Part shown: one piece after another, positions 1 through 64,000 of the stretch
Layout: every line of letters starts with the position of its first letter
Numbering within the stretch: the stretch's first letter is position 1
Made by a program: the position numbers and the translations under genes
Notes under the pieces: model-generated
The model's database searches: none
The model's input: the letters and a program-made list of their open reading frames with translations, nothing else
Told to the model about the DNA's origin: nothing
Source: Leptonema illini DSM 21528
GTDB taxonomy: Bacteria > Spirochaetota > Leptospiria > Leptospirales > Leptonemataceae
Direction: 5' to 3'
DNA: 64,000 bases
Assembly: GCF_000243335.1 (NCBI RefSeq)
Contig: NZ_JH597773.1
Span: 2,101,550-2,165,549 of the forward strand

Positions 1-1
1 G

Positions 2-1003
2 ACGGCCTTTGCCTCTTTGAAGTTTCGCGTCAGCGGAGCCTATCTGAGAGAGAAATCCACTTTCAAGCTTATCACCACCTCATCCGGCACGCGTCTTCTT
101 GGTTCTTATGCCGAACAGGCCGGGGCGAAAGGACTGGTGCTACTCTTGCACGGCTGGGAAGGCGGCATCGAATCGACCTACATTCTGAGGTCGGGCGAGC
201 ATCTTTTCAGACAGGGCTACAACATCTTCAGACTGAATCTTCGCGACCACGGAGATACGCATCATCTGAACGAAGAGGCTTTCAATGGAACGATGATCGA
301 CGAGGTCTACGAGGCGATGTGTCAGATCTCAGAGCTTGCCGACAACATGCCTCTCTTCCTGATGGGATTTTCGCTCGGCGGCAATTTCGTCCTGCGCGCC
401 GCTATCGCACATTCGACGCGAAAGGCGAAGCTGAAAAACGTGCGTCATATACTTGCCGTATCGCCTGCCGTCGATCCCGAGATGGCCACCATCCGCATCG
501 ATGAGGATCGTATTCTCGGCCCTTACTTCCTGAACAAATGGTCGCAGTCTCTGATGAAGAAGCAGCAGCTCTTTCCCTATCTGCATGACTTCCGCTACGC
601 TACGTCTTCGCGAAGCGTCATGGAGCTGACATCGATAGGAATTCCGCTGTTCACACCCTACAGGCATGTGAAGGACTATTTCGCGCGTTATACAACGACG
701 GGCCCTTTTTTCAAGAATCTTCAGGTACCGACGACGATTTATACGTCGGCCGACGATCCGATCATCACCGAAGAGGATTTTCTGAAAATTGATCCGCATC
801 CTCTATTACGGATCATCATTTCGGATCGCGGCGGGCATAACGGCTTTCTGACGCGGGGATTCCATCCGGCCTACCTCGATCTATTTCATGAAATAGCGGC
901 AGGAGCGGCGACGAATGTCGACGTCGCAGAGCAGAACGGCCGGGCCGGTTCACGAAAAAGCTCGAAACGAGCGAAGACGGCGAGTCGATCTCGAAAATCC
1001 TGA
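2..1003 (+). CDS. YheT-like alpha/beta hydrolase (5' end outside window)
   Basis: The frame is open to the left edge, so the true start probably lies upstream; a TTG at 17 is only the first possible start inside the window. Counting from that TTG, the oxyanion-loop motif LLLHGWEGG lies at about residues 42-50, the nucleophile elbow GFSLGGN puts Ser at about 119, and Asp 247 (SADDP) and His 274 (GGHNG) complete a classical triad. This layout matches the YheT/EMB8 group of hydrolases, whose substrates are mostly unknown. The C-terminal tail is rich in Lys, Arg and Ser (last ~25 residues). A cytoplasmic location is likely since no signal peptide is visible in the part present. Family call is firm; substrate unknown. 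Confidence 0.85.
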   Translation, partial: TAFASLKFRVSGAYLREKSTFKLITTSSGTRLLGSYAEQAGAKGLVLLLHGWEGGIESTYILRSGEHLFRQGYNIFRLNLRDHGDTHHLNEEAFNGTMIDEVYEAMCQISELADNMPLFLMGFSLGGNFVLRAAIAHSTRKAKLKNVRHILAVSPAVDPEMATIRIDEDRILGPYFLNKWSQSLMKKQQLFPYLHDFRYATSSRSVMELTSIGIPLFTPYRHVKDYFARYTTTGPFFKNLQVPTTIYTSADDPIITEEDFLKIDPHPLLRIIISDRGGHNGFLTRGFHPAYLDLFHEIAAGAATNVDVAEQNGRAGSRKSSKRAKTASRSRKS

Positions 1004-1051
1004 CCAGGAAAAGGATCGCCCGATTTCACAGGGCCGGTTTTCTTGCCAGCA

Positions 1052-2323
1052 ATGTCTGACGTTTCCTCGCTTCTGCGTCATCGCCTGCAGATCTTTGATC
1101 TCGGTTTCGTTCGACTCGCCTATCTGAAAAATGACAGCTACCTGACGACGGCACAGATCTTCACACGTGTGGGCTCGTCGGTGGAAAAGACGGGCGAATA
1201 CGGCATCGCACATATTCTCGAACACATGTTCTTCAAGGGGTCGAGCAAGCGCCCCGGCGGAACAAGCATTCCCCGCGCTGCCAACGACATCGGCGCGAAT
1301 ATGAACGCCTACACGACCTACGATCATACGGCCTATTATATTACGGTTCTGAACGACTCGTTTGAAGAAGGCTTCGACATTCTCAGTGATATGTTTCGCA
1401 ATCCTCTCTTTCCCGAGGAGGAGTTTCGCAAAGAGCTCAATCCCATTCTCAGCGAGTTTCGCGAGCGCGACGACGATCCCGACGATTTCATCAACGAACG
1501 GGCGATGGAACGCTATTACGGAGCGGGCTATCACCCCATCATCGGAACAGAGCAGTCCATTCTCGCCGCGACTACGGTCGATATGCATGCGTTCAAGAAA
1601 CGCTATTATGGAGCCGGCAATGTGCTGATCGTGATCGTCGGCGGCGTCGAAGAAGACCGCATGATGAAGGCCGTCCAGCAGCATTTCTCTGACCTGCCGA
1701 AGGCGCTGGCCCCCGAGTTTCAGCGGCTTCAGGCGACGTCCGCCGATATGGAGCTGACGCGAAGCGGCATTCAGGAAGCATACTTCAATCTTTATTATCC
1801 GGCGCTTCCGCAAGAGCATCCGAAGCGACATCATGAAGATCTCATGAACTTCATTCTCGGCGGCAGCGATTCGTCCCTTCTTTTCGAACGGATTCGCGAA
1901 GAGCTGGGGCTGTCGTGCTACGGCATCTACTCGATGATCTCGCGCAACGAGCCTTTCAATAATCTGAATATCAGCTGCGGTATCGATCCGCTTGAGATCG
2001 GTATCCTCGAAACCGAGATCCAGCGCATCATAATGAAGATCTGCGATGAACGCATCGAAGAGCATCACCTGAAACGGGCCAGAGCCTCCATTCGCACGGC
2101 GCTTGCTTCGCGCAGCGAAACGAGCAAGGGCATGGCCTCTATGATCGCCCTTCCCGTTCTTCGCGGCGAGACCGAAGATCCGCTACAGAAGGCGCTTCGC
2201 GAACTCGAAGAGGTAACGATCGAAGACATTCGCGAAGCTGCGCAGCGCACCTTTTCGGGGCCGCGCCTGCGCGCCGTTCTTCTTCCCGACGCGATCGATT
2301 CCGACGACGAAGAAGAAGACTGA
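1052..2323 (+). CDS. M16 family zinc metallopeptidase
   Basis: Inverted zinc-protease motif HILEH occurs at about residues 54-58 (counted from ATG 1052), with the third ligand Glu about 77 residues on in the SEFRERDDDP segment, as in M16B peptidases related to processing peptidase and YmxG/PqqL. There is a second, non-catalytic M16 half to the C-terminus, which ends in an acidic tail (DSDDEEED). A TTG nine bases upstream is an alternative start; ATG 1052 is preferred. No signal peptide is seen, so the enzyme is probably cytoplasmic. The stop codon overlaps the next start (TGATG), so translation is likely coupled to the Sua5 gene. Confidence 0.88.
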   Translation: MSDVSSLLRHRLQIFDLGFVRLAYLKNDSYLTTAQIFTRVGSSVEKTGEYGIAHILEHMFFKGSSKRPGGTSIPRAANDIGANMNAYTTYDHTAYYITVLNDSFEEGFDILSDMFRNPLFPEEEFRKELNPILSEFRERDDDPDDFINERAMERYYGAGYHPIIGTEQSILAATTVDMHAFKKRYYGAGNVLIVIVGGVEEDRMMKAVQQHFSDLPKALAPEFQRLQATSADMELTRSGIQEAYFNLYYPALPQEHPKRHHEDLMNFILGGSDSSLLFERIREELGLSCYGIYSMISRNEPFNNLNISCGIDPLEIGILETEIQRIIMKICDERIEEHHLKRARASIRTALASRSETSKGMASMIALPVLRGETEDPLQKALRELEEVTIEDIREAAQRTFSGPRLRAVLLPDAIDSDDEEED

Positions 2324-3417
2324 TGAAACGCCTGACGATGGACGAGGCGGTGACGCTTCTTCGCTCGGGCGAGATCGTCGCCTTACCGACCGAGACGGTT
2401 TACGGCCTTGCAGGCCGGGCCGATTCCGAAGAAAGCGTGCGCAAGATCTTCGAGGCCAAAGGCCGGCCGGCCGAGAATCCGCTTATCTGCCACATCGGTT
2501 CCGTTGAGATGCTGGAGCGCTACGCCGTCGTCGCTGAAGACGATCGTGCTCTGCTCTCTCTATGGCCCGGTCCGTTTACGATTCTTCTGCCGAAGCGTGA
2601 CCTCCCCGATGTCGTCACGGCGGGGTCGCATCTCTGCGCCTTTCGTATGCCGGCGCATGCGCTCTTTCTTGATGCCATTCAGAAAACCGGAGTGCCGCTG
2701 GCCGCCCCTTCGGCCAATCGCTCCGGCGAAACAAGCCCCGTTACGGCAGAGATGGTCGAGACATCTCTCGAAGGGCGCATCCCGGGCGTCGTCGACGGCG
2801 GTCCGTGCAGCGTCGGCATCGAATCGACGGTCGTTTTACGAGAGGGCGACCGAAGCGTGCGCATCCTCAGACCGGGAGCGATCACCGAGGCTCAGTTCGA
2901 AGCTCTGGGTTATACAGTTGCGCGAAATGGCGCGCCCGAGATCGACGGCCGGGGACTTCTCTCACCCGGACGCCTTCCCGTACACTATGCGCCGTCCGTG
3001 CCCTTAATCCTTGTCGATCGAGGTTATACGCCCGAATTGCTCGATCGCCTGCACCGCTATCTGAACGGAGAGTCAGGTCTGTTTCACATAGCGGAGCAGC
3101 GCATCGACATAGGGCGTATCGATTGCAGCCATCCGGCTGTGCTGCGCTCCGATGCTGACTCCGGCGAGGACCGGGCTCAGCACCCGGATCAGGAGCGGGG
3201 CCAGACAACCGAACGGAGTTCGTATCAATTCCAGAAGGAAGATCTCGCCGCTTTTGCAGCGAGGCTCTATCGCACGCTGGATGAGATGAGCCGCACGGCG
3301 TCGGTGATCCTGACGTTCTCTGTCGCCGACGAAGACATCGGCCGTGCGATCAACGACCGACTGCGCCGCGCCGCAAGCCTGTGCCTCATCCCATCGGATA
3401 CAGAATCCGCCCCGTAA
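2323..3417 (+). CDS. sua5: L-threonylcarbamoyladenylate synthase, Sua5 type
   Basis: Makes threonylcarbamoyl-AMP from threonine, bicarbonate and ATP for the t6A modification of ANN-decoding tRNAs. The YrdC domain fills roughly residues 5-190: PTETVYGLAG near the N-terminus, then KGRPAENPL and SANRSGETSP. The segment LLSPGRLPVHYAP at about residues 208-220 is the linker of Sua5 proteins, followed by a Rossmann-like C-terminal domain, which the shorter TsaC proteins lack. The length (364 aa) fits Sua5. It overlaps the upstream M16 gene by one base and its 3' end overlaps the convergent aldo/keto reductase gene by 32 bp. Confidence 0.92.
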   Translation: MKRLTMDEAVTLLRSGEIVALPTETVYGLAGRADSEESVRKIFEAKGRPAENPLICHIGSVEMLERYAVVAEDDRALLSLWPGPFTILLPKRDLPDVVTAGSHLCAFRMPAHALFLDAIQKTGVPLAAPSANRSGETSPVTAEMVETSLEGRIPGVVDGGPCSVGIESTVVLREGDRSVRILRPGAITEAQFEALGYTVARNGAPEIDGRGLLSPGRLPVHYAPSVPLILVDRGYTPELLDRLHRYLNGESGLFHIAEQRIDIGRIDCSHPAVLRSDADSGEDRAQHPDQERGQTTERSSYQFQKEDLAAFAARLYRTLDEMSRTASVILTFSVADEDIGRAINDRLRRAASLCLIPSDTESAP

Positions 3418-4417
3418 TCTCGTCGATCCGTTTCAGCGTCTCGTCTGTAAGCACGACATCGGCGGCCTTCAGGCTGTCTTCAAGCTGATCGGCCGACGAG
3501 GCGCCTATGATCGTTGAGGCGACGAAATCATGCTGTTTCGACCAGGCGACGGCAAGCGTGGTCACACTCATATTCAGCTCGGCGGCTAACGTCATCAATT
3601 CGGCGGTCGTATCAAGCGTCTTCTCGTTAAGAAAACGATTGCGCTGCTTCTGCTGTCGCACGCCTTCTTTCGCATAACGAGAGAAGCGGGCATTCTCCGG
3701 AGGCGGCTCGACGTTATACTTTCCCGTCGCCACGCCTCCGGCCAGAGGCGAATAAGGAAGCAGACTTACGTTCTCTTTGCGACACACTTCTGCAAGGCTG
3801 TCTTCAAAGCGGCGATTTAAAATCGAAAAGTTGTTCTGAATCGTTTCATAGCGGATCAGGCCGTTCATCTCACTCTGATGCAACGCCTTCATCAATCCCC
3901 AGGGCGTTTCATTCGAACATCCGGCCACTCTGATCTTGCCTTCGCGCTTCAGATCGTCAAGCGCCTCCATGACCTCCTGATGCGTGGAGGCGTTCGCTCC
4001 CGGATCGGGCCAGTGCGTTTGATAAAGATCGATATAATCCGTTTGCAGGCGACGCAGCGATCCTTCGATGGCGGTACGAATCTGATGAGCGTCCAGGGCT
4101 GTCATGCCGCTTCGAAGCGGCGGTACAAACCATCCATGTGCCGGCCCGGCCACCTTAGAGGCGACGATGACGCTATCGCGGCGACGCTGCTTCAACCAGC
4201 GACCGACGATCTCTTCGGTACGGTGCACCCACTTCTCTTCGGGCGGAACGGGATAGATCTCAGCCGTATCGAGGAAGTTCACGCCTCTCTCAAAGGCTGC
4301 GTCGAGTATGCGAAGGCTTTCTTTTTCATCGGCAAAGGATCCGAACGTCATCGTTCCCATGCAGATATCGGTGACAACAAGCGGCGATGCGCCCAGTCGA
4401 TTCTTCTTCATGATCAT
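3386..4417 (-). CDS. Tas-like NADP-dependent aldo/keto reductase
   Basis: Aldo/keto reductase barrel of 343 aa. The catalytic tetrad can be read: Asp 50 and Tyr 55 (FLDTAEIYPV), Lys 88 (IVASKVAGP) and His 135 (LYQTHWPDP). The AEIYPVPP block and overall pattern closely resemble E. coli Tas rather than potassium-channel beta subunits. The physiological substrate cannot be told from sequence. Start at 4417 or, two codons later, 4411; neither has a clear Shine-Dalgarno. The 3' end runs 32 bp into the convergent sua5 gene. Confidence 0.9.
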   Translation of the reverse strand: MIMKKNRLGASPLVVTDICMGTMTFGSFADEKESLRILDAAFERGVNFLDTAEIYPVPPEEKWVHRTEEIVGRWLKQRRRDSVIVASKVAGPAHGWFVPPLRSGMTALDAHQIRTAIEGSLRRLQTDYIDLYQTHWPDPGANASTHQEVMEALDDLKREGKIRVAGCSNETPWGLMKALHQSEMNGLIRYETIQNNFSILNRRFEDSLAEVCRKENVSLLPYSPLAGGVATGKYNVEPPPENARFSRYAKEGVRQQKQRNRFLNEKTLDTTAELMTLAAELNMSVTTLAVAWSKQHDFVASTIIGASSADQLEDSLKAADVVLTDETLKRIDEITGRILYPMG

Positions 4418-4444
4418 CCATTGAAATGCAGATGGACTGCAACG

Positions 4445-7078
4445 TCAAGCCGGGGCGGTTTTCTTCTCGATTTCGCTGCGGTAGGCGATGCGCTTACCTC
4501 TTAGAACCGTGCGATACAGATCCATAAAGCGATCGTTGGGCAGATGTCCCATGCCCTGCATCGACAGCTTCGGATGTATGCGGTTCAGGAAGTACATCTC
4601 CATCTCGCCGTGATTCTTAACAGGGCGGAATCCGCGATACTCGCATTCAAAGAAGTATTTCACCAGATTGTATGTGGCGGCCGAGATGTTGATGCGGCCG
4701 GGTTCGCCGTCAGACTCCATTCGCGAAGAGACGTTTACGGTGTCGCCCCAGACGTCGTAAGTGAACCGGTCTTTGCCGATGACACCGGCGGCGACGGGAC
4801 CGGTGTTGATGCCGATGCGCAGTTCCCAGAATGGAATACCGAGACTTGCCTTTACGTTGCGCTGTTGATGCATGAAGGCCTGGATCTCAAGAGCGGCCAG
4901 GCAGGCATCAATGGCATGCGAGCGACGGGCCTCGGGCAGGCCGCCGGCGAACATATAGGAATCGCCGATCGTCTTCAGTTTGGTTAGCCGGTTATGTCGG
5001 ATGATTTCGTCGAACTGATAGAAGTAGCCGTCCAGCTCGCGAATGAGATCCTCGGCCGACATGCCTCTTGCGACGGCCGTGAAACCCGCAAAGTCGGCGA
5101 AGACGATCGTCGTATCGTCATGAACACGCGTGATGACCTGACCCGTATCCTGTAACTCGTCGGCGACAGAGACGGGCAGGATGTTTCGAAGAAGTTCGTC
5201 GGCGCGCGTCTTCTCCTGTTGCACCTGATTATGCAGAAAGGCGTTGTTCAGCGCCCCGGCGATTTGATCGGCAAAGGATTGAATACGATGCACGTCTCTA
5301 CTTTTCAGGTGAAGCATTCGATCCAGATTCGTGAAGGCAAGAATTCCGGCCGTCTCGCCGCGGATCACAAGCGGCACATGCAGGAACCATTTGAGATTCA
5401 ACGAATTCTTGATCGCCTCGTCGACGGGACTTCCCTGAAAGCCTTCGGGGATTCGCGGAAGATAGTAAGGCTTCCTTTTAAAGGCGGTTCGATAAAGAGT
5501 TCCTGAGGCCTTCTCCAGAGAAATCTCAAAGGAATCGAGAAACGAAAGCATCGCCGGCGTTAACCCGAGAGGACGCGAATACATCGAGGTGAAAAGCGTC
5601 TGTTTCTCTCGATTCACAAGCATCAACCACGAAAATTCAAGCCCGAAATTCTCTTCAAGATAGCGAAAAATCTCGCTGGCGATAAACTTGAAATCCGTCT
5701 GCTCATTCATCTTTCGCGTAAATTCGTTCAGTTGCTCGATCTGATTTCGCGTCGTCTCGATCTCATACACCGATTTTTCAAGGGCCAGCTGCTGCCTTTC
5801 CAGCTCCTCGATGAGCAGGGAGTTATTCAGAACGACGGCAAACTGCTCGCTGAAGATTGAAAGCCGTGCAAGGTCGGCGCGCGAAAGACGCATGCGATCG
5901 TGCATCATCGAAAAATCAAGAACGCCGATAATCCTGTTGCCCGTAATAAGCGGAAAGATGAGAAGAGACTTCATGCCGGTCAGTTCGAGGTTGGCATTCT
6001 CGAATTCGGAATCCGACCGGCCGCGAATCATCGGCAGATAGATGTAGCGCTTTCGTTCGCATGCCAGGGCGTGCATTCCGTTCACGGGAAAGAGAGGCAG
6101 CTTGCGATCGGTGAATTCCTGCATGGACTGACCGGGTAAAAAGCTTTCGATATTAGAGCGATGGTAGGTTAACACTCCGTTCACCTGATCTATCAGATAG
6201 ACGACATAGTAGTGAATATCGAAAGAGCTTTTCACATATTCGAGCATGAGGTTCAGAACAAGATCGAGATCGAGCGCCTCGTTCATGTTTCGCAGCAGCT
6301 GATTCAAAGAGGCGATCTGCATGCCTTCGGTTTCCAGGCGCTGATTGATGGCAAGAAGCTGCAATCCCTGATCTTCAAGAGCGCCGACCAGAAGACTGTT
6401 TCGCAGCGTCACGGCCAGATGTTCGACGAAAACTTCGAGGTCGGTCAGGTCTTCGGGGGTCAGGTCGATCGTCTCGCTTGGGTGCGACAGATCGAGCGTG
6501 CCCATGACCTGATCGGCCGACACAAGAGGAAAGACCAGCAGCGTTCGGATCGGAATGGATTGCTGCACATCATGCTCCGCCGAAGAAAGGGACTTTCGCG
6601 GAACGTCGCGCCAGTAAAGACGCTTTCGCCGGCGGCATACAGCTTCATGCAGGCTGGTTTCACCGGCAGGGATCGACGTCTGCTTCAGCACCGAAAGATA
6701 CGGCTCTTCGGCATTCGAATGAAAAAAAGTAAAGCCTCCTTCCAACTCGCGACGAAAGAGAACATAGTACCTGATGCCGAATTGTTCGACAAGGAATTCC
6801 GCCATCTCGCCGGCAATGCGCTCAATATTGAGATCCTCGTTGAATTTGCGAAGCAGACGGTTCAGGGCGATCGTTCGCCTTATAGAACGCTGCAGCTGCG
6901 CCCTTGCCTGTTCGGAATGTTCGAGTCGATCTTCGAGATTGGCCTCTTCGCCTGCCCGGGCCGTTTGCCGTTCGCTGTTCGGCGAATGGACCTCGGTCTT
7001 CAAAAGACGCGACAGAATCAGGGCACCTGCGGCTCCGACAGAAAACGAAAGAAAACCTGTGATCAAAAACGCTTCCAT
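4445..7078 (-). CDS. Adenylate/guanylate cyclase with three GAF-like domains
   Basis: 877 aa. One N-terminal membrane segment (about residues 3-25, GFLSFSVGAAGALIL) is followed by a short coiled coil, then three successive GAF-like regions (roughly 60-215, 260-415 and 450-620) separated by coiled linkers, and a class III cyclase domain at about 640-845. Metal-binding Asp residues lie in FADFAGFT (near 660) and KTIGDSYM (near 700); the transition-state Asn and Arg are in WGDTVNVSSRM. The Lys in KTIGD together with the Asp in YDVWGD favours ATP over GTP as substrate. Catalytic residues appear complete. A single gene with its own promoter region upstream; GAF ligands unknown. Confidence 0.92.
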   Translation of the reverse strand: MEAFLITGFLSFSVGAAGALILSRLLKTEVHSPNSERQTARAGEEANLEDRLEHSEQARAQLQRSIRRTIALNRLLRKFNEDLNIERIAGEMAEFLVEQFGIRYYVLFRRELEGGFTFFHSNAEEPYLSVLKQTSIPAGETSLHEAVCRRRKRLYWRDVPRKSLSSAEHDVQQSIPIRTLLVFPLVSADQVMGTLDLSHPSETIDLTPEDLTDLEVFVEHLAVTLRNSLLVGALEDQGLQLLAINQRLETEGMQIASLNQLLRNMNEALDLDLVLNLMLEYVKSSFDIHYYVVYLIDQVNGVLTYHRSNIESFLPGQSMQEFTDRKLPLFPVNGMHALACERKRYIYLPMIRGRSDSEFENANLELTGMKSLLIFPLITGNRIIGVLDFSMMHDRMRLSRADLARLSIFSEQFAVVLNNSLLIEELERQQLALEKSVYEIETTRNQIEQLNEFTRKMNEQTDFKFIASEIFRYLEENFGLEFSWLMLVNREKQTLFTSMYSRPLGLTPAMLSFLDSFEISLEKASGTLYRTAFKRKPYYLPRIPEGFQGSPVDEAIKNSLNLKWFLHVPLVIRGETAGILAFTNLDRMLHLKSRDVHRIQSFADQIAGALNNAFLHNQVQQEKTRADELLRNILPVSVADELQDTGQVITRVHDDTTIVFADFAGFTAVARGMSAEDLIRELDGYFYQFDEIIRHNRLTKLKTIGDSYMFAGGLPEARRSHAIDACLAALEIQAFMHQQRNVKASLGIPFWELRIGINTGPVAAGVIGKDRFTYDVWGDTVNVSSRMESDGEPGRINISAATYNLVKYFFECEYRGFRPVKNHGEMEMYFLNRIHPKLSMQGMGHLPNDRFMDLYRTVLRGKRIAYRSEIEKKTAPA

Positions 7079-7089
7079 AAGAACAGTTA

Positions 7090-7262
7090 AAGAAGGAACA
7101 ACGATAAGCTAACCTACTTCCGTGTTGGTTTTTGAGCCGCCACTTCTGAAGCTACGCCTGAAATTTTGAGTCTTTAAGAATGCGTCTCATCCCCATACAT
7201 TGACTCCTCAGCCCTCGCTTCAATGTGACAGTCTCTCTTCCTGTAAGGTTGGCCAGTACTTT
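7090..7262. other. Intergenic gap between cyclase and DUF58 genes
   Basis: This gap holds the upstream region of the minus-strand cyclase gene and the 3' end of the minus-strand MoxR operon. I see no convincing hairpin terminator and no small gene. No Shine-Dalgarno is evident ahead of the cyclase ATG. Confidence 0.5.
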
Positions 7263-8660
7263 TCAGAACGTCGATGCAAAACGTATCTTCAAATATTCAG
7301 ACAGCACGGAAAGGTTCAACCCCTTTCGGGTGGCCGTTACAATGCCGGCCCGCGGCCCGGCAATGAAGCGCAGGCGACGCTCCTTTTCTTTCAGGTAATG
7401 AAAGGTGGCCAGCTGCTGCGCTCCAGCCCGATCGGCGCTCAGGTCGGGAATATCGGGCAACGGAAAAAGATTGTTACGCCGACTGAGCCGTCGAATCTCT
7501 TCGAGAGGACTCTCTTTTAGAATCTCCAGGGTTTCATCGTTTTCCAGAAGAACGAGAAGGGGTCTGTGCGAACCCGAAAGCCTTTTTGAAAATCTCACCC
7601 AGTCTTCTATGCCTTCTTCATGCGGAACGGAGGTAAAAAGCACAAGGATGGTTTCATTTCGCAGGACTCCTCCCAGAAAGGATGCCAGGCCATCCAGATG
7701 AAGCGATCTGTCTTCTGGCGTCAGAGAGCAAACGGCCGCAGAAAGAGCCGCCGTTTCGCGGCGCGCCGGTGGATAAAAGAGGTGCGGCTCGGAGCCATAG
7801 GCAAGCAGTCCGACGGAATCCCCCCGCGAAGAGGCGACGCCCGCAAGCATCAGAGCCGCCGATAACGCTTCATCAAGTAAAGAACGCTGGCCGCTGCGCA
7901 GCGCCATCCATCGACTCATGTCGACTACGAGAAAGAGCGTTTGCTTCTGCTCTTTTTCGTATTCGCGTGTGATGAGCTTACCAGACCGCGCCGACGCCTT
8001 CCAGTCAATGCGACGCGGCTCATCACCGGGCTGATAGTCGCGCATACGATAAAATTCACGCTCCCCGCCAGGAGCTGCGCGTCTCTGCCATCCAGAGACC
8101 GAATGGATGCGTTTCTGTGCGGCGATAAATTCGCCGTTCACCGGCGGAAGCTCGGAATGTACGGCAATATCATCTTCACAGGACAGGCGGAATCGACGCA
8201 GCGCAAGACCCAGAACGGACCGCACCGTCACATAGACCTCTGCAAAACGGAAGACGCCGCGGCGAAGCCCCGTAGCCGAGTAAGAGACGGCAAAGGGAGC
8301 ACGCCCCGCGCAATAAAGCGGGAAGGCATCGACCCGAAAATACGGCCCGGTATCGTCGTAGATCGTATAACGCAGCCGGCGTTTGCCGCGCGCATCGATC
8401 GGCTCAAGCTGCAATTCTATGGAAAGGGTCCGGTTCTCCTGAAAGCGTCCCTGAAGACTTCGTCTCACCGCTAGCGACTTCGGGCCGGGAAGGAACAACC
8501 CATCAAGCAGGATCAGAGCTATCAGTATACTCTCTGCGATCACAGCGCCCAGAACGACCGCTGTAAAGAACGGCGTTCCAAACGTAAGCGGAGCAGCCGC
8601 CATGCCTGACAGCGCAAGAACCGATTGAATCCAGATGCTGCGTTTTGAGGGGATGATCAT
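7263..8660 (-). CDS. DUF58 domain protein of MoxR operon
   Basis: 465 aa with two hydrophobic segments near the N-terminus (about 10-50, including IWIQSVLALSGMAA), then an extracellular-like beta region and the DUF58 signature RDYQPGDEPRRIDWKAS near residues 205-222. A vWA-like domain follows (FLVVDMSRWM), which carries a partial MIDAS. DUF58 proteins pair with MoxR AAA+ ATPases; both are here, overlapping by 4 bp (ATGA). By family knowledge such pairs act in assembly or activation of membrane or periplasmic complexes, but no specific target is known. Last gene of the seven-gene minus-strand operon. Confidence 0.9.
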   Translation of the reverse strand: MIIPSKRSIWIQSVLALSGMAAAPLTFGTPFFTAVVLGAVIAESILIALILLDGLFLPGPKSLAVRRSLQGRFQENRTLSIELQLEPIDARGKRRLRYTIYDDTGPYFRVDAFPLYCAGRAPFAVSYSATGLRRGVFRFAEVYVTVRSVLGLALRRFRLSCEDDIAVHSELPPVNGEFIAAQKRIHSVSGWQRRAAPGGEREFYRMRDYQPGDEPRRIDWKASARSGKLITREYEKEQKQTLFLVVDMSRWMALRSGQRSLLDEALSAALMLAGVASSRGDSVGLLAYGSEPHLFYPPARRETAALSAAVCSLTPEDRSLHLDGLASFLGGVLRNETILVLFTSVPHEEGIEDWVRFSKRLSGSHRPLLVLLENDETLEILKESPLEEIRRLSRRNNLFPLPDIPDLSADRAGAQQLATFHYLKEKERRLRFIAGPRAGIVTATRKGLNLSVLSEYLKIRFASTF

Positions 8661-9649
8661 GCGCCGAAATCCTTCTCAGGAACCTCCGTCACCGAGAGCA
8701 GATCGGCGATGATGTCGTCGGGGCGGATGCCTTCAAGGTACGCCTCGGGCTGCAAACGTAACCGGTGGCGGAAGGCGGCCGGCGCCATCTCCTTGATATC
8801 GTCAGGTAGAACGTAGCCGCGGCCTTTCATCAAGGCCCGCACCCGCGAGGCTCGCAACACGGCAAGTGCGGCCCGGGGCGAACAGGCGACGGCAAGATCC
8901 CGGCGCTTTCGCGTGCCATCGATCAAGCGATGCACATAGTGCAGTATGCTATCAGAAACAAATACTCGATCGGCCACCTGGCGTAAAGACAGGATGCCGG
9001 CTGCATCGAGAACGGGTCGCAGCTTCTGCGGATCGGGCTCTCCTCCCGAAAGGTGCATGCGATATACGCCGATCTCTTCTTCTTTCTGCGGATACTCGAC
9101 GTTCAACTTGAGCATGAAACGGTCCAGCTGCGCTTCGGGTAACCCGTACGTTCCCTCGGACTCAATAGGATTCTGCGTGGCGATTACGAAAAACGGTTCG
9201 TCGACGCCGTATTGTTTGCCGTCAAGGGTAACCGATCGCTCCTGCATGATTTCGAGCAGTGCCGAGTGTGTTTTTGCCGGAGCGCGGTTGATCTCGTCGG
9301 CAAGAAGCATATTCGTGAAAACAGGTCCTTTATAAAAGAGGAACTTCTGCTTTTCGGTATGATAGATATGAGTTCCCGTTATATCGGCGGGCATGAGATC
9401 GGGCGTAAACTGAATTCGGTTAAACTGACAGCCAAGAGCCGTTGCAAGGCTTTTTGCAAGCAGGGTCTTTCCAAGACCGGGAACGCCTTCGATAAGCACG
9501 TGGCCGCCCGAAAGAATACCGCAGATGACTCCGGTTACAAGCTCCTGCTGCCCGATGAACAGCTTCGCCGTCTCGGATCGCAAATCCTGCAGCCTCTGAA
9601 GCGCAGATTCGATCTCCTGTCCCTGTAGCATCTGATTCATAGATTCCAT
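8657..9649 (-). CDS. MoxR family AAA+ ATPase
   Basis: 330 aa, typical MoxR length. Walker A GVPGLGKT at residues 55-62, Walker B LLADEINRAPAKT near 112-125, sensor 1 ATQNPIESEGTY near 152 and arginine-finger region AQLDRF. Ends with the lid domain containing the conserved CSPRAALA block. MoxR ATPases act as chaperones for neighbouring vWA or DUF58 proteins, and here the DUF58 gene overlaps by 4 bp. Cytoplasmic. A gap of 58 bp separates it from the DUF4350 gene, the largest break in the operon. Confidence 0.95.
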   Translation of the reverse strand: MESMNQMLQGQEIESALQRLQDLRSETAKLFIGQQELVTGVICGILSGGHVLIEGVPGLGKTLLAKSLATALGCQFNRIQFTPDLMPADITGTHIYHTEKQKFLFYKGPVFTNMLLADEINRAPAKTHSALLEIMQERSVTLDGKQYGVDEPFFVIATQNPIESEGTYGLPEAQLDRFMLKLNVEYPQKEEEIGVYRMHLSGGEPDPQKLRPVLDAAGILSLRQVADRVFVSDSILHYVHRLIDGTRKRRDLAVACSPRAALAVLRASRVRALMKGRGYVLPDDIKEMAPAAFRHRLRLQPEAYLEGIRPDDIIADLLSVTEVPEKDFGA

Positions 9650-9707
9650 CCTGTTTTCTCCCTGTGTAGCACACTATAACTTGCCTCTGCCGCTCCAGAA
9701 GCTCCGC

Positions 9708-10970
9708 TCATTTCTTTAACTCGCGCTTACGATTTCGATAAGAGACGGCGGCTATGCGTCGGCCGACGCCATCAAAATGCCTCATCAGATCTCCTTCTCT
9801 GCTTTCGGGCTCGATCTCGGTCACCGGTCGATCCCGCAGCAGCCGCGACCAGACGAACAGAATAAAAAGCAGAAGCAGAAGCGCCGCCGGAAGACTCCAG
9901 GGCGGCTGCAGGAAAACAGAAAAGAGAGATCGCTCCTCCTGCATGCGTTCTTCGCGAGTCAGCAGACGATCCAGAATCAGGATCTTCGGCTTTCCCTCGC
10001 TGTCGCGTGGACGATATTTCATCGATCGGGCGACGACAAAATCCAGGAGCGCAACGTTGCCTTCGCGCATCATATGATAATTCAGAAAAGGAGCGGAGTC
10101 CGAGACGAGAAAAAGATACGCTCCCGGTATTGTGGCTTCGACAAAGTATGAGCCTGTGGAAAAGGCGGCAAGAGAGCGGCGGTAAACAACTGGAATGTGC
10201 TCAGGTTCATCCGGCAAAATGGCCAGGCCCGCCGGGATGCGCGCCGGTAGCGGCCTCCCCTGATAGGCAGCCTGCTCCGCTCCATTATAATAGATGCGCT
10301 TCTCAAACGGTTTCTTATCAAGCAATCGTCTTTCGAAGAAAAAAGACGATTCGGGTAACCACTCCGGCATACCGTCCGCACGAATGCGATCGGCGACAAA
10401 ATCGCGGGCACGTTCTTTCTCGGGAGAAAGGCCCGTCCATTGTAGCGACCAGAAGGGGGTCGACGCCGTCGTGCCTCGTTGAAGAATCAGAAGCGCAACA
10501 GGACGTTCTCCGCTGTTAAAGGATCCGCTCGCGTCGCCCTGCGTATCGAGTTCCTGAATGTCTTCATCGGAATCGTCCGCCGCCGTTTCTGACGCAGTCT
10601 CTTGTCCTTCTGCCTCTTCTTCGGAATCTTCTTCTGACTCCTCTTCGGGTTCTTCTGAAGAGGAGTTAGATGTCGGTTCCAATGGAAGGACGCCTTCGGG
10701 CCGCACCATCTCGGCAATCTGCCGATCCAGCTCGATCATATAGTCATACGGAGCCAGCTCCGTGTGAAAGTAGATAATCAGATCGTACTGCGACATCTTC
10801 TTAGCATCGAGAAAGGATGAGTTCTGAACATCGTACTCAGATGCAAGATGCTCTCGCATCAGATCAAAGCCGTTGATGCTCTCATAGTTTATGCTTCCAT
10901 AGCTCTCGTTTACGAGCGGCTCCTGGCACCCGAGTAGTAGAATAAAGACGCCTATGATCGCTTTGTTCAT
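9708..10970 (-). CDS. DUF4350-like lipoprotein with C-terminal membrane anchor
   Basis: 420 aa. N-terminal lipoprotein-like signal ends in LLLGC (Cys at about 15). The N-terminal half looks like the Rossmann/GATase-like DUF4350 domain (YDLIIYFHTELAP), interrupted at about residues 100-145 by a very acidic stretch of Glu, Ser and Asp. A membrane helix at about 368-388 (LPAALLLLLFILFVW) is followed by a basic cytoplasmic tail. DUF4350 proteins commonly sit between MoxR and DUF4129 genes, as here; the role is unknown. Overlaps the upstream DUF4129 gene by 4 bp. Confidence 0.75.
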   Translation of the reverse strand: MNKAIIGVFILLLGCQEPLVNESYGSINYESINGFDLMREHLASEYDVQNSSFLDAKKMSQYDLIIYFHTELAPYDYMIELDRQIAEMVRPEGVLPLEPTSNSSSEEPEEESEEDSEEEAEGQETASETAADDSDEDIQELDTQGDASGSFNSGERPVALLILQRGTTASTPFWSLQWTGLSPEKERARDFVADRIRADGMPEWLPESSFFFERRLLDKKPFEKRIYYNGAEQAAYQGRPLPARIPAGLAILPDEPEHIPVVYRRSLAAFSTGSYFVEATIPGAYLFLVSDSAPFLNYHMMREGNVALLDFVVARSMKYRPRDSEGKPKILILDRLLTREERMQEERSLFSVFLQPPWSLPAALLLLLFILFVWSRLLRDRPVTEIEPESREGDLMRHFDGVGRRIAAVSYRNRKRELKK

Positions 10971-12421
10971 TCTCTGACTCCCGCTTTCAGGAATCGCATG
11001 ATGGTATCACGAGCCGAAGCGGGATCAGAATCGGCATAGAAGACCTCTTCATATTTCAGAAGCAATTCATCCACGCCGGCCCCGTCGTGATCGGTACGCA
11101 TGGAGCGCAGTTTCAATAGCAGTTCTTCGGGAGTGAGCGCTACCATTTTCGAGCCGGCAGTCTCGTTCTTCTCCATGATGAGAAGGTAGCAGTGGCCTAA
11201 CGCGGTTTTATATGCCTCACGTTGAAGGGCGTCCCGTATTAGAGCCATTCGGTCCTCTTTCTTCAGAACTTCAAACTCCCGCACATCGGCCTTTCGCTCA
11301 GGGGCTTCAGGCGGAGCATCGGGTAACCTGCTTCTGTAGCGATTCCACAGAAAAAAAAGCAGAGCTGCGAGAGCGGCGATGACGACGCCGTAGGCGATCA
11401 TCTCAAGCAGTGCCGGACTGATCACCCCTGAGTTCCTGTCTCGCTTCTCGCGCTCTTTCGGAATCGTTTTCTCGATCTCTTCTGCGGTATAAACTCTATA
11501 CTGCGCCGGATCGCATTTCACGTAGGGCTGATCTTCCATCGCATCGGAACAGGGGCGATCTGCCGGCGCCGTAATATACGGATCGGGCTCATCGGCGCGC
11601 AGTGGAACGGATACCACCAGTGCAAGCAGTAGCAGAGAAGCGATTCGCGAAGAAAGCGTTCTGCGTATGCCTTCGCGAAGCATCAATCCGATATCCCAGG
11701 CCTCGGTATCAATGCGGGTTTGAATATATAGCAGGAAGCGGCTGATCAGGAAAAACGGCTCATACATAAGAAGCAGCGTCATCACAAGCTCAATCGACAG
11801 ACCCTGTTCGCGCGGCATCCTCGTCGCCGATTCGAGAAGCATTCTTACGCCGAAAGACGCCAGATAGACGTAAAGGATCTGGACGCAGGCATGCAGAACA
11901 CGGAAGGCAAATACACGGCCCGAATGAAAGTTGCGCAGGCGGCGACGCAGATCGCGTCCGCTGATACGTTCCAGCAGCCAGTGTTCGTAGTCAAAGAATC
12001 GATGAACGAGCACAAGCCAGAGCGGCACAAGCAGAGCGAAACCGCTGGCCCATTTAATAAAACGGACCAGCCCGCGGCCGAGCATACGCGCAACACCTAC
12101 CTGCCTGATATCGGCAAAGATGGAACGCAGGGTAACCTGCTCCGAAAAGATCCAGCGCCCGCAGAACACAACGATGACCATCTGCAAAAAGAATCTGAGG
12201 AAAAGGGCCAGCGGTCCCAGGATCGCGAGAACTATCAACCATCGATCCGGATCTTCGGGGATCTGCGCAACTCCAGCAAGGGTGGCGGCCCAGATCAGGC
12301 CGATCAAGACATAAACCGGCCAGAGATTCACGAAGCCGCGTCGAAAGACGACTAACGCAAGATCCAGGATCTCGAATATGGTCCGGGGACGCAGAGACAG
12401 ACGGATTTCAGCGTAGTTCAA
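10967..12421 (-). CDS. Multi-pass membrane protein with C-terminal DUF4129
   Basis: The open frame runs further upstream, but the first 44 codons would lie inside spoIIM; I choose the TTG at 12421 because an AGGGGGAG sequence lies just upstream and the resulting 484-aa protein starts with LNYAEIRLSLRPRT. It has several membrane helices in the first ~260 residues, a periplasmic segment (PYITAPADRPCS...), another helix (ALAALLFFLWN) and a C-terminal alpha-helical DUF4129-like region (RDALQREAYKTALGHCYLL). DUF4129 proteins are standard partners of MoxR/DUF58/DUF4350. It overlaps spoIIM by 14 bp. Function unknown. Confidence 0.8.
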   Translation of the reverse strand: MNYAEIRLSLRPRTIFEILDLALVVFRRGFVNLWPVYVLIGLIWAATLAGVAQIPEDPDRWLIVLAILGPLALFLRFFLQMVIVVFCGRWIFSEQVTLRSIFADIRQVGVARMLGRGLVRFIKWASGFALLVPLWLVLVHRFFDYEHWLLERISGRDLRRRLRNFHSGRVFAFRVLHACVQILYVYLASFGVRMLLESATRMPREQGLSIELVMTLLLMYEPFFLISRFLLYIQTRIDTEAWDIGLMLREGIRRTLSSRIASLLLLALVVSVPLRADEPDPYITAPADRPCSDAMEDQPYVKCDPAQYRVYTAEEIEKTIPKEREKRDRNSGVISPALLEMIAYGVVIAALAALLFFLWNRYRSRLPDAPPEAPERKADVREFEVLKKEDRMALIRDALQREAYKTALGHCYLLIMEKNETAGSKMVALTPEELLLKLRSMRTDHDGAGVDELLLKYEEVFYADSDPASARDTIMRFLKAGVRE

Positions 12422-13343
12422 GCTCTCCCCCTGTTCGCAAGGACGGCACGATAAAATAAAGAACCATAAAGAGCGCGCAGAGCGCTCCGACTGCGATCTT
12501 GAAGACGACGGGAATTCCAAGCGGAGCGATAAAGCCTTCGATAAACGCGGCAAGAAAGGTCAGCATAAGAGCGGCAAGAAGAGCGGGCAGAGCGCGACGC
12601 CCTTCTCGACTCATCGCATGCAGGCGGCTTCGATTGCCCGGCCGCAGAAAGGCCAGGCCCGTCTGTAATCCGGCGCCGGCGCTCATGCCGATAGCCGTAA
12701 GCTCAAACGGAGCATGACCGAAAATCCAGCTCAATATGCCGTCCCGTGCGCCGCTCTGTAGCAGATAGCCGATCGTCGTACCAAGAAAGACTCCGTTATA
12801 GATCGCAAAAAATACCGATCCTATGCCTGCAAGGAGTCCCGTGCCATAAGCGAGAAGATCAAGCGTGACGTTGTTTACGATATAGTAGCCTGTTCCCGTA
12901 AACCCCATCGCTGTGGTGAAGTTCCTTTCGGTGCTGCTGTGCATCTCTTCGTATTCAGACAGAGTGGCCTCGCCGAGGACGGAAGCGGCATAGGGGCGCG
13001 AATAATAACCGCCTAACGATGCCGCGAAAAAGGAGATGTAGAAAAGCGCCGTGCAGAATCTCACATAAGGAGACCGAAAGACAGAGACGGGCAACACGCG
13101 AAAGAGATAGTCGACGGCGCGCGATGTCTGTGAGTTGCGTGCGCTGAGATAGCGATGGGCCTCAAGAACCGGCCGTTCTATCTCATTACGCAACGCCTCG
13201 GACCGGAGGTCAGGAAGAACGGCGCTGAGGTTTCGGTACAGAGAGGCGACTTGAAGCAGGTCGTTCTCTGTTCTTTGATCTGGCGGCTTCTTTAACAGGA
13301 GTTGCAGCTGCCGCGCCTGCTCGATTCGTTTCTCGTCGCTCAT
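12408..13343 (-). CDS. SpoIIM (DUF95) family membrane protein
   Basis: 311 aa. Soluble N-terminal third, then five or six membrane helices, including YISFFAASLGGYY near 112 and GIGSVFFAIYNGVFLGTTIGY near 195. The pattern ILSWIFGHAPFELTAIGMS is the hallmark of SpoIIM/DUF95 proteins. The name comes from the Bacillus sporulation factor, but in non-sporulating bacteria these proteins sit in MoxR/RDD/DUF58 clusters with no known role in sporulation. Overlaps DUF4129 (14 bp) and the DUF4105-like gene (4 bp). Confidence 0.88.
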   Translation of the reverse strand: MSDEKRIEQARQLQLLLKKPPDQRTENDLLQVASLYRNLSAVLPDLRSEALRNEIERPVLEAHRYLSARNSQTSRAVDYLFRVLPVSVFRSPYVRFCTALFYISFFAASLGGYYSRPYAASVLGEATLSEYEEMHSSTERNFTTAMGFTGTGYYIVNNVTLDLLAYGTGLLAGIGSVFFAIYNGVFLGTTIGYLLQSGARDGILSWIFGHAPFELTAIGMSAGAGLQTGLAFLRPGNRSRLHAMSREGRRALPALLAALMLTFLAAFIEGFIAPLGIPVVFKIAVGALCALFMVLYFIVPSLRTGGELELR

Positions 13344-15115
13344 CGGTTCGTGACCTTTTTTTTCTCTGTGGCAGGAGAAGGAAAGCTGTAAAAGATCGGA
13401 TGTCCTCCCCTGAACGTGCCTTTTCTTACTGAAATAAAGGCAACCTCTGACAGGCTGAAGGCCATGCCTCGAATCCCACGTGATAGCCTCTGCCCCCGGT
13501 CAAAAGGCGCTGAAGGCAGCCCGATAACGGTCTGCGCTCCTCCCAGAAAAAGATTCACGACACCGAAAAGAGGTCTTGCAAGAGGTCGATCTTCGCTAAA
13601 AAAAAGAAACCAGGAATCGCGCTCATTCCATACATAGTATCGTGAACTGATCGTCGACGTCTCCGCCACAGGATCATGTTCGATGAGCAACAGCTCGTTT
13701 CGATACGAACGATAGAGAATTCGCTCGCCGTTACCGAGCGCATCGGCCACATAACGCTCCGAGACAAAAGGAATAAAGAGTCCGGACAGCGTCGGACTCT
13801 CAACCGGCAGGTCGGCTCCGCTGATTTGCTGTAGCTCTGCAAGCAACTCGGTGACGCAGTTTTTCGTAAAGAGCGCATAGCTCAGTTCGTCGCGCATCTC
13901 GGATTCCAGAGCCGCATAGAGCATTTCGGCTCGACTCAGCTCGCTTGCAAGACGGTCGCGATCATCGTAGGCTCGTTCTTCAATAAGAGACAGCGACGGA
14001 GTCGTCATCACCGCCCCGGCTGAGAGAACGACCGAGGCTCCTCTGCGTCGCGCAAGATCAAGTATCGATGCCGATTGAAGCGTTCGATTAAAGGAAGTCA
14101 GCAATCGGGAAGGAGCGTCGCCGGCCCGTAGCGAGGCGATCAGAGCGTCGCTACGGCTGCGAAACATCGACGCAAAAATCTGCACCTCGGGGTTATCCAC
14201 AGAAAGGATCGGTCCGTCGTCGATATCGGGTTCGGTCGTCAGCGCCATACGCGGCACGACCCAGACGCCCAATTCCTGCGAACGTCGCAGAGCTTCCATG
14301 AGAACGAGGATCTCAAGAGCAGTGCGGGCGCGATCGGGCCTGACATCGGTTTCGGATTGCACTGCGGATCGCAGACTTTCGGCAAGCACACTCTCCAGCG
14401 GATTCAGCGAAACCGCGGGTAACGGAATATCGGTGACGATGAACGTCTCGTCGTAAAAATCGAAACCATCTTTCAGAAAGAGATGTAGAGCGTTCTCAAG
14501 GCGGCTTTCAATCTCGCTTTCATCTCCCGGCATCGTCGATACGTTTCCGATTTCAGAGGCCTGAAAACGCAGATGGCGATGCATGCTCCAGAGCTTCGAT
14601 CGGCCTGGACGAAAATAACCGAGCACTGGATACGAAACGGTAACTCGCCCCTGTTCGAGCAGCTCCTGCAAACGTTCGATGCGATCGAGCAATGCAGATC
14701 TGCGCTGTAGCAACCAGCGATGTCTGATTTGCAGATCCGTTAACCGGGACACTATTTTCTGTCTGTCCTCTGCGCTTATATTCAGAGGCGTCTCATGGAT
14801 ATTTCGGTTTTGCAGGCGACTGTATGAAAAGAGAAAACCGTCCCACGGCGTCCGCTCGACGATAAAAAAGCCCTCGGGAACTCGTTGAAAGTGATAAACG
14901 GAATCGCCTGCCCTGATAGCGGTATGCCCGCCCGCCGCACCGGCCTCATTTCCGTCTACATAGATGTATGAGACATCGTTACGATCAGGGGCCCCGACAT
15001 ATATGCGGCTCTCTATCGTCTGTTCTGGAGTGGAAGCCGAGAGCCTGCCGGCAGTTAACATAGCGAGAGCTACCGGTGCCAGGCACAGGTAGCTCCATCG
15101 AAAGGACGAAATCAC
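13340..15115 (-). CDS. Exported DUF4105/Lnb-like protein
   Basis: 591 aa with a signal peptide (about 1-28, LAPVALAMLTAGRLSAS). Two widely separated motifs stand out: GGHTAIRAGDSVYHF at 62-76 (His 64) and FTKNCVTEL at about 416-424 (Cys 420). The order His then Cys is that of circularly permuted NlpC/papain-like enzymes, and the GHTAIR...NC pair resembles DUF4105, a family that includes the lipoprotein N-acyltransferase Lnb. The central region is helical with no recognisable domain. It would act outside the cytoplasm. The match is by motif only, so family assignment is moderate and the reaction is not established. 4-bp overlaps on both sides place it within the MoxR operon. Confidence 0.65.
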   Translation of the reverse strand: MISSFRWSYLCLAPVALAMLTAGRLSASTPEQTIESRIYVGAPDRNDVSYIYVDGNEAGAAGGHTAIRAGDSVYHFQRVPEGFFIVERTPWDGFLFSYSRLQNRNIHETPLNISAEDRQKIVSRLTDLQIRHRWLLQRRSALLDRIERLQELLEQGRVTVSYPVLGYFRPGRSKLWSMHRHLRFQASEIGNVSTMPGDESEIESRLENALHLFLKDGFDFYDETFIVTDIPLPAVSLNPLESVLAESLRSAVQSETDVRPDRARTALEILVLMEALRRSQELGVWVVPRMALTTEPDIDDGPILSVDNPEVQIFASMFRSRSDALIASLRAGDAPSRLLTSFNRTLQSASILDLARRRGASVVLSAGAVMTTPSLSLIEERAYDDRDRLASELSRAEMLYAALESEMRDELSYALFTKNCVTELLAELQQISGADLPVESPTLSGLFIPFVSERYVADALGNGERILYRSYRNELLLIEHDPVAETSTISSRYYVWNERDSWFLFFSEDRPLARPLFGVVNLFLGGAQTVIGLPSAPFDRGQRLSRGIRGMAFSLSEVAFISVRKGTFRGGHPIFYSFPSPATEKKKVTNR

Positions 15116-15591
15116 ATTCCAGAATAGCCGCTGTCCAGCGCGGCGACAGTACGGGACTTCCCGCCTGATACAAGAGACTGTCGGATCGCTGCATAGTCGC
15201 CAGAAGAAACTCCGGCCTCTTTCAGGCCCTCGCCGATCGCCTGCACGGTAACGGGCGTTCCAGCCCAGTCAACGATGCCATGACTGCGGGCGATGCGGCC
15301 CACTTCGCGAAGAAAGGTCGGCGAATCCATCTTCTCTTTCACGGCAAGAACGGTCAGAGAACGCACTTCGCGATGATAGATTCCGCTCGCTTTCTCATCA
15401 TCGCCGCTTGAAGATTCAAGTGAACTGGAGATAGATTTAAGCGAATCAGATACGCTTTCGAGAAGATCGGATGCCGAGTCGACGGAACTCGATACGGAGC
15501 CCAGGGCCTCAAAAACCACACACTGGCTGAGAGACAGACTGAGCATTAATACAGATACGGTAATCAGACGCATGGCGTGAATGTGCGACAT
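15112..15591 (-). CDS. Small Ser-rich lipoprotein, first gene of MoxR operon
   Basis: 159 aa. Signal peptide with lipobox-like LSQC (Cys near 24), then a repetitive Ser/Asp/Leu heptad-like stretch at about 30-65 that may form a coiled coil, and a soluble C-terminal half with no recognised domain (SPTFLREVGRIARSHGIVDW). ATG 15591 or ATG 15573 could be the start; the SD-like AGGGG sits too close to the first. It overlaps the DUF4105-like gene by 4 bp. Hypothetical; the shared operon suggests an envelope role. Confidence 0.7.
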   Translation of the reverse strand: MSHIHAMRLITVSVLMLSLSLSQCVVFEALGSVSSSVDSASDLLESVSDSLKSISSSLESSSGDDEKASGIYHREVRSLTVLAVKEKMDSPTFLREVGRIARSHGIVDWAGTPVTVQAIGEGLKEAGVSSGDYAAIRQSLVSGGKSRTVAALDSGYSGM

Positions 15592-15984
15592 CGCCCCTGA
15601 AATGACAAGCGTTTTTTTAAGCCCGGGAAGGCAGAAGAATGGCTACCACAGAGAACACAGAGGACACGGAGGAAGACAGAGAGAAGAGGGATAAACCACG
15701 GAGAGCACTGAGGACACGGAGGAAGAAATTTATGGATTGTTAGCCGGGTTTCACTCTTGCGCGAACCGAGCTGACCTTTCTCTTACGGGAGTTTACAGCA
15801 CAGGCAAAGCGTTAGAGCCCGAGAAAGACGCGAAATTCGAATCCCCACCTCCAACCCGTCGCGAACCGGATGGCTCATAAAGGCATTGAGAATGGTACGG
15901 ACCAACTCCTCTCCGCCCGGGATTGCTTTCGCGCTTTTCGCTATTTAGCGATCAAACAACTCTTCCTTTTTTCTCTGTCTTCCT
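15592..15984. other. Gene-free stretch upstream of the MoxR operon
   Basis: Contains presumed promoter sequence for the operon to the left, two tandem copies of an ACCACRGAG-type repeat (15645-15729), and the 3' exon side of the group II intron. A short plus-strand frame from 15870 runs into the intron and has no recognisable product. No tRNA or other RNA gene is visible. Confidence 0.6.
15645..15729 (+). repeat. Two tandem copies of ACCACRGAG...GGACACGGAGGAAGA repeat
   Basis: Copy one starts at 15645 and copy two at 15695, a 50-bp period; both end in GAGGACACGGAGGAAGA. A related sequence on the opposite strand is split by the group II intron (17965-17901 joined to 15984 downward), and a weaker one lies at 39546. 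The repeats do not code for anything I recognise. Confidence 0.75.
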
Positions 15985-17900
15985 GTAGAGTAGAGAGGGT
16001 GCCGGAAGCCCCCGACAGCCCTCCCCCTCGTCAAACCGGACGTGCAGATTTCCCGCATCCGGCTTTCACGAATACCTGTTTCACTGCGTTAAGCATAGGA
16101 TAGGAATTGCAGCCCCTGTTTCCTCAAATAGGAATTCCAGGTGTCACCCTCCGGGAGCTTCGTCTTACGCTGGCTTTTCCTCGTGAGGAATTTCCAGAAT
16201 TTCAGATGGAGATAGTAGTTTACTTCGCTGTAGGCTTTCTTGCGATACCCCACTGCGAAGTAGTTATCCCATCCTCTGAGAGTGCGATTCAGCTCTGCGA
16301 TGGCCTGTTCCACCGGTTTATAGGAGTTCCTGTAGGAGAGGAATTCGTGTATTTTCCCTTTCAGGTTCTTGACGGATTTCTTTGACGGATAAACATTCAG
16401 GCACAGATAGTTCCTGTGATGGATTCCTTTTTCGTACCGGAAGGAGAAGCCGAGGAAATCAAGAATCGGGCCTGTCGTTCGCAGATCGACCCACCTTGTT
16501 TTCTCTCTGTTTATCGTCAGACGGAATCGTGTTTCAAGTAGATCCTCAAGATGATGGATCATCTCTTTCATCGGTTCCTTCATCAAGATCACGAAGTCAT
16601 CCGCATAGCGTACAATGGATGCCTGAATCTTCCTGCTCGTAGTCATGGCATGGAAGTATTTCTCGAAGTGATGGAGGTAGATGTTGGCGAGAAGCGGCGA
16701 GATGACGCCTCCCTGAGGCGTGCCTATCGTGCTTTTGTGCCATTTCTTCTTTCCATTCTCATCGACATCCACTATCGTCGCTTTCAACCACATACGAAGC
16801 AGCTTCAAAACGGATCGATCAACGATTCTTCTCTCGACTGCCTTCATGAGATTGTCATGCGGGATGGTATCGAAATAACCCTTCAGATCCGCGTCATAGA
16901 CAACACGCTTGCCTCCTTTCAGTTCAGACCGTATCGCTTCAACGGCATCATGTGCCGAACGACCCGGTCGGAAACCGTAAGAGGTGTCCAGAAAATCCGC
17001 CTCGAAGATCGGTTCGATGATCAGGAGGACGGCCATCTGGATAACGCGGTCTTTGATGGTGGGGATTCCAAGGGGTCTTTTCCGACCATCCTTCTTCGGA
17101 ATGTACACGCGTTTAACAGGGTCCGGACGATACGTTGATTCTTTCAGGCTGATTAACAGTCCCTCAAGAAATCCATCCACACCGTCTTTTCTCTTTTCAA
17201 TGTCCTCAAAGCTGATTCCGTCGATGCCCGGCGCACCCTTATTGGCCCTTACTCGTTTCCACGCAGATTCAAGGGTGTCCTTCCTGAGCACATGGCCGTA
17301 CAGCGAGTAGAATCGAAACTTTGCTTCCGCTTTTGCTTTGTGAAAGAGCTTCGTTCTCAAAAGAGAGAGGTCCGCAGAGAGTCCCCACTGGTTTAGCGGG
17401 CAGTAGTCTGCATTTTCCGTAGTAGTTTCCAATCGGTCTTTCTCCTCATCTGAATCAGCTTGTATTCGTCAAGCCTCCTTCGCTCCATCGGAGTTACCCG
17501 ACTTCGACGCTACTATGAAGCTCTCCGACTTCCCTTCCTGACCGCCCGACGGTTATTCATTCCCGCCGGACGTTTGCTGGCGCATCAGGAGGGATCTCCC
17601 AGGTTCCTCGCGTTCGCCTTACATGCGCGCTGTCCTCCAAGACCCCGGATAGCTCCGTGGCGGTGTGCGATTGTTGACCGCTCACGGATGGCAGGCTTCA
17701 CCATCACGGACAGGTTGGCCGCTATCAGTTGAGTAACGAGGCTGAATAGGTTCGCTTTCGCTACGGCTCGCATGTTCATTTCCCGTGGCTTCGGCCTTTC
17801 GGTTGCCCTATGACCGCACGGTTCCTTAACCGCCGAACAATCAATTAGCGGTCCAGGGACGTTTCACCCTGGTGGCTCACACAGGCTTATCCTGGCGCAC
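15985..17900 (-). mobile_element. Group II intron with intact maturase
   Basis: On the minus strand the intron begins with the canonical GTGCG (17900-17896). Domain V is readable at 16066-16033 (AAGCCGGATGCGG ... GCACGTCCGGTTT). Domain VI follows, and the 3' end is most likely CTCTAC ending at 15985. The length is about 1.9 kb. The reverse transcriptase lies in the domain IV position (17432-16089). Both flanks are copies of a repeat: 5' exon ...ACCACGGAGGCAAGG, 3' exon AGGAAGACAGAG..., matching the unsplit repeats at 15645-15729. Exact ends are inferred from consensus and could be off by a base or two. Confidence 0.88.
16089..17432 (-). CDS. ltrA: Group II intron reverse transcriptase/maturase
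   Basis: 447 aa, apparently intact. RT motifs in order: ANKGAPGIDG (about 63-72), IPKKDGRKRPLGIPTIKDR (111-129), SYGFRPGRSAHDA (151-163), the first catalytic Asp in DADLKGYFD (180-188), GTPQGGVISPLLANI (237-251) and the YADD box at 276-279. The maturase X domain follows (GWDNYFAVGYRKKAY). The protein ends soon afterwards, with no HNH endonuclease domain, so mobility would rely on RT without target cleavage, as in several bacterial classes. It promotes splicing and retrohoming of its own intron. Confidence 0.96.
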   Translation of the reverse strand: METTTENADYCPLNQWGLSADLSLLRTKLFHKAKAEAKFRFYSLYGHVLRKDTLESAWKRVRANKGAPGIDGISFEDIEKRKDGVDGFLEGLLISLKESTYRPDPVKRVYIPKKDGRKRPLGIPTIKDRVIQMAVLLIIEPIFEADFLDTSYGFRPGRSAHDAVEAIRSELKGGKRVVYDADLKGYFDTIPHDNLMKAVERRIVDRSVLKLLRMWLKATIVDVDENGKKKWHKSTIGTPQGGVISPLLANIYLHHFEKYFHAMTTSRKIQASIVRYADDFVILMKEPMKEMIHHLEDLLETRFRLTINREKTRWVDLRTTGPILDFLGFSFRYEKGIHHRNYLCLNVYPSKKSVKNLKGKIHEFLSYRNSYKPVEQAIAELNRTLRGWDNYFAVGYRKKAYSEVNYYLHLKFWKFLTRKSQRKTKLPEGDTWNSYLRKQGLQFLSYA

Positions 17901-17965
17901 CCTTGCCTCCGTGGTTTCAACTCGTCTGGTTTTCCTCTGAGGCCTCGGCGCCCTCTGTGGTTAAC
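17901..17965 (-). repeat. 5' part of repeat copy interrupted by the intron
   Basis: Read on the minus strand this contains AACCACAGAGGGCGCCGAGG, then AACCACGGAGGCAAGG directly at the intron 5' end. Joined to the sequence below 15985 (AGGAAGACAGAG) it rebuilds a copy of the repeat at 15645-15729, in opposite orientation. Confidence 0.7.
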
Positions 17966-17976
17966 CCATTCCTCTC

Positions 17977-18765
17977 CTATCCGCCCTGCATGCGGAAATG
18001 ATGAATCCGCTCTATCAGCTCTTCGGGAGTCGGATCAGGGCCCGTCCACGCGAAAATCCGTTTGAGATCATCGTAACAGCTACCGGCAATCTCTTCGCGA
18101 CGGGCCTGCGAGATGGAATCACGGCGGGCCATAAACCGCGCAACGGCTTCGTATAACGTCGGGTCCACACGGCGAAGCGAATAGATCTTCGTCGCGCTGG
18201 CCGGAACGATGGCGGCCGTACGACGACGAAGGTTTAATAAAGGCGAGCGATCATAAACGACGACCGTGCCGGCAGCTAAATCGCCGAGCCGTCTGAAGTG
18301 CGGCACAACGACCGACGTTACGCCGGCAAGCAGATACGTGGGAACATAGAACACCCAGGCTCCGGCCAGATACGGAAACATATCGCCCGGTCGCAATAGA
18401 TTACGAATGAGTAAAGCCCAGATGTCGGCTTCAGAACCGTCAAGCTGGAGTACGCGCAAGCCGCAGACCATCTTGCCCGGAGTCTGTCCTTTCATCAACC
18501 ATTCTGACAGAAAGAAATATCCGTTGTATATAATGAATATAGCAACGAGATAAAGAAACACGATGAAGCCCTTTGCCGTCTCAACGTCGAGCGGGATGCT
18601 TGCAAAAACGGCGACAAGCGACAGAACAATAAAAGCGAAGAACATTACGACATGATCGATCAACAAAGCAAAGAATCTCAGGAACGGCCCGGCGGGAATG
18701 ATCTGCAAATCACTCGGCCATGGCAACTGTAATCGCAGAGCCGTATCAATGGAACCGTTCTTCAT
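17977..18765 (-). CDS. RDD family membrane protein
   Basis: 262 aa. RDD motif region LRFFALLIDHVVMF (about 27-40) begins the first of about four membrane segments, and MKGQTPGKMVCGLRVL (about 90-106) is the second conserved block, followed by RLGDLAAGTVVVYDRSPL. The C-terminal 80 residues are soluble and helical. RDD proteins often accompany SpoIIM/MoxR clusters; the nearby operon at 7.3-15.6 kb may be its functional partner, now separated by the intron. The gene overlaps coaD by 4 bp. Function unknown. Confidence 0.88.
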   Translation of the reverse strand: MKNGSIDTALRLQLPWPSDLQIIPAGPFLRFFALLIDHVVMFFAFIVLSLVAVFASIPLDVETAKGFIVFLYLVAIFIIYNGYFFLSEWLMKGQTPGKMVCGLRVLQLDGSEADIWALLIRNLLRPGDMFPYLAGAWVFYVPTYLLAGVTSVVVPHFRRLGDLAAGTVVVYDRSPLLNLRRRTAAIVPASATKIYSLRRVDPTLYEAVARFMARRDSISQARREEIAGSCYDDLKRIFAWTGPDPTPEELIERIHHFRMQGG

Positions 18766-19259
18766 AGATCGAGATTCCCATAGCCGAATTTGCGAAGCAG
18801 CGCTCTGTTCACGGCATCGGGCGCATATTCAGGAAAGGTCTTTCCATAACGGGCGACCTCTTTGATAATCGTGCTCGATAGAAAGGAGTAATCCCGACTG
18901 GCCAGAAGAAAGACCGTATCGATCTCGGGTTCGAGATCGCGGTTCACCTGATAGATCGCATATTCATAATCGAAGTCCGTAACGGCGCGGATGCCGCGCA
19001 CGATGGCCGTGGCGCCGACGGTTCGCGCATACGTCGTCGTTAATCCTTCGAATTCGGCCACGCGTACGCGAGGACGATCCGACATCACCTCTTCAAGGAT
19101 CTCTCTGCGCTCTTCAAGCGAGAAAAGCGTCGTCTTCTTTGAATTGTGGGCGATGGCCAGAACAAGTTCGTCAAAGATCTCACAGGCGCGATCTACGATG
19201 TCAAGATGCCCATTCGTAAACGGATCGAATGATCCCGGATACAGTGCGATCTTTTTCAC
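18762..19259 (-). CDS. coaD: Phosphopantetheine adenylyltransferase
   Basis: Transfers AMP from ATP to 4'-phosphopantetheine to give dephospho-CoA. The nucleotidyltransferase motif GSFDPFTNGH is at the N-terminus (TNGH version of HxGH), and LSSTIIKEV near residue 118 is the KMSKS-like loop. I take the GTG at 19259 as start, giving 165 aa, the usual length, with an AGAGAAG stretch eight bases upstream; an ATG at 19289 would add a Lys/Glu-rich ten-residue extension. Overlaps the RDD gene by 4 bp. Confidence 0.95.
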   Translation of the reverse strand: MKKIALYPGSFDPFTNGHLDIVDRACEIFDELVLAIAHNSKKTTLFSLEERREILEEVMSDRPRVRVAEFEGLTTTYARTVGATAIVRGIRAVTDFDYEYAIYQVNRDLEPEIDTVFLLASRDYSFLSSTIIKEVARYGKTFPEYAPDAVNRALLRKFGYGNLDL

Positions 19260-19400
19260 CTTTTTTTCTTCTCTTCTTTCTTCTTTCATGAACGCTCTTC
19301 AGTTGCTCTTAGAACACGTCGGTGTTTAACAAGTCGGATCGCCGCTCTCCGTAAAGTAAAAAAGGCTTGAAGCGGCCTCTTTCCATAATTCCATGTAAAT

Positions 19401-20321
19401 GTGAAGTATTCTTCGAGCACGCCGCCGGCCCCGCCGGAATGGATGAAAGTCCGCCTCAAATTCGCCACCGAAGCGCCTACAACGGCGGCCGACGTTCGGG
19501 AAAAGGTGACCGGCTCGGGACTGCACACGGTATGCGAAGAGGCAAGCTGCCCCAACCTCGGCCACTGCTGGAGCCGCGGAACGGCGACCTTCCTCGTCAT
19601 GGGCGATCGATGTACGCGACGCTGCGGATTCTGCGATATTTCGACGGCCCGTCCCCTGCCGCTTGATCCGACAGAGCCGCTGCGCCTTGCTGAAACGGTG
19701 CGCAGTATGAAGCTGCGTCATGTCGTCATCACCTCAGTCGATCGCGACGAGCTGCCCGATTGCGGCTCGACTCACTTCGCCGCCTGCATCACCGAAACAA
19801 AGCGCCTGAACCCTGAAACCTCCGTCGAGGTCCTGATGCCCGATTTCAAGGCAAAGCCCGAATCCTTACAGCGGATCTTTGACGCCGCTCCGCATATCAT
19901 CAACCATAACATCGAAACCGTCCCTTCCCTCTATAGAGAAATCTGCCCGCAATCGAACTACGCCCATTCGCTTGAAGTGCTCCGGCGCTCGGCCGAGGCG
20001 GGTTTTATGGCAAAGACCGGGCTCATCCTCGGCCTCGGTGAAACGATCGACGAGGTAAAAGAGGTGATCGCCGATGCGCGCACGGCCGGAGTAAAGCTGC
20101 TCACCATCGGCCAGTACCTGCAGCCGACATCCGACCATGCCCCTTTAAAGGCCTACATCGCCCCGGAAACCTTCGAAGAGCTTAAATCCTTCGCCCTGAA
20201 ACAGGGATTTGTCTATGTGGAGGCCGGTCCGCTTGTTCGGTCGTCGTACCATGCCGGCGATGCCCTGGATTTCCTGCTGCAAGCCGACGGAAAACCTGCC
20301 GATCTTACAGAAAAGACATAG
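19401..20321 (+). CDS. lipA: Lipoyl synthase (radical SAM)
   Basis: Inserts two sulfurs into protein-bound octanoyl groups. Auxiliary cluster motif CEEASCPNLGHC at about 49-60, radical SAM motif CTRRCGFC at about 75-82, and C-terminal RSSYHAGD near 292, the usual Ser motif that ligates the auxiliary cluster. 306 aa from GTG 19401; an ATG at 19443 is possible, but neither start has a good SD. It is divergent from coaD. No lipB partner lies beside it. Confidence 0.95.
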   Translation: MKYSSSTPPAPPEWMKVRLKFATEAPTTAADVREKVTGSGLHTVCEEASCPNLGHCWSRGTATFLVMGDRCTRRCGFCDISTARPLPLDPTEPLRLAETVRSMKLRHVVITSVDRDELPDCGSTHFAACITETKRLNPETSVEVLMPDFKAKPESLQRIFDAAPHIINHNIETVPSLYREICPQSNYAHSLEVLRRSAEAGFMAKTGLILGLGETIDEVKEVIADARTAGVKLLTIGQYLQPTSDHAPLKAYIAPETFEELKSFALKQGFVYVEAGPLVRSSYHAGDALDFLLQADGKPADLTEKT

Positions 20322-20396
20322 GCATTTTTTTGCTGCATGCTAAAAAAGCAGTGCAAAATGGGCAGAACCGTTGTCTTATCATCAGGCAGGTGCGTC

Positions 20397-20996
20397 ATGA
20401 TTCGAAGTATATCTCTCCTCACAATCCTGGTCGCGGTCTTTTCTGTTTTCAGCTGTCTGAATCCCAAAGATAAAGAAAAAAAGCTGGATTCGGCCTCATC
20501 GGCCTTCGTGATCATGAGCTATCACGATAACGGAAACGGCACGGTCACAGCTCCGGACGGCCTCTTATGGATGAAATGCGCCTACGGTCAGGTCTGGGAT
20601 CCGGCGTGGAACGCCTGCACGGGTACAGGCGGTGGAACAACGTTTGGAGCCCGAAGCGTGAAATACTGCGAAGTAGAGGGCCTGTGCACTAACGCCGTCA
20701 CTCTTCTCGCCGACTCCGGACCGGCCTTCGACGCCTGTAACACGATCACCGTCGGCGGTCTGACGGGATGGCGCCTTCCGACAAAATATGAGCTCGGCAA
20801 TATCGGTCAGGGCATGGACCGCCCGACGATGCTCTGGATCTTTCCGCAAACGCCCGACGACAAAGAGTTCTGGTCCTCCTCGCAGGATGAAAGCGACGCG
20901 AACCTTGCTCGCGCCATGTCCTTTGCCGGCCTTTCTTTCGGGCAGGAATACGGAAGGCAGAAGACCGACGTAAAATACGTGAAATGCGTGCGGTAA
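20397..20996 (+). CDS. DUF1566-type lipoprotein
   Basis: About 199 aa from ATG 20397, which has AGG in GCAGGTGCGTC just upstream; an in-frame start 60 bp earlier has no SD. Signal peptide with lipobox VFSC. The body matches the DUF1566 (Lcl C-terminal) pattern: NGNGTVTAPDGLLWMKC, ...TGWRLPTKYEL..., EFWSSSQDE and a final KYVKCVR. Several Cys pairs suggest disulfides, hence an exported surface or periplasmic protein. Its end overlaps the next small gene by 13 bp. Function unknown. Confidence 0.8.
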   Translation: MIRSISLLTILVAVFSVFSCLNPKDKEKKLDSASSAFVIMSYHDNGNGTVTAPDGLLWMKCAYGQVWDPAWNACTGTGGGTTFGARSVKYCEVEGLCTNAVTLLADSGPAFDACNTITVGGLTGWRLPTKYELGNIGQGMDRPTMLWIFPQTPDDKEFWSSSQDESDANLARAMSFAGLSFGQEYGRQKTDVKYVKCVR

Positions 20997-21271
20997 ACGA
21001 ACAGAAGCTACAGCTGTTGCTCTTTCATGAACTCAGGCGACGCCTGGCCGCCCTCACCCTCGAAGACGAAAGGCTGACTGAGAAAATGGCCGTCGAGTTG
21101 CTCGCAGATACACTGCATCAGATTCCCGAACTCCAGGCCTCCGTCGACGGCAAGATGCAGCTTCACATCCGGACGCCGTCGGGTATTCAGACCATCCCGG
21201 TTCAGAATATCATCGACGGCCTCTGCCTTGTCTGGAATGAGTTCAGAGAACGACAGAATACGACGCCTTAG
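20984..21271 (+). CDS. Small hypothetical protein
   Basis: 95 aa, helical, with no recognised family (ELRRRLAALTLEDERLTEKM). It starts within the end of the preceding DUF1566 lipoprotein gene, which argues for coupled translation. Its stop codon TAG lies inside the first arm of a 15-bp perfect hairpin. It may be spurious, but the reading frame has codon use like its neighbours. Confidence 0.5.
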   Translation: MRAVNEQKLQLLLFHELRRRLAALTLEDERLTEKMAVELLADTLHQIPELQASVDGKMQLHIRTPSGIQTIPVQNIIDGLCLVWNEFRERQNTTP

Positions 21272-21380
21272 CAGGCTGCTGAAAAAGCAGCCTGCTAAGG
21301 CAAAATAGGATGTTTTGCCAAAATGGCCTTTTACCCAAAAGGCCATTTTGTGAGGATTTTTGGGCTTAGCTCAAAAATCC
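21266..21380 (+). repeat. Array of four consecutive hairpins
   Basis: Hairpin 1: 21266-21280 with 21286-21300, a perfect 15-bp stem. Hairpin 2: GGCAAAA 21299-21305 with TTTTGCC 21313-21319. Hairpin 3: 21319-21332 with 21337-21350, a perfect 14-bp stem with tetraloop ACCC. Hairpin 4: GGATTTTTG 21354-21362 with CAAAAATCC 21372-21380. Adjacent hairpins share or abut ends. None ends in a long T tract, so this is not an ordinary terminator alone. Confidence 0.85.
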
Positions 21381-21454
21381 GTCAGCTGAAAAATAGCGTC
21401 TGCGGATGAGGCAGCCTCGCCGCCCTGACTCGTTCTGAAACAGGAAGTATTTCA

Positions 21455-22123
21455 ATGATAGAGTGGATAGTCTGGATCATTCTTTTCTTCACGATGGCGG
21501 GTTGCGTTCTCGTGGTGCGTTACTGGATCAGCCTGATGCGTGAAAAGGATTCATACCACAGAGATGAGCTCATTGACTTCCCGTCTATTCTGCTTCGCGA
21601 GGCGAATGCCCTCTCACCCGACGGCATCTCAGGCTTCCTTGCCGCGGCCGGCGGCGTGGGCCTTGCCATGCTTCTGACCTTGCTTGGCGGACTGCTCAGC
21701 CCTGACACAGGCCCGGAACCCGACTGGACGGCCTCTCAGATGCCGAACTACTTCTTTCAATCGGCGCTTTCCGTTCTGATCTTTCATCTTGCCTGGCCGT
21801 CCTTTCGTACCATCGCCGAGGACTCTTTTGCGCCGTCCTTTCTGCGCACCTTCCTCGAACAGGAAGATGCCTTTTTCTGGGGGATGTCGGTCGCTCTTGC
21901 CGCCTTCAACCTGACCGCATGGGGAGTTGAGCACCGTATCAGCTTTTTCTTTGTTCTGATCAACGGCCTGCTCTTGCTTGTGTATGCCGGCTACCGTCTT
22001 AACCTGAGCCGGGAGCGAGAGCCTGAATCCGGTCCGTACCGTGATTTCGACGATGATGACCCGAGAGAGGATGACTTTTCTTCGTCTGAAAGCCGCTCCT
22101 CGAAGGATGAGGTCGAATTCTGA
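21455..22123 (+). CDS. Hypothetical integral membrane protein
   Basis: 222 aa from an ATG preceded by AGGAAG. About five membrane helices: residues 3-24, 58-78, 98-115, 140-158 and 162-182 by hydrophobicity. The C-terminal 40 residues are very acidic and Ser-rich (DFDDDDPREDDFSSSESR). No family recognised. Confidence 0.7.
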   Translation: MIEWIVWIILFFTMAGCVLVVRYWISLMREKDSYHRDELIDFPSILLREANALSPDGISGFLAAAGGVGLAMLLTLLGGLLSPDTGPEPDWTASQMPNYFFQSALSVLIFHLAWPSFRTIAEDSFAPSFLRTFLEQEDAFFWGMSVALAAFNLTAWGVEHRISFFFVLINGLLLLVYAGYRLNLSREREPESGPYRDFDDDDPREDDFSSSESRSSKDEVEF

Positions 22124-22169
22124 CGATACGGTCGCATTCTGCCGATCAGGGTTTCTGGAAAACCGACCG

Positions 22170-22883
22170 ATGATAAAAGCAATGAAACGATTGAACGTGT
22201 TCTTCTCTGTACGCTCTGCGAGCCTGTTAACTGTCATCGCTGCCCTGATTGTCGTTTCTCATCTGGCTGCCCAGGCTCCAGAAACGAAGCCGGCCGATAT
22301 GAATCAGCCAGCGCAGGATCCCGGTGGCCGCCGCCTTGCCGGCTTTGCCGAAACGCCGTGGATGAGCGAATACACGCAGGTGAAGGATCGCTTCAGCGCG
22401 CTTTCAGAATCGGCCGCGTCAGTCGATCGTATCGAGATCCTGATGGCCGTGCGCAATCAATACATCCTGATCAAACGCAACGACGTACTGTATCGCTACA
22501 ATTTCTACAAAACACCCTACGAGGTGCTGAAGCTCACGAACCACGATCTTCAGAAAGAACAGTGGGAAGAGGCCGAAGCCGTCCTCTATCAGGTGAAGAT
22601 CATCCAGCCCTTTATCGCCTCGGACTCCATTTCAAAAAAACTCGAAGTCGCCTACGGACCGAGAACGCGCTCGACGGTGAAGCCCGAGACGAAGCGCGGC
22701 GCCGATATCTGGGAGCTCGAAGGCGGATTCATCTTTCAGTGGTATGAGCCCTACAACGGAAGGCCCTACACGCGCACCATCGACTACATCAGTGACGAGC
22801 TGGCGAGGCGAATCCTCAAAGAGCGCGAAGAGTTTTTTTCCGCCGAAGAACTCGATCTGCTGCGCAAGATGATCGTGCGCTGA
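22170..22883 (+). CDS. Exported hypothetical protein
   Basis: About 237 aa from ATG 22170 (or 22182). A hydrophobic signal peptide (SLLTVIAALIVVSHLAAQA) precedes a Pro-rich mature start. The body has a repeated aromatic theme (YIYK-like: NQYILIKRNDVLYRYNFY; GGFIFQWYEPYNGRPY). The frame is open further upstream, but that part overlaps the preceding membrane protein gene and is discarded. No family recognised. Confidence 0.65.
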   Translation: MIKAMKRLNVFFSVRSASLLTVIAALIVVSHLAAQAPETKPADMNQPAQDPGGRRLAGFAETPWMSEYTQVKDRFSALSESAASVDRIEILMAVRNQYILIKRNDVLYRYNFYKTPYEVLKLTNHDLQKEQWEEAEAVLYQVKIIQPFIASDSISKKLEVAYGPRTRSTVKPETKRGADIWELEGGFIFQWYEPYNGRPYTRTIDYISDELARRILKEREEFFSAEELDLLRKMIVR

Positions 22884-23194
22884 ATCCATAACCGGCTGCG
22901 AACAAAACGGCTACGGGCAGAATATCTCCAGCCGGAAGCGCTCCGAATTGAACGGCTCAGAGCGAGCTGCGTTTCTTTTTTGCGCTTTTTCGCCACTGCC
23001 TGAATTTCTCCTTGCATTTTTATTGCCTCAGCGCGAAGATACGGGCATAGGGTATCTGATCAACGTTCAGTTATTCCAGCATGAATCGCCGAACAGGCCC
23101 TGCCCGAACTCAGCTCAAAACAAGAGAAGAGCCGGTCAGAAAGCTCGCTTGAATCAGAATCGAAAAAAACATGATTTAAAGAAGGCAGACTACC
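22884..23194. other. Intergenic region upstream of the redox operon
   Basis: About 310 bp with no gene I can support. It should hold the promoter of the octaheme cytochrome operon. A GAAGG-type ribosome site lies just upstream of ATG 23195. I see no clear FNR palindrome or other operator. Confidence 0.5.
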
Positions 23195-24781
23195 ATGAAA
23201 CGTGCCTCGCTTGCTCTACTGGCCTTTGCCCTGATCCTCGGAACAATCCTCATTGCTTCGACGATTACGCGCAAGAGCCGCGAAACTCCTGCACTGGCGG
23301 TGCTCAGAGCGAAATACTCCGAACCGCATAAAAAATCCGTCGACCATTCGAAGTTCCCGCAGCTGCAGCGCGCCTTTGCCGCTCCACAGGAGATTACGGC
23401 CGCCTGCATCGGCTGTCATAACGAGCGCCATAAAGAGGTGATGGCCTCCTCTCACTGGAACTGGGGGCGTGAAGAATACGTCGCCGGTAAGGGAATCCGA
23501 TTTGTCGGTAAAAAGAACATACTGAACAACTTCTGTATCGGCATTCAAACGAACGAAGAGAGCTGCAACAAATGCCATACCGGTTACGGATGGCGCGACG
23601 ATAAGTTCAACTTCAACGATCCGCGCAACGTCGACTGTCTGGCCTGCCACGACAACAGCAATACCTATGTGAAGGCCTCGGGCGGAGCCGGTATGCCCGA
23701 TCCCTCCGTAAACCTGAACGTCGTCGCTCAGAGCGTCGGCCGACCGGAGCGCGCGAACTGCGGCACCTGCCATTTCTTTGGTGGCGGCGGTAATAACGTG
23801 AAGCACGGCGACCTCGACTCCTCGCTCTTTGATCCCACCCGCGCCGTCGACGTGCACATGGCGTCAGAGGGAGCGAATCTACAATGCGTCGACTGCCATG
23901 TAACGGAAAATCATAAGATGAAGGGCAAGGTGTACTCCCTTTCTTCTATGAATAGAGACCGCTCGACCTGTGAATCCTGCCACACAGAGACACCGCATGA
24001 AAGCGACGTGATCAACGAACATACGCTGAAGGTGGCCTGCCAGAGCTGCCATATTCCCGTGTATGCGAAGGTTAACCCGACGAAGCTTTCGTGGGATTGG
24101 TCGACGGCCGGCAAATTGAAAGACGGTAAGCCTTACACGGAGCATGCCGAAGACGGCACCGATTCTTATATGTCGATTAAAGGATCGTTCACCTGGGGCA
24201 AAGAGATCGAACCTGAATACGTCTGGTTCAACGGCACGGCGTCGCATTATCTGGTCGGCGATAAGATCGACCCGGATTCCGTCGTTAAAGTGAACGAACT
24301 GCACGGCAGCTACGATGATCCCGACGCCAAGATCATTCCCGTCAAAATCCACCGCGGAAATCAGATCTACGATAAAGAGCATCTGTATCTGATACAGCCG
24401 AAGACCTATTCCGGGCATTCCGGTGACGGCGGTTTCTGGAAGGAATTCAACTGGAATCGAGCCGCCGAGCTGGGTATGAAAGATATCGGCCTGCCCTACA
24501 GCGGACAGTACGGCTTCGTAAAAACCGAGATGTACTGGCCGATCAACCACATGGTTTCGACGAAAGAGAAGACGGTGAACTGCACCGAGTGTCATACTCG
24601 CGACAACAGCCGGCTGCAACATTTAACCGACTTTTATCTACCGGGCCGGGATCGCAGCACGCCCGTCGAATTTCTTGGCAAGCTGATGGTATTCCTCACG
24701 TTAGCCGGAGTGCTTCTGCACGGAGCGCTGCGCATCGTCGTCGCAAAAAGGCATGAACGCGAAAAAGGAGACAGATCATGA
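23195..24781 (+). CDS. Octaheme c-type cytochrome, tetrathionate reductase (OTR) family
   Basis: 528 aa with an N-terminal signal or anchor (LALLAFALILGTILIAST) and a C-terminal membrane helix near 494-515 (VFLTLAGVLLHGALRIVV). Eight CXXCH motifs: Cys 71, 124, 148, 189, 231, 259, 282 and 463. Eight hemes and the spacing fit octaheme tetrathionate reductase-type cytochromes, periplasmic enzymes that reduce tetrathionate, nitrite or hydroxylamine in vitro. The C-terminal anchor and overlapping cytochrome b gene (4 bp) suggest electrons come from the quinone pool. The substrate cannot be decided from sequence; the neighbouring sulfur transporters favour a sulfur oxyanion. Confidence 0.92.
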   Translation: MKRASLALLAFALILGTILIASTITRKSRETPALAVLRAKYSEPHKKSVDHSKFPQLQRAFAAPQEITAACIGCHNERHKEVMASSHWNWGREEYVAGKGIRFVGKKNILNNFCIGIQTNEESCNKCHTGYGWRDDKFNFNDPRNVDCLACHDNSNTYVKASGGAGMPDPSVNLNVVAQSVGRPERANCGTCHFFGGGGNNVKHGDLDSSLFDPTRAVDVHMASEGANLQCVDCHVTENHKMKGKVYSLSSMNRDRSTCESCHTETPHESDVINEHTLKVACQSCHIPVYAKVNPTKLSWDWSTAGKLKDGKPYTEHAEDGTDSYMSIKGSFTWGKEIEPEYVWFNGTASHYLVGDKIDPDSVVKVNELHGSYDDPDAKIIPVKIHRGNQIYDKEHLYLIQPKTYSGHSGDGGFWKEFNWNRAAELGMKDIGLPYSGQYGFVKTEMYWPINHMVSTKEKTVNCTECHTRDNSRLQHLTDFYLPGRDRSTPVEFLGKLMVFLTLAGVLLHGALRIVVAKRHEREKGDRS

Positions 24782-25461
24782 GCGGCAAAACGAAATCAAG
24801 GCTCGTTCTTGTCTACGGTCGGTTTGAAAGATTCTGGCACTGGACACAGGCCGCTCTCATCATCTTTCTTACCCTGACCGGATTCGAGATCCACGGATCG
24901 TTCACCTTCTTCGGCTACGAAAACGCGGTGAATTATCACAGCGTCGCCGCCATCCTGTTCCTGGTGCTCATTTCGTTTGCCATATTCTGGCATTTCAGCA
25001 CCGGAGAATGGAAGCAGTATGTGCCGACGCTGAGCATGCTGAAGGCGCAGGCCGAATACTACGTCGTCGGCATCTTCCGGGAGGCCCCGCATCCGACGAA
25101 GAAGACGGTGCTTTCCAAGCTCAATCCGCTGCAGAAGATGGTCTATGCCGGCCTGAAGCTGCTCGTTATTCCTGGCATGGTCACGACGGGACTTCTGTAT
25201 ATGTTCTATCGTTATCCGCAGAAAAACGAGGTGATGCTTCTGAACGTCGACGGGCTGCGCACGATCGCCGTGCTGCATACGCTCGGCGCCTTCGCCCTCA
25301 TCGCCTTCATCATTGCCCATATCTACCTGATCACGACGGGCGATACGATTACGTCGAATCTCAAGGCGATGATCACCGGATACGAAGAGCTTGAAGAAGA
25401 AACGGAATCCGACTCGAAACGAGAAGAGAGCCCCAAAAAAAACAAAAAGGGTCGCAGCTAA
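24778..25461 (+). CDS. Membrane cytochrome b, quinol-oxidising partner
   Basis: 227 aa with four main membrane helices. Candidate heme ligands: His 21 (FWHWTQA), His 54 (NYHSVAA), His 72, His 167 (VLHTLGAF) and His 181 (IAHIYLITTG), the pattern of the cytochrome b561/FdnI/PhsC group. It would pass electrons from quinol to the octaheme protein encoded immediately upstream. The C-terminal tail is charged (EELEEETESDSKREE). It overlaps the octaheme gene by 4 bp. Confidence 0.9.
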   Translation: MSGKTKSRLVLVYGRFERFWHWTQAALIIFLTLTGFEIHGSFTFFGYENAVNYHSVAAILFLVLISFAIFWHFSTGEWKQYVPTLSMLKAQAEYYVVGIFREAPHPTKKTVLSKLNPLQKMVYAGLKLLVIPGMVTTGLLYMFYRYPQKNEVMLLNVDGLRTIAVLHTLGAFALIAFIIAHIYLITTGDTITSNLKAMITGYEELEEETESDSKREESPKKNKKGRS

Positions 25462-25485
25462 CAGGAGAACATTCAGGAGAATCGT

Positions 25486-26004
25486 ATGGGAACTCAATCG
25501 AAATACATGAATCCGTATCTGGCCGGATTCTTTCTCGGCCTGGTCGTTCTGGCGACGGTCTTCTTGACCGGCCGCGGCCTCGGAGCCAGCGGCGCGATTA
25601 AAAGCGCCGTCGTCGCCAGCGTCGATATCGTATCGCCCGAGCATGTGCAGAACCGACCGTTCTTTCAGCATGCCGTGGAATCAAGCGACGGTCATCCGAT
25701 GAAGACATGGCTTGTCTTTGAGGTGCTCGGCGTCATCGCCGGCGGCTTCATCTCAGGCCTGATCTCGAATCGCCTGAAATTCACGACAGAAAAAGGGCCC
25801 GGCATCAGCGACCGTAAGCGATGGGTCTTTGCCGTCATCGGCGGCGCTCTTTTCGGCATCGGCGCCCAGCTCGCCCGCGGATGTACGTCCGGCGCCGCGT
25901 TAACAGGCATGGCCGTGCTCTCGACGGCGGGATTCCTAACGACGATGGCGATCTTCGGCGGCGGATATATATTCGCCTACTTCGCCCGCCGTCTGTGGAT
26001 TTAG
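25486..26004 (+). CDS. YeeE/YedE family sulfur transporter, first half-size gene
   Basis: 172 aa with four to five membrane helices. The family motif with conserved Cys is at AQLARGCTSGAALTG (Cys 133). YeeE/YedE (TsuA-type) proteins carry thiosulfate or other sulfur species. Start ATG 25486 has AGGAG nine bases upstream. A charged loop at about 100-112 divides the protein. It pairs with the next gene, 23 bp downstream. Confidence 0.88.
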   Translation: MGTQSKYMNPYLAGFFLGLVVLATVFLTGRGLGASGAIKSAVVASVDIVSPEHVQNRPFFQHAVESSDGHPMKTWLVFEVLGVIAGGFISGLISNRLKFTTEKGPGISDRKRWVFAVIGGALFGIGAQLARGCTSGAALTGMAVLSTAGFLTTMAIFGGGYIFAYFARRLWI

Positions 26005-26027
26005 AACCGACTCTTTAGGAGGATTGT

Positions 26028-27209
26028 ATGGGTCCCTTTGTTCCTGAATTCATATCAAACGAACTGAATCTGATCGTCGCCTTCGTCGTCGGTATCGCCT
26101 TCGGATTCGTGCTCGAACAGGCCGGCTTCTCGTCTTCGCGTCGACTTGCCGGACAATTCTACGGTTACGACTTCACCGTGCTTCGCGTCTTCTTCACGGC
26201 CGGCGTTACGGCCATGACAGGCGTCCTGATCCTTGGCTGGGCCGGATTGCTCGATCTCGATCTGATCTATGTGAACCCGACCTGGCTCTGGCCGGCCGTC
26301 GTCGGCGGATTGATCATGGGCCTGGGCTTCGTGCTTGGCGGCTACTGTCCGGGCACAAGCGTCTGCGCCGTCGCCATCGGTAAGATCGATGCCATGTGGT
26401 TCGTGGGTGGAGGCTTTCTTGGAATCCTTCTGTATGGGGAGTTCTTCTCGTTATACAGCGAGTTTCATGAATCAAGCGCTCTCGGGCCGCTTAAGATCTA
26501 CGAAACGCTTGGCATGCCTGCCGGCGTCTTCGCCCTGCTTCTGATCGTCGTTGCCGTCGCCGCCTTCATTGGAACAAGCTATCTTGAAAAACGCATCAGC
26601 AAAGAGGCTCCGGCCTTCCGTTTTCCGGTTAAAGAGCATCGCTATGCGATGGCCGCTCTGCTTGTAGCCGGCGTCTTGCTGCTCTTCCTGCCCGATCGCA
26701 AGACAGGCACGATGGAGATGGTGCAGAAGACCGAATATAAAGCGAAGCATCCGGTGCAGACGATGGACGTCGATGAATTCGCCTTTCGACTGCTTGATAG
26801 AGATCCGAAGCTGGCCATCATCGACCTGCGCTCCTCTGACGCCTTTAAAGAATCACCGCTGCCGGGCTCCGTATCGGCGACGCTGCGCGATCTATTCGGC
26901 AAAGAGCTCCTTCCTCTTCTGTCACGGCGCCATGTCGTTAAGGTCTTCCTTGCCGACGATATCGAAAAGGCCGAGGCCGCCTATCGCATCGCCGATCGAC
27001 TGGGATTCGAAAACATACGCGTCCTCGACGGCGGCATGAAAGGGTTCGAAGCGGTGATACTGAAACACGAAGGCATCGAAAAGGCAAACGCCGACACAAA
27101 ACGCTTTCGCGAAAGGGCCGGCACGCAGCTGCCCGTCATGATGACGGAATACAAGGCGAAGGCCAATCGCAAGCCCAAGGTTCAGAAGAAGATCCAGGGG
27201 GGCTGCTAA
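26028..27209 (+). CDS. YeeE/YedE transporter fused to Cys-less rhodanese domain
   Basis: 393 aa. Residues 1-190 form the membrane YeeE/YedE part with the motif GGYCPGTSVCAVAIGK (Cys 107 and Cys 113). A further helix (about 206-222) leads to a rhodanese-like domain at about 243-350 (LAIIDLRSSDAF, RVLDGGMKGFE). At the active-site loop, where Cys is expected, the sequence reads KVFLADDIEKAEAA, with no Cys and no following Arg. The protein then has a basic tail and ends in GGC, a C-terminal cysteine. AGGAGG precedes the ATG. Last gene of the redox operon; probably hands imported sulfur to a periplasmic or membrane partner, by inference. Confidence 0.88.
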   Translation: MGPFVPEFISNELNLIVAFVVGIAFGFVLEQAGFSSSRRLAGQFYGYDFTVLRVFFTAGVTAMTGVLILGWAGLLDLDLIYVNPTWLWPAVVGGLIMGLGFVLGGYCPGTSVCAVAIGKIDAMWFVGGGFLGILLYGEFFSLYSEFHESSALGPLKIYETLGMPAGVFALLLIVVAVAAFIGTSYLEKRISKEAPAFRFPVKEHRYAMAALLVAGVLLLFLPDRKTGTMEMVQKTEYKAKHPVQTMDVDEFAFRLLDRDPKLAIIDLRSSDAFKESPLPGSVSATLRDLFGKELLPLLSRRHVVKVFLADDIEKAEAAYRIADRLGFENIRVLDGGMKGFEAVILKHEGIEKANADTKRFRERAGTQLPVMMTEYKAKANRKPKVQKKIQGGC

Positions 27210-27210
27210 A

Positions 27211-27299
27211 TCAGATGCGCACCTCAGCCCTCACCCCGCGGGTGGTGCTCTGTTGAATGGTTGAGCACCAGGCGGGGATTCGGGTGGGTGCGCATCTGA
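27211..27299 (+). terminator. Long palindrome after the redox operon
   Basis: TCAGATGCGCACC (27211-27223) pairs with GGTGCGCATCTGA (27287-27299), and GGTGCTC (27244-27250) pairs with GAGCACC (27263-27269) inside. It begins two bases after the YeeE-rhodanese stop codon. It may act as a terminator, although there is no T tract; its right part belongs to a 47-bp sequence repeated at 28861. Confidence 0.55.
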
Positions 27300-27313
27300 C
27301 GGGATTGGTTAGA
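27267..27313 (+). repeat. 47-bp direct repeat, copy 1
   Basis: Starts ACCAGGCGGGGATTCGGGTG and ends GGATTGGTTAGA; identical to 28861-28907. The last bases form GTTAGAC, and a third GTTAGAC occurs near 28947. Confidence 0.9.
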
Positions 27314-27434
27314 CGGGAGATCGGTTGACTTGATCTCCTGTCTGATTCAAATTTCCGGAAGAAAAGACCGATGAAGAAGACTGCATATGTCAGGGTTCTT
27401 TTTTTACGAACCGTTGGAGGATTATTCCATCTTT

Positions 27435-28262
27435 ATGAATAAGTTCATTCTGCTCCTTTCCAGCTGTGTCCTCTTCTTCAACGCCATTGGCTGCAAGAAC
27501 CCGCCTTCAGAGGCTAAACCACGATCGCACTTTGAGAGTCCGTCCGGTCACTACAGGTTTTCTATCATCCAATCAACCGAATATGAAAAATGTACAAGGC
27601 AGATGCCCATGATAGGCTTATTCATGAGCGTCGATCCGAATTCCGGTCCCTTTGCTTGTGGCTATACAATCAGCGATCTTCAATCTGGAAAACCAGTATT
27701 CGCCTATTCATGGGTTGATGGATTAACAGCGCAGACTCTGCCTGGACCGGCGCCCAATTGTGATGTCAACAACGCTGAGGTTGTACTAGGATTCAAACGC
27801 TGGACTGAAAAAGATGAAATTGTCTTCACGGTATTCAGCCTGTGGTATGGTGCAGCCGATCCCGGTTATCGCAGCTATGTTTATGATTGGAGAAATTGCA
27901 AGAAAGTCTTTCTCTCCGGAATCTATACACCCCATTGCCCTGGAACCTGCAACAGCCTTCTGGAATACCATTATTTAAATAAATCGTATCTATTTCATAA
28001 AGATATAAAAACCGACATGGTTACGATCTATCGCACCAGAGCAACGGCCAGACACATTCATGACTACTACAAAGAGGAATTCGAAGAATCGGATCCGGAA
28101 GATCTGAAACCAGATCCGGAAAAAACCATTATCATTGGGTCTTTCTATTCGCAGGACTATCCTTCGGTCGAAGAAAGCGATGATGGCAGGCTCTTTATCA
28201 CTGCAGACAAGAAGCATTTAATTCTCGATCCTTCAACGGACCGTCTGGATTTCAACGGATGA
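27435..28262 (+). CDS. Hypothetical lipoprotein in repeat-flanked segment
   Basis: About 275 aa from ATG 27435, chosen because the hydrophobic signal (KFILLLSSCVLFFNAIGC) follows directly and GGAGG lies 13 bases upstream; the frame is open 48 bp further. Lipobox NAIGC. The gene is visibly AT-richer than the surroundings (for example around 27960-28020), suggesting acquisition. No domain recognised. Its stop codon is followed directly, in the same frame, by the truncated DUF4160 coding sequence. Confidence 0.7.
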   Translation: MNKFILLLSSCVLFFNAIGCKNPPSEAKPRSHFESPSGHYRFSIIQSTEYEKCTRQMPMIGLFMSVDPNSGPFACGYTISDLQSGKPVFAYSWVDGLTAQTLPGPAPNCDVNNAEVVLGFKRWTEKDEIVFTVFSLWYGAADPGYRSYVYDWRNCKKVFLSGIYTPHCPGTCNSLLEYHYLNKSYLFHKDIKTDMVTIYRTRATARHIHDYYKEEFEESDPEDLKPDPEKTIIIGSFYSQDYPSVEESDDGRLFITADKKHLILDPSTDRLDFNG

Positions 28263-28463
28263 GCAAACGAAGGGAATCCCCGAGAGCCATTGCATATCCA
28301 TGTTCGCAAAGCGGGAAACGTTGCTAAATTCTGGGTCAGACCGGCAGTAACGCTGGCCAGTAATTCGGGCTTCTCTTCGATGGAACTCCGCTGGATCGGA
28401 GAACAGGTTGCAGAAAACGCCAGTCTTATTGAGGAGAAATGGCATGAATTCTTTAGAGGTTGA
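28263..28463 (+). pseudogene. DUF4160 gene missing its 5' end
   Basis: Reading from 28263 gives NEGNPREPLHIHVRK, then AKFWVRPAV and a C-terminal IEEKWHEFFRG, the body of a DUF4160 protein. The usual first 15-20 residues (start codon and FFFYS-type strand) are absent; the frame is instead preceded by the stop of the lipoprotein gene. No usable start codon is present before the conserved HIHV block. DUF4160 usually pairs with DUF2442, the gene that follows with a 20-bp overlap, so this is a damaged half of that pair. The two are often discussed as toxin-antitoxin-like; activity is unproven. Confidence 0.75.
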
Positions 28464-28722
28464 AGCAAGGACCCGCAAAGTATGGTTTGATGAAGAGAAT
28501 CTATGGCTTCTCCTTTACGATGGCCGTCAGCTTTCCGTTCCACTTTCGTTCTTTCCACGGCTACTGCATGCAACAGCAGAACAACGCGCAAACCTTACGA
28601 TAAGCGGTGGCGGTACCGGGCTGCACTGGGATGAGATCGACGAAGATATTAGCGTCAGAGGCCTCCTGCTTGGTTACGGCGATCAGACAGTAGACCGTAA
28701 GAACCAGGCCGCTACCGGCTAA
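28444..28722 (+). CDS. DUF2442 domain protein
   Basis: 92 aa from ATG 28444. Conserved blocks LLLYDGRQLSVPLSFFPRL, the ATAEQRANL segment and GLHWDEIDEDISVRGLL place it in DUF2442. It overlaps the end of the truncated DUF4160 frame by 20 bp, the arrangement of the intact pair. A C-terminal extension (YGDQTVDRKNQAATG) may come from a changed 3' end. It may be an orphan antitoxin-like member now that its partner is broken. Confidence 0.8.
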   Translation: MNSLEVEARTRKVWFDEENLWLLLYDGRQLSVPLSFFPRLLHATAEQRANLTISGGGTGLHWDEIDEDISVRGLLLGYGDQTVDRKNQAATG

Positions 28723-29062
28723 AAAAATTCTAATAGCGATAGCCAGCCTGCCCGCTCCCCCTGCTGGAGCAGGAGTGCGGAGCGGCGACGATTGACGCAC
28801 CCTGGGCCCTGCGGGTCGATCGCGTCACCTCGTCGCACGCAGGGGGTGCGGGCGGGCCATACCAGGCGGGGATTCGGGTGGGTGCGCATCTGACGGGATT
28901 GGTTAGATGGGCTCCGCTGTCGGGAGGGAGCGATGCAGCCGGATTGGGTTAGACGGGAGATGCGCTGGTATCGCCGGTATTCAGTTTCGCCGATCCAGTC
29001 TGCCCGCTTAACGCAGAGACGCCGGAGTCGCCCGTCCGGTCGTTATTTTCTCTTGACTTCGC
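28723..29062. other. Repeat- and palindrome-rich spacer
   Basis: Gene-free. Holds copy 2 of the 47-bp repeat (28861-28907), an inverted repeat CGCACCCTG (28796-28804) with CAGGGGGTGCG (28840-28850), the small hairpin CCTGCTGGAGCAGG near 28757-28770, and a third GTTAGAC near 28947. No ORF of note. Confidence 0.65.
28861..28907 (+). repeat. 47-bp direct repeat, copy 2
   Basis: Identical to 27267-27313; the copies lie about 1.6 kb apart and enclose the lipoprotein, DUF4160 remnant and DUF2442 gene. Followed by T in place of C, giving GTTAGAT. Confidence 0.9.
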
Positions 29063-29086
29063 TTGCTGTCAGTCCAAGTTCCTTTC

Positions 29087-30041
29087 GTGGACCCGACGCC
29101 TGACAGGATCATTCGTGATACGTTCTCTGATAGAGAAGAAGCCATTCCTTTCTTCCGATCCACTCTGCCGTCCGGGCTGCTCGCTGCCCTTGATCTTGAT
29201 ACTCTTGAAGTAGAACAGGGAACCTTCATCGATGAATCCATGAAGGAATACCGCACGGACGTCCTCTTCCGTATTCAAACCGCCAGTGGATCGCCAGCGG
29301 AGATCTATCTGCTATTCGAGCATAAATCGCAAAGAGATCCGCGCATCTTCACACAGCTGCTTTCCTACCTCGCACGTATCTATGAACGACAGGATAAGCC
29401 CGTTCCCGTCATTCCCTTCGTCTTCTATCACGGGAAGAAAGCATGGGATCTCGGAACCGATTTCACAGCCCACTTCAAGCTCACGGATAGGGAGAGACAG
29501 ATCTTTGCGCCCTATCTACCCGATTTCCGATTTGAGCTGTTTGACCTCGGTGATCAGGATGTTGAGACGCTCACTATTACACTCTACGTCAAAATGCTTC
29601 TGCAGATCATCCGCTCTATTGATACGGATCGTCTTGATGACAATCTCAGAGACATTTTCGAACTCTCTGAGATCTTTTTCTCAGAGCAAAAAAAAGCTTG
29701 AGAAACTCAGAAAATTGATCTTTTATGTTCTCACCCGAGGAGAGGTGCCGCACGAGAAAGTCGTCGCTGTCCTTTCCTCGGTCTCGAAACGACTGGAGAA
29801 GGAAGCCATGACTGCTGCTCAAAAACTCAGAGAAGAAGGATTTGCACAGGGCATGCAACAGGGTCTCCTTAAAGGAGAGCAGAAGCTACTCATCAAACTG
29901 ATGGAGTGGAGATTCGGCAGTCTCTTGAAACAGGATAATGATGCCATCCGGGCCTGTTCCAATAGAGATCTCATCGAAGCAGCAAGCCGGGCTATTCTCG
30001 AAGGAAAGAGCAAGGATGAAGTGCTGGCACAGCTACGATGA
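29087..30041 (+). pseudogene. Rpn family (PD-(D/E)XK) nuclease/transposase, frameshifted
   Basis: The first frame (TTG 29063 or GTG 29087 to 29701) encodes the nuclease core: RIIRDTFSDREEAIPFF, Asp in YRTDVLF, and ExK in FEHKSQRDPR. It ends early after SEQKKA. The rest of the protein continues in another frame to 30041 (KLEKLRKLIFYVLTRGEV ... LREEGFAQGMQQGLLKGEQ ... KSKDEVLAQLR). The switch falls in a run of eight A at about 29688-29695; seven A would join the two parts cleanly. So it is a pseudogene, a phase-variable or slippage-expressed gene, or a sequencing error. Rpn proteins are DNA endonucleases that raise recombination. Confidence 0.8.
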
Positions 30042-30391
30042 TCCATACAAAACCACTAAAAGTATACCTGAAGCTCAATATCACCATATTGAAAACTGAT
30101 AAAAACAGTATATCTGTGTGCGCTCTTCTACTTCTTCTACAGCTCTCCATCTCCCGCCATCTCGTAGCCGCAGACTGAAACTGCGGCATCAGCTTCTTGT
30201 CTATAAACGATCGATCCTGAAGCCACACATCCCACACTCTGACAGGATTTTTTTTGGGTTCTCATGATTACAATTTTGCCGGTTGCCCAGTGGAAGAGAT
30301 TTACCCCACAGCCGACCCAGGACAGAAATGCCGCCGGATCAACCGTTGATCGCCGTTCCGCGAGTCCGAGGGGGACTTCGTCAGCGAAGCT
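30042..30391. other. Gene-free stretch between Rpn and ankyrin genes
   Basis: About 350 bp downstream of two convergent genes. A hairpin GCCGCAG (30167-30173) with CTGCGGC (30181-30187) is visible, without a T tract. Nothing else recognised. Confidence 0.5.
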
Positions 30392-30892
30392 TTATTTTCG
30401 CAAACTCTCCAGATAGGCTACAATTGCAGTCTGCCCCCGCTCACGAGCAAACGCCGCAGCGTCCATATCCTTCATAAATTCCCCGGTATACTTTATGCTG
30501 GGGTCGATACCTGCATTCAAGAGAAGTTTCACAATCTCGATATGGCCGCCATAAATAGCACCAAACAATGGGTTCCTCTCAGGCTCACTGATATCCAATT
30601 CGGACCCAGCATCGAGAAGCTCTCTTACAACCGCCATGTGACCTTCAGAGGCTGCATGATTGAGAGCTACTCCCTTGAATGGACCTCCCCTTACATTGGG
30701 ATCGCTACCCATTGCAAGCAATCGCTTGACAACCTGCAGCTGTCCACTGGTAGCAGCCACATGCAACCATGTCCCGAAGGGAGTTATTTGCATTAGGCGA
30801 TCTTTTGAATCACCAATCAACTCAACAACCCGTTCTACGTCGCCAGCCTTAATTGCCGTCCGGAGTTCTTTACCTATCTCTATTTCATTCAT
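30392..30892 (-). CDS. Ankyrin repeat protein
   Basis: 166 aa with four ankyrin-like repeats at about 10-40, 42-70 (TWLHVAATSGQLQVVKRLL), 75-103 (ALNHAASEGHMAVVRELL) and 108-135 (NPLFGAIYGGHIEIVKLLL), with a capping helix at the end. No signal peptide, so it is probably a cytoplasmic protein-binding module. A partner is not obvious. It lies in the accessory stretch near the Rpn gene. Confidence 0.88.
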   Translation of the reverse strand: MNEIEIGKELRTAIKAGDVERVVELIGDSKDRLMQITPFGTWLHVAATSGQLQVVKRLLAMGSDPNVRGGPFKGVALNHAASEGHMAVVRELLDAGSELDISEPERNPLFGAIYGGHIEIVKLLLNAGIDPSIKYTGEFMKDMDAAAFARERGQTAIVAYLESLRK

Positions 30893-31417
30893 AGGAATTT
30901 CTACCGTCTCCGTGCGGCTACCTCACCCAGCATCTTCAGCTCGTGAACCGTACCAAATCTTTCGCCCCCCATCGGGCCACTTCCTCAGTCTCTAATTCCG
31001 CCGGCGAGAGACAGCCCGGATAACTGTGGCTTCGCTTCTTCTTGATTCGCGAAGACCTTTCCTTCCTGCTCAGTCTCCGGGGGTCTCGTACCATTCACAG
31101 GTCTCACATGGCGAAGGACAGCCGACAACAGCGATCAGTAGCGCTGCTACCACACAGGGCAAAGTTATCAGCCTTCCGTTCATTGCGAATGTGGTCCATT
31201 CCATCGTATTCTGAACTCACTGCCTCCTCTTATACGTCTCGCCTGTGAACACAACAGTCAACCCATAATTTATGCACAACAGAATAGAGCCGACACCGGG
31301 CGAAGAGTCTTTCCGCATCCGCGCCCACTCCCTGCCCGATCCAAAAAAAACTCGACGGGTCGGTTATGGCTTAGATATCGGTCTTTCGGACCATCCGGCC
31401 CGATTACGAGGGACAAT
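30893..31417. other. Gap before rpmG
   Basis: About 525 bp without a confident gene. A possible 37-residue minus-strand lipoprotein lies at 31070-31183. The region just upstream of rpmG should carry the promoter of the ribosomal/isoprenoid operon; I see no strong consensus there. Confidence 0.5.
31070..31183 (-). CDS. Possible very small lipoprotein
   Basis: 37 codons reading [20 protein letters not shown] then [17 protein letters not shown]. The first 22 residues look like a lipoprotein signal (charged start, hydrophobic core, VVGC), leaving a mature peptide of 16 residues with three Cys. An in-frame ATG seven codons earlier (31204) is also possible. No SD is close to either. It may be real, or the head of a decayed gene, since another frame continues downstream with plausible residues. 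Confidence 0.3.
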
Positions 31418-31576
31418 ATGCGAGAAATCATCAAGCTTGAGTCGACTGCAGGAACCGGTTTTTTCTACACGACGACGAAGAACAAGAAGAAGCATACGGC
31501 GAAATTCGAGATCAACAAGTTTGATCCGAAGGCGAAGAAATACGTGAAATTCGTCGAGAAGAAAGTCTCGAAATAA
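31418..31576 (+). CDS. rpmG: 50S ribosomal protein L33
   Basis: 52 aa: [19 protein letters not shown], then [19 protein letters not shown]. The Cys pairs of zinc-binding L33 are absent, so this is the zinc-free form. GAGGG lies five bases upstream of the ATG. It is followed after six bases by ispE, an uncommon partner, and likely heads the operon rpmG-ispE-tRNA-Gln-glmU-like-prs. Confidence 0.93.
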
Positions 31577-31582
31577 TCCTCG

Positions 31583-32503
31583 ATGTCTTCTTCGAAGACG
31601 CTTCTGTGCCCGGCCAAGATCAACCTTGGCCTTGCCGTTCCCTTTAGACGGCCCGACGGCTATCATGAGATCGAAAGCCTCTTTCTTCCGATCGACTTCT
31701 GCGACGAGCTGACCGTTACCCCTGCCGCTTCCCTTCATCTGCGCACCGAGAATCTGATCGAGCTATCGACGCGGTCCGATTTTGAGGCCGTTTCTGAGCG
31801 CGGAGATCCCGAGAAGAATCTTCTGATGCGCCTTATGGCGGCGATCAATCGAGGTCGCGCTGAGCCTCTGCGCTTTGAGCTGTTTCTGCGCAAACGCATC
31901 CCTTCTGGAGCGGGACTGGGCGGAGGCAGCTCAAACGCCGGCATACTTCTGCGTTATCTTATAGAAGTCGGATTGCTGGATCGCTCTCATGCCTTCGAGC
32001 TTGCGCGAAGCCACGGCGCCGACATCCCCTTCTTTCTCGATGCGCGTCCCTCTGCGGTGACGGGCATCGGCGAAATCATAGAGCCGATCTCGCAAGAAAA
32101 GGATCGTGCACGTCTGAAAAGCATTCGCGGAGTGCTGATGCTCTCGGACGTCGTTGTTCCTACAAAAAATGCATACTCTGAACTGAAAAGGCCTTTACAG
32201 CCGACCTCTCAGTCAAAGGCTGGCTCCAGCCCGGGGCGAGCCTATCAGGCTCTTCTCGAAGGTGATGCGAAGGTGCTTTCTCAGATCGGGAACGATTTTG
32301 AAGAGGTTGTCTTTCGACTTCATCCGGAGCTTGCAGGCGTAAAGGATGCGCTTCTTGATTGTGGCGCCTTTTACGCATCGATGTCGGGTTCAGGTTCTGC
32401 CATCTTCGGTCTGTATGATCGAATGCAAGAGGACGAAAGGCTTGCCTTTCTCCGGCAGAGGTTTCCCGCATATCGAGCGGTTCCGTTCGGCTTTTTCCTG
32501 TAA
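31583..32503 (+). CDS. ispE: 4-diphosphocytidyl-2-C-methyl-D-erythritol kinase
   Basis: GHMP kinase of the non-mevalonate (MEP) isoprenoid route; phosphorylates CDP-methylerythritol. N-terminal PAKINLGLAVPFRRPDGYHE (Lys 12 and Asp/His region) and the ATP-binding loop PSGAGLGGGSSNAG at about 107-120 are both canonical. C-terminal MSGSGSAIFGLYD is the third GHMP motif. 306 aa, usual length. The stop codon is separated by one base from a tRNA-Gln gene. Confidence 0.95.
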   Translation: MSSSKTLLCPAKINLGLAVPFRRPDGYHEIESLFLPIDFCDELTVTPAASLHLRTENLIELSTRSDFEAVSERGDPEKNLLMRLMAAINRGRAEPLRFELFLRKRIPSGAGLGGGSSNAGILLRYLIEVGLLDRSHAFELARSHGADIPFFLDARPSAVTGIGEIIEPISQEKDRARLKSIRGVLMLSDVVVPTKNAYSELKRPLQPTSQSKAGSSPGRAYQALLEGDAKVLSQIGNDFEEVVFRLHPELAGVKDALLDCGAFYASMSGSGSAIFGLYDRMQEDERLAFLRQRFPAYRAVPFGFFL

Positions 32504-32504
32504 T

Positions 32505-32579
32505 TGGGCCGTCGCCAAGCGGTAAGGCAGCGGTTTTTGGTATCGCCATCCGGAGGTTCGAATCCTCCCGGCCCAGCCA
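32505..32579 (+). tRNA. tRNA-Gln (TTG anticodon)
   Basis: 75 nt with CCA encoded. Acceptor TGGGCCG (32505-32511) pairs with CGGCCCA (32569-32575); T arm GGAGGTTCGAATCCTCC; anticodon loop TTTTGGT with TTG. It begins one base after the ispE stop and ends 30 bases before the next gene, so it should be cut out of a longer mRNA. Confidence 0.95.
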
Positions 32580-32609
32580 CAGCAACTCTGAATAACCCGG
32601 ATTCATAAC

Positions 32610-33389
32610 ATGACCGACTCTGCTTCAAGCGCCCGCCATGCCGTCGTCCTGGCTGCCGGAAAGGGAACTCGCATGCAGAGCGATCTGCCTAAAGTCGCCA
32701 TGCCGTTAAACGGCAGGCCGATGATCCAGCACGTTCTCGATCGCCTTGCTCCGCTCAAACTTGATACGCTTACGCTTGTCGTCGGCTACCGACGCGACGT
32801 CGTTGAAGAGCTGGCCCATACCTGGAAGAAGGATCATCCGACAGCGCCCGAGATTCGCTTTGCCCTGCAAGAAGAACAGAAGGGAACGGCGCATGCCTTC
32901 TTACAGGCAGAGCCGGCCCTTACAGGCAAAAGCGGGCTGGCCCTTGTGACGGCCGGCGATATGCCGCTTCTTCGCACTCGCTCCATAGACAGGCTCTTTT
33001 CTGAGGCGGCCTCAAACGGAGCGGGCGCCGTGCTCTCCGCCCATCTTGAGAATCCAAAAGGCTACGGGCGCATGGTGCGCGATGCTTCGGGTAACCTGAA
33101 CCGCATCGTTGAGGAGAAAGACGCCGATGAACCGACGAAGGCCATCCAGGAAGTGAACACCGGCTGTTATGTGTTTCGCATTCCCGAGATCTTTGCCGTG
33201 CTCAAACAGATCGACAGCAACAACAAACAGAACGAATACTACCTGCCCGATGCCGTGAAACTCTACAGAGAACGCGGAGACCAGTTCCGCTGCGTCCTGC
33301 TCGACGACTACAGAGAGTCGATGGGCGCCAACACTCGTGAAGACCTCGTCCAGCTTGAACAAATCCACAGTCAGATGAAGGATCTATGA
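32610..33389 (+). CDS. GlmU-like nucleotidyltransferase without acetyltransferase domain
   Basis: 259 aa, equal to the pyrophosphorylase half of GlmU. Signature [15 protein letters not shown] at 14-28, then [18 protein letters not shown] and VNTGCYVF. It should make UDP-GlcNAc from GlcNAc-1-phosphate and UTP, but the left-handed beta-helix acetyltransferase domain is missing, so another enzyme must make GlcNAc-1-phosphate. A different sugar phosphate substrate is possible. Overlaps prs by 4 bp. Confidence 0.85.
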
Positions 33390-34324
33390 ACTACGAACTG
33401 CTTCTTCTTTCGGGTAATGCCAACGAGCCGCTTGCTCGCGAAATCGCCGACTATCTCGGCGTTCGCCTGGCCGGCGTCGATCTCAAGAAATTCTCGGATG
33501 GCGAGATTTCGGTGAAGATCAACGAGAACATCCGCGGCAAAGACGTCTTCATCGTTCAGCCCACCTCGGCTCCGGCTAACGACAACTTGATGGAGCTTCT
33601 GCTCATCATCGACGCAGTGCGTCGTGCCTCGGCCAAGCGCATTACGGCCGTCGTGCCCTACTACGGCTACGGACGCCAGGATCGCAAATCCGAGCCTCGC
33701 GTGCCCATCTCGGCGCGCGTCGTCGCCGACCTGATCGAGGCCGTCGCCCCCGATCGCATCCTGACGATGGATCTGCATGCAGATCAGATCCAGGGCTTCT
33801 TTCATATTCCGGTCGATAACCTCTACGCCGCTCCGGTCTTTATCAAATATTTGCGCGAAACCCGCGCGAACGACGCCGTCGTCGTCTCTCCCGATACTGG
33901 CGGAGTGGAGCGCGCTCGATTCCTGGCCCGCCATATTAACGCCGGTCTGGCCATTATCGACAAGCGCCGTCCGAAGGCGAACGTAGCCGAGATCATGCAC
34001 GTCATCGGCGACGTGAAAGACAAGAACTGCATCCTCTACGACGATATGATCGATACGGGCGGAACGATTACGAAGGCAGCCTCGGCTCTGAAGGCAAACG
34101 GTGCGAAAAGCGTCATCGCCTGCGCCACACATGCGGTGCTTTCGGGCTCCGCCATCGAGAAGCTTACGGAGTCCGTGCTCGACGAGGTTGTCTTTTCGAA
34201 TACGATTCAGCTTCCGCCCGAGAAGCAGACCGATAAGATCCGTCGGCTTTCGGTGGCCCAGCTGGTCGGCGAGGCCATCCGACGCATCCATAACGAAGAG
34301 TCGGTCAGTTCGCTCTTCGTTTGA
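33386..34324 (+). CDS. prs: Ribose-phosphate pyrophosphokinase
   Basis: Makes PRPP from ribose 5-phosphate and ATP. 312 aa. [17 protein letters not shown] near the start, [11 protein letters not shown] in the middle (about 129-139) and the PRPP loop DDMIDTGGT at about 219-227. Class I type by length and motifs. Preceded by the GlmU-like gene (4-bp overlap), as in many bacteria where glmU and prs are neighbours. Confidence 0.97.
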
Positions 34325-34362
34325 GATAAAGCGTTCATAAAAATGAGTTTGCTTTCTGATTC

Positions 34363-34384
34363 GGCCAGAAAATCTGGCCTTTTA
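34363..34384 (+). terminator. Hairpin with T tract between prs and rplY
   Basis: GGCCAG (34363-34368) loop AAAAT, CTGGCC (34374-34379), then TTTTA. It lies only 20 bases ahead of the rplY start, so it could end the prs transcript or attenuate read-through into rplY. Confidence 0.7.
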
Positions 34385-34404
34385 CCGATAGGAGTATGAC
34401 AGCG

Positions 34405-34989
34405 ATGAACCGCACGATTGAAGCCTCGACCCGCAGTGCAAGAGGAAAGAACGAATCCCGTCGACTGCGCGCAGCCGGCCGTATTCCCGCAAACCTTCTG
34501 GACCGGGGCAATTCCACGCCGATCGAAATCGACGACCGTGAGTTCGAGAAACTGATCGCCGGCGGACTTCGTTCAAGCAGCAAGTTCAAGCTGAAGCTGA
34601 ACGGCGCCGAGCAAGAAGTGCTGGCTAAAGAGATTCATCGCCATCCGGTCAGCGGCCGTATTTTCCATGTGGACTTCTACAAGGTAAACCCCGGCCACAA
34701 GTTCCGCGTCGCCATCGCCGTCGAACTGACTGGCTCGGCTAAAGGCGTAAAGGCCGGCGGAGCGCTTGAGCATTACATCCGTCAGCTGAAGGTCGTGACC
34801 GTTCCCGAGAAGATCATCGAGAAGATCGAGGTCGACATCACCGATCTCGGCGTCGGTGAAGCGGTACACCTGAGCCAGCTTAACCTGCCCTCTGAATGGG
34901 AAACCCGCCTTACGGGCGATCCGGTAGTCTGCCGTGTAGCGCAGTCCCGTATGACGCTGAAGGCAGCGAGCGACGGCAAAGAAGGCTGA
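34405..34989 (+). CDS. rplY: 50S ribosomal protein L25, CTC form
   Basis: Binds 5S rRNA. 194 aa from ATG 34405: AGGAG at 34390-34395 is about ten bases upstream of this ATG, whereas the earlier in-frame ATG 34396 abuts the SD. N-terminal L25 domain (SARGKNESRRLRAAGRIPA) followed by the beta-rich CTC C-terminal domain (LPSEWETRLTGDPVVCRV). Next to pth, as in many bacteria, but separated from it by a terminator and a promoter. Confidence 0.93.
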   Translation: MNRTIEASTRSARGKNESRRLRAAGRIPANLLDRGNSTPIEIDDREFEKLIAGGLRSSSKFKLKLNGAEQEVLAKEIHRHPVSGRIFHVDFYKVNPGHKFRVAIAVELTGSAKGVKAGGALEHYIRQLKVVTVPEKIIEKIEVDITDLGVGEAVHLSQLNLPSEWETRLTGDPVVCRVAQSRMTLKAASDGKEG

Positions 34990-35018
34990 AAATAAAAGCC
35001 TGACTCCCGTTGTCAGCG

Positions 35019-35077
35019 AAGCCCCTCTTCCGGCGGTCTGGTGCGTTCGAGCACCTGATGCCCGATGAGGGGCTTTT
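35019..35077 (+). terminator. Terminator of rplY
   Basis: AAGCCCCTC (35019-35027) pairs with GAGGGGCTT (35067-35075), followed by TT; an inner stem GGTGC...GCACC strengthens it. Confidence 0.8.
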
Positions 35078-35127
35078 CCGTTTATGCCCGTGCGCGCTTC
35101 CAATGAATCGCATTCCTACTATTGTAC

Positions 35128-35155
35128 TTGACATTGGCGGAAGGTGTCTTACACT
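35128..35155 (+). promoter_or_regulatory. Promoter of pth
   Basis: TTGACA (35128-35133), 16-bp spacer, TACACT (35150-35155). Only nine bases separate the -10 box from ATG 35165, so transcription would start at or near the start codon. Confidence 0.6.
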
Positions 35156-35164
35156 GTCAGCTCG

Positions 35165-35731
35165 ATGAAGCTCGTCATTGGATTGGGGAACCCTGGTGAG
35201 AAGTACGCAAACCGTAGATCGAACATCGGCTTCAAGATCCTCGACATCATCGCGAATAATAACAACATCGATATCCGCACCAAGAAGAAGAAATCGCTGA
35301 TCGGTCGCGGCCATATCGAAGAAGAAGAGATCGTCCTGCTCAAGCCGCAGACCTACAGCGATCTGGCCGGCGAGGCTGCCCTTTATATCGCCTCCTTTCT
35401 GCGCATCCGTCCTCGCGACATCATCGTCATCATGGACGACATCACGCTCACGCTGGGCAAGATCGTCGTGAATCAGGGCGGTACAGAGCATACTCATCCG
35501 GGCATCAAGAACCTGGCCGATGCGCTGAAATCGCCCGATTTTATTCGCGTCCGGGTCGGAGTGGCTGGCGACAGAGTGTCTAAGGTTCCGAAAGAGGAAT
35601 ACCTGAATCAGGAATTTGAGCCATCCGAAAGCTTTCGCCTGATTAACATCATCAACGACGCCGAATCGGCCATCCGCGAGATCGCTCACAGCCGCGACAT
35701 ACGGGATGTCATGGAGAAGTTCTCGGAATAA
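35165..35731 (+). CDS. pth: Peptidyl-tRNA hydrolase
   Basis: Releases tRNA from dropped-off peptidyl-tRNA. 188 aa from ATG 35165, giving the family start [20 protein letters not shown]; a GTG 21 bases earlier is unlikely. [14 protein letters not shown] (near 61-74) resembles the KPxTYMNxSG block with D in place of the usual Asn, and the catalytic-His region after the G-N-P-G loop reads ANRRSNIGF, in which the usual His is Asn. So two normally conserved active-site positions differ. [16 protein letters not shown] fits the HNG.KS block loosely. These changes are unusual for a single-copy essential enzyme. Confidence 0.85.
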
Positions 35732-35853
35732 CGACATCAGAAGCGCTGAGCCCTGCTGGCTCAAAGCGTTACGAACTCTTCTCAAAGAGTTATCTCAAAA
35801 AACCGAATACAGGATGCGGTCGGGAAGACGCCCTTCTCTGATTTCAACTCAGG

Positions 35854-35882
35854 TTGACGACAGAGTTACCTTCGATTATATT
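35854..35882 (+). promoter_or_regulatory. Promoter of ftsH
   Basis: TTGACG (35854-35859), 17-bp spacer, TATATT (35877-35882); ATG 35898 lies 15 bases after the -10 box, implying a leader of about eight to ten bases. Confidence 0.65.
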
Positions 35883-35897
35883 TCCCTCAGGGTTCAC

Positions 35898-37900
<2,003 letters not shown>

Positions 37901-37904
<4 letters not shown>

Positions 37905-39508
37905 AAACCGATCGTCTCGACGAGATCATCGAACAGGCCCTTCTCGATCCCTTCCATGAAGTTCTGGATCGCGAGGGGCCTTCGTCGTTTACTCCGACGA
38001 CGCAGGCGCAGCCCGAACGAACGCCGGCAAACTCCGCCGCGCTTTCTGAAGTTCTCTCTGATTTCTCTACGGAAATATTCCATCGCCCCATCGAACTCGT
38101 GCTGCGACCACATGCGTCGGTGGCGCAGATTATACTGACGCGCATCTATCAGGCGAGAACGCATCCTGAGACGATGACGGTTATCGAGAGGTATGGCTCA
38201 GACCTCGTCGAGAAGCTCGAAGAGATACGCCGCTACTATCGAGTCTTCGTCGAAACCTCGTCCGAAGATCTGCTCGAAAAAGAGGCGGCCCGGCTTGTGA
38301 AGCGCTTCTTTCAGGATAACCCCAACGAAAACCAGAAGGATTTCATCAAGCTGAAAAGATTCTATGAAAAGATCCGTTCTTTTCAGGATATCGTCGACGA
38401 GCACTGGAACGACGTTCAGAAGCTCATTGATACGTTCAGCATCATCAATGAGACGCGGCATCTCGTAAAAGATCTTCCCGATCGCTATCTGCCCGAAGTC
38501 AACTCTCTTCTGCGAAGGACGGCCCTCTTTCTGCTTCATCTGAAAGAATATGCGAAGATCGAAGACCAGAGCAACGATGCCATTACGGGTAACCTCACCG
38601 TACGCATGGTCTATGATCCGAAGATCCGCTATACCGTTGAGGCGGCCCTGCGCAGTGAAGAAGGAGGCCTTGAAGAGTTACTGAAAAGAGCGCCCGAAAG
38701 CGATGAGGACGAAGAGGAAGAACAATCGCCGATCGCCTCCATCGCCCGCAACATCGTTCTTGAATCGAGATCAAGACGCTTTCATCATTCCAGCTATTTC
38801 GCCGTTCCACTTCTCGGAAGTCGTGACTGGAACCGTTCTCCGCATTACAGTCTTGAAATCGGTATGATCGACTACGAAGAAGAGAGGCGTTTTTTCGAAG
38901 ATGCCTTTCATATCATTCTATCGCGTGATGATATGGAGAAGGTCGTCCAGCTGAACTCCCTCGTCGCCAATAAAGGATCCGGAGCGACACGCCTCTCTGA
39001 ATACACCGAACGGATCATCGGCATTCTCGATGAAACGGCCGATCGCCTGCTTGATGAGGACTTTCCCGGAATTCCACATCAAGAGGTATTCCTCTATCAT
39101 ATCGGTCCGCGCACCTTCTGCTTTATTCTGCTGAATGCGCTGCGCACTCTGCATATCGGCGACATCTTCTACGTAAATAGCAACAGCCAGATCGTGCGCA
39201 TGCTTCCTGAATTCGTTTTACAGAAGCTGCTCATCGACTGGTGGATCGAACGTTTCGAAGATCTCGATATCGAAGCGGTGGACTCGTATCTGAGCTACTC
39301 CCGCAACCTCGAAACCCTGCGAAGCGAATTCCTGCTTGTATTCGAGAGGGCGCGAGACATCCGCCGGCAGGAAGAACCCGGCGCCTCGTACCGCACCTTC
39401 GACGACTGGCTGCGCAGGCATCGCCATCGCATCTTCGGCGTGCGACGCTATGAGATCTTCCGGCGCTTCTTCCCCGATCTGCTCTTCAACATGAACGAAG
39501 AGAACTGA
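37901..39508 (+). CDS. Hypothetical protein translationally coupled to ftsH
   Basis: 535 aa, ATGA overlap with ftsH. No signal peptide or membrane helix; mostly alpha-helical and charged, with an acidic insert at about 265-275 ([10 protein letters not shown]). Segments such as [21 protein letters not shown] and [19 protein letters not shown] look structured, but I recognise no family. Position suggests a cytoplasmic partner or substrate adaptor of FtsH, by inference only. It ends just before a repeat-bearing spacer. Confidence 0.75.
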
Positions 39509-39682
39509 GCGCTATGCGCCGTTCATAGCAGACCGAAGTCGTTGAACCACGGAGAACTCAGAGGGCGCGGAGAGCTGACAGCGAATGAATCCAATGATTC
39601 TCAAATTTCCAACTCTACTTATAACAGGCCTTTGCTCAATTTTCTGTCGAAAATTTCGCGGCGCAAGGTCATCCTGACCTTG

Positions 39683-39715
39683 AAGAGCCGGTTTTGGGAC
39701 CGGCTCTTATTTCTT
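39683..39715 (+). terminator. Terminator hairpin GAAGAGCCGGT family
   Basis: AAGAGCCGGT (39683-39692), loop, ACCGGCTCTT (39699-39708), then ATTTCTT. The preceding AAGGTCA/TGACCTT forms a second hairpin (39665-39681). Nearly the same stem recurs at 60248-60272. Confidence 0.75.
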
Positions 39716-39766
39716 AACTCATAAACCAGGATCCTCTTGCCGGTGACATCCTTCCCACGTTCGGCG

Positions 39767-39784
39767 ATTGACATTTCAGTCAAT
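39767..39784. promoter_or_regulatory. Palindrome upstream of acyl-CoA dehydrogenase
   Basis: Perfect inverted repeat ATTGAC, six bases, GTCAAT, 84 bp before ATG 39868. It includes TTGACA but no matching -10 box follows at the right distance, so an operator is the better guess. Confidence 0.4.
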
Positions 39785-39867
39785 ATTTCCAGCGTGGCCA
39801 GAACAGAGTGCAGCAAGCGCCTTCTGCGGAGGCTCCTGCTCCAACCTGTCCAATACAGGAGAATAGA

Positions 39868-41022
39868 ATGAAGCGTTTAAAACGAATCCTGCCCTTCACG
39901 GCCGAGCATGACGATTTCCGTGCTATGGTCGCCGACTTTGTCGATAACGAGGTCGCCCCTCAGCATGAAAAATGGGAGAAGGAAAAGATGGTTCCGCGCG
40001 AGGCCTGGGAGAAGGCCGGCTCGCTGGGCATGATCTGCCCGAACTTTCCCGAGCAGTACGGCGGTTCGGGCACGGACTTCCTCTACAACCTCATCGTCAT
40101 TGAAGAGCTGGCCCGCGTCGGCGCCACCGGACTCTTCCTCAGTCTGCACGGCGACGTCATCGCCCCGTATATTCTGCATCATGCATCTGAAGAACAGAAA
40201 CAGGCCTGGCTTCCCGACGTTATCGCCGGTAAGAAGATCCTCGCCATTGCCATGACCGAGCCTAACGCAGGCTCAGACCTTGCCGGCATCCAGTCGACGG
40301 CCATAGATAAAGGCGATCATTATCTGCTGAACGGATCCAAGACCTTTATCTCAAACGGATACCTTTCTGACCTTGTCATCACTGTGGCCAAAACCGATAC
40401 AGCGAAAGGCATGAACGGCATATCCCTTCTCATGGTGGAGCGCGGAATGGAAGGCTTCGAGCGTGGACGCAAGCTCGAGAAGATCGGGCTGCATGCGCAG
40501 GATACGGCCGAGCTTTTCTTTACCGACGTGAAGGTTCCCAAGAAGAATCTGATCGGCAAAGAGGGCTATGGCTTCCGCTATCTGATGAGCGAGCTGGCCA
40601 CCGAGCGTCTTGTTCTTGCCGCCTCTAATATCAGAACCGCCGAGGCCGTACTCGACATGACGATCGACTACGTAAAAACGCGAAAGGCCTTCGGCAAATC
40701 CGTCGGCAAGTTCCAGAACACGCAGTTCGCCCTGGCCGATATGCATACGGAACAGTGTGCGGCTCGCGTCTTTCTCGATCAGGTCGTCATGGAATACATG
40801 GCCGGTAAGAAGGTGACCGTTGAGGCGTCGCAGGTGAAGCTGCTCTGCTCTGAGATGCTCAAGAATCATGTCGACCGATGCCTTCAGTTTTTCGGAGGAT
40901 TCGGATACATGACCGAGTATCCGATTGCACGCGCCTATCTCGACGCTCGCGTACAGACGATCTATGCCGGCACGTCCGAGATCATGCGCGAGATCATCGC
41001 CGGGAAAGGGCTTGGTCTCTGA
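39868..41022 (+). CDS. Acyl-CoA dehydrogenase
   Basis: 384 aa from ATG 39868, which has AGGAG seven bases upstream. FAD-dependent first step of beta-oxidation or related acyl-CoA oxidation. Conserved blocks: AMTEPNAGSDLAGIQSTA (near 134-150), a GFRYLMSELATERL region and the C-terminal QFFGGFGYMTEYPIARAYLD then IYAGTSEIMREIIAGKGLG. The catalytic Glu of short- and medium-chain enzymes lies in YAGTSEIMR. Chain length preference cannot be stated. It stands alone with its own promoter region. Confidence 0.93.
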   Translation: MKRLKRILPFTAEHDDFRAMVADFVDNEVAPQHEKWEKEKMVPREAWEKAGSLGMICPNFPEQYGGSGTDFLYNLIVIEELARVGATGLFLSLHGDVIAPYILHHASEEQKQAWLPDVIAGKKILAIAMTEPNAGSDLAGIQSTAIDKGDHYLLNGSKTFISNGYLSDLVITVAKTDTAKGMNGISLLMVERGMEGFERGRKLEKIGLHAQDTAELFFTDVKVPKKNLIGKEGYGFRYLMSELATERLVLAASNIRTAEAVLDMTIDYVKTRKAFGKSVGKFQNTQFALADMHTEQCAARVFLDQVVMEYMAGKKVTVEASQVKLLCSEMLKNHVDRCLQFFGGFGYMTEYPIARAYLDARVQTIYAGTSEIMREIIAGKGLGL

Positions 41023-41046
41023 TCCCGTCCTGATTTAGCTGCTCAG

Positions 41047-41565
41047 ATGAGCAAGATTGAGTATCCTGCTTCGCCTCCGGACTGGATCTGCGAGAGGCTT
41101 CTTCTCGAGGCGGAGCGGGCCGCTCAAAACGACGAAATCCCCATAGCGGCCGGGCTGTATCGCTACGACGGTGATGCTTCCTGGCAGGAGATCAGCGTAG
41201 CGGCAAACGCTACGATTACGCGAAAGGATCCGCTGGCGCATGCCGAGATGCTTGTCATCGACGAGGCGCGGCGCGGTCTTAACCTTGAATACCTGAACGG
41301 CTTCGTTCTCGTAAGCACGCTTGAACCCTGTCTTTATTGTACGGGTGCTTTGCTTCTTACAAGGATCGATGCCGTTTATTATTTCGCCAGATCCGATAAA
41401 GGCATACGGCTGTGCGATGCGATGGACCTGTCGCTTACCCATAAGGCTCGCGGCGAAAAGGCCGGCTCATCCAATCACCATCCCGAAATCCTGCCCGTCG
41501 ATTCCATGGCCGAGCGTTCTGCCCTTCTGCTCGAACGCTTCTTCAAGCAGAAGCGTCAGGGCTGA
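41047..41565 (+). CDS. TadA-like cytidine/adenosine deaminase
   Basis: 172 aa. Zinc motifs HAE at 65-67 (LAHAEM) and PCLYC at 94-98. These match tRNA adenosine deaminase TadA and related deaminases; the N-terminal part (AQNDEIPIAAGLYRYDG) follows TadA spacing, but the C-terminus is divergent. It may deaminate A34 of tRNA-Arg or act on another base. 24 bp downstream of the acyl-CoA dehydrogenase gene. Confidence 0.8.
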   Translation: MSKIEYPASPPDWICERLLLEAERAAQNDEIPIAAGLYRYDGDASWQEISVAANATITRKDPLAHAEMLVIDEARRGLNLEYLNGFVLVSTLEPCLYCTGALLLTRIDAVYYFARSDKGIRLCDAMDLSLTHKARGEKAGSSNHHPEILPVDSMAERSALLLERFFKQKRQG

Positions 41566-41612
41566 CGTTTTTCCGTTGACCACAGAGCCATCGACTTTTT
41601 CCTGAACCGACC

Positions 41613-41697
41613 GGAGAGGTGTCCGAGCGGTTTAAGGTGCATGCTTGGAAAGCATGTGTGGGGCAACTCACCGGGGGTTCGAATCCCCCCCTCTCCG
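41613..41697 (+). tRNA. tRNA-Ser (GGA anticodon)
   Basis: 85 nt. Acceptor GGAGAGG (41613-41619) with CCTCTCC (41690-41696), long variable arm, T arm GGGGGTTCGAATCCCCC, anticodon GGA in TGCTTGGAAAGCA. CCA is not encoded, unlike the tRNA-Gln in this window. Confidence 0.95.
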
Positions 41698-41758
41698 CAT
41701 TTTTTCCTGATCGTCGATCTTCCGCTTTCCAGACCGGCCTCCCTTCACAGTAAAGCCT

Positions 41759-42202
41759 ATGGGCCGAATCGTTTCACTGGAAGATGCCTTCGCTTATTAC
41801 ATAAACCGAACCTACCGCATGCTGCGCGTGGATTTCATTCACATCACGCGCGAAGCCGGCCACGAGCTCACGCCCGAGCAGTATTTCGTTCTGAATAAAC
41901 TCTATCATCGTCCCGGTCAGTCTCAGAGCGATCTGTCCGCCGAATTGAACGATAGAGCGAACATGAAGCGCGGACTGGACGTCCTCGAGAAGGCCGGACT
42001 CGTCGAGCGCAGGTCCGATGACCGCGATCGACGAAAGAACCGTGTCTTTCTGACTGATCGAGGATTACAGGTAGTGCAGAGCCTGAATCCGGCCATCGAA
42101 AAGGCACGGCGACGGGTCTATGCCGGGCTCAACGCTAAAGACATGAGCGCCATGAGGCGCATCCTCGACATCATAGAAACCAACCTCAGCCGCGAAATCT
42201 AA
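41759..42202 (+). CDS. MarR family transcriptional regulator
   Basis: 147 aa winged-helix protein: TPEQYFVLNKLYHRPGQSQSDL then the recognition helix region DRANMKRGLDVLEKAGLVERR, and wing SDDRDRRKNRVFLTDRG. Dimerisation helices at both ends. It lies 77 bp upstream of a cupin gene in the same direction, with a small inverted repeat between them (42245-42260), so the cupin gene is a candidate target. Confidence 0.92.
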   Translation: MGRIVSLEDAFAYYINRTYRMLRVDFIHITREAGHELTPEQYFVLNKLYHRPGQSQSDLSAELNDRANMKRGLDVLEKAGLVERRSDDRDRRKNRVFLTDRGLQVVQSLNPAIEKARRRVYAGLNAKDMSAMRRILDIIETNLSREI

Positions 42203-42244
42203 CTTTTCAGCAAAACATCATTGCCAGTCCCGAAAGATGTACTT

Positions 42245-42260
42245 TGTTGCATAAGTAACA
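42245..42260. promoter_or_regulatory. Possible MarR operator before cupin gene
   Basis: TGTTGCATAAGTAACA, an imperfect palindrome (one mismatch per arm) 19 bases ahead of the cupin ATG and 42 bases after the marR stop. Confidence 0.4.
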
Positions 42261-42279
42261 TATTCATCTGGAGCTACCT

Positions 42280-42654
42280 ATGCCCGTAATTACAAGACCT
42301 GCCCTCCCCACACATGAGCTTTCGGGCACTCGTTTCACATCGCTTGCTACGCCAACCAGCGGCGCGACAAGCACAAGCGTCTGGGAAGTCGAAATCAGTC
42401 CGGGAACGCCCGCTCGCCCGCATCGTCTGACCGCTGAAGAGGTTTTCGTCATTCTTTCCGGAACGGCCAGGGTCTGTATAGCAGACACAGAGACGACGGC
42501 AATGCCGGGCGACTGCATCGTTGTGCCCGTTGATACGGACTTTTCCATTTCCGTTATCGGAACAGAAAGCCTTCGCGCAATCTGCTGTCTTCCCGTCGGA
42601 GGCCAGGCCGTTCTTCCCGATGGCCAAGCCTTCATCCCGCCCTGGGCCATGTAA
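42280..42654 (+). CDS. Cupin domain protein
   Basis: 124 aa small cupin barrel. First motif SPGTPARPHRLTAEEVFVILSG (metal ligand His in PHR, Glu in EEV) and second motif MPGDCIVVPVDTDF. GGAG lies six bases upstream of the ATG. Small cupins of this sort act as sugar isomerases, dioxygenases or sensors; function not determined. Likely controlled by the MarR regulator upstream. Confidence 0.82.
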   Translation: MPVITRPALPTHELSGTRFTSLATPTSGATSTSVWEVEISPGTPARPHRLTAEEVFVILSGTARVCIADTETTAMPGDCIVVPVDTDFSISVIGTESLRAICCLPVGGQAVLPDGQAFIPPWAM

Positions 42655-42866
42655 TCCTGCCCCGCGAAGAGGAAACAAGGGTGGAAGGCTGAAGGGCGCA
42701 TTTGCTGCTGTTGCAAGCGCCCGAATCGGCTACCTGAACCGGTTTATACATGCAGCACAACTTCTGACGCTGATCTGTAACATTGGAAAAGCCAGTATGT
42801 CCTTTCCATTTCGGACTATAAAAAATACTTGCCTTCATCTGACCGTGGCTTATATCCATCCGGTCT

Positions 42867-44201
42867 ATGCAAAAAGAAAGAGCACCCAAACGCGAGATAT
42901 TCGGGTGGGCGATGTTCGACTTCGCCAACTCCTCGTACACCACCGTCATCGTAACCGTCGTTTACGCGATCGTCTTTCCGCAGATCATCGTCGGCGACGC
43001 TCCAGAATACCGAATGGGCAACCTGCTGTGGAGTATCGGCCTGTCCCTCAGCTACGTGATCGTCGTCGCCACAGCTCCGATCCTCGGCGCCATCATGGAC
43101 TTCTCGGCCTCCAAAAAGAAGTTCCTCTTCGCCAGTTATCTGTTCACGATTCTGTTAACGGCCGCCCTTTTCTTTGTGCGTCCCGGCGACGTCTGGCTTG
43201 GCGTAACGCTGCTTGTGCTTTCGAACTACGGCTTCGCCGCAGGCGAATCCTTTGCCGGCGCCTTTCTGCCCGATCTCGGCCCTCCAGAAGACCTGGGCAA
43301 GATCTCGGGATTCGCCTGGGGTATCGGCTATTTCGGCGGCCTCGTTTCCACCGCACTCGTTCTGGCATTGATCGAACCGGGTGGCGGACCTACCAATCCG
43401 GATAACCCCTCGCTGCCTTTCATCGGCCCTGTGACGGCGGCCTTCTTTCTGCTGGCCGGCATTCCCACCTTTCTGCTCCTGAAAGAGAGAGGAACGGCGC
43501 AGACGCTGCCTGCCGGCGAGACGATGTTCAAGATCGGCTTTCACAGACTCTTTGCCACATTGAAAGAGATCGGTGATTTTCGCGACCTCACCATCTTCCT
43601 TGCATCCCTTTTCTTCAGCCAGGCCGGCCTGTATGTCGTGATCAGCTTCGCCTTCATCTATGGAGCGCAGGTGATCCACTGGAGCGCCGGTGCAATGGCC
43701 ATGATGTTCATCATCACCCAGTTCACAGCAGCGGGTGGCGCGATTCTATTCGGGCTTCTGCAAGACCGTATCGGCTCGATTCGCACATACATGATGACGC
43801 TTGTTCTGTGGATCGTCGCCGTGGCGCTCATCTACGGAACGAACGATCTGACGGTGTGGATCAACGAGACCTTTGCAAAAGACTATAAGGCCGAAAGCGT
43901 CTTTCTCTTTATCGGCTGTCTTGCCGGTCTGGGCCTCGGCGCCACGCAATCGGCCGGCCGTGCCATCGTCGGCATCTTCTCGCCCGAGTCGAAATCGGGT
44001 GAGTTTTTCGGTTTCTGGGGCCAGTCGAGCAAGCTATCGGCTATCGTCGGTGTTCTCGGCACCGGTCTACTCCAGAATATGATAGGATTGCAGAAGGCGA
44101 TTCTCTTCACCGTCGTTCTTTTTATTCTGGGCATGATCGTTTCGTTCTACGTAAACGAAGCCCGTGGCCGCAAGATGGCCGCCGAGCACGAAGGCGAATA
44201 A
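42867..44201 (+). CDS. UMF1 (Atg22-like) major facilitator transporter
   Basis: 444 aa with about 12 membrane helices. The N-terminal REIFGWAMFDFANSSY motif and SASKKKFLFASYL loop are characteristic of the UMF1 family, MFS proteins related to the yeast vacuolar amino-acid effluxer Atg22. A helix-rich region near 360-375 (GLGATQSAGRAIVGIF) carries the second signature. Substrate unknown. No SD is evident. It is convergent with the CheY-like gene; a hairpin near 44217-44247 lies between them. Confidence 0.9.
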   Translation: MQKERAPKREIFGWAMFDFANSSYTTVIVTVVYAIVFPQIIVGDAPEYRMGNLLWSIGLSLSYVIVVATAPILGAIMDFSASKKKFLFASYLFTILLTAALFFVRPGDVWLGVTLLVLSNYGFAAGESFAGAFLPDLGPPEDLGKISGFAWGIGYFGGLVSTALVLALIEPGGGPTNPDNPSLPFIGPVTAAFFLLAGIPTFLLLKERGTAQTLPAGETMFKIGFHRLFATLKEIGDFRDLTIFLASLFFSQAGLYVVISFAFIYGAQVIHWSAGAMAMMFIITQFTAAGGAILFGLLQDRIGSIRTYMMTLVLWIVAVALIYGTNDLTVWINETFAKDYKAESVFLFIGCLAGLGLGATQSAGRAIVGIFSPESKSGEFFGFWGQSSKLSAIVGVLGTGLLQNMIGLQKAILFTVVLFILGMIVSFYVNEARGRKMAAEHEGE

Positions 44202-44305
44202 GGGGTTATCCAGGGATTTCAGCCGTTGCGGCGTCGTTGACGGCTGAAGGGATTCCCCGTTTCGTTGCCTGTGAACCTGAATCTGTTTTTCTCAGGCGGA
44301 TGGAT

Positions 44306-44686
44306 TCATCCGCCTCTGAGCAAAGGCAGCGCCTTTTCCCAGAGGATTTCAGGAGTAAAGGGTTTTACGATGTAGCCGTTGACGCCTTTCTGAAGCGCTC
44401 TGATAACCGTCTCTTTCTCGCTTTCGGTCGTAACCATCAGAATCGGAATATTCGCATAACGCGAATGGGAGCGGACGGTTTCGACGAGCGTCACTCCGTC
44501 CATTCCCGGCATATTTCGATCTGTGATGATGAGATCAAAATCCTGCCCGAGCAGCTTTTTGAGCGCGTCGACCCCATCAGAAGACTCGACGATATTGCGA
44601 AGACCGATCTTCTCGAAGGCCCCTCTGATGATGGCGCGCATCATCGAGGAGTCGTCGACGATCAGGATTTTCTTCTCTTCGATCAT
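44306..44686 (-). CDS. CheY-like single-domain response regulator
   Basis: 126 aa receiver domain alone. Acid pocket Asp 11/Asp 12, phosphoryl acceptor Asp 56 (IITDRNMPGMDG), Thr 86/87 and Lys 108 (YIVKPF). Closely CheY-like and so a candidate flagellar motor or adaptor regulator. It follows a small motility-like gene after 26 bp and probably shares its transcript. The stop codon lies inside a hairpin (44295-44314). Confidence 0.93.
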   Translation of the reverse strand: MIEEKKILIVDDSSMMRAIIRGAFEKIGLRNIVESSDGVDALKKLLGQDFDLIITDRNMPGMDGVTLVETVRSHSRYANIPILMVTTESEKETVIRALQKGVNGYIVKPFTPEILWEKALPLLRGG

Positions 44687-44712
44687 GGGCTACTGCTACT
44701 GCAGCGGCCCGC

Positions 44713-44898
44713 TCAAGCAAGAAGATTCAACGCTCTTCCTACGCCTTCGGCCTTTAAATCTGCGGCTTTTTGCTCTGCATTCACACGGATGAGTTTTTCA
44801 CTCATCTCCTGACCGGAATCGGTGGCCTGCTGAAGCACCTGATTCATCGCCTCGACGGAACGTTGAACCTGATCCATGCCTGCTGCGCTAACATCCAT
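44713..44898 (-). CDS. Small protein, YjfB-like (putative motility)
   Basis: 61 aa from ATG 44898, which has a strong AGGAGGAAAGT site; the in-frame start 51 bp upstream is discounted. Start MDVSAAGMDQVQRSVEAM and overall short helical character recall the YjfB putative motility family, but the match is loose. It precedes the CheY-like gene. Function unknown. Confidence 0.6.
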   Translation of the reverse strand: MDVSAAGMDQVQRSVEAMNQVLQQATDSGQEMSEKLIRVNAEQKAADLKAEGVGRALNLLA

Positions 44899-44996
44899 AC
44901 TTTCCTCCTGAGGCCTTCCGGCTGGCTCACCGTAGACGTCTACCCGCAACTCGCAGGAAGAAGCACTACGACAGAAGTCCTCCCTTCCACTATCGG

Positions 44997-45036
44997 AAAA
45001 AAATTCCCCGGATCAAGACGGCCCGGGGATTTTTTC
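44997..45036 (-). terminator. Terminator after ppdK
   Basis: On the minus strand: AAAAAATCCCCGGG, loop, CCGGGGAATTTTTTT. It lies 24 bases past the ppdK stop and before the small motility-like gene. Confidence 0.8.
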
Positions 45037-45059
45037 GACAGTCGCTCCTGCTCGCCTCG

Positions 45060-47753
45060 CTACTCTGAGGCCAATACGGCCTGGGCGGCGGCCAGGCGCG
45101 CCACCGGCACCCTGTAAGGTGAACAGCTTACATAATCGAGGCCCACCCTGTTAAAAAAGCGAATACTGGTCGGATCGCCCCCCTGCTCTCCACAGACGCC
45201 CGTTTTCAGATCGTGCCGCGCCGACTTGCCTTTTTGCAGAGCAATGCGGATCATCTCGCCCACGCCGCTTTCATCAACGGTGGCGAACGGATTGCGTTCG
45301 TACACGCCAAGTCGTAAATACTCTCTCAAGAAGGGCTCGGAGTCATCTCTCGAGAAGCCAAGCGTCATCTGCGTCAGGTCGTTTGTTCCGAAGCTGAAGA
45401 AGCTTGCATCAATTGCGATCTGATCGGCGGTCAGGGCCGCACGCGGCACCTCGATCATCGTGCCGATTTTATAATCCACATGACAGTCGAATTCAGCGAG
45501 CAGGCGTTTCGCCTCCACTTCGAGAAGCTCCTTCTGCAGCGAGAGTTCTTTCCTGTGTCCGACAAGCGGAACCATGATCTCGGGGTGAACGTGAATGTTT
45601 TTCTTTCGAGATTTGCAGGCCGCTTCGAGGATAGCCCTCACCTGCATGCGCGTAATCTCCGGATAGGTAATACCGAGACGACAGCCGCGATGGCCGAGCA
45701 TCGGATTCGACTCTTTCAGCGTCGATGCCCGCTCCCGAATGTGCTCTTCGGTGACGCCGATCTTCTGTGAGAGCTCGGCGATCTGTTCGTCGGTATGCGG
45801 CAGGAACTCATGAAGAGGAGGATCGAGCAATCGGATGGTCACCGGATAACCCGCCATCGCCTCAAACAGGCGCTCGAAGTCCTCACGCTGAAAGGGAAGC
45901 AGCCTCTTTAAGGCAAGCTCTCGTTCTTCCTGCGTTCGGGCGAGAATCATCTGCTGCATGAACGGCAGACGCTCCGGCCCGAAGAACATATGCTCGGTGC
46001 GGCAGAGGCCGATGCCTTCGGCGCCGAACGATCGTGCGACGTTAGCGTCTTGCGGAGTATCAGCGTTCGCCCGTACGCGCAGACGTCTGACCTCGTCGGC
46101 CCATTTCATCACCTGAAAGAAATCTCGCGCCATCCATGAAGATGCCGGATCAATCTCGCCTCGCATCGCTCTTTGAATGTCGGAATCGACCGTTTGCATG
46201 CGCCCGACAAAGACCTCTCCCGACGTACCGTCGATAGAGACCTCATCGCCTTCATTGATACGTACATGGCGGCCTTCTTCTGTGACGATGTCTGCATATC
46301 CGTGCTCTTCATGAACGATGAGAGCCGAGCATCCGACGACGCAGGGCTTGTTCATTCCGCGGGCGACGACGGCGGCATGAGACGTCATTCCCCCGCGAGC
46401 GGTAAGGATTCCCGAGGAGTGCTGCATGCCCTTGATATCGTCGGGGCTTGTTTCCATGCGCACAAGAAGCGGCGTCTTACCTTTCGCTGCCATCTCGACG
46501 GCATGCGCGCTCTGGAAAACCGCATAGCCCGACGCAGCGCCAGGGCCCGCGTTTAATCCCTTCGCAAGCACGCGTTTCTCGCTTCGGGCGGCGTTGACCT
46601 CGGTCGGATCAAAGATCGGCGCAAGCAGAGCGGGTAATCCCTCCGCCTCAATACGTAGAAGAGCGGTGCGCGGATCGATGAGCTTTTCATCGACCATATC
46701 ACAGGCGATTTTCAAAGAGGCCGCCGACGTGCGCTTGCCGTTACGCGTTTGAAGCAGATAGAGCTTCCCCTGCTGTACCGTAAACTCGATGTCCTGCATA
46801 TCGCGATAATGCGATTCAAGAAGGGCCTGGATTCGCAGAAGTTCCCTGTAAACGTCGGGCATCTCGCGTTCGAGTTCTTCGATCTTCTGTGGCGTGCGAA
46901 TGCCGGCGACAACATCTTCGCCCTGTGCGTTAATCAGGAATTCACCGTAAAACTTCCTTTCGCCGGTGGACGGGTTTCGCGTAAAACACACGCCTGTTCC
47001 CGACGTGTTGCCCATATTCCCGAAGACCATGGACTGAACGTTTACGGCGGTGCCATAGCTCTCAGGAATATGGTTCAGACGACGATAATAGATCGCCCTT
47101 TCGTTATTCCAGCTGCGAAAGACGGCCTCGACCGCCATGCGCAACTGCATAAACGGATCATCGGGAAAGGGCTGTCCCGTGCCTTTTTGTACAAGATTCC
47201 GGTAGTCGTCAATGATATCGCGCAGAGCTGCCGGTTTCAGATCGGTGTCCTGCACGGCGTCGGACTTCTTTTTATGATGATTGAGTATCTCTTCAAAGCT
47301 GTGATGCGGAATACCGAGAACGACGTCGCCGAACATCTGGATAAAGCGCCGATAGGAATCGAGCACGAACCTTTCATCGCCCGTCTCAAGCACCATACCC
47401 TTCAACGTATCGGCGTTCAGGCCAAGGTTGAGGATCGTATCCATCATGCCGGGCATACTGACCGGAGCGCCCGAACGAACCGAAACGAGAAGCGGTTTAT
47501 GCGGATTAGCGAAATGCCTTCCGGTCGCCTCCTCCACCTTTTTCAGCTTCTCATGTACGGAGGGCATCAGCTCGGGCGGCAGATGTCCGCGTTCCATATA
47601 GTCACGGCACAGAGTTGTCGGCAGCACGATGCCGGGCGGAACCGGAATACCGAGTGCGGCCATTCGACAGAGATTGGATCCTTTACCCCCGAGCCGAATC
47701 TTGTCGGGATTCGGATCTTCTGATATGCCGTTGCCGAAAAAGACTATGTCCAT
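45060..47753 (-). CDS. ppdK: Pyruvate, phosphate dikinase
   Basis: 897 aa from ATG 47753, with GAGGAG about ten bases upstream; the open frame extends 417 bp further but into the divergent promoter region. Interconverts pyruvate + ATP + Pi and PEP + AMP + PPi. N-terminal GGKGSNLCRMA (ATP-grasp domain), phosphohistidine loop GGMTSHAAVVARG with His near 459, and C-terminal PEP/pyruvate barrel with GVCGEQGGDP (Cys near 854). All domains complete. Divergent from the STAS gene. Confidence 0.96.
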   Translation of the reverse strand: MDIVFFGNGISEDPNPDKIRLGGKGSNLCRMAALGIPVPPGIVLPTTLCRDYMERGHLPPELMPSVHEKLKKVEEATGRHFANPHKPLLVSVRSGAPVSMPGMMDTILNLGLNADTLKGMVLETGDERFVLDSYRRFIQMFGDVVLGIPHHSFEEILNHHKKKSDAVQDTDLKPAALRDIIDDYRNLVQKGTGQPFPDDPFMQLRMAVEAVFRSWNNERAIYYRRLNHIPESYGTAVNVQSMVFGNMGNTSGTGVCFTRNPSTGERKFYGEFLINAQGEDVVAGIRTPQKIEELEREMPDVYRELLRIQALLESHYRDMQDIEFTVQQGKLYLLQTRNGKRTSAASLKIACDMVDEKLIDPRTALLRIEAEGLPALLAPIFDPTEVNAARSEKRVLAKGLNAGPGAASGYAVFQSAHAVEMAAKGKTPLLVRMETSPDDIKGMQHSSGILTARGGMTSHAAVVARGMNKPCVVGCSALIVHEEHGYADIVTEEGRHVRINEGDEVSIDGTSGEVFVGRMQTVDSDIQRAMRGEIDPASSWMARDFFQVMKWADEVRRLRVRANADTPQDANVARSFGAEGIGLCRTEHMFFGPERLPFMQQMILARTQEERELALKRLLPFQREDFERLFEAMAGYPVTIRLLDPPLHEFLPHTDEQIAELSQKIGVTEEHIRERASTLKESNPMLGHRGCRLGITYPEITRMQVRAILEAACKSRKKNIHVHPEIMVPLVGHRKELSLQKELLEVEAKRLLAEFDCHVDYKIGTMIEVPRAALTADQIAIDASFFSFGTNDLTQMTLGFSRDDSEPFLREYLRLGVYERNPFATVDESGVGEMIRIALQKGKSARHDLKTGVCGEQGGDPTSIRFFNRVGLDYVSCSPYRVPVARLAAAQAVLASE

Positions 47754-47991
47754 GATGAGAACTCCTCTGCTTTTTTTTTCCTGCACAATCCTGCAGCTTC
47801 CAGGATAAAGCGTCCTGGAATACACAGAGAACCACAATATTTTTTTGTTTTTTTCTTCGTTTTGCGTCTCTTTTTTGTAGATGGAAGTCCGATCCGCAAT
47901 GATATGTGTGAGCCTTCCTATTCCAGAATCCGCAGAAGGCTGCATGATAGCTTGAAAAAGGAGCGCGAACAGGCGCGGTGCGCAATTGGAT

Positions 47992-48021
47992 TTGACACCG
48001 TGTCCGGGTTCGCGATATAAG
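47992..48021 (+). promoter_or_regulatory. Promoter of STAS gene
   Basis: TTGACA (47992-47997), 18-bp spacer, TATAAG (48016-48021). ATG 48028 lies six bases downstream, so the transcript would begin at or next to the start codon. Confidence 0.6.
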
Positions 48022-48027
48022 AAAATC

Positions 48028-48378
48028 ATGGTAAAGGCAGAGATGGAAGGCAACATCCTGGTCATACAGGTCGAAGAACAGCGCGTCGATATGGTCATCG
48101 CCAGGCGGTTTCGCGAAATGCTGGCCGAACAGATCAAGGAGCATCCGCGGCAGATCATCCTCGACCTCACACGGGCGAGCTATTTCGACAGTTCCGCCCT
48201 CGGAGCTCTTGTGGCCTTTTTGAAAGACATCCGGGCCTACGGCGGTCATCTCGTGCTCTGCAACCTCTCGCGTTCTCTACTCGCGCTGCTGAAGCTGTCC
48301 AAGCTTGATCTGCTCTTTGATATTAAAGGCAGTATTGAAGAGGCGAAGTCTTACATGAAATCGTCCGTTACGGGCTGA
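48028..48378 (+). CDS. STAS domain protein, anti-sigma factor antagonist-like
   Basis: 116 aa from ATG 48028. IILDLTRASYFDSSALGALV holds the phosphorylatable Ser (55/56) of SpoIIAA/RsbV-type proteins, with the expected beta-alpha fold and LLKLSKLDLLFDI ending. The switch kinase is not in the window. No SD is present; the consensus promoter abuts the start. Followed 54 bp later by the DUF1577 gene. Confidence 0.88.
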   Translation: MVKAEMEGNILVIQVEEQRVDMVIARRFREMLAEQIKEHPRQIILDLTRASYFDSSALGALVAFLKDIRAYGGHLVLCNLSRSLLALLKLSKLDLLFDIKGSIEEAKSYMKSSVTG

Positions 48379-48432
48379 AATTCCCGTTCTGACCGGCCTT
48401 GATTCCGGTGCATCCTGTGACGATTCTCTATT

Positions 48433-49764
48433 ATGAGTCTTCTCAGGATTCAGCAGGAGGTCGAAGAGTACCTACAGAAGCGCATCCTGGAGCTTCTGGG
48501 CGGCCGTCCCGAAGAAGCCGGTCGATTCACGATTCTCGGCTCTGATATAAACGAAATCCGCCATATTTTCTACTATCTGCGTATGAACCGGGCCCCGGTT
48601 CAGGTACAGTATCAGCTCGAAAGCTACTCCGCCCAGGTGCTGAGCGTCGAAGATACCCTGGCGACGCTCAGCGTTCCGGGTTTTGAAGAAACGGCCTTTC
48701 GACGTATCAAACTTCGTTTCTCGATGATGAACACCTTCTATCAGTTCGAGGTGATTCTCAGTCGGGTGCGCGGCGAAGAGGTTACGTTTCAGCTGCCTTT
48801 TTATATTCAATCGGCTACCAGACGTAAATATCCGCGACACCCTCTGCAACGCGCCTATCTTCTTTTCAATACGGTCTATCGTCCCATCTTCGGCACACGC
48901 GGCATCGGGCAGATCGTCGAAGAGAAACACAGACATCTTATCGCCGAACTCAAGAAAGATTTTCCCGATCTCTCCCTCATGCTGCGCATCATCGCAGACG
49001 ACCTCGTCAGCATTGCAGGCGATTATCAGCTACAATTCTATAAAGCAGAGCAGAAAAAATCGCTGATGGAGACGACCATTTCGGGCGAGGACAAGACGCT
49101 TTTCATCGCAAGCACCGAAGATATCAATTCTTACATCTACAAACCCGAAACGAACCTGCTTGTGGCCTACAATCGGGAATTCAAGACGATGGCCGGCGCT
49201 TCATCAGAAGAAGAGGCCGTAAAGTATTTCAAGGAGCTTCAGCTTTCCGAGATGCGCAGGCATATTTATTCATATGTTTGCGCTCCGCTGCATCTTTTCG
49301 GGAAAGTGATCGGACACATTTATATCGAGACCGACCTGATTCACCGAAAACGCATCTTCGCCGACGACGCCATGCGAGTCGGCATCCTTGCCGATCTACT
49401 GTCCTATGGCATGACAAAAACCGTAATCGCCCGTTCGTATTTCGCGAAGCCCATCGCCGAGATCATGAACCTGTCTATGGCCGGCGTTCTCTTTCGCGTC
49501 TCTTCATCGACCATTTACGACTATCTGATCGATCATGATCTGTTGAAGTTGAAGATTCCTTTAACGAACGAATACCTGTCGTTTCGCGGCGAAATCACGC
49601 GAATGTTCAGCGAGGGGACGAGATATCATCTTGCTCTGCGCTTTGTAGACGGAGCTGACGACGATTACAGAAAGCTCGAACAGTTTCTATATGCCGATAC
49701 ACGTATGCGACTTCGGGGAAAAAGCAGGGGGCCGACCGGCCCCCTGACGGAGTTACACGAATGA
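48433..49764 (+). CDS. DUF1577 family protein with C-terminal PilZ-like region
   Basis: 443 aa, cytoplasmic. Resembles the DUF1577 family described from Leptospira. N-terminal 1-130 beta-rich region with PilZ-N-like pattern, a middle GAF-like segment (about 170-320; SYVCAPLHLFGKVIGHIYIETD) and a C-terminal segment MNLSMAGVLFRVSS near 358-371 that resembles the second part of PilZ (NxSxxG) domains. The RxxxR c-di-GMP motif may be RRKYPRH near 130-136, preceding the domain. Nucleotide binding is inference. Confidence 0.75.
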   Translation: MSLLRIQQEVEEYLQKRILELLGGRPEEAGRFTILGSDINEIRHIFYYLRMNRAPVQVQYQLESYSAQVLSVEDTLATLSVPGFEETAFRRIKLRFSMMNTFYQFEVILSRVRGEEVTFQLPFYIQSATRRKYPRHPLQRAYLLFNTVYRPIFGTRGIGQIVEEKHRHLIAELKKDFPDLSLMLRIIADDLVSIAGDYQLQFYKAEQKKSLMETTISGEDKTLFIASTEDINSYIYKPETNLLVAYNREFKTMAGASSEEEAVKYFKELQLSEMRRHIYSYVCAPLHLFGKVIGHIYIETDLIHRKRIFADDAMRVGILADLLSYGMTKTVIARSYFAKPIAEIMNLSMAGVLFRVSSSTIYDYLIDHDLLKLKIPLTNEYLSFRGEITRMFSEGTRYHLALRFVDGADDDYRKLEQFLYADTRMRLRGKSRGPTGPLTELHE

Positions 49765-49808
49765 TACTGTACGTATCGGTAACTCCGAATGAACTCCGCG
49801 TAAAAAAA

Positions 49809-50270
49809 TCAGGCGGCTTCGCGTAGTGAGATATTGATATCGATCATGCCCAGCGGGCTGTACATGTTCAGCCCGAGAGTCGTATCGTTCTTCGCCGGAA
49901 AGGGCGTCGTTCGCGTATCGACGACGACTGGAACCGATACGTCCAGGAATTCGTTACGCGAAAGAAAGATATTGAGAGCGTTACCTGTGATCATGTTCGC
50001 AATCTCGCCCAGCACGTCTCTGTATTCCTGATCGAAGGATTCGGGAGTGCCGCCGAGCTTCTCAAAGATCTTGCGAGCGCCGTCAGACGTCATCGAGTAG
50101 ATGACGCGACCGTTGACAGGCCCCGTGACGTCGATATAGATCGCAATCTCCTGCCCCGGGGCGAGCGAGTTCTTCACGACCGTCTTTCCGCGAATCAGAT
50201 CAACCTGCAAGAGCTGGTTGAAGACCAGCGACGCTGCCTGCAGAAAGGGGTTTACGTATTCTGCCTTCAT
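49809..50270 (-). CDS. cheX: CheX-like chemotaxis phosphatase
   Basis: 153 aa. CheX dephosphorylates CheY-P; its active residues form an ExxN motif, seen here as E89-I-A-N92 in DVLGEIANMITGNAL. Start MKAEYVNPFLQAA is the usual CheX beginning, and the end (SPLGMIDINISLRE) is typical. In spirochaetes CheX replaces CheZ. Close to a STAS and DUF1577 gene on the other strand and 5 kb from a CheY-like gene. Confidence 0.9.
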   Translation of the reverse strand: MKAEYVNPFLQAASLVFNQLLQVDLIRGKTVVKNSLAPGQEIAIYIDVTGPVNGRVIYSMTSDGARKIFEKLGGTPESFDQEYRDVLGEIANMITGNALNIFLSRNEFLDVSVPVVVDTRTTPFPAKNDTTLGLNMYSPLGMIDINISLREAA

Positions 50271-50286
50271 GAACGAACTCAGTATG

Positions 50287-51483
50287 TCATTCCGGCTTTC
50301 CGGAATCCAGCGATTTTTGCGTCAGACGAAATTTTCCCGTTTCGGCGTATTCCTTCACGATCTGATTGGCAAAGGCATAGGACAGATACATTGCACGGTT
50401 CTGCGAGAACTCCGGATCTAACTTTTCGGATGGCGGAGCAAGCTTCACCTGTTCGATCGTAAGGTAGATCGTCGTTTCGCCGTCCTGATAGGGCCCTTTC
50501 AGGCCATCGCGTGAAGCGGCTACGTCAGAAAGGAAGCGATCTCCGGTCAGGTTGATCGTCTTTCCCGAAGCAAGCGAGACGGCATTCAATGCGCTGAACT
50601 TCACCGTCGCTCGTTCGGCCTTGTATCCCGTTTTTTCAGAGACGGTGGCCAGGCTGGCGTCTTTTTTCTGACCGAGCGATGCCTTGAGTTCTTCAAGCTG
50701 CTTTTTCTTTTTCTCGGTCAGGACACGATCCTTCAAGAATTCCTTTCTTTCTTCAAAAGATGGATAGGTGAACGGCCCTTCTTTCTTCTCTTTTTTGGCG
50801 CGGATCTCTGCCTCTTTTTTATCTTTCTCATAGAGATCTTTCATCTCGGCCTCAGAGGCCTCGGCAGAAAAGGAATTTAGCAGATCGGCATTGGTAAAGG
50901 CGACGACATTCAGCTCAAAAGCCGAGTCTTTTGCGCGGCTGAAGGACTGCGTCTCAACCGTGCTGACCGGAAAAGGAGCGGCGACGCTATCTTGAAAGAG
51001 TCCCACACGCGTCAAACGCATGCGCAGCGACATCGGGAATCGCGACATCTCACGTTGCACCATCTGCTCGAGGCTCAGGCGGTCGTCGGCCAGACGGCTT
51101 TGATTCTGCATCTCCACTTCGGTACGCAGTACCGAAATGATCTGATCCTGGATCTGTTTTTCAGATACGTCAAGCCCAAGGTCGGCGACAATGGCGGGCA
51201 TGACCATCATATCGCGAACGGCATCTGAGGCGCACTGATCGATAAATACCTGAGGAATCTCACCATAAACCTGATACCGATTCTTACAGGAATCTTCGGC
51301 GTATCCATAGACCTCGGGACGAATCTCTTCTCCTCTGTAGGAGCCGATCTTGCTGCCCCCGCTCAGGATGGTCAGGATTTCGCTCATGTCCTGGCTCGAA
51401 AAGGAGATGCCCATGATGAGGATCAACGCGATGACGATCAGCGTTGCTCCGATTTTTTTCAAAGATTCCAGTATCTGATTCAC
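50287..51483 (-). CDS. PpiD/SurA-like membrane-anchored chaperone
   Basis: 398 aa from GTG 51483, with AAGGG five bases upstream; the frame is open further but into the divergent gene. N-terminal cytoplasmic stub, one membrane helix at about 15-35 (GATLIVIALILIMGISF), then a periplasmic SurA_N-like helical region and a Lys/Glu-rich coiled coil (KKEKKEGPFTYPSFEER). No clear parvulin domain can be seen, so it may be a chaperone only. The plan matches PpiD-type anchored folding factors. Confidence 0.7.
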   Translation of the reverse strand: MNQILESLKKIGATLIVIALILIMGISFSSQDMSEILTILSGGSKIGSYRGEEIRPEVYGYAEDSCKNRYQVYGEIPQVFIDQCASDAVRDMMVMPAIVADLGLDVSEKQIQDQIISVLRTEVEMQNQSRLADDRLSLEQMVQREMSRFPMSLRMRLTRVGLFQDSVAAPFPVSTVETQSFSRAKDSAFELNVVAFTNADLLNSFSAEASEAEMKDLYEKDKKEAEIRAKKEKKEGPFTYPSFEERKEFLKDRVLTEKKKKQLEELKASLGQKKDASLATVSEKTGYKAERATVKFSALNAVSLASGKTINLTGDRFLSDVAASRDGLKGPYQDGETTIYLTIEQVKLAPPSEKLDPEFSQNRAMYLSYAFANQIVKEYAETGKFRLTQKSLDSGKPE

Positions 51484-51553
51484 AGACCCTTTTTTTTCCC
51501 CTTCCTTGGTTTTTCCAGTCGAAAAATGCAGAGCCGAAGAAAGAAGACCGCCG

Positions 51554-52186
51554 ATGCTAAAAACGGATATGTACATTCTTGGCTTTATCCTTATTTTTGC
51601 CGGCCTGGCGCTGATGCTGTACTACTTCGTGCTGCGCTTCGCGGCGACCGTTTCTACCACTTCTGTGGTACCGGATGCCTCGCCCGCCGGCCCCGTCGTG
51701 CCCGCCGCCTCGACCGTTACGGTAACAGCGCAGCCAGTGCCTGAGCCCGCATTCTTTTCCGAAAAGGCAGCTCCGATTGCCTCGCAGCCCAGAATAGAAC
51801 CTTCCTCTCGTCGGGCCTCAGAGAGCATGAATCGCAAGGCCGTCAGCGTCATTGATCCGGCCCCCGAAAAGGAACTCTACGCAACGGGATATCTTTACAC
51901 CGATACTGCCGGTAAAACGGCTCTGCTGGAACACCCGGAACGGGTCGAGGGTGAACTGACGGCTTCTATGAAGCGACTCGGACCGGCGACGCTTCGCTTC
52001 CGTCGCGACTCCTATTACTTCGATCATGGCGACGGATTGCTTGTCATTCCAGAAGGAAAGATGCGCGAGGTGCGTTTCTCTGATGGCGGAACGGTCTTTG
52101 TTCCCGGAAGCTCCGATCTTCCGCTCGTTTATTTTTTTACGGTTGATACGCAGGCGATCCGCGAATTTCTCTCTTCGAGATCGTGA
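51554..52186 (+). CDS. Hypothetical protein with N-terminal membrane anchor
   Basis: 210 aa from ATG 51554 (the 48 bp upstream overlap the divergent gene's leader). Membrane helix at about 5-28 (YILGFILIFAGLALMLYYFV), a Pro/Val/Ala-rich linker (60 residues) and a compact C-terminal domain of about 100 residues (YATGYLYTDTAGKTALL ... VYFFTVDTQAIREFL). No family recognised. It shares one base with the next start. Confidence 0.65.
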   Translation: MLKTDMYILGFILIFAGLALMLYYFVLRFAATVSTTSVVPDASPAGPVVPAASTVTVTAQPVPEPAFFSEKAAPIASQPRIEPSSRRASESMNRKAVSVIDPAPEKELYATGYLYTDTAGKTALLEHPERVEGELTASMKRLGPATLRFRRDSYYFDHGDGLLVIPEGKMREVRFSDGGTVFVPGSSDLPLVYFFTVDTQAIREFLSSRS

Positions 52187-53202
52187 TGTTACCTCCTCGT
52201 ATTGAATCCACTCGAGTCCGCCGACGGCGCAGCCGCAAAATCTGGTTTCTTATTCCTTTGATCGGCCTGATCGGCTTTCTTGCATATCGCTACGGCGAAG
52301 GGACGTATCTCGCCATCCGACAGCGTTTCTTACCCGAAAACCTGCAGCTTCTCGAATCACGCTCCTCGCATGTCGAAGAGCAGCTAATCGCCCATTCTAT
52401 CCGGTCAGATGACGGAGCGTTGCCGGGTTATACTCTCTTCTCTGAAGAGGAACGCGAACAGATCGTCGCCTACCTGAAGGATTCCCGGCGCATTCTGAGC
52501 TTTTACGAAGGTTCGACCGAAACGGGCGCGGCACTCCAGGCAAGCGCCGCCCTCTTTCAATTCTATGAGCTGCTACTCTACGTGCAGCTCAACGAAAGAA
52601 GCGTTCTGGATCTGGCCGGTCGCGGCTTCCTTCCTTCTCTGACCGGAATCAACGCCGAGACCTTCCGGGAAAAAGCCCGCTCCTCCCTGCTTCTTTCCCG
52701 GAAGTCCCTTGCTATGGATCCGGGGCAACGACGAGCAGACGATCTGCGCCTTATCGAAGCGGTCTCTGATCTGCTCTACAACGAACGGACCGATCCGCAC
52801 CTGTTCGATCAGCTCATCCGCATCAACCGGGATAAAATCGCGCCTGGCCTGAAACCGACATACGCCTTTGCCTCCCTTGCTCTTTTCGCGCGTTCGGGAA
52901 ACCGAGAACGGCTGAACGAAATTCTCGACGTTGATTCTAAATCGGGCATGTCACAGATGCTTCGCATCTACGCCCTCTTTCATGCGCGGGACTATATCCA
53001 GGCGATGCAACTCGCCCGCACTCTTATGGCTGATGCTCAGGCGGAGCCAGCGCTTCGCTCTGAGGCCGCACGTATGATGGGCGAGATCTTCCGTATTCAA
53101 AGCGGTGCGGCTGCAGGGCTTCCGTATCTGTATCAGGCGCGGGAGTTACATGCCGATCCATTTCTCGACGAACTGATTCAGCAATGGCAGGCCGGGCCTT
53201 AG
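52186..53202 (+). CDS. Hypothetical membrane-anchored helical-repeat protein
   Basis: 338 aa from ATG 52186 (TGATG overlap with the previous gene). Basic N-terminus, one membrane helix at about 20-40 (IWFLIPLIGLIGFLAYRY), then a helical periplasmic region with TPR-like pairs toward the C-terminus (YAFASLALFARSGNRERLNEIL, YLYQARELHADPF). It lies upstream of mreB in the same direction, so an envelope role is possible but unproven. Confidence 0.65.
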   Translation: MLPPRIESTRVRRRRSRKIWFLIPLIGLIGFLAYRYGEGTYLAIRQRFLPENLQLLESRSSHVEEQLIAHSIRSDDGALPGYTLFSEEEREQIVAYLKDSRRILSFYEGSTETGAALQASAALFQFYELLLYVQLNERSVLDLAGRGFLPSLTGINAETFREKARSSLLLSRKSLAMDPGQRRADDLRLIEAVSDLLYNERTDPHLFDQLIRINRDKIAPGLKPTYAFASLALFARSGNRERLNEILDVDSKSGMSQMLRIYALFHARDYIQAMQLARTLMADAQAEPALRSEAARMMGEIFRIQSGAAAGLPYLYQARELHADPFLDELIQQWQAGP

Positions 53203-53255
53203 ACATGCTTTGAGGCATGATGTATTTTGAATTTCCGGCTTTTTGATGGTATTGA

Positions 53256-53285
53256 TTGACAGAGGATAACGGGAAAAAGTAATGC
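53256..53285 (+). promoter_or_regulatory. Possible promoter of mreB cluster
   Basis: TTGACA (53256-53261), 18-bp spacer, TAATGC (53280-53285); leader of about 50 bases to ATG 53340. Confidence 0.45.
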
Positions 53286-53339
53286 CAGAGGCCCTTTCAG
53301 GCCTTCAAAGAGAACAACTAAGGGAACCGAGCGCCGGCT

Positions 53340-54365
53340 ATGATTATCGATCGCGTTTATAACATGTTTTCCAACGATATGGGGATTGACCTCGGAACGG
53401 CGAATACGCTGGTCTACGTTAAAGGCCAGGGCATCGTTCTTGCCGAACCCTCCGTCGTCGCAGTGCAATCCTCCACGGGCAAGGTGCTCGCCGTAGGCCA
53501 CGAAGCTAAACGTATGCTGGGCCGTACACCGGGCGACATTATGGCCATTCGACCGATGAAAGACGGCGTGATCGCCGACTTCGAAACCGTCGAAAAAATG
53601 ATCCGCTATTTTATTCAGAAAGTGCATAAGCGCACGACGCTCGTGAAGCCCCGTCTGGTCATCGGTGTTCCCTCGGGCATCACCGAAGTGGAGAAGCGTG
53701 CGGTACGAGAATCGGCCGAACAGGCAGGCGCCCGCGAGATCTTCCTCGTTGAAGAGGCCCTGGCAGCCGCCATCGGTGCGAACGTTCCCATTCACGAGCC
53801 GGCCGGCTCGATGGTCGTCGATATTGGCGGTGGTACGACAGAAATCGCCGTTATCTCCCTGGGCGGTATGGTGATCTCCGATTCGATCCGCGTCGGCGGC
53901 GACGAATTCGACGAGGCCATCATCCGTTACCTGAGAACGCAGTATAACCTGATCATCGGCGAACGCATGGCCGAAGACGTGAAGCTCACCCTGGGCAACG
54001 CCTTCCCCGAGAAGAACGTCGAGGTTATGGAGCTGCGAGGACGTGACGCCATCAGCGGTCTGCCGAGAACACTCGAAGTCGATTCGAATGAGATCCGCAA
54101 AGCGCTGAAAGAAACGACCGATATCATCCTTGAAGGCATCAAGTCCTCTCTCGAGAAGACTCCGCCCGAACTGGCCGCCGATATCGTCGAACGCGGTATC
54201 GTCATGACCGGCGGCGGCTCGCTCCTGAAAGGCCTTGATAAATACGTCAGCAAAGAAACCGGCGTGCCGGTCTTCCGCGCCGAAAACCCGCTCATCTGCG
54301 TCGCTCTGGGAACAGGCCGGTATCTCGAAGAGCTGAAGAACATCCGGCCGGGTTTTAAACCCTGA
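53340..54365 (+). CDS. mreB: Rod-shape actin homologue MreB
   Basis: 341 aa. Actin-fold signatures: [18 protein letters not shown] (phosphate 1), [21 protein letters not shown] (phosphate 2) and [16 protein letters not shown] (adenosine region). Forms filaments under the inner membrane that steer cell wall elongation. First gene of mreB-mreC-mreD-mrdA-rodA, spaced by 0-10 bp. GAGCGCC precedes the ATG, with no strong SD. Confidence 0.97.
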
Positions 54366-54373
54366 TTTAACCG

Positions 54374-55477
54374 ATGCTCTGGGATATCCTCTGGCGTAAC
54401 AAGAACACCTTCAGTCTGAGCTTCTGCCTGCTCTTTTCCATTACGGGAATGATCTGGCAGTCGAATCCTCTGACCGGAGCCGTGGGCTTTTTCGGTAAGC
54501 TTGCCGACCGCATGAGCGGCGCGATTAACTCCGGCGTTTCTCTACCCGGAGACGCCTTCAAGCGCATCAGCCAGTACACCGATCTACAGGCCAAATACGA
54601 TCGCGCCCTTACTCAGCTCGAAGAGAACCGCAATAACATCGATAAATACGAGCAGCTGAAGCAGGAGAACGATCGTCTTCGCGCCGCCCTTGCCTTCCCT
54701 CCGCACAGCGAATATACGGAGGTCAAGGCCGAGGTTCTTGGCATCCGCCTGAATTCCATCACTCCGCGCATTCTGATTAACCGAGGCTCCGATCAGGGCA
54801 TCGAGCCGTTTATGCCCGTCTACACTTATACGACCGACGAGAATAAGAACCTCATTCGCAGCGTCGTCGGTATCATCGCCGTCGTCGATCGCTCCACGTC
54901 CATCGTGCAGCCGCTACAGCATCCCGATATGCGGCTCGGCGTACGCATCGTTTCGACCGGACAGTGGGCCATGCTTGAAGGCGACTCCGAAAACCTGCGC
55001 CGACTGAAGCTTCGCTATATTACGCGTGATGCAGCGCCCGATAGCACGGTGTTCAAAGATCCTCTGCCCGACGTCGAAAAATCGACGATCATCACCAGCG
55101 GAGGCGGCGGCATCTTTCCTCCGGGTATTCCGGTCGGGCAGATCATCCAGAAAGGAGAGATCGACGAAGAAAGCGGCGGCTTCCTTACGGCCTACGTGCG
55201 TCCATATGCCGATCTCGATCGGCTTGACTACGTCATCGTTATGCGCAAAAAGCCCGACGACTGGAGCGAGCGTATTCAGAAGGATTATTCTCTTGTGGAT
55301 AACCTCAGCACGGAGTTCGGTAAACCCGAGTACCCCGATCTACCCGAAGAGAAGAAAAAGCCCGAACGTCCTCAACGAGCCGAAAAGCCCGAAGAGGAAA
55401 AGACCGAGAAACCCGAACAGCCTCCCGCTGATACTCCGGGTCGACGGCTGAAAAATCTGCAACCTCAGGGACAATGA
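54374..55477 (+). CDS. mreC: Rod-shape determining protein MreC
   Basis: 367 aa. Short cytoplasmic N-terminus, membrane helix at about 12-30, coiled coil at about 65-110 (QAKYDRALTQLEENRN...), then the two-barrel periplasmic domain (ILINRGSDQGIEPFMPV, STIITSGGGGIFPPGIPVG). Ends in a charged Pro/Glu/Lys-rich tail of about 55 residues, longer than in most relatives. Bridges MreB and the elongasome enzymes encoded next. Confidence 0.95.
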   Translation: MLWDILWRNKNTFSLSFCLLFSITGMIWQSNPLTGAVGFFGKLADRMSGAINSGVSLPGDAFKRISQYTDLQAKYDRALTQLEENRNNIDKYEQLKQENDRLRAALAFPPHSEYTEVKAEVLGIRLNSITPRILINRGSDQGIEPFMPVYTYTTDENKNLIRSVVGIIAVVDRSTSIVQPLQHPDMRLGVRIVSTGQWAMLEGDSENLRRLKLRYITRDAAPDSTVFKDPLPDVEKSTIITSGGGGIFPPGIPVGQIIQKGEIDEESGGFLTAYVRPYADLDRLDYVIVMRKKPDDWSERIQKDYSLVDNLSTEFGKPEYPDLPEEKKKPERPQRAEKPEEEKTEKPEQPPADTPGRRLKNLQPQGQ

Positions 55478-55480
55478 TTC

Positions 55481-56008
55481 ATGCTGCTTGAATATGCCGT
55501 CATCCTTCTCGGAATGATCGTCTCTTACTTTCTGAAAGACGTGAACTTCCTGAGCCTGCAGTTCGACATCCTGAATACGGGCGTCATCTATCCCGATTTT
55601 CTTTTGATCTTCGTGATCTTCTTCGCTCTTAATCGGGGAGAATTCTCAGGACTCTGGATCGGCTTTTTCGCCGGCCTGCTTGAAGATTCGACCATTCTGC
55701 GATTCTCTGACGGAACCGATCCGTTCACGAGCATCCTGGGCCTGCACTCGTTCGCCTACACCATACTCGGATTCACGCTCGGCAAGATGAACCGCATGAT
55801 CGACCGCGAGAATACGTCGACCATTCTCATCGTCGTTTTCTCGGCGACGCTTGCGACGCGCCTTCTCGTCTGGCTGCTGATGGGTATGGTCAATCAGTTC
55901 TATTCTTCGTATTCTTTTCTCAGTACGGCGCTGTATACGGCGGCCATCGGCCCGATCTGGTTCGCCCTGCTCGGCTGGACCTACAGACTGGGCGGAGGGA
56001 ATCGATGA
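55481..56008 (+). CDS. mreD: Rod-shape determining protein MreD
   Basis: 175 aa with five or six membrane helices (EYAVILLGMIVSYFL, YPDFLLIFVIFFAL, GLWIGFFAGLLEDST ...). The GEFSGLWIGFFAGLLEDS block is the MreD core. Overlaps mrdA by 4 bp (ATGA). Confidence 0.93.
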   Translation: MLLEYAVILLGMIVSYFLKDVNFLSLQFDILNTGVIYPDFLLIFVIFFALNRGEFSGLWIGFFAGLLEDSTILRFSDGTDPFTSILGLHSFAYTILGFTLGKMNRMIDRENTSTILIVVFSATLATRLLVWLLMGMVNQFYSSYSFLSTALYTAAIGPIWFALLGWTYRLGGGNR

Positions 56009-57951
56009 CCAATGGATCGTCTACAGGATTCCGGCTTGAACAGCGCTTTCAGAGCCGGCTCTACTTCCTGACGGTCACGCTGTTCATCATCGCCATTGTC
56101 TTTCTGTTGCAGCTTTTCAATCTGCAGATTCTTCAGGGGCGTGATAACCGACTGCTTGCGAAGAAATTCGTCAGTCGTCAGGAATTCAAGGTCGCTCCGC
56201 GCGGATTTATCTTCGATCGCAATCTGAACGTAGATGATCCGCTTGTGTATAACATCAACTACATCGACTACGCCATCTTCCCTGCCCGGTTCCCGAATCG
56301 CAAGGCCGCCCTCGACTATCTACAAAACTTCGCTCGCCTGATGGGGCGTCCTTTCTCTGAATTCGAGCCGATAATAGAGCCCGACAACTGGAAACGTCTG
56401 ACCCGCCGCAACGAGAAGGTGATTCTGATTCACCGGGTCAGTCGCGAAGAACAGGAGCGTCTGGCCTCGTTTCAGCTCGACCTGCGTTACGGCTCCTTTG
56501 AAACCGAGTATCTGCGTTATTATCGCATGGGCCCGGCGATGGCGCATGTCAGCGGCTATACGGGCCTTCCTTCACGAAGAGAGCTTGAACAGAAGCTTGC
56601 CCTGCCGTACCAGATCCTCGGAAAGGACGGCCTCGAAGCCTTCTACGATAGCGAGCTTCGCGGACGCGATGGTGTCGTCATACAGAACAAGATCTTCGAT
56701 TCGCGCGAACGCCTTTCGCGATCACGTCAGGGCAATCATATCGTTCTCAACATCGATCAGAACGTGCAGGCCGCAGCCTACAGATCGCTTGTGAACTCGG
56801 GCAAACGCGGCACGGTCGTCGCCATGAAGGCAGAGACGGGCGAGATCCTGGCCCTTGTTTCCACACCGGCCTTTGATCCGAACATCCTTTCTTCAGTCGA
56901 AGGAAGTCGACGAAACACGCATTACGAAGAGGTTAGCCGTCATCGCGGATTCCTGAACCTTGCAATACAGGCTCGCTTTCCTCCGGCGTCGACGTTCAAG
57001 CCTCTGGTCGCCCTTGCCGCCCTTGAGCGCGGTAATCCTCTGGAGATCAACAGAGATCTGAAATTCACCTGCCCAGGAAGCTGGAAGCTGAAGTCGTCGA
57101 TGGAAAGCGTTCCGGATTCCGTCTTCTACTGCCATAACAAGGCCGGCCACGGTACGCTCGACATGGTGCATGCCATCGCCGAAAGCTGCAACGTATACTT
57201 TTATAATCTCGGCTATAAAATCGGGCCGTCTCCTATCATCGACTACTCGCGCATGTTCGGGCTCGATCGCGAAACAGGAATCGACCTTCCGGGCGAACAG
57301 AAGGGCTTTGTGCCCGATCAGCGCTGGAAACAGATTCGATGGTCGAGTCGCTGGTATGACGGCGATACGGTGAATACGGCCATCGGCCAGGGCTTTCTTG
57401 AAGTGACGCCGATGGAGCTGGCCGTGCTCTACGCCGCTCTGGCCAACAACGGTAAGATCGTGAAGCCGCATCTGCTTCGCGAGGTACGCGATCCTGAAAC
57501 AGGCCGACTCCTGCGTCGCATCGATCCGCAGATCGTGCAGACGCTTAACCTTTCGCGAGAACACCTGCGCACCGTTCAGGAAGGCCTTCGCGCCGTGGTA
57601 CATACGGGAACGGGTCGTTACCTGAATCAAAAAGGCCTCGTGCCGGCTGCCGGTAAAACGGGAACCGTGCAGACGCGCAGCGGACGAAAGGGCGTCGATC
57701 ACGCCTGGTTTGCAGGCTACGCTCCTTTTGACGATATGCACGCAAAAGACAGAGTCGTAGTCGTCGTCTTCGTCGAACACGGTCGTGCCGGTTCGGCATC
57801 GGCCGTTCCTATCGCCGCCGACGTCTGGAAGGCCGCCTTCCCGGGCTGGAAAGAAGAACCCGCCGCTCTGCCGGCTAACCCGATGAATCCAACCGGTGCG
57901 ACGACCGTTTCGCCGACCGTCGCCGACCCTCTGCTTCCTCCGACGGAATAA
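56005..57951 (+). CDS. mrdA: Penicillin-binding protein 2 (elongasome transpeptidase)
   Basis: 648 aa. Membrane anchor at about 20-40, PBP dimer domain, then the transpeptidase domain with STFK at 329-332, SCN at 394-396 and KTG at 551-553. Class B monofunctional transpeptidase that cross-links peptidoglycan with RodA. Followed by rodA after six bases. Confidence 0.96.
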   Translation: MTNGSSTGFRLEQRFQSRLYFLTVTLFIIAIVFLLQLFNLQILQGRDNRLLAKKFVSRQEFKVAPRGFIFDRNLNVDDPLVYNINYIDYAIFPARFPNRKAALDYLQNFARLMGRPFSEFEPIIEPDNWKRLTRRNEKVILIHRVSREEQERLASFQLDLRYGSFETEYLRYYRMGPAMAHVSGYTGLPSRRELEQKLALPYQILGKDGLEAFYDSELRGRDGVVIQNKIFDSRERLSRSRQGNHIVLNIDQNVQAAAYRSLVNSGKRGTVVAMKAETGEILALVSTPAFDPNILSSVEGSRRNTHYEEVSRHRGFLNLAIQARFPPASTFKPLVALAALERGNPLEINRDLKFTCPGSWKLKSSMESVPDSVFYCHNKAGHGTLDMVHAIAESCNVYFYNLGYKIGPSPIIDYSRMFGLDRETGIDLPGEQKGFVPDQRWKQIRWSSRWYDGDTVNTAIGQGFLEVTPMELAVLYAALANNGKIVKPHLLREVRDPETGRLLRRIDPQIVQTLNLSREHLRTVQEGLRAVVHTGTGRYLNQKGLVPAAGKTGTVQTRSGRKGVDHAWFAGYAPFDDMHAKDRVVVVVFVEHGRAGSASAVPIAADVWKAAFPGWKEEPAALPANPMNPTGATTVSPTVADPLLPPTE

Positions 57952-57957
57952 CTCACA

Positions 57958-59484
57958 ATGTTCAGAAAAGCTCGCATAGATCTCGTCCTTGTTCTCGCCG
58001 TCACGCTCGTCAGCCTGGCCGGTATTTTCACGCTGTACACGCAGGACATCGACGCCGCCAATCCGTCGTATCGCTGGATGAAGCAGCTCAGCTTCTTCGT
58101 CATCGGCTTCATCATCATGCTCGTTCTGCGCAAGACGAACTATCAGGCGCTCGGTAACGTCTCGCTACCGATCTACGGATTTGCGATTCTGCTTCTCATC
58201 GTAACTTTTTTTATCGGATCAGAGATCAAAGGAGCCCGCTCCTGGATTCGTATCGGGCCCTTTGGATTCCAGACATCGGAGTTTGCCAAGCTCGCCGCCG
58301 TCATCCTGCTTGCAAAGTATCTCGAACTGAAAGAGAAAGATATGGAACAAATCACGTCTCTTATCATTCCGTTTTCGATCTTTCTATTGCCGATGCTTCT
58401 CATCGTTATCCAACCTGACCTCGGTGGAGCGGTCATCCTCGCGCCCATTCTGCTCTCGATGCTTTTCGTCGCCGGCATGGACATCTATCATATCAGTTCT
58501 ATTCTTCTTTTCTTCAGTATCTCGATGTCTATCCCGCTCTATATCGAGTACAACAATATCATGCTCGTCGACGGGCTTCTTAACCGTCTGCTTGATCTCG
58601 GTAAAGAGGGCCTTCTGCCTTCGGTGCGCATTCTCAGATCCGATATCTGGAAGTTTCTCGAAAACGGAAATATTCCGGCCGCTCTATCAGGAACGGACCT
58701 CGACTACCTGACGCGCGTAAGAGACAACCCCACGCTGTTCATCGAATTTCAGGAGATCGCTCGCGCCCTGCGCTATGAATCGGGCGGGTTCCTTCTGCGC
58801 ATCCTCGACGCAGACTGGTTCATCGTGCTGCTCGGCTCGGCAATGACGCTGGCAGCTGGCGGCATGTTTATATGGCGAATGACGCAGGGCGGAAGCTGGC
58901 GTTATCTTCGCAAATATTATATTCCTCTGGGCGTGATCGGCCTTTCGCTTCTCTCTGCCTTCGCCATTCACAGCACCTTTTCGTTCAAGTATCATCAGAT
59001 CGTTCGCGTAACGGCGTTTATCAATCCGGATCGTTTTCCGCGCGACCTCGCCTATCAGATTCGAGCCTCAAAGGCGGCCATCGGTTCCGGGCAGGTGGTC
59101 GGGAAAGGCATGTTCACCGGTGAGATGACCGTCGGCGAAAACCCCGTCGTTCCCGAGGCCTTTACCGACTTCATCTTCACCGCATGGGCCGAGCGAACGG
59201 GCTTTATCGGCTCGGCGCTTTTACTCATATTGCTGCTTCTCATTCCCATACGCGGATTTCAGATCGGGCTCGATGCGCGCGACAAATTCGGTTCACTGCT
59301 TGCCACGGGCATCTCGTTCGTCTTCCTGTATCATATCGTCTTTAACGTAGGAATCGAGCTCGGATTGATGCCCGTCACGGGCCTTCCGCTCAGCTTTATG
59401 AGCTACGGAGGGTCGCACCTGCTCATGTGTATGACGGCGGTGGGCATCTTGCTCAACATTCATCAGCGCAAACATGCGAACTGA
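57958..59484 (+). CDS. rodA: Rod-shape glycosyltransferase RodA with large insert
   Basis: 508 aa SEDS protein that polymerises glycan strands. Conserved pieces: KGARSWIRIGPFGFQTSEFAK split around 91-111, QPDLGGA near 152-158, VPEAFTDFIFTAWAE (398-412, Asp 404 being the likely catalytic Asp) and C-terminal SFMSYGGSHLL. An extra block of about 90 residues at roughly 197-290 (RLLDLGKEGLLPSVR ... RALRYESGGFLLRILD) interrupts the family pattern and makes it longer than E. coli or Bacillus RodA (about 370-400 aa). Confidence 0.93.
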   Translation: MFRKARIDLVLVLAVTLVSLAGIFTLYTQDIDAANPSYRWMKQLSFFVIGFIIMLVLRKTNYQALGNVSLPIYGFAILLLIVTFFIGSEIKGARSWIRIGPFGFQTSEFAKLAAVILLAKYLELKEKDMEQITSLIIPFSIFLLPMLLIVIQPDLGGAVILAPILLSMLFVAGMDIYHISSILLFFSISMSIPLYIEYNNIMLVDGLLNRLLDLGKEGLLPSVRILRSDIWKFLENGNIPAALSGTDLDYLTRVRDNPTLFIEFQEIARALRYESGGFLLRILDADWFIVLLGSAMTLAAGGMFIWRMTQGGSWRYLRKYYIPLGVIGLSLLSAFAIHSTFSFKYHQIVRVTAFINPDRFPRDLAYQIRASKAAIGSGQVVGKGMFTGEMTVGENPVVPEAFTDFIFTAWAERTGFIGSALLLILLLLIPIRGFQIGLDARDKFGSLLATGISFVFLYHIVFNVGIELGLMPVTGLPLSFMSYGGSHLLMCMTAVGILLNIHQRKHAN

Positions 59485-59522
59485 CCCTGAATCCATGCCC
59501 TGCCTCTGCCGATAATCGCTTC

Positions 59523-60242
59523 GTGAAGCGCGCCCTCACAGAACATGGCCTCATGGTCGGTGCCTTTCAAAGGATCGAGCTGAAGGCCCTTGAGCTTCTA
59601 CAGCTATCCGCCGATCGTCGCAAGGTGCTTGCGGAGTTTCGAGGCGAGGCTGCCTCTGTTTATGCCGAGCAGCGGTCTCCGTATATCCGCAAACGTCTGC
59701 AGCGCTTCCTGGCCGTTCTGGACAGCCTTGAAGCCCTCAGTGCAGACGAAGAAAGGCAGTGGAACTTGCTTCAACGCATCGTCACAAGGCTTCAGAATAC
59801 GGACGTGCTCGACCATTTCGGAGCAGGGCTGCAACGCCGGATGAACCGAATACTGAAAGATGCCGTCGATGCCGAAAGCCGACTACCGGCGGAATGGAAA
59901 GGGGAGCACTGGTTTCTCTTCACCGTCGGCACGATTCATATAGCGGTAAATGGTCGCATTCTACGCTATCAGAAGGTCGGCGGCCGCAAAGCGATCAAGG
60001 CTCCCTTTCCTCTGAGAGTCTTTCCAGAAACGGACATATGGAGAAAAGGCGGCCTCTATCTTACCGTGCTTGAAACGGATAAAAAAGAGCGCGTGGCCAT
60101 CTATGCAAACGCCGTCACCTCGCTGCCTTCGTTCTTTGAGCCGGCGCCACTGTCGCCGGTACAGCACCCGGACCTGATGGGTAAGATCAGGTATGCCGGG
60201 CGTACCGTCTATATCTGGAAGCCGTTGACGTTAGAGGGCTGA
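59523..60242 (+). CDS. Hypothetical protein after rodA
   Basis: About 239 aa if it starts at GTG 59523; ATG 59553 is an alternative. Earlier in-frame starts lie inside rodA. Helical N-terminal half (RKVLAEFRGEAASVYAEQRS...) and beta-rich C-terminal half (WFLFTVGTIHIAVNGRILRY). No signal peptide; no family recognised. It is the last gene of the rod-shape transcript before a terminator. Confidence 0.65.
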   Translation: MKRALTEHGLMVGAFQRIELKALELLQLSADRRKVLAEFRGEAASVYAEQRSPYIRKRLQRFLAVLDSLEALSADEERQWNLLQRIVTRLQNTDVLDHFGAGLQRRMNRILKDAVDAESRLPAEWKGEHWFLFTVGTIHIAVNGRILRYQKVGGRKAIKAPFPLRVFPETDIWRKGGLYLTVLETDKKERVAIYANAVTSLPSFFEPAPLSPVQHPDLMGKIRYAGRTVYIWKPLTLEG

Positions 60243-60245
60243 GCT

Positions 60246-60274
60246 TGAAGAGCCGGTTTGGGACCGGCTTTTAC
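60246..60274. terminator. Bidirectional terminator between rodA cluster and marR
   Basis: AGCCGGT (60251-60257), loop TTGGG, ACCGGCT (60263-60269), then TTT; A-rich flank on the other side. Same stem as 39683-39708. Confidence 0.75.
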
Positions 60275-60696
60275 TCGCCCGTAGAGAGAAAGTCGTTGAA
60301 CTCAATGACGTCGCGTGTGAACTGATTGACCCTTGACTTGCCCCATTTCCTGGTCAGAGAGTTGATCAGGCGGTTTTCGCTCTCACGCAGGCTTTCGGCC
60401 ATAGCCTTGCCCTTCTTCGTGATGGCCAGACGCTTGATACGACGGTCATGACTGTCCTGCTCGCTTGTGACCAGACCGGCCGTCTGCAGGGCCCGGACCG
60501 CCTGACTCATCGTCATCGGGTCACGACGCAGTACACGCCCGAGCTGCCCCTGTGAGATGTCGGGATTCTGGTCGATATGGATCAGAATAGAGAGTGCCAG
60601 TGTAGATATTTTTTCGTTTTTGCTCATCCCCTCACGGATGATGTCCATGGACCCACGGAATGCCGTACCCATGTTGAGAATCAGATTGGTGCTCAT
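60271..60696 (-). CDS. MarR family transcriptional regulator
   Basis: 141 aa winged-helix protein: NPDISQGQLGRVLRRDPMTMSQAVRALQTAGLV (recognition region), then a wing with SHDRRIKRLAITKKG. GGAGGAGTT precedes the ATG. A perfect palindrome TGAACGACGTTCA sits between the -35 and -10 boxes of its own promoter, arguing for autorepression. No obvious target gene is adjacent; the aminopeptidase gene upstream is on the same strand. Confidence 0.92.
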   Translation of the reverse strand: MSTNLILNMGTAFRGSMDIIREGMSKNEKISTLALSILIHIDQNPDISQGQLGRVLRRDPMTMSQAVRALQTAGLVTSEQDSHDRRIKRLAITKKGKAMAESLRESENRLINSLTRKWGKSRVNQFTRDVIEFNDFLSTGE

Positions 60697-60706
60697 AACT
60701 CCTCCG

Positions 60707-60735
60707 AGAATACTGAACGACGTTCAATTCGTCAA
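60707..60735 (-). promoter_or_regulatory. marR promoter with operator in the spacer
   Basis: Minus strand: TTGACG (60735-60730), 17-bp spacer, TATTCT (60712-60707). The spacer holds the palindrome TGAACGACGTTCA (60726-60714), a perfect inverted repeat around one central base. Confidence 0.7.
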
Positions 60736-60867
60736 CTCAAATCTAAAGAAAAATAACTTTTTCCTTAAACATTTCAGACTTCTATGTAGTATAGACGGCA
60801 GATATACCTGACGTCCACGTTATTTCGGAGAAATTGTTATTTTTTTTAACTATTTCTATACCGGGCC

Positions 60868-61899
60868 TCAATATAAGGACAATCGATCGGCATTCTCGTC
60901 CGGATTCTCAGCCCAGACCCGGTATTTCTCGATAAAACAGGGCAGATCGTGTTTACAGAGCTCAAATTCCCGTTCGAAAACAGGCCAGTCCGATTTATAG
61001 ACCGATCGGGCGGCAAAACGAGCATTGTTCCACTCTTCGTCGGCCAGCTTTGCCATATTGATCAGCCGGAAGCCCTGAGCCGCTCGCAGTCGCTCTTTCA
61101 AGGCGGCGAGAATCTCTCCTTTTCGAGTCCGCTTCTCGGAATCCGGGATGGAGGACAGATAGAGCGCCTTCAGCTCTGCCGCTGTTTCATCCAGCAAAGC
61201 GTTGAGGCGCTGCTCCTCCTTTTTAAAGAGAGAGAGGCGTTCCAGCGTCGGACTCTTCTCACCCTCCGTCTCATAGAAATACTGCTGCCTTCCCTTCTCT
61301 TCGATAAACGAGGCCAGCCCTTCATTGAATTCCGGATGCCCCTTCACCCAGACCGTCGAGTGGACCATCTCGTGAATGACAAGGCCGGCCAGGTAGGCCT
61401 TTGAGTAGTTCAGCTGCGAAGAGAAAACCGGATCAGAAAACCAGCCAAGCGTGGAATAGGCCGCTGCCTGCCCTCGATGCGTGTCCCATCCCCGCTTTTT
61501 GAGATACTGTTCGAAGGCTTCGGCATCGGCCGGATCAAAAAAGCCAAGATAGGGAACCTCACCCACGATGGGGAACCACCAGCGCTCCGAACGCAGCTCA
61601 AGTTCGGGAGCAGCCATCACAAGATACGAGACAGCCTCCCCGGGTACTCTGACGTAGGACTGAAAGGACTCGGTGTCCCTCAGATTCAGACGCTCCTTTG
61701 CATAAAGCCGCACCTCACGCATGAAGAGCAGCTTCTCCCGGTGCTCGGCAGAAAGGGAAGGATCTTCAAGCACCTCATCGACGGACCGACGGTCCCAGAG
61801 GATGCCTGCCTGCCCGAGCCCCTGCTCGACCAGATACAGAGGAGCTCCGGCAGTGCAGGAGATGGATAAGAATAGTAGCAGTGGAGCCAAACGCTTCAT
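60868..61899 (-). CDS. Predicted aminopeptidase lipoprotein (COG4324 type)
   Basis: 343 aa. Signal peptide with lipobox LSISC (Cys 15). Zinc motif HEMVH at 176-180 and a downstream Glu 193 in FNEGLASFIEE, the gluzincin layout of the predicted aminopeptidase family. Other family blocks: YLGFFDPADAEAF and STLGWFSDPVFSS. Probably anchored in the envelope, trimming peptides; substrate unknown. GAGG lies nine bases upstream of the ATG. Divergent from metK. Confidence 0.85.
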   Translation of the reverse strand: MKRLAPLLLFLSISCTAGAPLYLVEQGLGQAGILWDRRSVDEVLEDPSLSAEHREKLLFMREVRLYAKERLNLRDTESFQSYVRVPGEAVSYLVMAAPELELRSERWWFPIVGEVPYLGFFDPADAEAFEQYLKKRGWDTHRGQAAAYSTLGWFSDPVFSSQLNYSKAYLAGLVIHEMVHSTVWVKGHPEFNEGLASFIEEKGRQQYFYETEGEKSPTLERLSLFKKEEQRLNALLDETAAELKALYLSSIPDSEKRTRKGEILAALKERLRAAQGFRLINMAKLADEEWNNARFAARSVYKSDWPVFEREFELCKHDLPCFIEKYRVWAENPDENADRLSLY

Positions 61900-62047
61900 A
61901 GAAATAACCTCGGGATGGAGCTCAAAAAGACCTCAGAAGAACCTCGTCAGAGAGGGATGGAGCGATAATTAAGGAAAAGTGCAGAGAGACGAGGCTTTTT
62001 CAGCTACAGCACTACTGGGTCCTTTCTTCAAATTCTATTGACCCGAA

Positions 62048-62100
62048 CCTTCCGTACGAAAAACCGACTGAAACCCCGCCGGCAACCCGCCAGAGGAAGG
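62048..62100 (+). promoter_or_regulatory. metK leader with possible SD-masking helix
   Basis: CCTTCC (62048-62053) is complementary to GGAAGG (62095-62100), which is the ribosome site of metK (ATG 62107). The loop between holds GC-rich CCCCGCCGGCAACCCGCC. It does not match a SAM riboswitch consensus I know. Confidence 0.35.
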
Positions 62101-62106
62101 AAAAGA

Positions 62107-63264
62107 ATGGCTTTAAAAGACTTTACGTTTACCTCAGAATCTGTGTCGGAAGGACACCCCGATAAGATCTGCGACCAGATCTCCGATGCCGTACTCGACG
62201 CCTTTTTAAAGAAAGACCCACGTTCGCGAGTCGCTTGCGAAACGCTTGTTACGACGGATTTCGTGTGCATCGCTGGTGAAGTCGCTTCCGAAGCAAACGT
62301 AAACGTCGAATCGATTGCAAGAGATGTGATGCGCAAAATCGGCTACGTGCATGACGATATCGGCTTCGACGCCGATAAGGCCGAAGTGCTTGTGAAGCTG
62401 CACTCGCAATCCCCCGACATCGCTCAGGGCGTTACCGGCGAAGGCCTCTATAAAGAGCAGGGCGCCGGCGACCAGGGTCTGATGTTCGGCTTTGCCATCA
62501 ACGAAACGCCCGATCTGATGCCTCTTCCCATCGATCTTTCCCATAAGCTCGTACACTATCTGGCCCAGCTGCGTCACAGCGGCGAGATGAAAGACATTCT
62601 TCCCGACTCCAAGTCGCAGGTCACCGTCGAGTATCGTGACGGAAAGCCCGTTCGCGTCGACACCGTCGTCATCTCCACACAGCACCGCGAGCATCTGCAG
62701 CACAAGCAGCTCGAAGAGATGATGATCGAGCAGGTCGTGAAAAAGGTTATCCCCGCTCAGTATCTTCAGAACACACGCTATCTGATCAACCCCACCGGCC
62801 GCTTTGTTATCGGCGGTCCGCACGGCGATGCAGGCCTTACCGGTCGCAAGATCATCGTCGATACCTATGGCGGTTATGGTCGTCATGGTGGCGGCGCCTT
62901 CTCGGGCAAAGATCCGTCGAAGGTCGACCGATCGGCCGCCTACATGGGCCGCTATATCGCGAAAAACATCGTCGCCTCGGGCCTGGCCGAGAAGTGCGAG
63001 GTTCAACTCTCGTATGCCATCGGATTTCCCGAGCCGACATCGGTTCTGGTCGATACGTTCGGAACGGGCAAGATCTCGGATGCAGAGATCTCGAAGCGCG
63101 TACTGGCTAACTTCAAGCTGACTCCGGCCGGAATCGAAGCATCGCTGAAGATGCGCGAAGCAGGTCGCACGTATCTTGACACGGCCTCTTACGGTCACTT
63201 CGGTCGCCAGGGTGAAACGTTCACCTGGGAACGCACCGACGTTGCCGCCGCTCTGAAAGGCTGA
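62107..63264 (+). CDS. metK: S-adenosylmethionine synthetase
   Basis: 385 aa from ATG 62107, which has GGAAGG seven bases upstream; an in-frame start 69 bp earlier lacks support. Motifs: [19 protein letters not shown] (15-33), [10 protein letters not shown] (about 119-128) and [18 protein letters not shown] (about 260-277). Makes SAM from Met and ATP. A strong double hairpin terminates it. Confidence 0.97.
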
Positions 63265-63303
63265 TCATCAGCTTTTCGTCAGCCTCAGCCATTGAAAACG
63301 TTT

Positions 63304-63370
63304 CGACGCCCTTTACTGCGGCGTCGCCCACTCACAAAAAGACCCGGCTTCGACCGGGTTTTTTTGTGAG
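63304..63370. terminator. Two hairpins after metK
   Basis: CGACGCC (63304-63310) with GGCGTCG (63320-63326); then CACAAAAAGACCCGG (63333-63347) with CCGGGTTTTTTTGTG (63354-63368). The second has A and T flanks on both sides and could serve both metK and the convergent gene. Confidence 0.85.
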
Positions 63371-63383
63371 TCCGGTGCGGTTT

Positions 63384-63857
63384 CTATGGAGCGACGGGTT
63401 TGAAAATCACCGGCCCGTATTCGGTTACCATGCGAGTCTCGTTTTCTTTGCGATCGATCTGAAAGAAGCGTCGGCGGCGATCAAAGTAAAAGTGAAGCAT
63501 CCCGCCTTTAACAAAAAGCGCATCGGCCTCCACCTCTTCGCTCTGTGACCCGCTTCCCGGAACGCCGGTCACGGTTAACCTGTAGCGGCATGCTTTTAAA
63601 TGCTGGACGCGCACCCTTCCCTGCGGGCGAACGGCGCCTGACGTGACGGCATACTCGAATTCCAGAAGTCCCGATCGAGATTCGAGCAGCCTGCCCGTGC
63701 CGGCCTTTTGAAGACCGACATCGTTTCTTGAGAAAAGCTCGAAGTTACGAGTATTCTTAACAAAGAGGCTGTCGAGGATGCTGCTACAGCTTTCGCCATA
63801 GACCGGTTGCAGCGCTACAGGCGACGAGAAAAGCAGTATCGACAGAAGACGTTTCAT
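63384..63857 (-). CDS. Exported hypothetical protein
   Basis: 157 aa with a signal peptide (LLSILLFSSPVALQPVYG). The mature part is beta-rich with two Cys (ESCSS, KACRY) and no recognised domain. Its start overlaps the stop of the OmpA-family gene by 4 bp (ATGA), so the two are co-translated. Envelope location likely. Confidence 0.7.
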   Translation of the reverse strand: MKRLLSILLFSSPVALQPVYGESCSSILDSLFVKNTRNFELFSRNDVGLQKAGTGRLLESRSGLLEFEYAVTSGAVRPQGRVRVQHLKACRYRLTVTGVPGSGSQSEEVEADALFVKGGMLHFYFDRRRRFFQIDRKENETRMVTEYGPVIFKPVAP

Positions 63858-64000
63858 GGCTTATGAAGCAGCTCCACTCGAACCCTGTTATTTCTGTACT
63901 CGGAGTATTCATCGGCGGCTTCAGAAACGAGATCGGTTTCGCCTTCTCCGCGAAAAACGACGCTTTTATCGGGGATTCCTTTTTGAACAAGAGCATCGCG
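63854..64000 (-). CDS. OmpA-family protein, C-terminal end (partial)
   Basis: Only the last 48 codons are inside the window. They read ALVQKGIPDKSVVFRGEGE, then YSEYRNNRVRVELLHKP, the end of an OmpA/MotB peptidoglycan-binding domain (final helix and N-R-R-V-type strand). The rest lies beyond the right edge. Followed with a 4-bp overlap by the exported protein. Confidence 0.8.
   Translation of the reverse strand, partial: RDALVQKGIPDKSVVFRGEGETDLVSEAADEYSEYRNNRVRVELLHKP

Follow-up and report, generated by a model that had tools for sequence, protein, structure and literature searches.

An octaheme cytochrome operon of Leptonema illini encodes a split YeeE transporter and a rhodanese with a Gly-Gly-Cys tail

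Related systems

The octaheme cytochrome OTR of Shewanella oneidensis (SO4144; PDB 1SP3; TIGR04315) can reduce tetrathionate in vitro (Mowat 2004). Nitrite and hydroxylamine are likewise reduced in vitro by OTR (Atkinson 2007; both cited in PMC11237559), and it has been uncertain which substrate OTR uses in the cell. In lucinid symbionts, which are sulfur oxidisers, otr adjoins soxY-S3/soxZ (PMC11237559). SoxY, in turn, carries its sulfur substrate on the Cys of a C-terminal GGCGG motif (PMC6067878), i.e., the ‘swinging arm’ of SoxYZ.

Within the YeeE family, thiosulfate is transported by full-length YeeE/TsuA (PMC11073785), and a characterised split pair, YedE1E2 of Cupriavidus, moves zero-valent sulfur (PMC10812762). 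A proposal exists for the SoxT/TsuA importers that links sulfur uptake to a carrier in the periplasm (PMC11582611).

The operon and its cytochromes

The window, i.e., the whole 64,000-nucleotide stretch of Leptonema illini 3055T DNA that was analysed, holds four ORFs on one strand at 23195-27209, exactly where the initial annotation had placed them. These are in the order OTR-cytochrome b-YeeE1-YeeE2::rhodanese-GGC, with intergenic gaps of -4, 24, and 23 bases and a Shine-Dalgarno-like AGGAG ahead of every internal gene, and thus are as tightly packed as had been claimed. Directly after the operon (27211..27300, no strand assigned) is a palindromic dispersed repeat (fold -59.7 kcal/mol, z -5.9), found in about 28 places across the genome, at which transcription may end.

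The first gene (23195..24781; plus strand, as for all features below) encodes a 528-aa octaheme c-type cytochrome with an N-terminal signal or anchor and eight CXXCH heme motifs, at residues 71, 124, 148, 189, 231, 259, 282, and 463. Scoring 626 bits against TIGR04315 (curated cut-off 375) and matching 1SP3 at E=3.1e-138, the protein is, going by sequence, a true OTR-family member. It has in common with Shewanella OTR the octaheme core, the C-terminal cytochrome domain, and the equivalents of Lys153 and Cys64. The former is Lys203 (23801..23803; alignment to 1SP3; Lys in 95/95), Lys153 being the heme-ligating Lys of the 2004 OTR structure. The latter is Cys114 (23534..23536; Cys in 95/95 of the tree set), a column which in all 10 of the aligned TGA-bearing OTRs, these being Desulfobacterota homologues, is occupied instead by selenocysteine; Sec-OTR is listed in PMC13188914. 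That selenocysteine takes the place of Cys114 in relatives points to this residue as a redox thiol/selenol, fitting S-S chemistry.

What the window adds, relative to Shewanella OTR, is a C-terminal membrane anchor, a dedicated cytochrome b, and an operon with a split YeeE and a GGC-tailed rhodanese. The anchor, which the initial annotation had recognized, spans residues 494-512 (24674..24730; hydropathy) and in the A1 set is seen only among those OTR types that have a separate short cytochrome b.

The second gene (24778..25461) encodes a diheme-type cytochrome b (Ni_hydr_CYTB; PF01292, 102 bits), with His39, 54, 167, and 181 conserved in 86/86, and a cytochrome b lies close to OTR in at least 84 of 90 loci. 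Against the PhsC-like model PRK15006 it scores 97.7 bits, below the cut-off of 204, and thus matches only the broad PF01292. It is presumed to be the quinol-side electron donor to OTR. Its prior description as ‘quinol-oxidising’ holds as to its being a cytochrome b, with quinol oxidation an expectation from the family.

One transporter in two halves

YeeE1 (25486..26004; 172 aa) covers PF04143 profile positions 175-310 and so corresponds, like PmpA, to the C-terminal half of YeeE/YedE transporters. YeeE2 (26028..27209) covers positions 11-186, i.e., the PmpB-like N-terminal half, to which an extra TM helix and the rhodanese domain (PF00581, 258-342) have been added. Previously viewed as paired transporters, these are indeed two YeeE genes, but their complementary profile ranges argue against separate transporters: YeeE1 and YeeE2 together make up, from these alignments, a single transporter of the split PmpAB type. 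As in PmpA/PmpB (Serratia) and YedE1E2 (Cupriavidus), equivalents are present of StYeeE Cys293 (YeeE1 Cys133, 52/52) and Cys91 (YeeE2 Cys107, 41/41). The halves are longer, however, than the about 130 aa and four TM helices each of a plain split YeeE, i.e., 172 aa and, with the added domain, 393 aa (about 200 aa before the fusion), making this a PmpAB variant rather than plain PmpAB. Unlike in those pairs, too, YeeE2 continues into a rhodanese that bears the GGC arm, and a respiratory reductase is linked.

SoxT/TsuA importers are also of the YeeE family but, unlike the window pair, are full-length, with three conserved Cys and with cytoplasmic partners. Against the TsuA model (NF052577) the window halves score 50 and 13 bits, far short of the cut-off of 400; their alignment has no Cys at the column of the third, cytoplasmic TsuA cysteine; and there is neither yeeD nor tusA within the four-gene cluster.

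These results bear on the initial annotation's reading of the locus as a sulfur module. There, OTR and cytochrome b would respire free tetrathionate to thiosulfate, which the YeeE pair would then import for assimilation, leaving the rhodanese and its tail as accessories. In vitro tetrathionate reduction by Shewanella OTR, thiosulfate transport by full-length YeeE/TsuA, and an OTR active site that is fully kept all are in keeping with such a scheme. The low TsuA scores and lack of yeeD/tusA are not, and it leaves unexplained both the invariant tail and the loss of the rhodanese Cys, as well as the presence of the same cassette behind PhsABC-like reductases (all below). Given no third TsuA Cys, no yeeD/tusA, a split pair of the kind moving zero-valent sulfur, and the tail, thiosulfate import would be only a possible purpose, and free tetrathionate only a possible substrate. 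The link to sulfur itself is supported, and the scheme as a whole, if unlikely, deserves to be taken seriously.

A rhodanese without its cysteine, and a tail with one

Residues 258-342 of YeeE2 (26799..27053) are a rhodanese domain by PF00581 and by fold (Foldseek to rhodaneses, prob 1.00), but the catalytic Cys is absent in 41/41 of the alignment, its column being Ala309 (26952-26954) in the window and A/S/G in all 41 relatives. The protein ends instead with Gly391-Gly392-Cys393 (27198..27206), invariant in 41/41, with conservation of 1.00 versus 0.38-0.43 in the preceding linker of the 41-protein alignment; indeed, 42/42 fused proteins have this ending. Residues 381-393 form a disordered tail (pLDDT below 50 in the structure model), and by the positive-inside rule the rhodanese and tail are predicted to be periplasmic in 39/41. 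The initial annotation mentions neither domain nor tail. No paper describing this tail or the cassette was found in the literature searched, from which subscription papers could differ.

Other ORFs end with GGC in 29 of 920 cases, consisting of 28 rhodaneses and 1 DUF302 protein. Chance as an explanation was rejected, since among about 891 ORFs that are neither rhodanese nor DUF302 the ending occurs 0 times, as too was a general rhodanese trait, with 0 of 36 ordinary Bacteroidota rhodaneses. Within the L. illini genome, too, the remaining rhodanese ORFs all lack the ending. Elsewhere the tail is found on lipoprotein rhodaneses and on DUF302 proteins immediately upstream of OTR.

In common with SoxYZ, YeeE2 would present to the periplasm a C-terminal Gly-Gly-Cys on a flexible tail. 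They differ in that the window protein has no SoxY homology (the SoxY domain PF13501 being without a Pfam match), employs a rhodanese scaffold, and, lacking the two subsequent Gly of GGCGG while keeping GGC invariant, has its Cys as the last residue or nearly so. The conserved tail points to a carrier-bound substrate. Terminal Cys motifs can also bind soft metals, and the tail might serve metal binding, or assembly or anchoring, rather than sulfur carriage; its being borne by sulfurtransferase-fold proteins, and its occurrence in no operons other than those of sulfur reductases in the reverse search described below, render that quite improbable.

Resemblance to the SoxY arm raises also the prospect of chemistry running in the oxidative direction, in which OTR would load the GGC arm with thiosulfate or sulfane sulfur by conjugation, and electrons would pass via cytochrome b to the quinone pool, i.e., like SoxAX/TsdA by another fold. 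The adjacency of otr to soxYZ in sulfur oxidisers would agree with this, as would an aerobic host, which L. illini is described as being (PMC3746420), a point that counts against the reductive reading preferred here. Yet the same cassette stands behind PhsABC/PsrABC-like enzymes, of which the characterised members are reductases, and no SoxY was found in the L. illini genome, in a search that had no positive control. An oxidative role is rather doubtful.

Conservation and partners

The order OTR-cytochrome b-YeeE1-YeeE2::rhodanese-GGC is found again in Bacteroidota, Ignavibacteriota, Acidobacteriota, Planctomycetota, LCP-89, and Fibrobacterota, conservation that is far beyond chance. The OTR-YeeE neighbourhood, the conservation of which had been suggested as a check, is kept across phyla, with the YeeE pair at 44/90 scored OTR loci and a GGC-tailed protein near OTR in 66/90, both counts being lower bounds because the ORF picker let other frames mask cytochrome b (L060, L074) and over-extended some starts. 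As the main sample was biased toward OTRs nearest the window, the gammaproteobacterial class and the Desulfobacterota group were sampled separately, yielding mostly bare OTR-cytochrome b pairs. No GGC partner was nearby for the sampled Desulfobacterota OTRs or most of the gammaproteobacterial ones, and the OTR family as such therefore needs none.

A few gammaproteobacterial OTR-cytochrome b pairs have an HAO-like multiheme and a tetraheme cytochrome beside them (L178, with L124 and L180 assigned from protein size and number of hemes). This nitrogen context, like the missing GGC partners, is counted against the explanation favored below. Association of OTR with nitrite or other pathways, initially raised as telling against a sulfur role, is seen in those few loci and is absent from the window's clade. 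OTR might, with in vitro reduction of both compounds in mind, be a nitrite/hydroxylamine reductase or detoxifier that has unrelated YeeE genes as neighbours, but this fits poorly with the YeeE and GGC-tailed linkages or with Sec at the active-site Cys, and is very improbable.

Searching in reverse, from the tailed rhodanese, the YeeE pair was found in 20/20 loci, hand-picked for reaching the tail and recovered in a mildly circular manner since the A3 profile was built partly from OTR-linked proteins. PhsA-FeS-NrfD precedes the cassette in 12 of these, OTR-cytochrome b in 7, and a contig end cuts 1. Where the contig extends, that is, the YeeE1-YeeE2-tailed-rhodanese cassette has just two partners, OTR-cytochrome b and PhsABC-like molybdo-reductases, downstream of which it lies in both cases. 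PhsABC/PsrABC thiosulfate/polysulfide reductases similarly are quinol-linked S-S reductases with a periplasmic rhodanese-type helper, Sud being a periplasmic rhodanese that accompanies reductases of this type. In the window, by contrast, OTR-cytochrome b replaces the molybdoenzyme and the rhodanese is without a catalytic Cys.

Among Spirochaetota genomes, 17/393 have an OTR above the cut-off. The window OTR groups with Bacteroidota/Ignavibacteria/Acidobacteria copies, and the cluster was therefore probably acquired by the L. illini lineage. Such rarity and outside affiliation agree with the cluster having been called unusual for a spirochaete, though a YeeE-type cluster is present at five further spirochaete loci.

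A proposed mechanism and its implications

The explanation that I favor, at about an even chance of being correct, is that the operon encodes a periplasmic S-S reductase that draws its electrons from quinol and works together with a Gly-Gly-Cys arm, as sulfur carrier, and a split sulfur transporter. The carrier role, the arm's loading, its reaction with OTR and the direction thereof, along with the substrate and the species transported, I infer as follows. Menaquinol would be oxidised by cytochrome b, with electrons passing to the membrane-anchored OTR and on to its active heme, on the Lys203 side, beside the redox thiol of Cys114. The substrate, at least in part, would be sulfur on the arm of the periplasmic rhodanese domain, whether as Cys-S-S-, Cys-S-SO3-, or Cys-S-S-SO3-, of which free tetrathionate would be a small-molecule look-alike. 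Next to the arm, YeeE1/YeeE2, as one transporter, would take either thiosulfate or sulfane sulfur through the inner membrane. The invariant tail, that is, suggests that OTR acts on protein-arm sulfur, beyond free tetrathionate alone.

From a broader perspective, and somewhat more tentatively, the tailed rhodanese may represent a new class of periplasmic carrier, i.e., a SoxY-like arm on a rhodanese/DUF302 scaffold, which with the split YeeE would make up a portable cassette for reductases as unrelated as OTR-cytochrome b and the PhsABC-like molybdoenzymes. If so, then the real OTR substrate in such lineages would be carrier-bound sulfur. With a carrier arm as neighbour, and with Sec at the active-site Cys in relatives, OTR action on protein-Cys-bound sulfur is directly testable. 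Such a system would likely be a reductive counterpart to Sox carrier logic, and would explain why in many uncultured bacteria split YeeE genes are paired with respiratory operons.

The Operon and Its Tailed Rhodanese

The four genes at 23195-27209 all lie on the plus strand, possess good ribosome-binding sites, and are separated by gaps of -4, 24, and 23 bases; the tight packing described in the initial annotation thus holds. What that annotation missed is the portion of the last gene following the YeeE2 transporter half, i.e., one extra membrane helix, a domain assigned as rhodanese by PF00581 and by its Foldseek matches (pLDDT 87-96), and a disordered tail with Gly-Gly-Cys (GGC) at its end. 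Among 41 relatives from several phyla this GGC is invariant, conservation is weak (0.38-0.43) over the 45 residues preceding it, and the rhodanese catalytic cysteine has become Ala, Ser, or Gly in every case, so that the terminal cysteine usually is the sole cysteine outside of the membrane part. As 39 of the 41 sequences are more positively charged before the last helix, rhodanese and tail are predicted to be periplasmic, sharing that side of the membrane with OTR.

The tail is found in 42 of 42 fused YeeE2-rhodanese proteins and in 29 of 920 other ORFs of the loci, all 29 being rhodaneses or DUF302 proteins near OTR. It is not a general rhodanese trait, as it is absent from 36 ordinary Bacteroidota rhodaneses (0/36) and from the other rhodanese ORFs of the L. 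illini genome.

The ‘paired’ YeeE transporters are instead, on profile coverage, two halves of one transporter, with YeeE1 covering PF04143 positions 175-310 and YeeE2 positions 11-186. YeeE1 Cys133 (conserved in 52/52) and YeeE2 Cys107 (41/41) are counterparts of Cys293 and Cys91 in crystallised YeeE, as has been reported for PmpA/PmpB (PMC11582611). Unlike in TsuA, there is no counterpart in the two halves of a third, cytoplasmic cysteine.

A palindromic repeat found at about 28 places in the genome lies just 3' of the operon (27211-27300; fold z -5.9), and looks like a REP/MITE-type element. In relatives, a MerR-type regulator with a cysteine-rich tail lies upstream of OTR beside operons of the window type (L049:2024-2503 and similar ORFs; L-numbers are loci in other genomes); none was seen directly upstream of OTR in L. 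illini.

The Cytochromes

Gene 1 (23195-24781, plus strand) is, as judged by its TIGR04315 score (626 bits versus a cut-off of 375), its eight CXXCH motifs, and its near full-length alignment with Shewanella 1SP3, a full OTR-family member, and a hydrophobic helix (residues 494-512) supplies the C-terminal anchor originally proposed. Cytochrome c assembly proteins are encoded in the genome, making heme attachment feasible. Lys153 of 1SP3, the ligand of the active heme in the 2004 structure, aligns with Lys203, and Cys64 with Cys114, both columns being invariant among 95 homologues. One spirochaete homologue (L048:766-2367) retains all eight hemes without equivalents of Cys64 and Lys153, and probably has a different function.

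Many OTRs of a Desulfobacterota-type sample possess a single in-frame TGA, which falls on the Cys114 column in 10 of 10 aligned (L202, L203, L207, L212, L213, L216, L219, L220, L222, L224). These probably are selenocysteine OTRs; a selenoproteome review names a Sec-containing OTR but gives no motif (PMC13188914). Exchange of Cys for Sec marks a redox-active thiol, a point in favour of sulfur chemistry and against reduction of nitrite.

The second gene is, as first read, a cytochrome b (PF01292), with four His invariant among 86 homologues, the pattern anticipated for two b hemes. Against a thiosulfate-reductase-specific model it scores 98 bits, under the cut-off of 204. At two loci lacking GGC partners (L100, L101), the cytochrome b beside OTR (approximately 440 aa) has PAS domains fused to it, identified by Pfam in L101, and may be a redox sensor.

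Origin and Neighbourhoods

On a quickly built tree with MAG-derived labels, the window OTR groups with sequences from Bacteroidota, Ignavibacteriota, and Acidobacteriota in sets that have SH-aLRT support of 95 and 97, distant from other full-length spirochaete OTRs. Acquisition from outside of Spirochaetota is therefore likely. A rearranged copy, OTR-YeeE1-YeeE2-cytb, occurs in a second genome from the family to which L. illini belongs (L040).

Neighbourhoods were sampled mainly from the 80 loci nearest the window OTR, with other groups, mostly bare OTR-cytb pairs, sampled separately. Of 90 scored loci, at least 84 have cytochrome b within six same-strand genes of OTR, 66 have a GGC-tailed protein there, and 44 have the YeeE pair, this last bearing out a conserved OTR-YeeE association. 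The tree requires at least six changes of the YeeE label and five of the GGC label, i.e., both associations have been gained or lost repeatedly. The window arrangement (OTR-cytb-YeeE1-YeeE2::rhodanese-GGC) occurs in Bacteroidota, Ignavibacteriota, Acidobacteriota, Planctomycetota, LCP-89, and Fibrobacterota. Bacteroidota also display OTR-cytb-lipoprotein rhodanese-GGC, after which tandem rhodaneses and a porin often lie. Some Beta/Gammaproteobacteria have DUF302-GGC-OTR-cytb, in which the gene immediately before OTR encodes a DUF302 protein that has a flexible linker and ends in GGC (L127:9201-9746, L183:8624-9211, L185:8712-9257, L188:4655-5206). Other spirochaetes have a fusion of cytochrome b with a heptaheme domain, and after it a YeeE pair with a GGCG tail.

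Clustering of OTR with nitrite or other pathways, initially named as evidence against a sulfur role, is suggested at L178, where OTR-cytb adjoins a tetraheme and an octaheme (9240-10706) matching HAO-like family PF13447, and, with HAO-like assignment by heme count, at L124 and L180, whose OTR-cytb likewise lies beside octaheme and tetraheme. This is a nitrogen-type context.

A tailed-rhodanese profile was also searched, disregarding neighbours, against 148 genomes of one phylum (that of genome G393), and 20 loci were opened because the match extended into the tail. All 20 possess the YeeE pair. Upstream of this cassette are PhsA-like, FeS, and NrfD genes in 12 (L312, L314-L322, L326, L327; six-gene operons, Bacteroidota-type sample, ending in YeeE1, YeeE2, and a rhodanese with GGC or EGC tail, many terminating EGC), OTR-cytb in seven, and a contig end in one. 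The scored molybdoenzymes (L072, L094) match PhsA best, yet under its cut-off. The cassette thus is common to two unrelated quinol-linked sulfur reductases.

Proposed Mechanism

Electrons would pass from quinol via cytochrome b to OTR. The opposite, oxidative direction may apply instead, and in its favour is that the host, L. illini 3055T, is an aerobe; this spirochaete is a chemoorganotroph that lives on long-chain fatty acids (PMC3746420). With reductive flow, OTR would split the S-S bond of sulfur held on the GGC arm, by analogy with SoxY, whose GGCGG is a sulfur-carrying arm (PMC6067878). The otr-soxY-soxZ neighbourhood of lucinid symbionts (PMC11237559) agrees with this scheme, the carrier there being another one. 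The split YeeE, in turn, would transport sulfane sulfur or thiosulfate. YedE1E2, a split pair that has been characterised, increases zero-valent sulfur uptake (PMC10812762).
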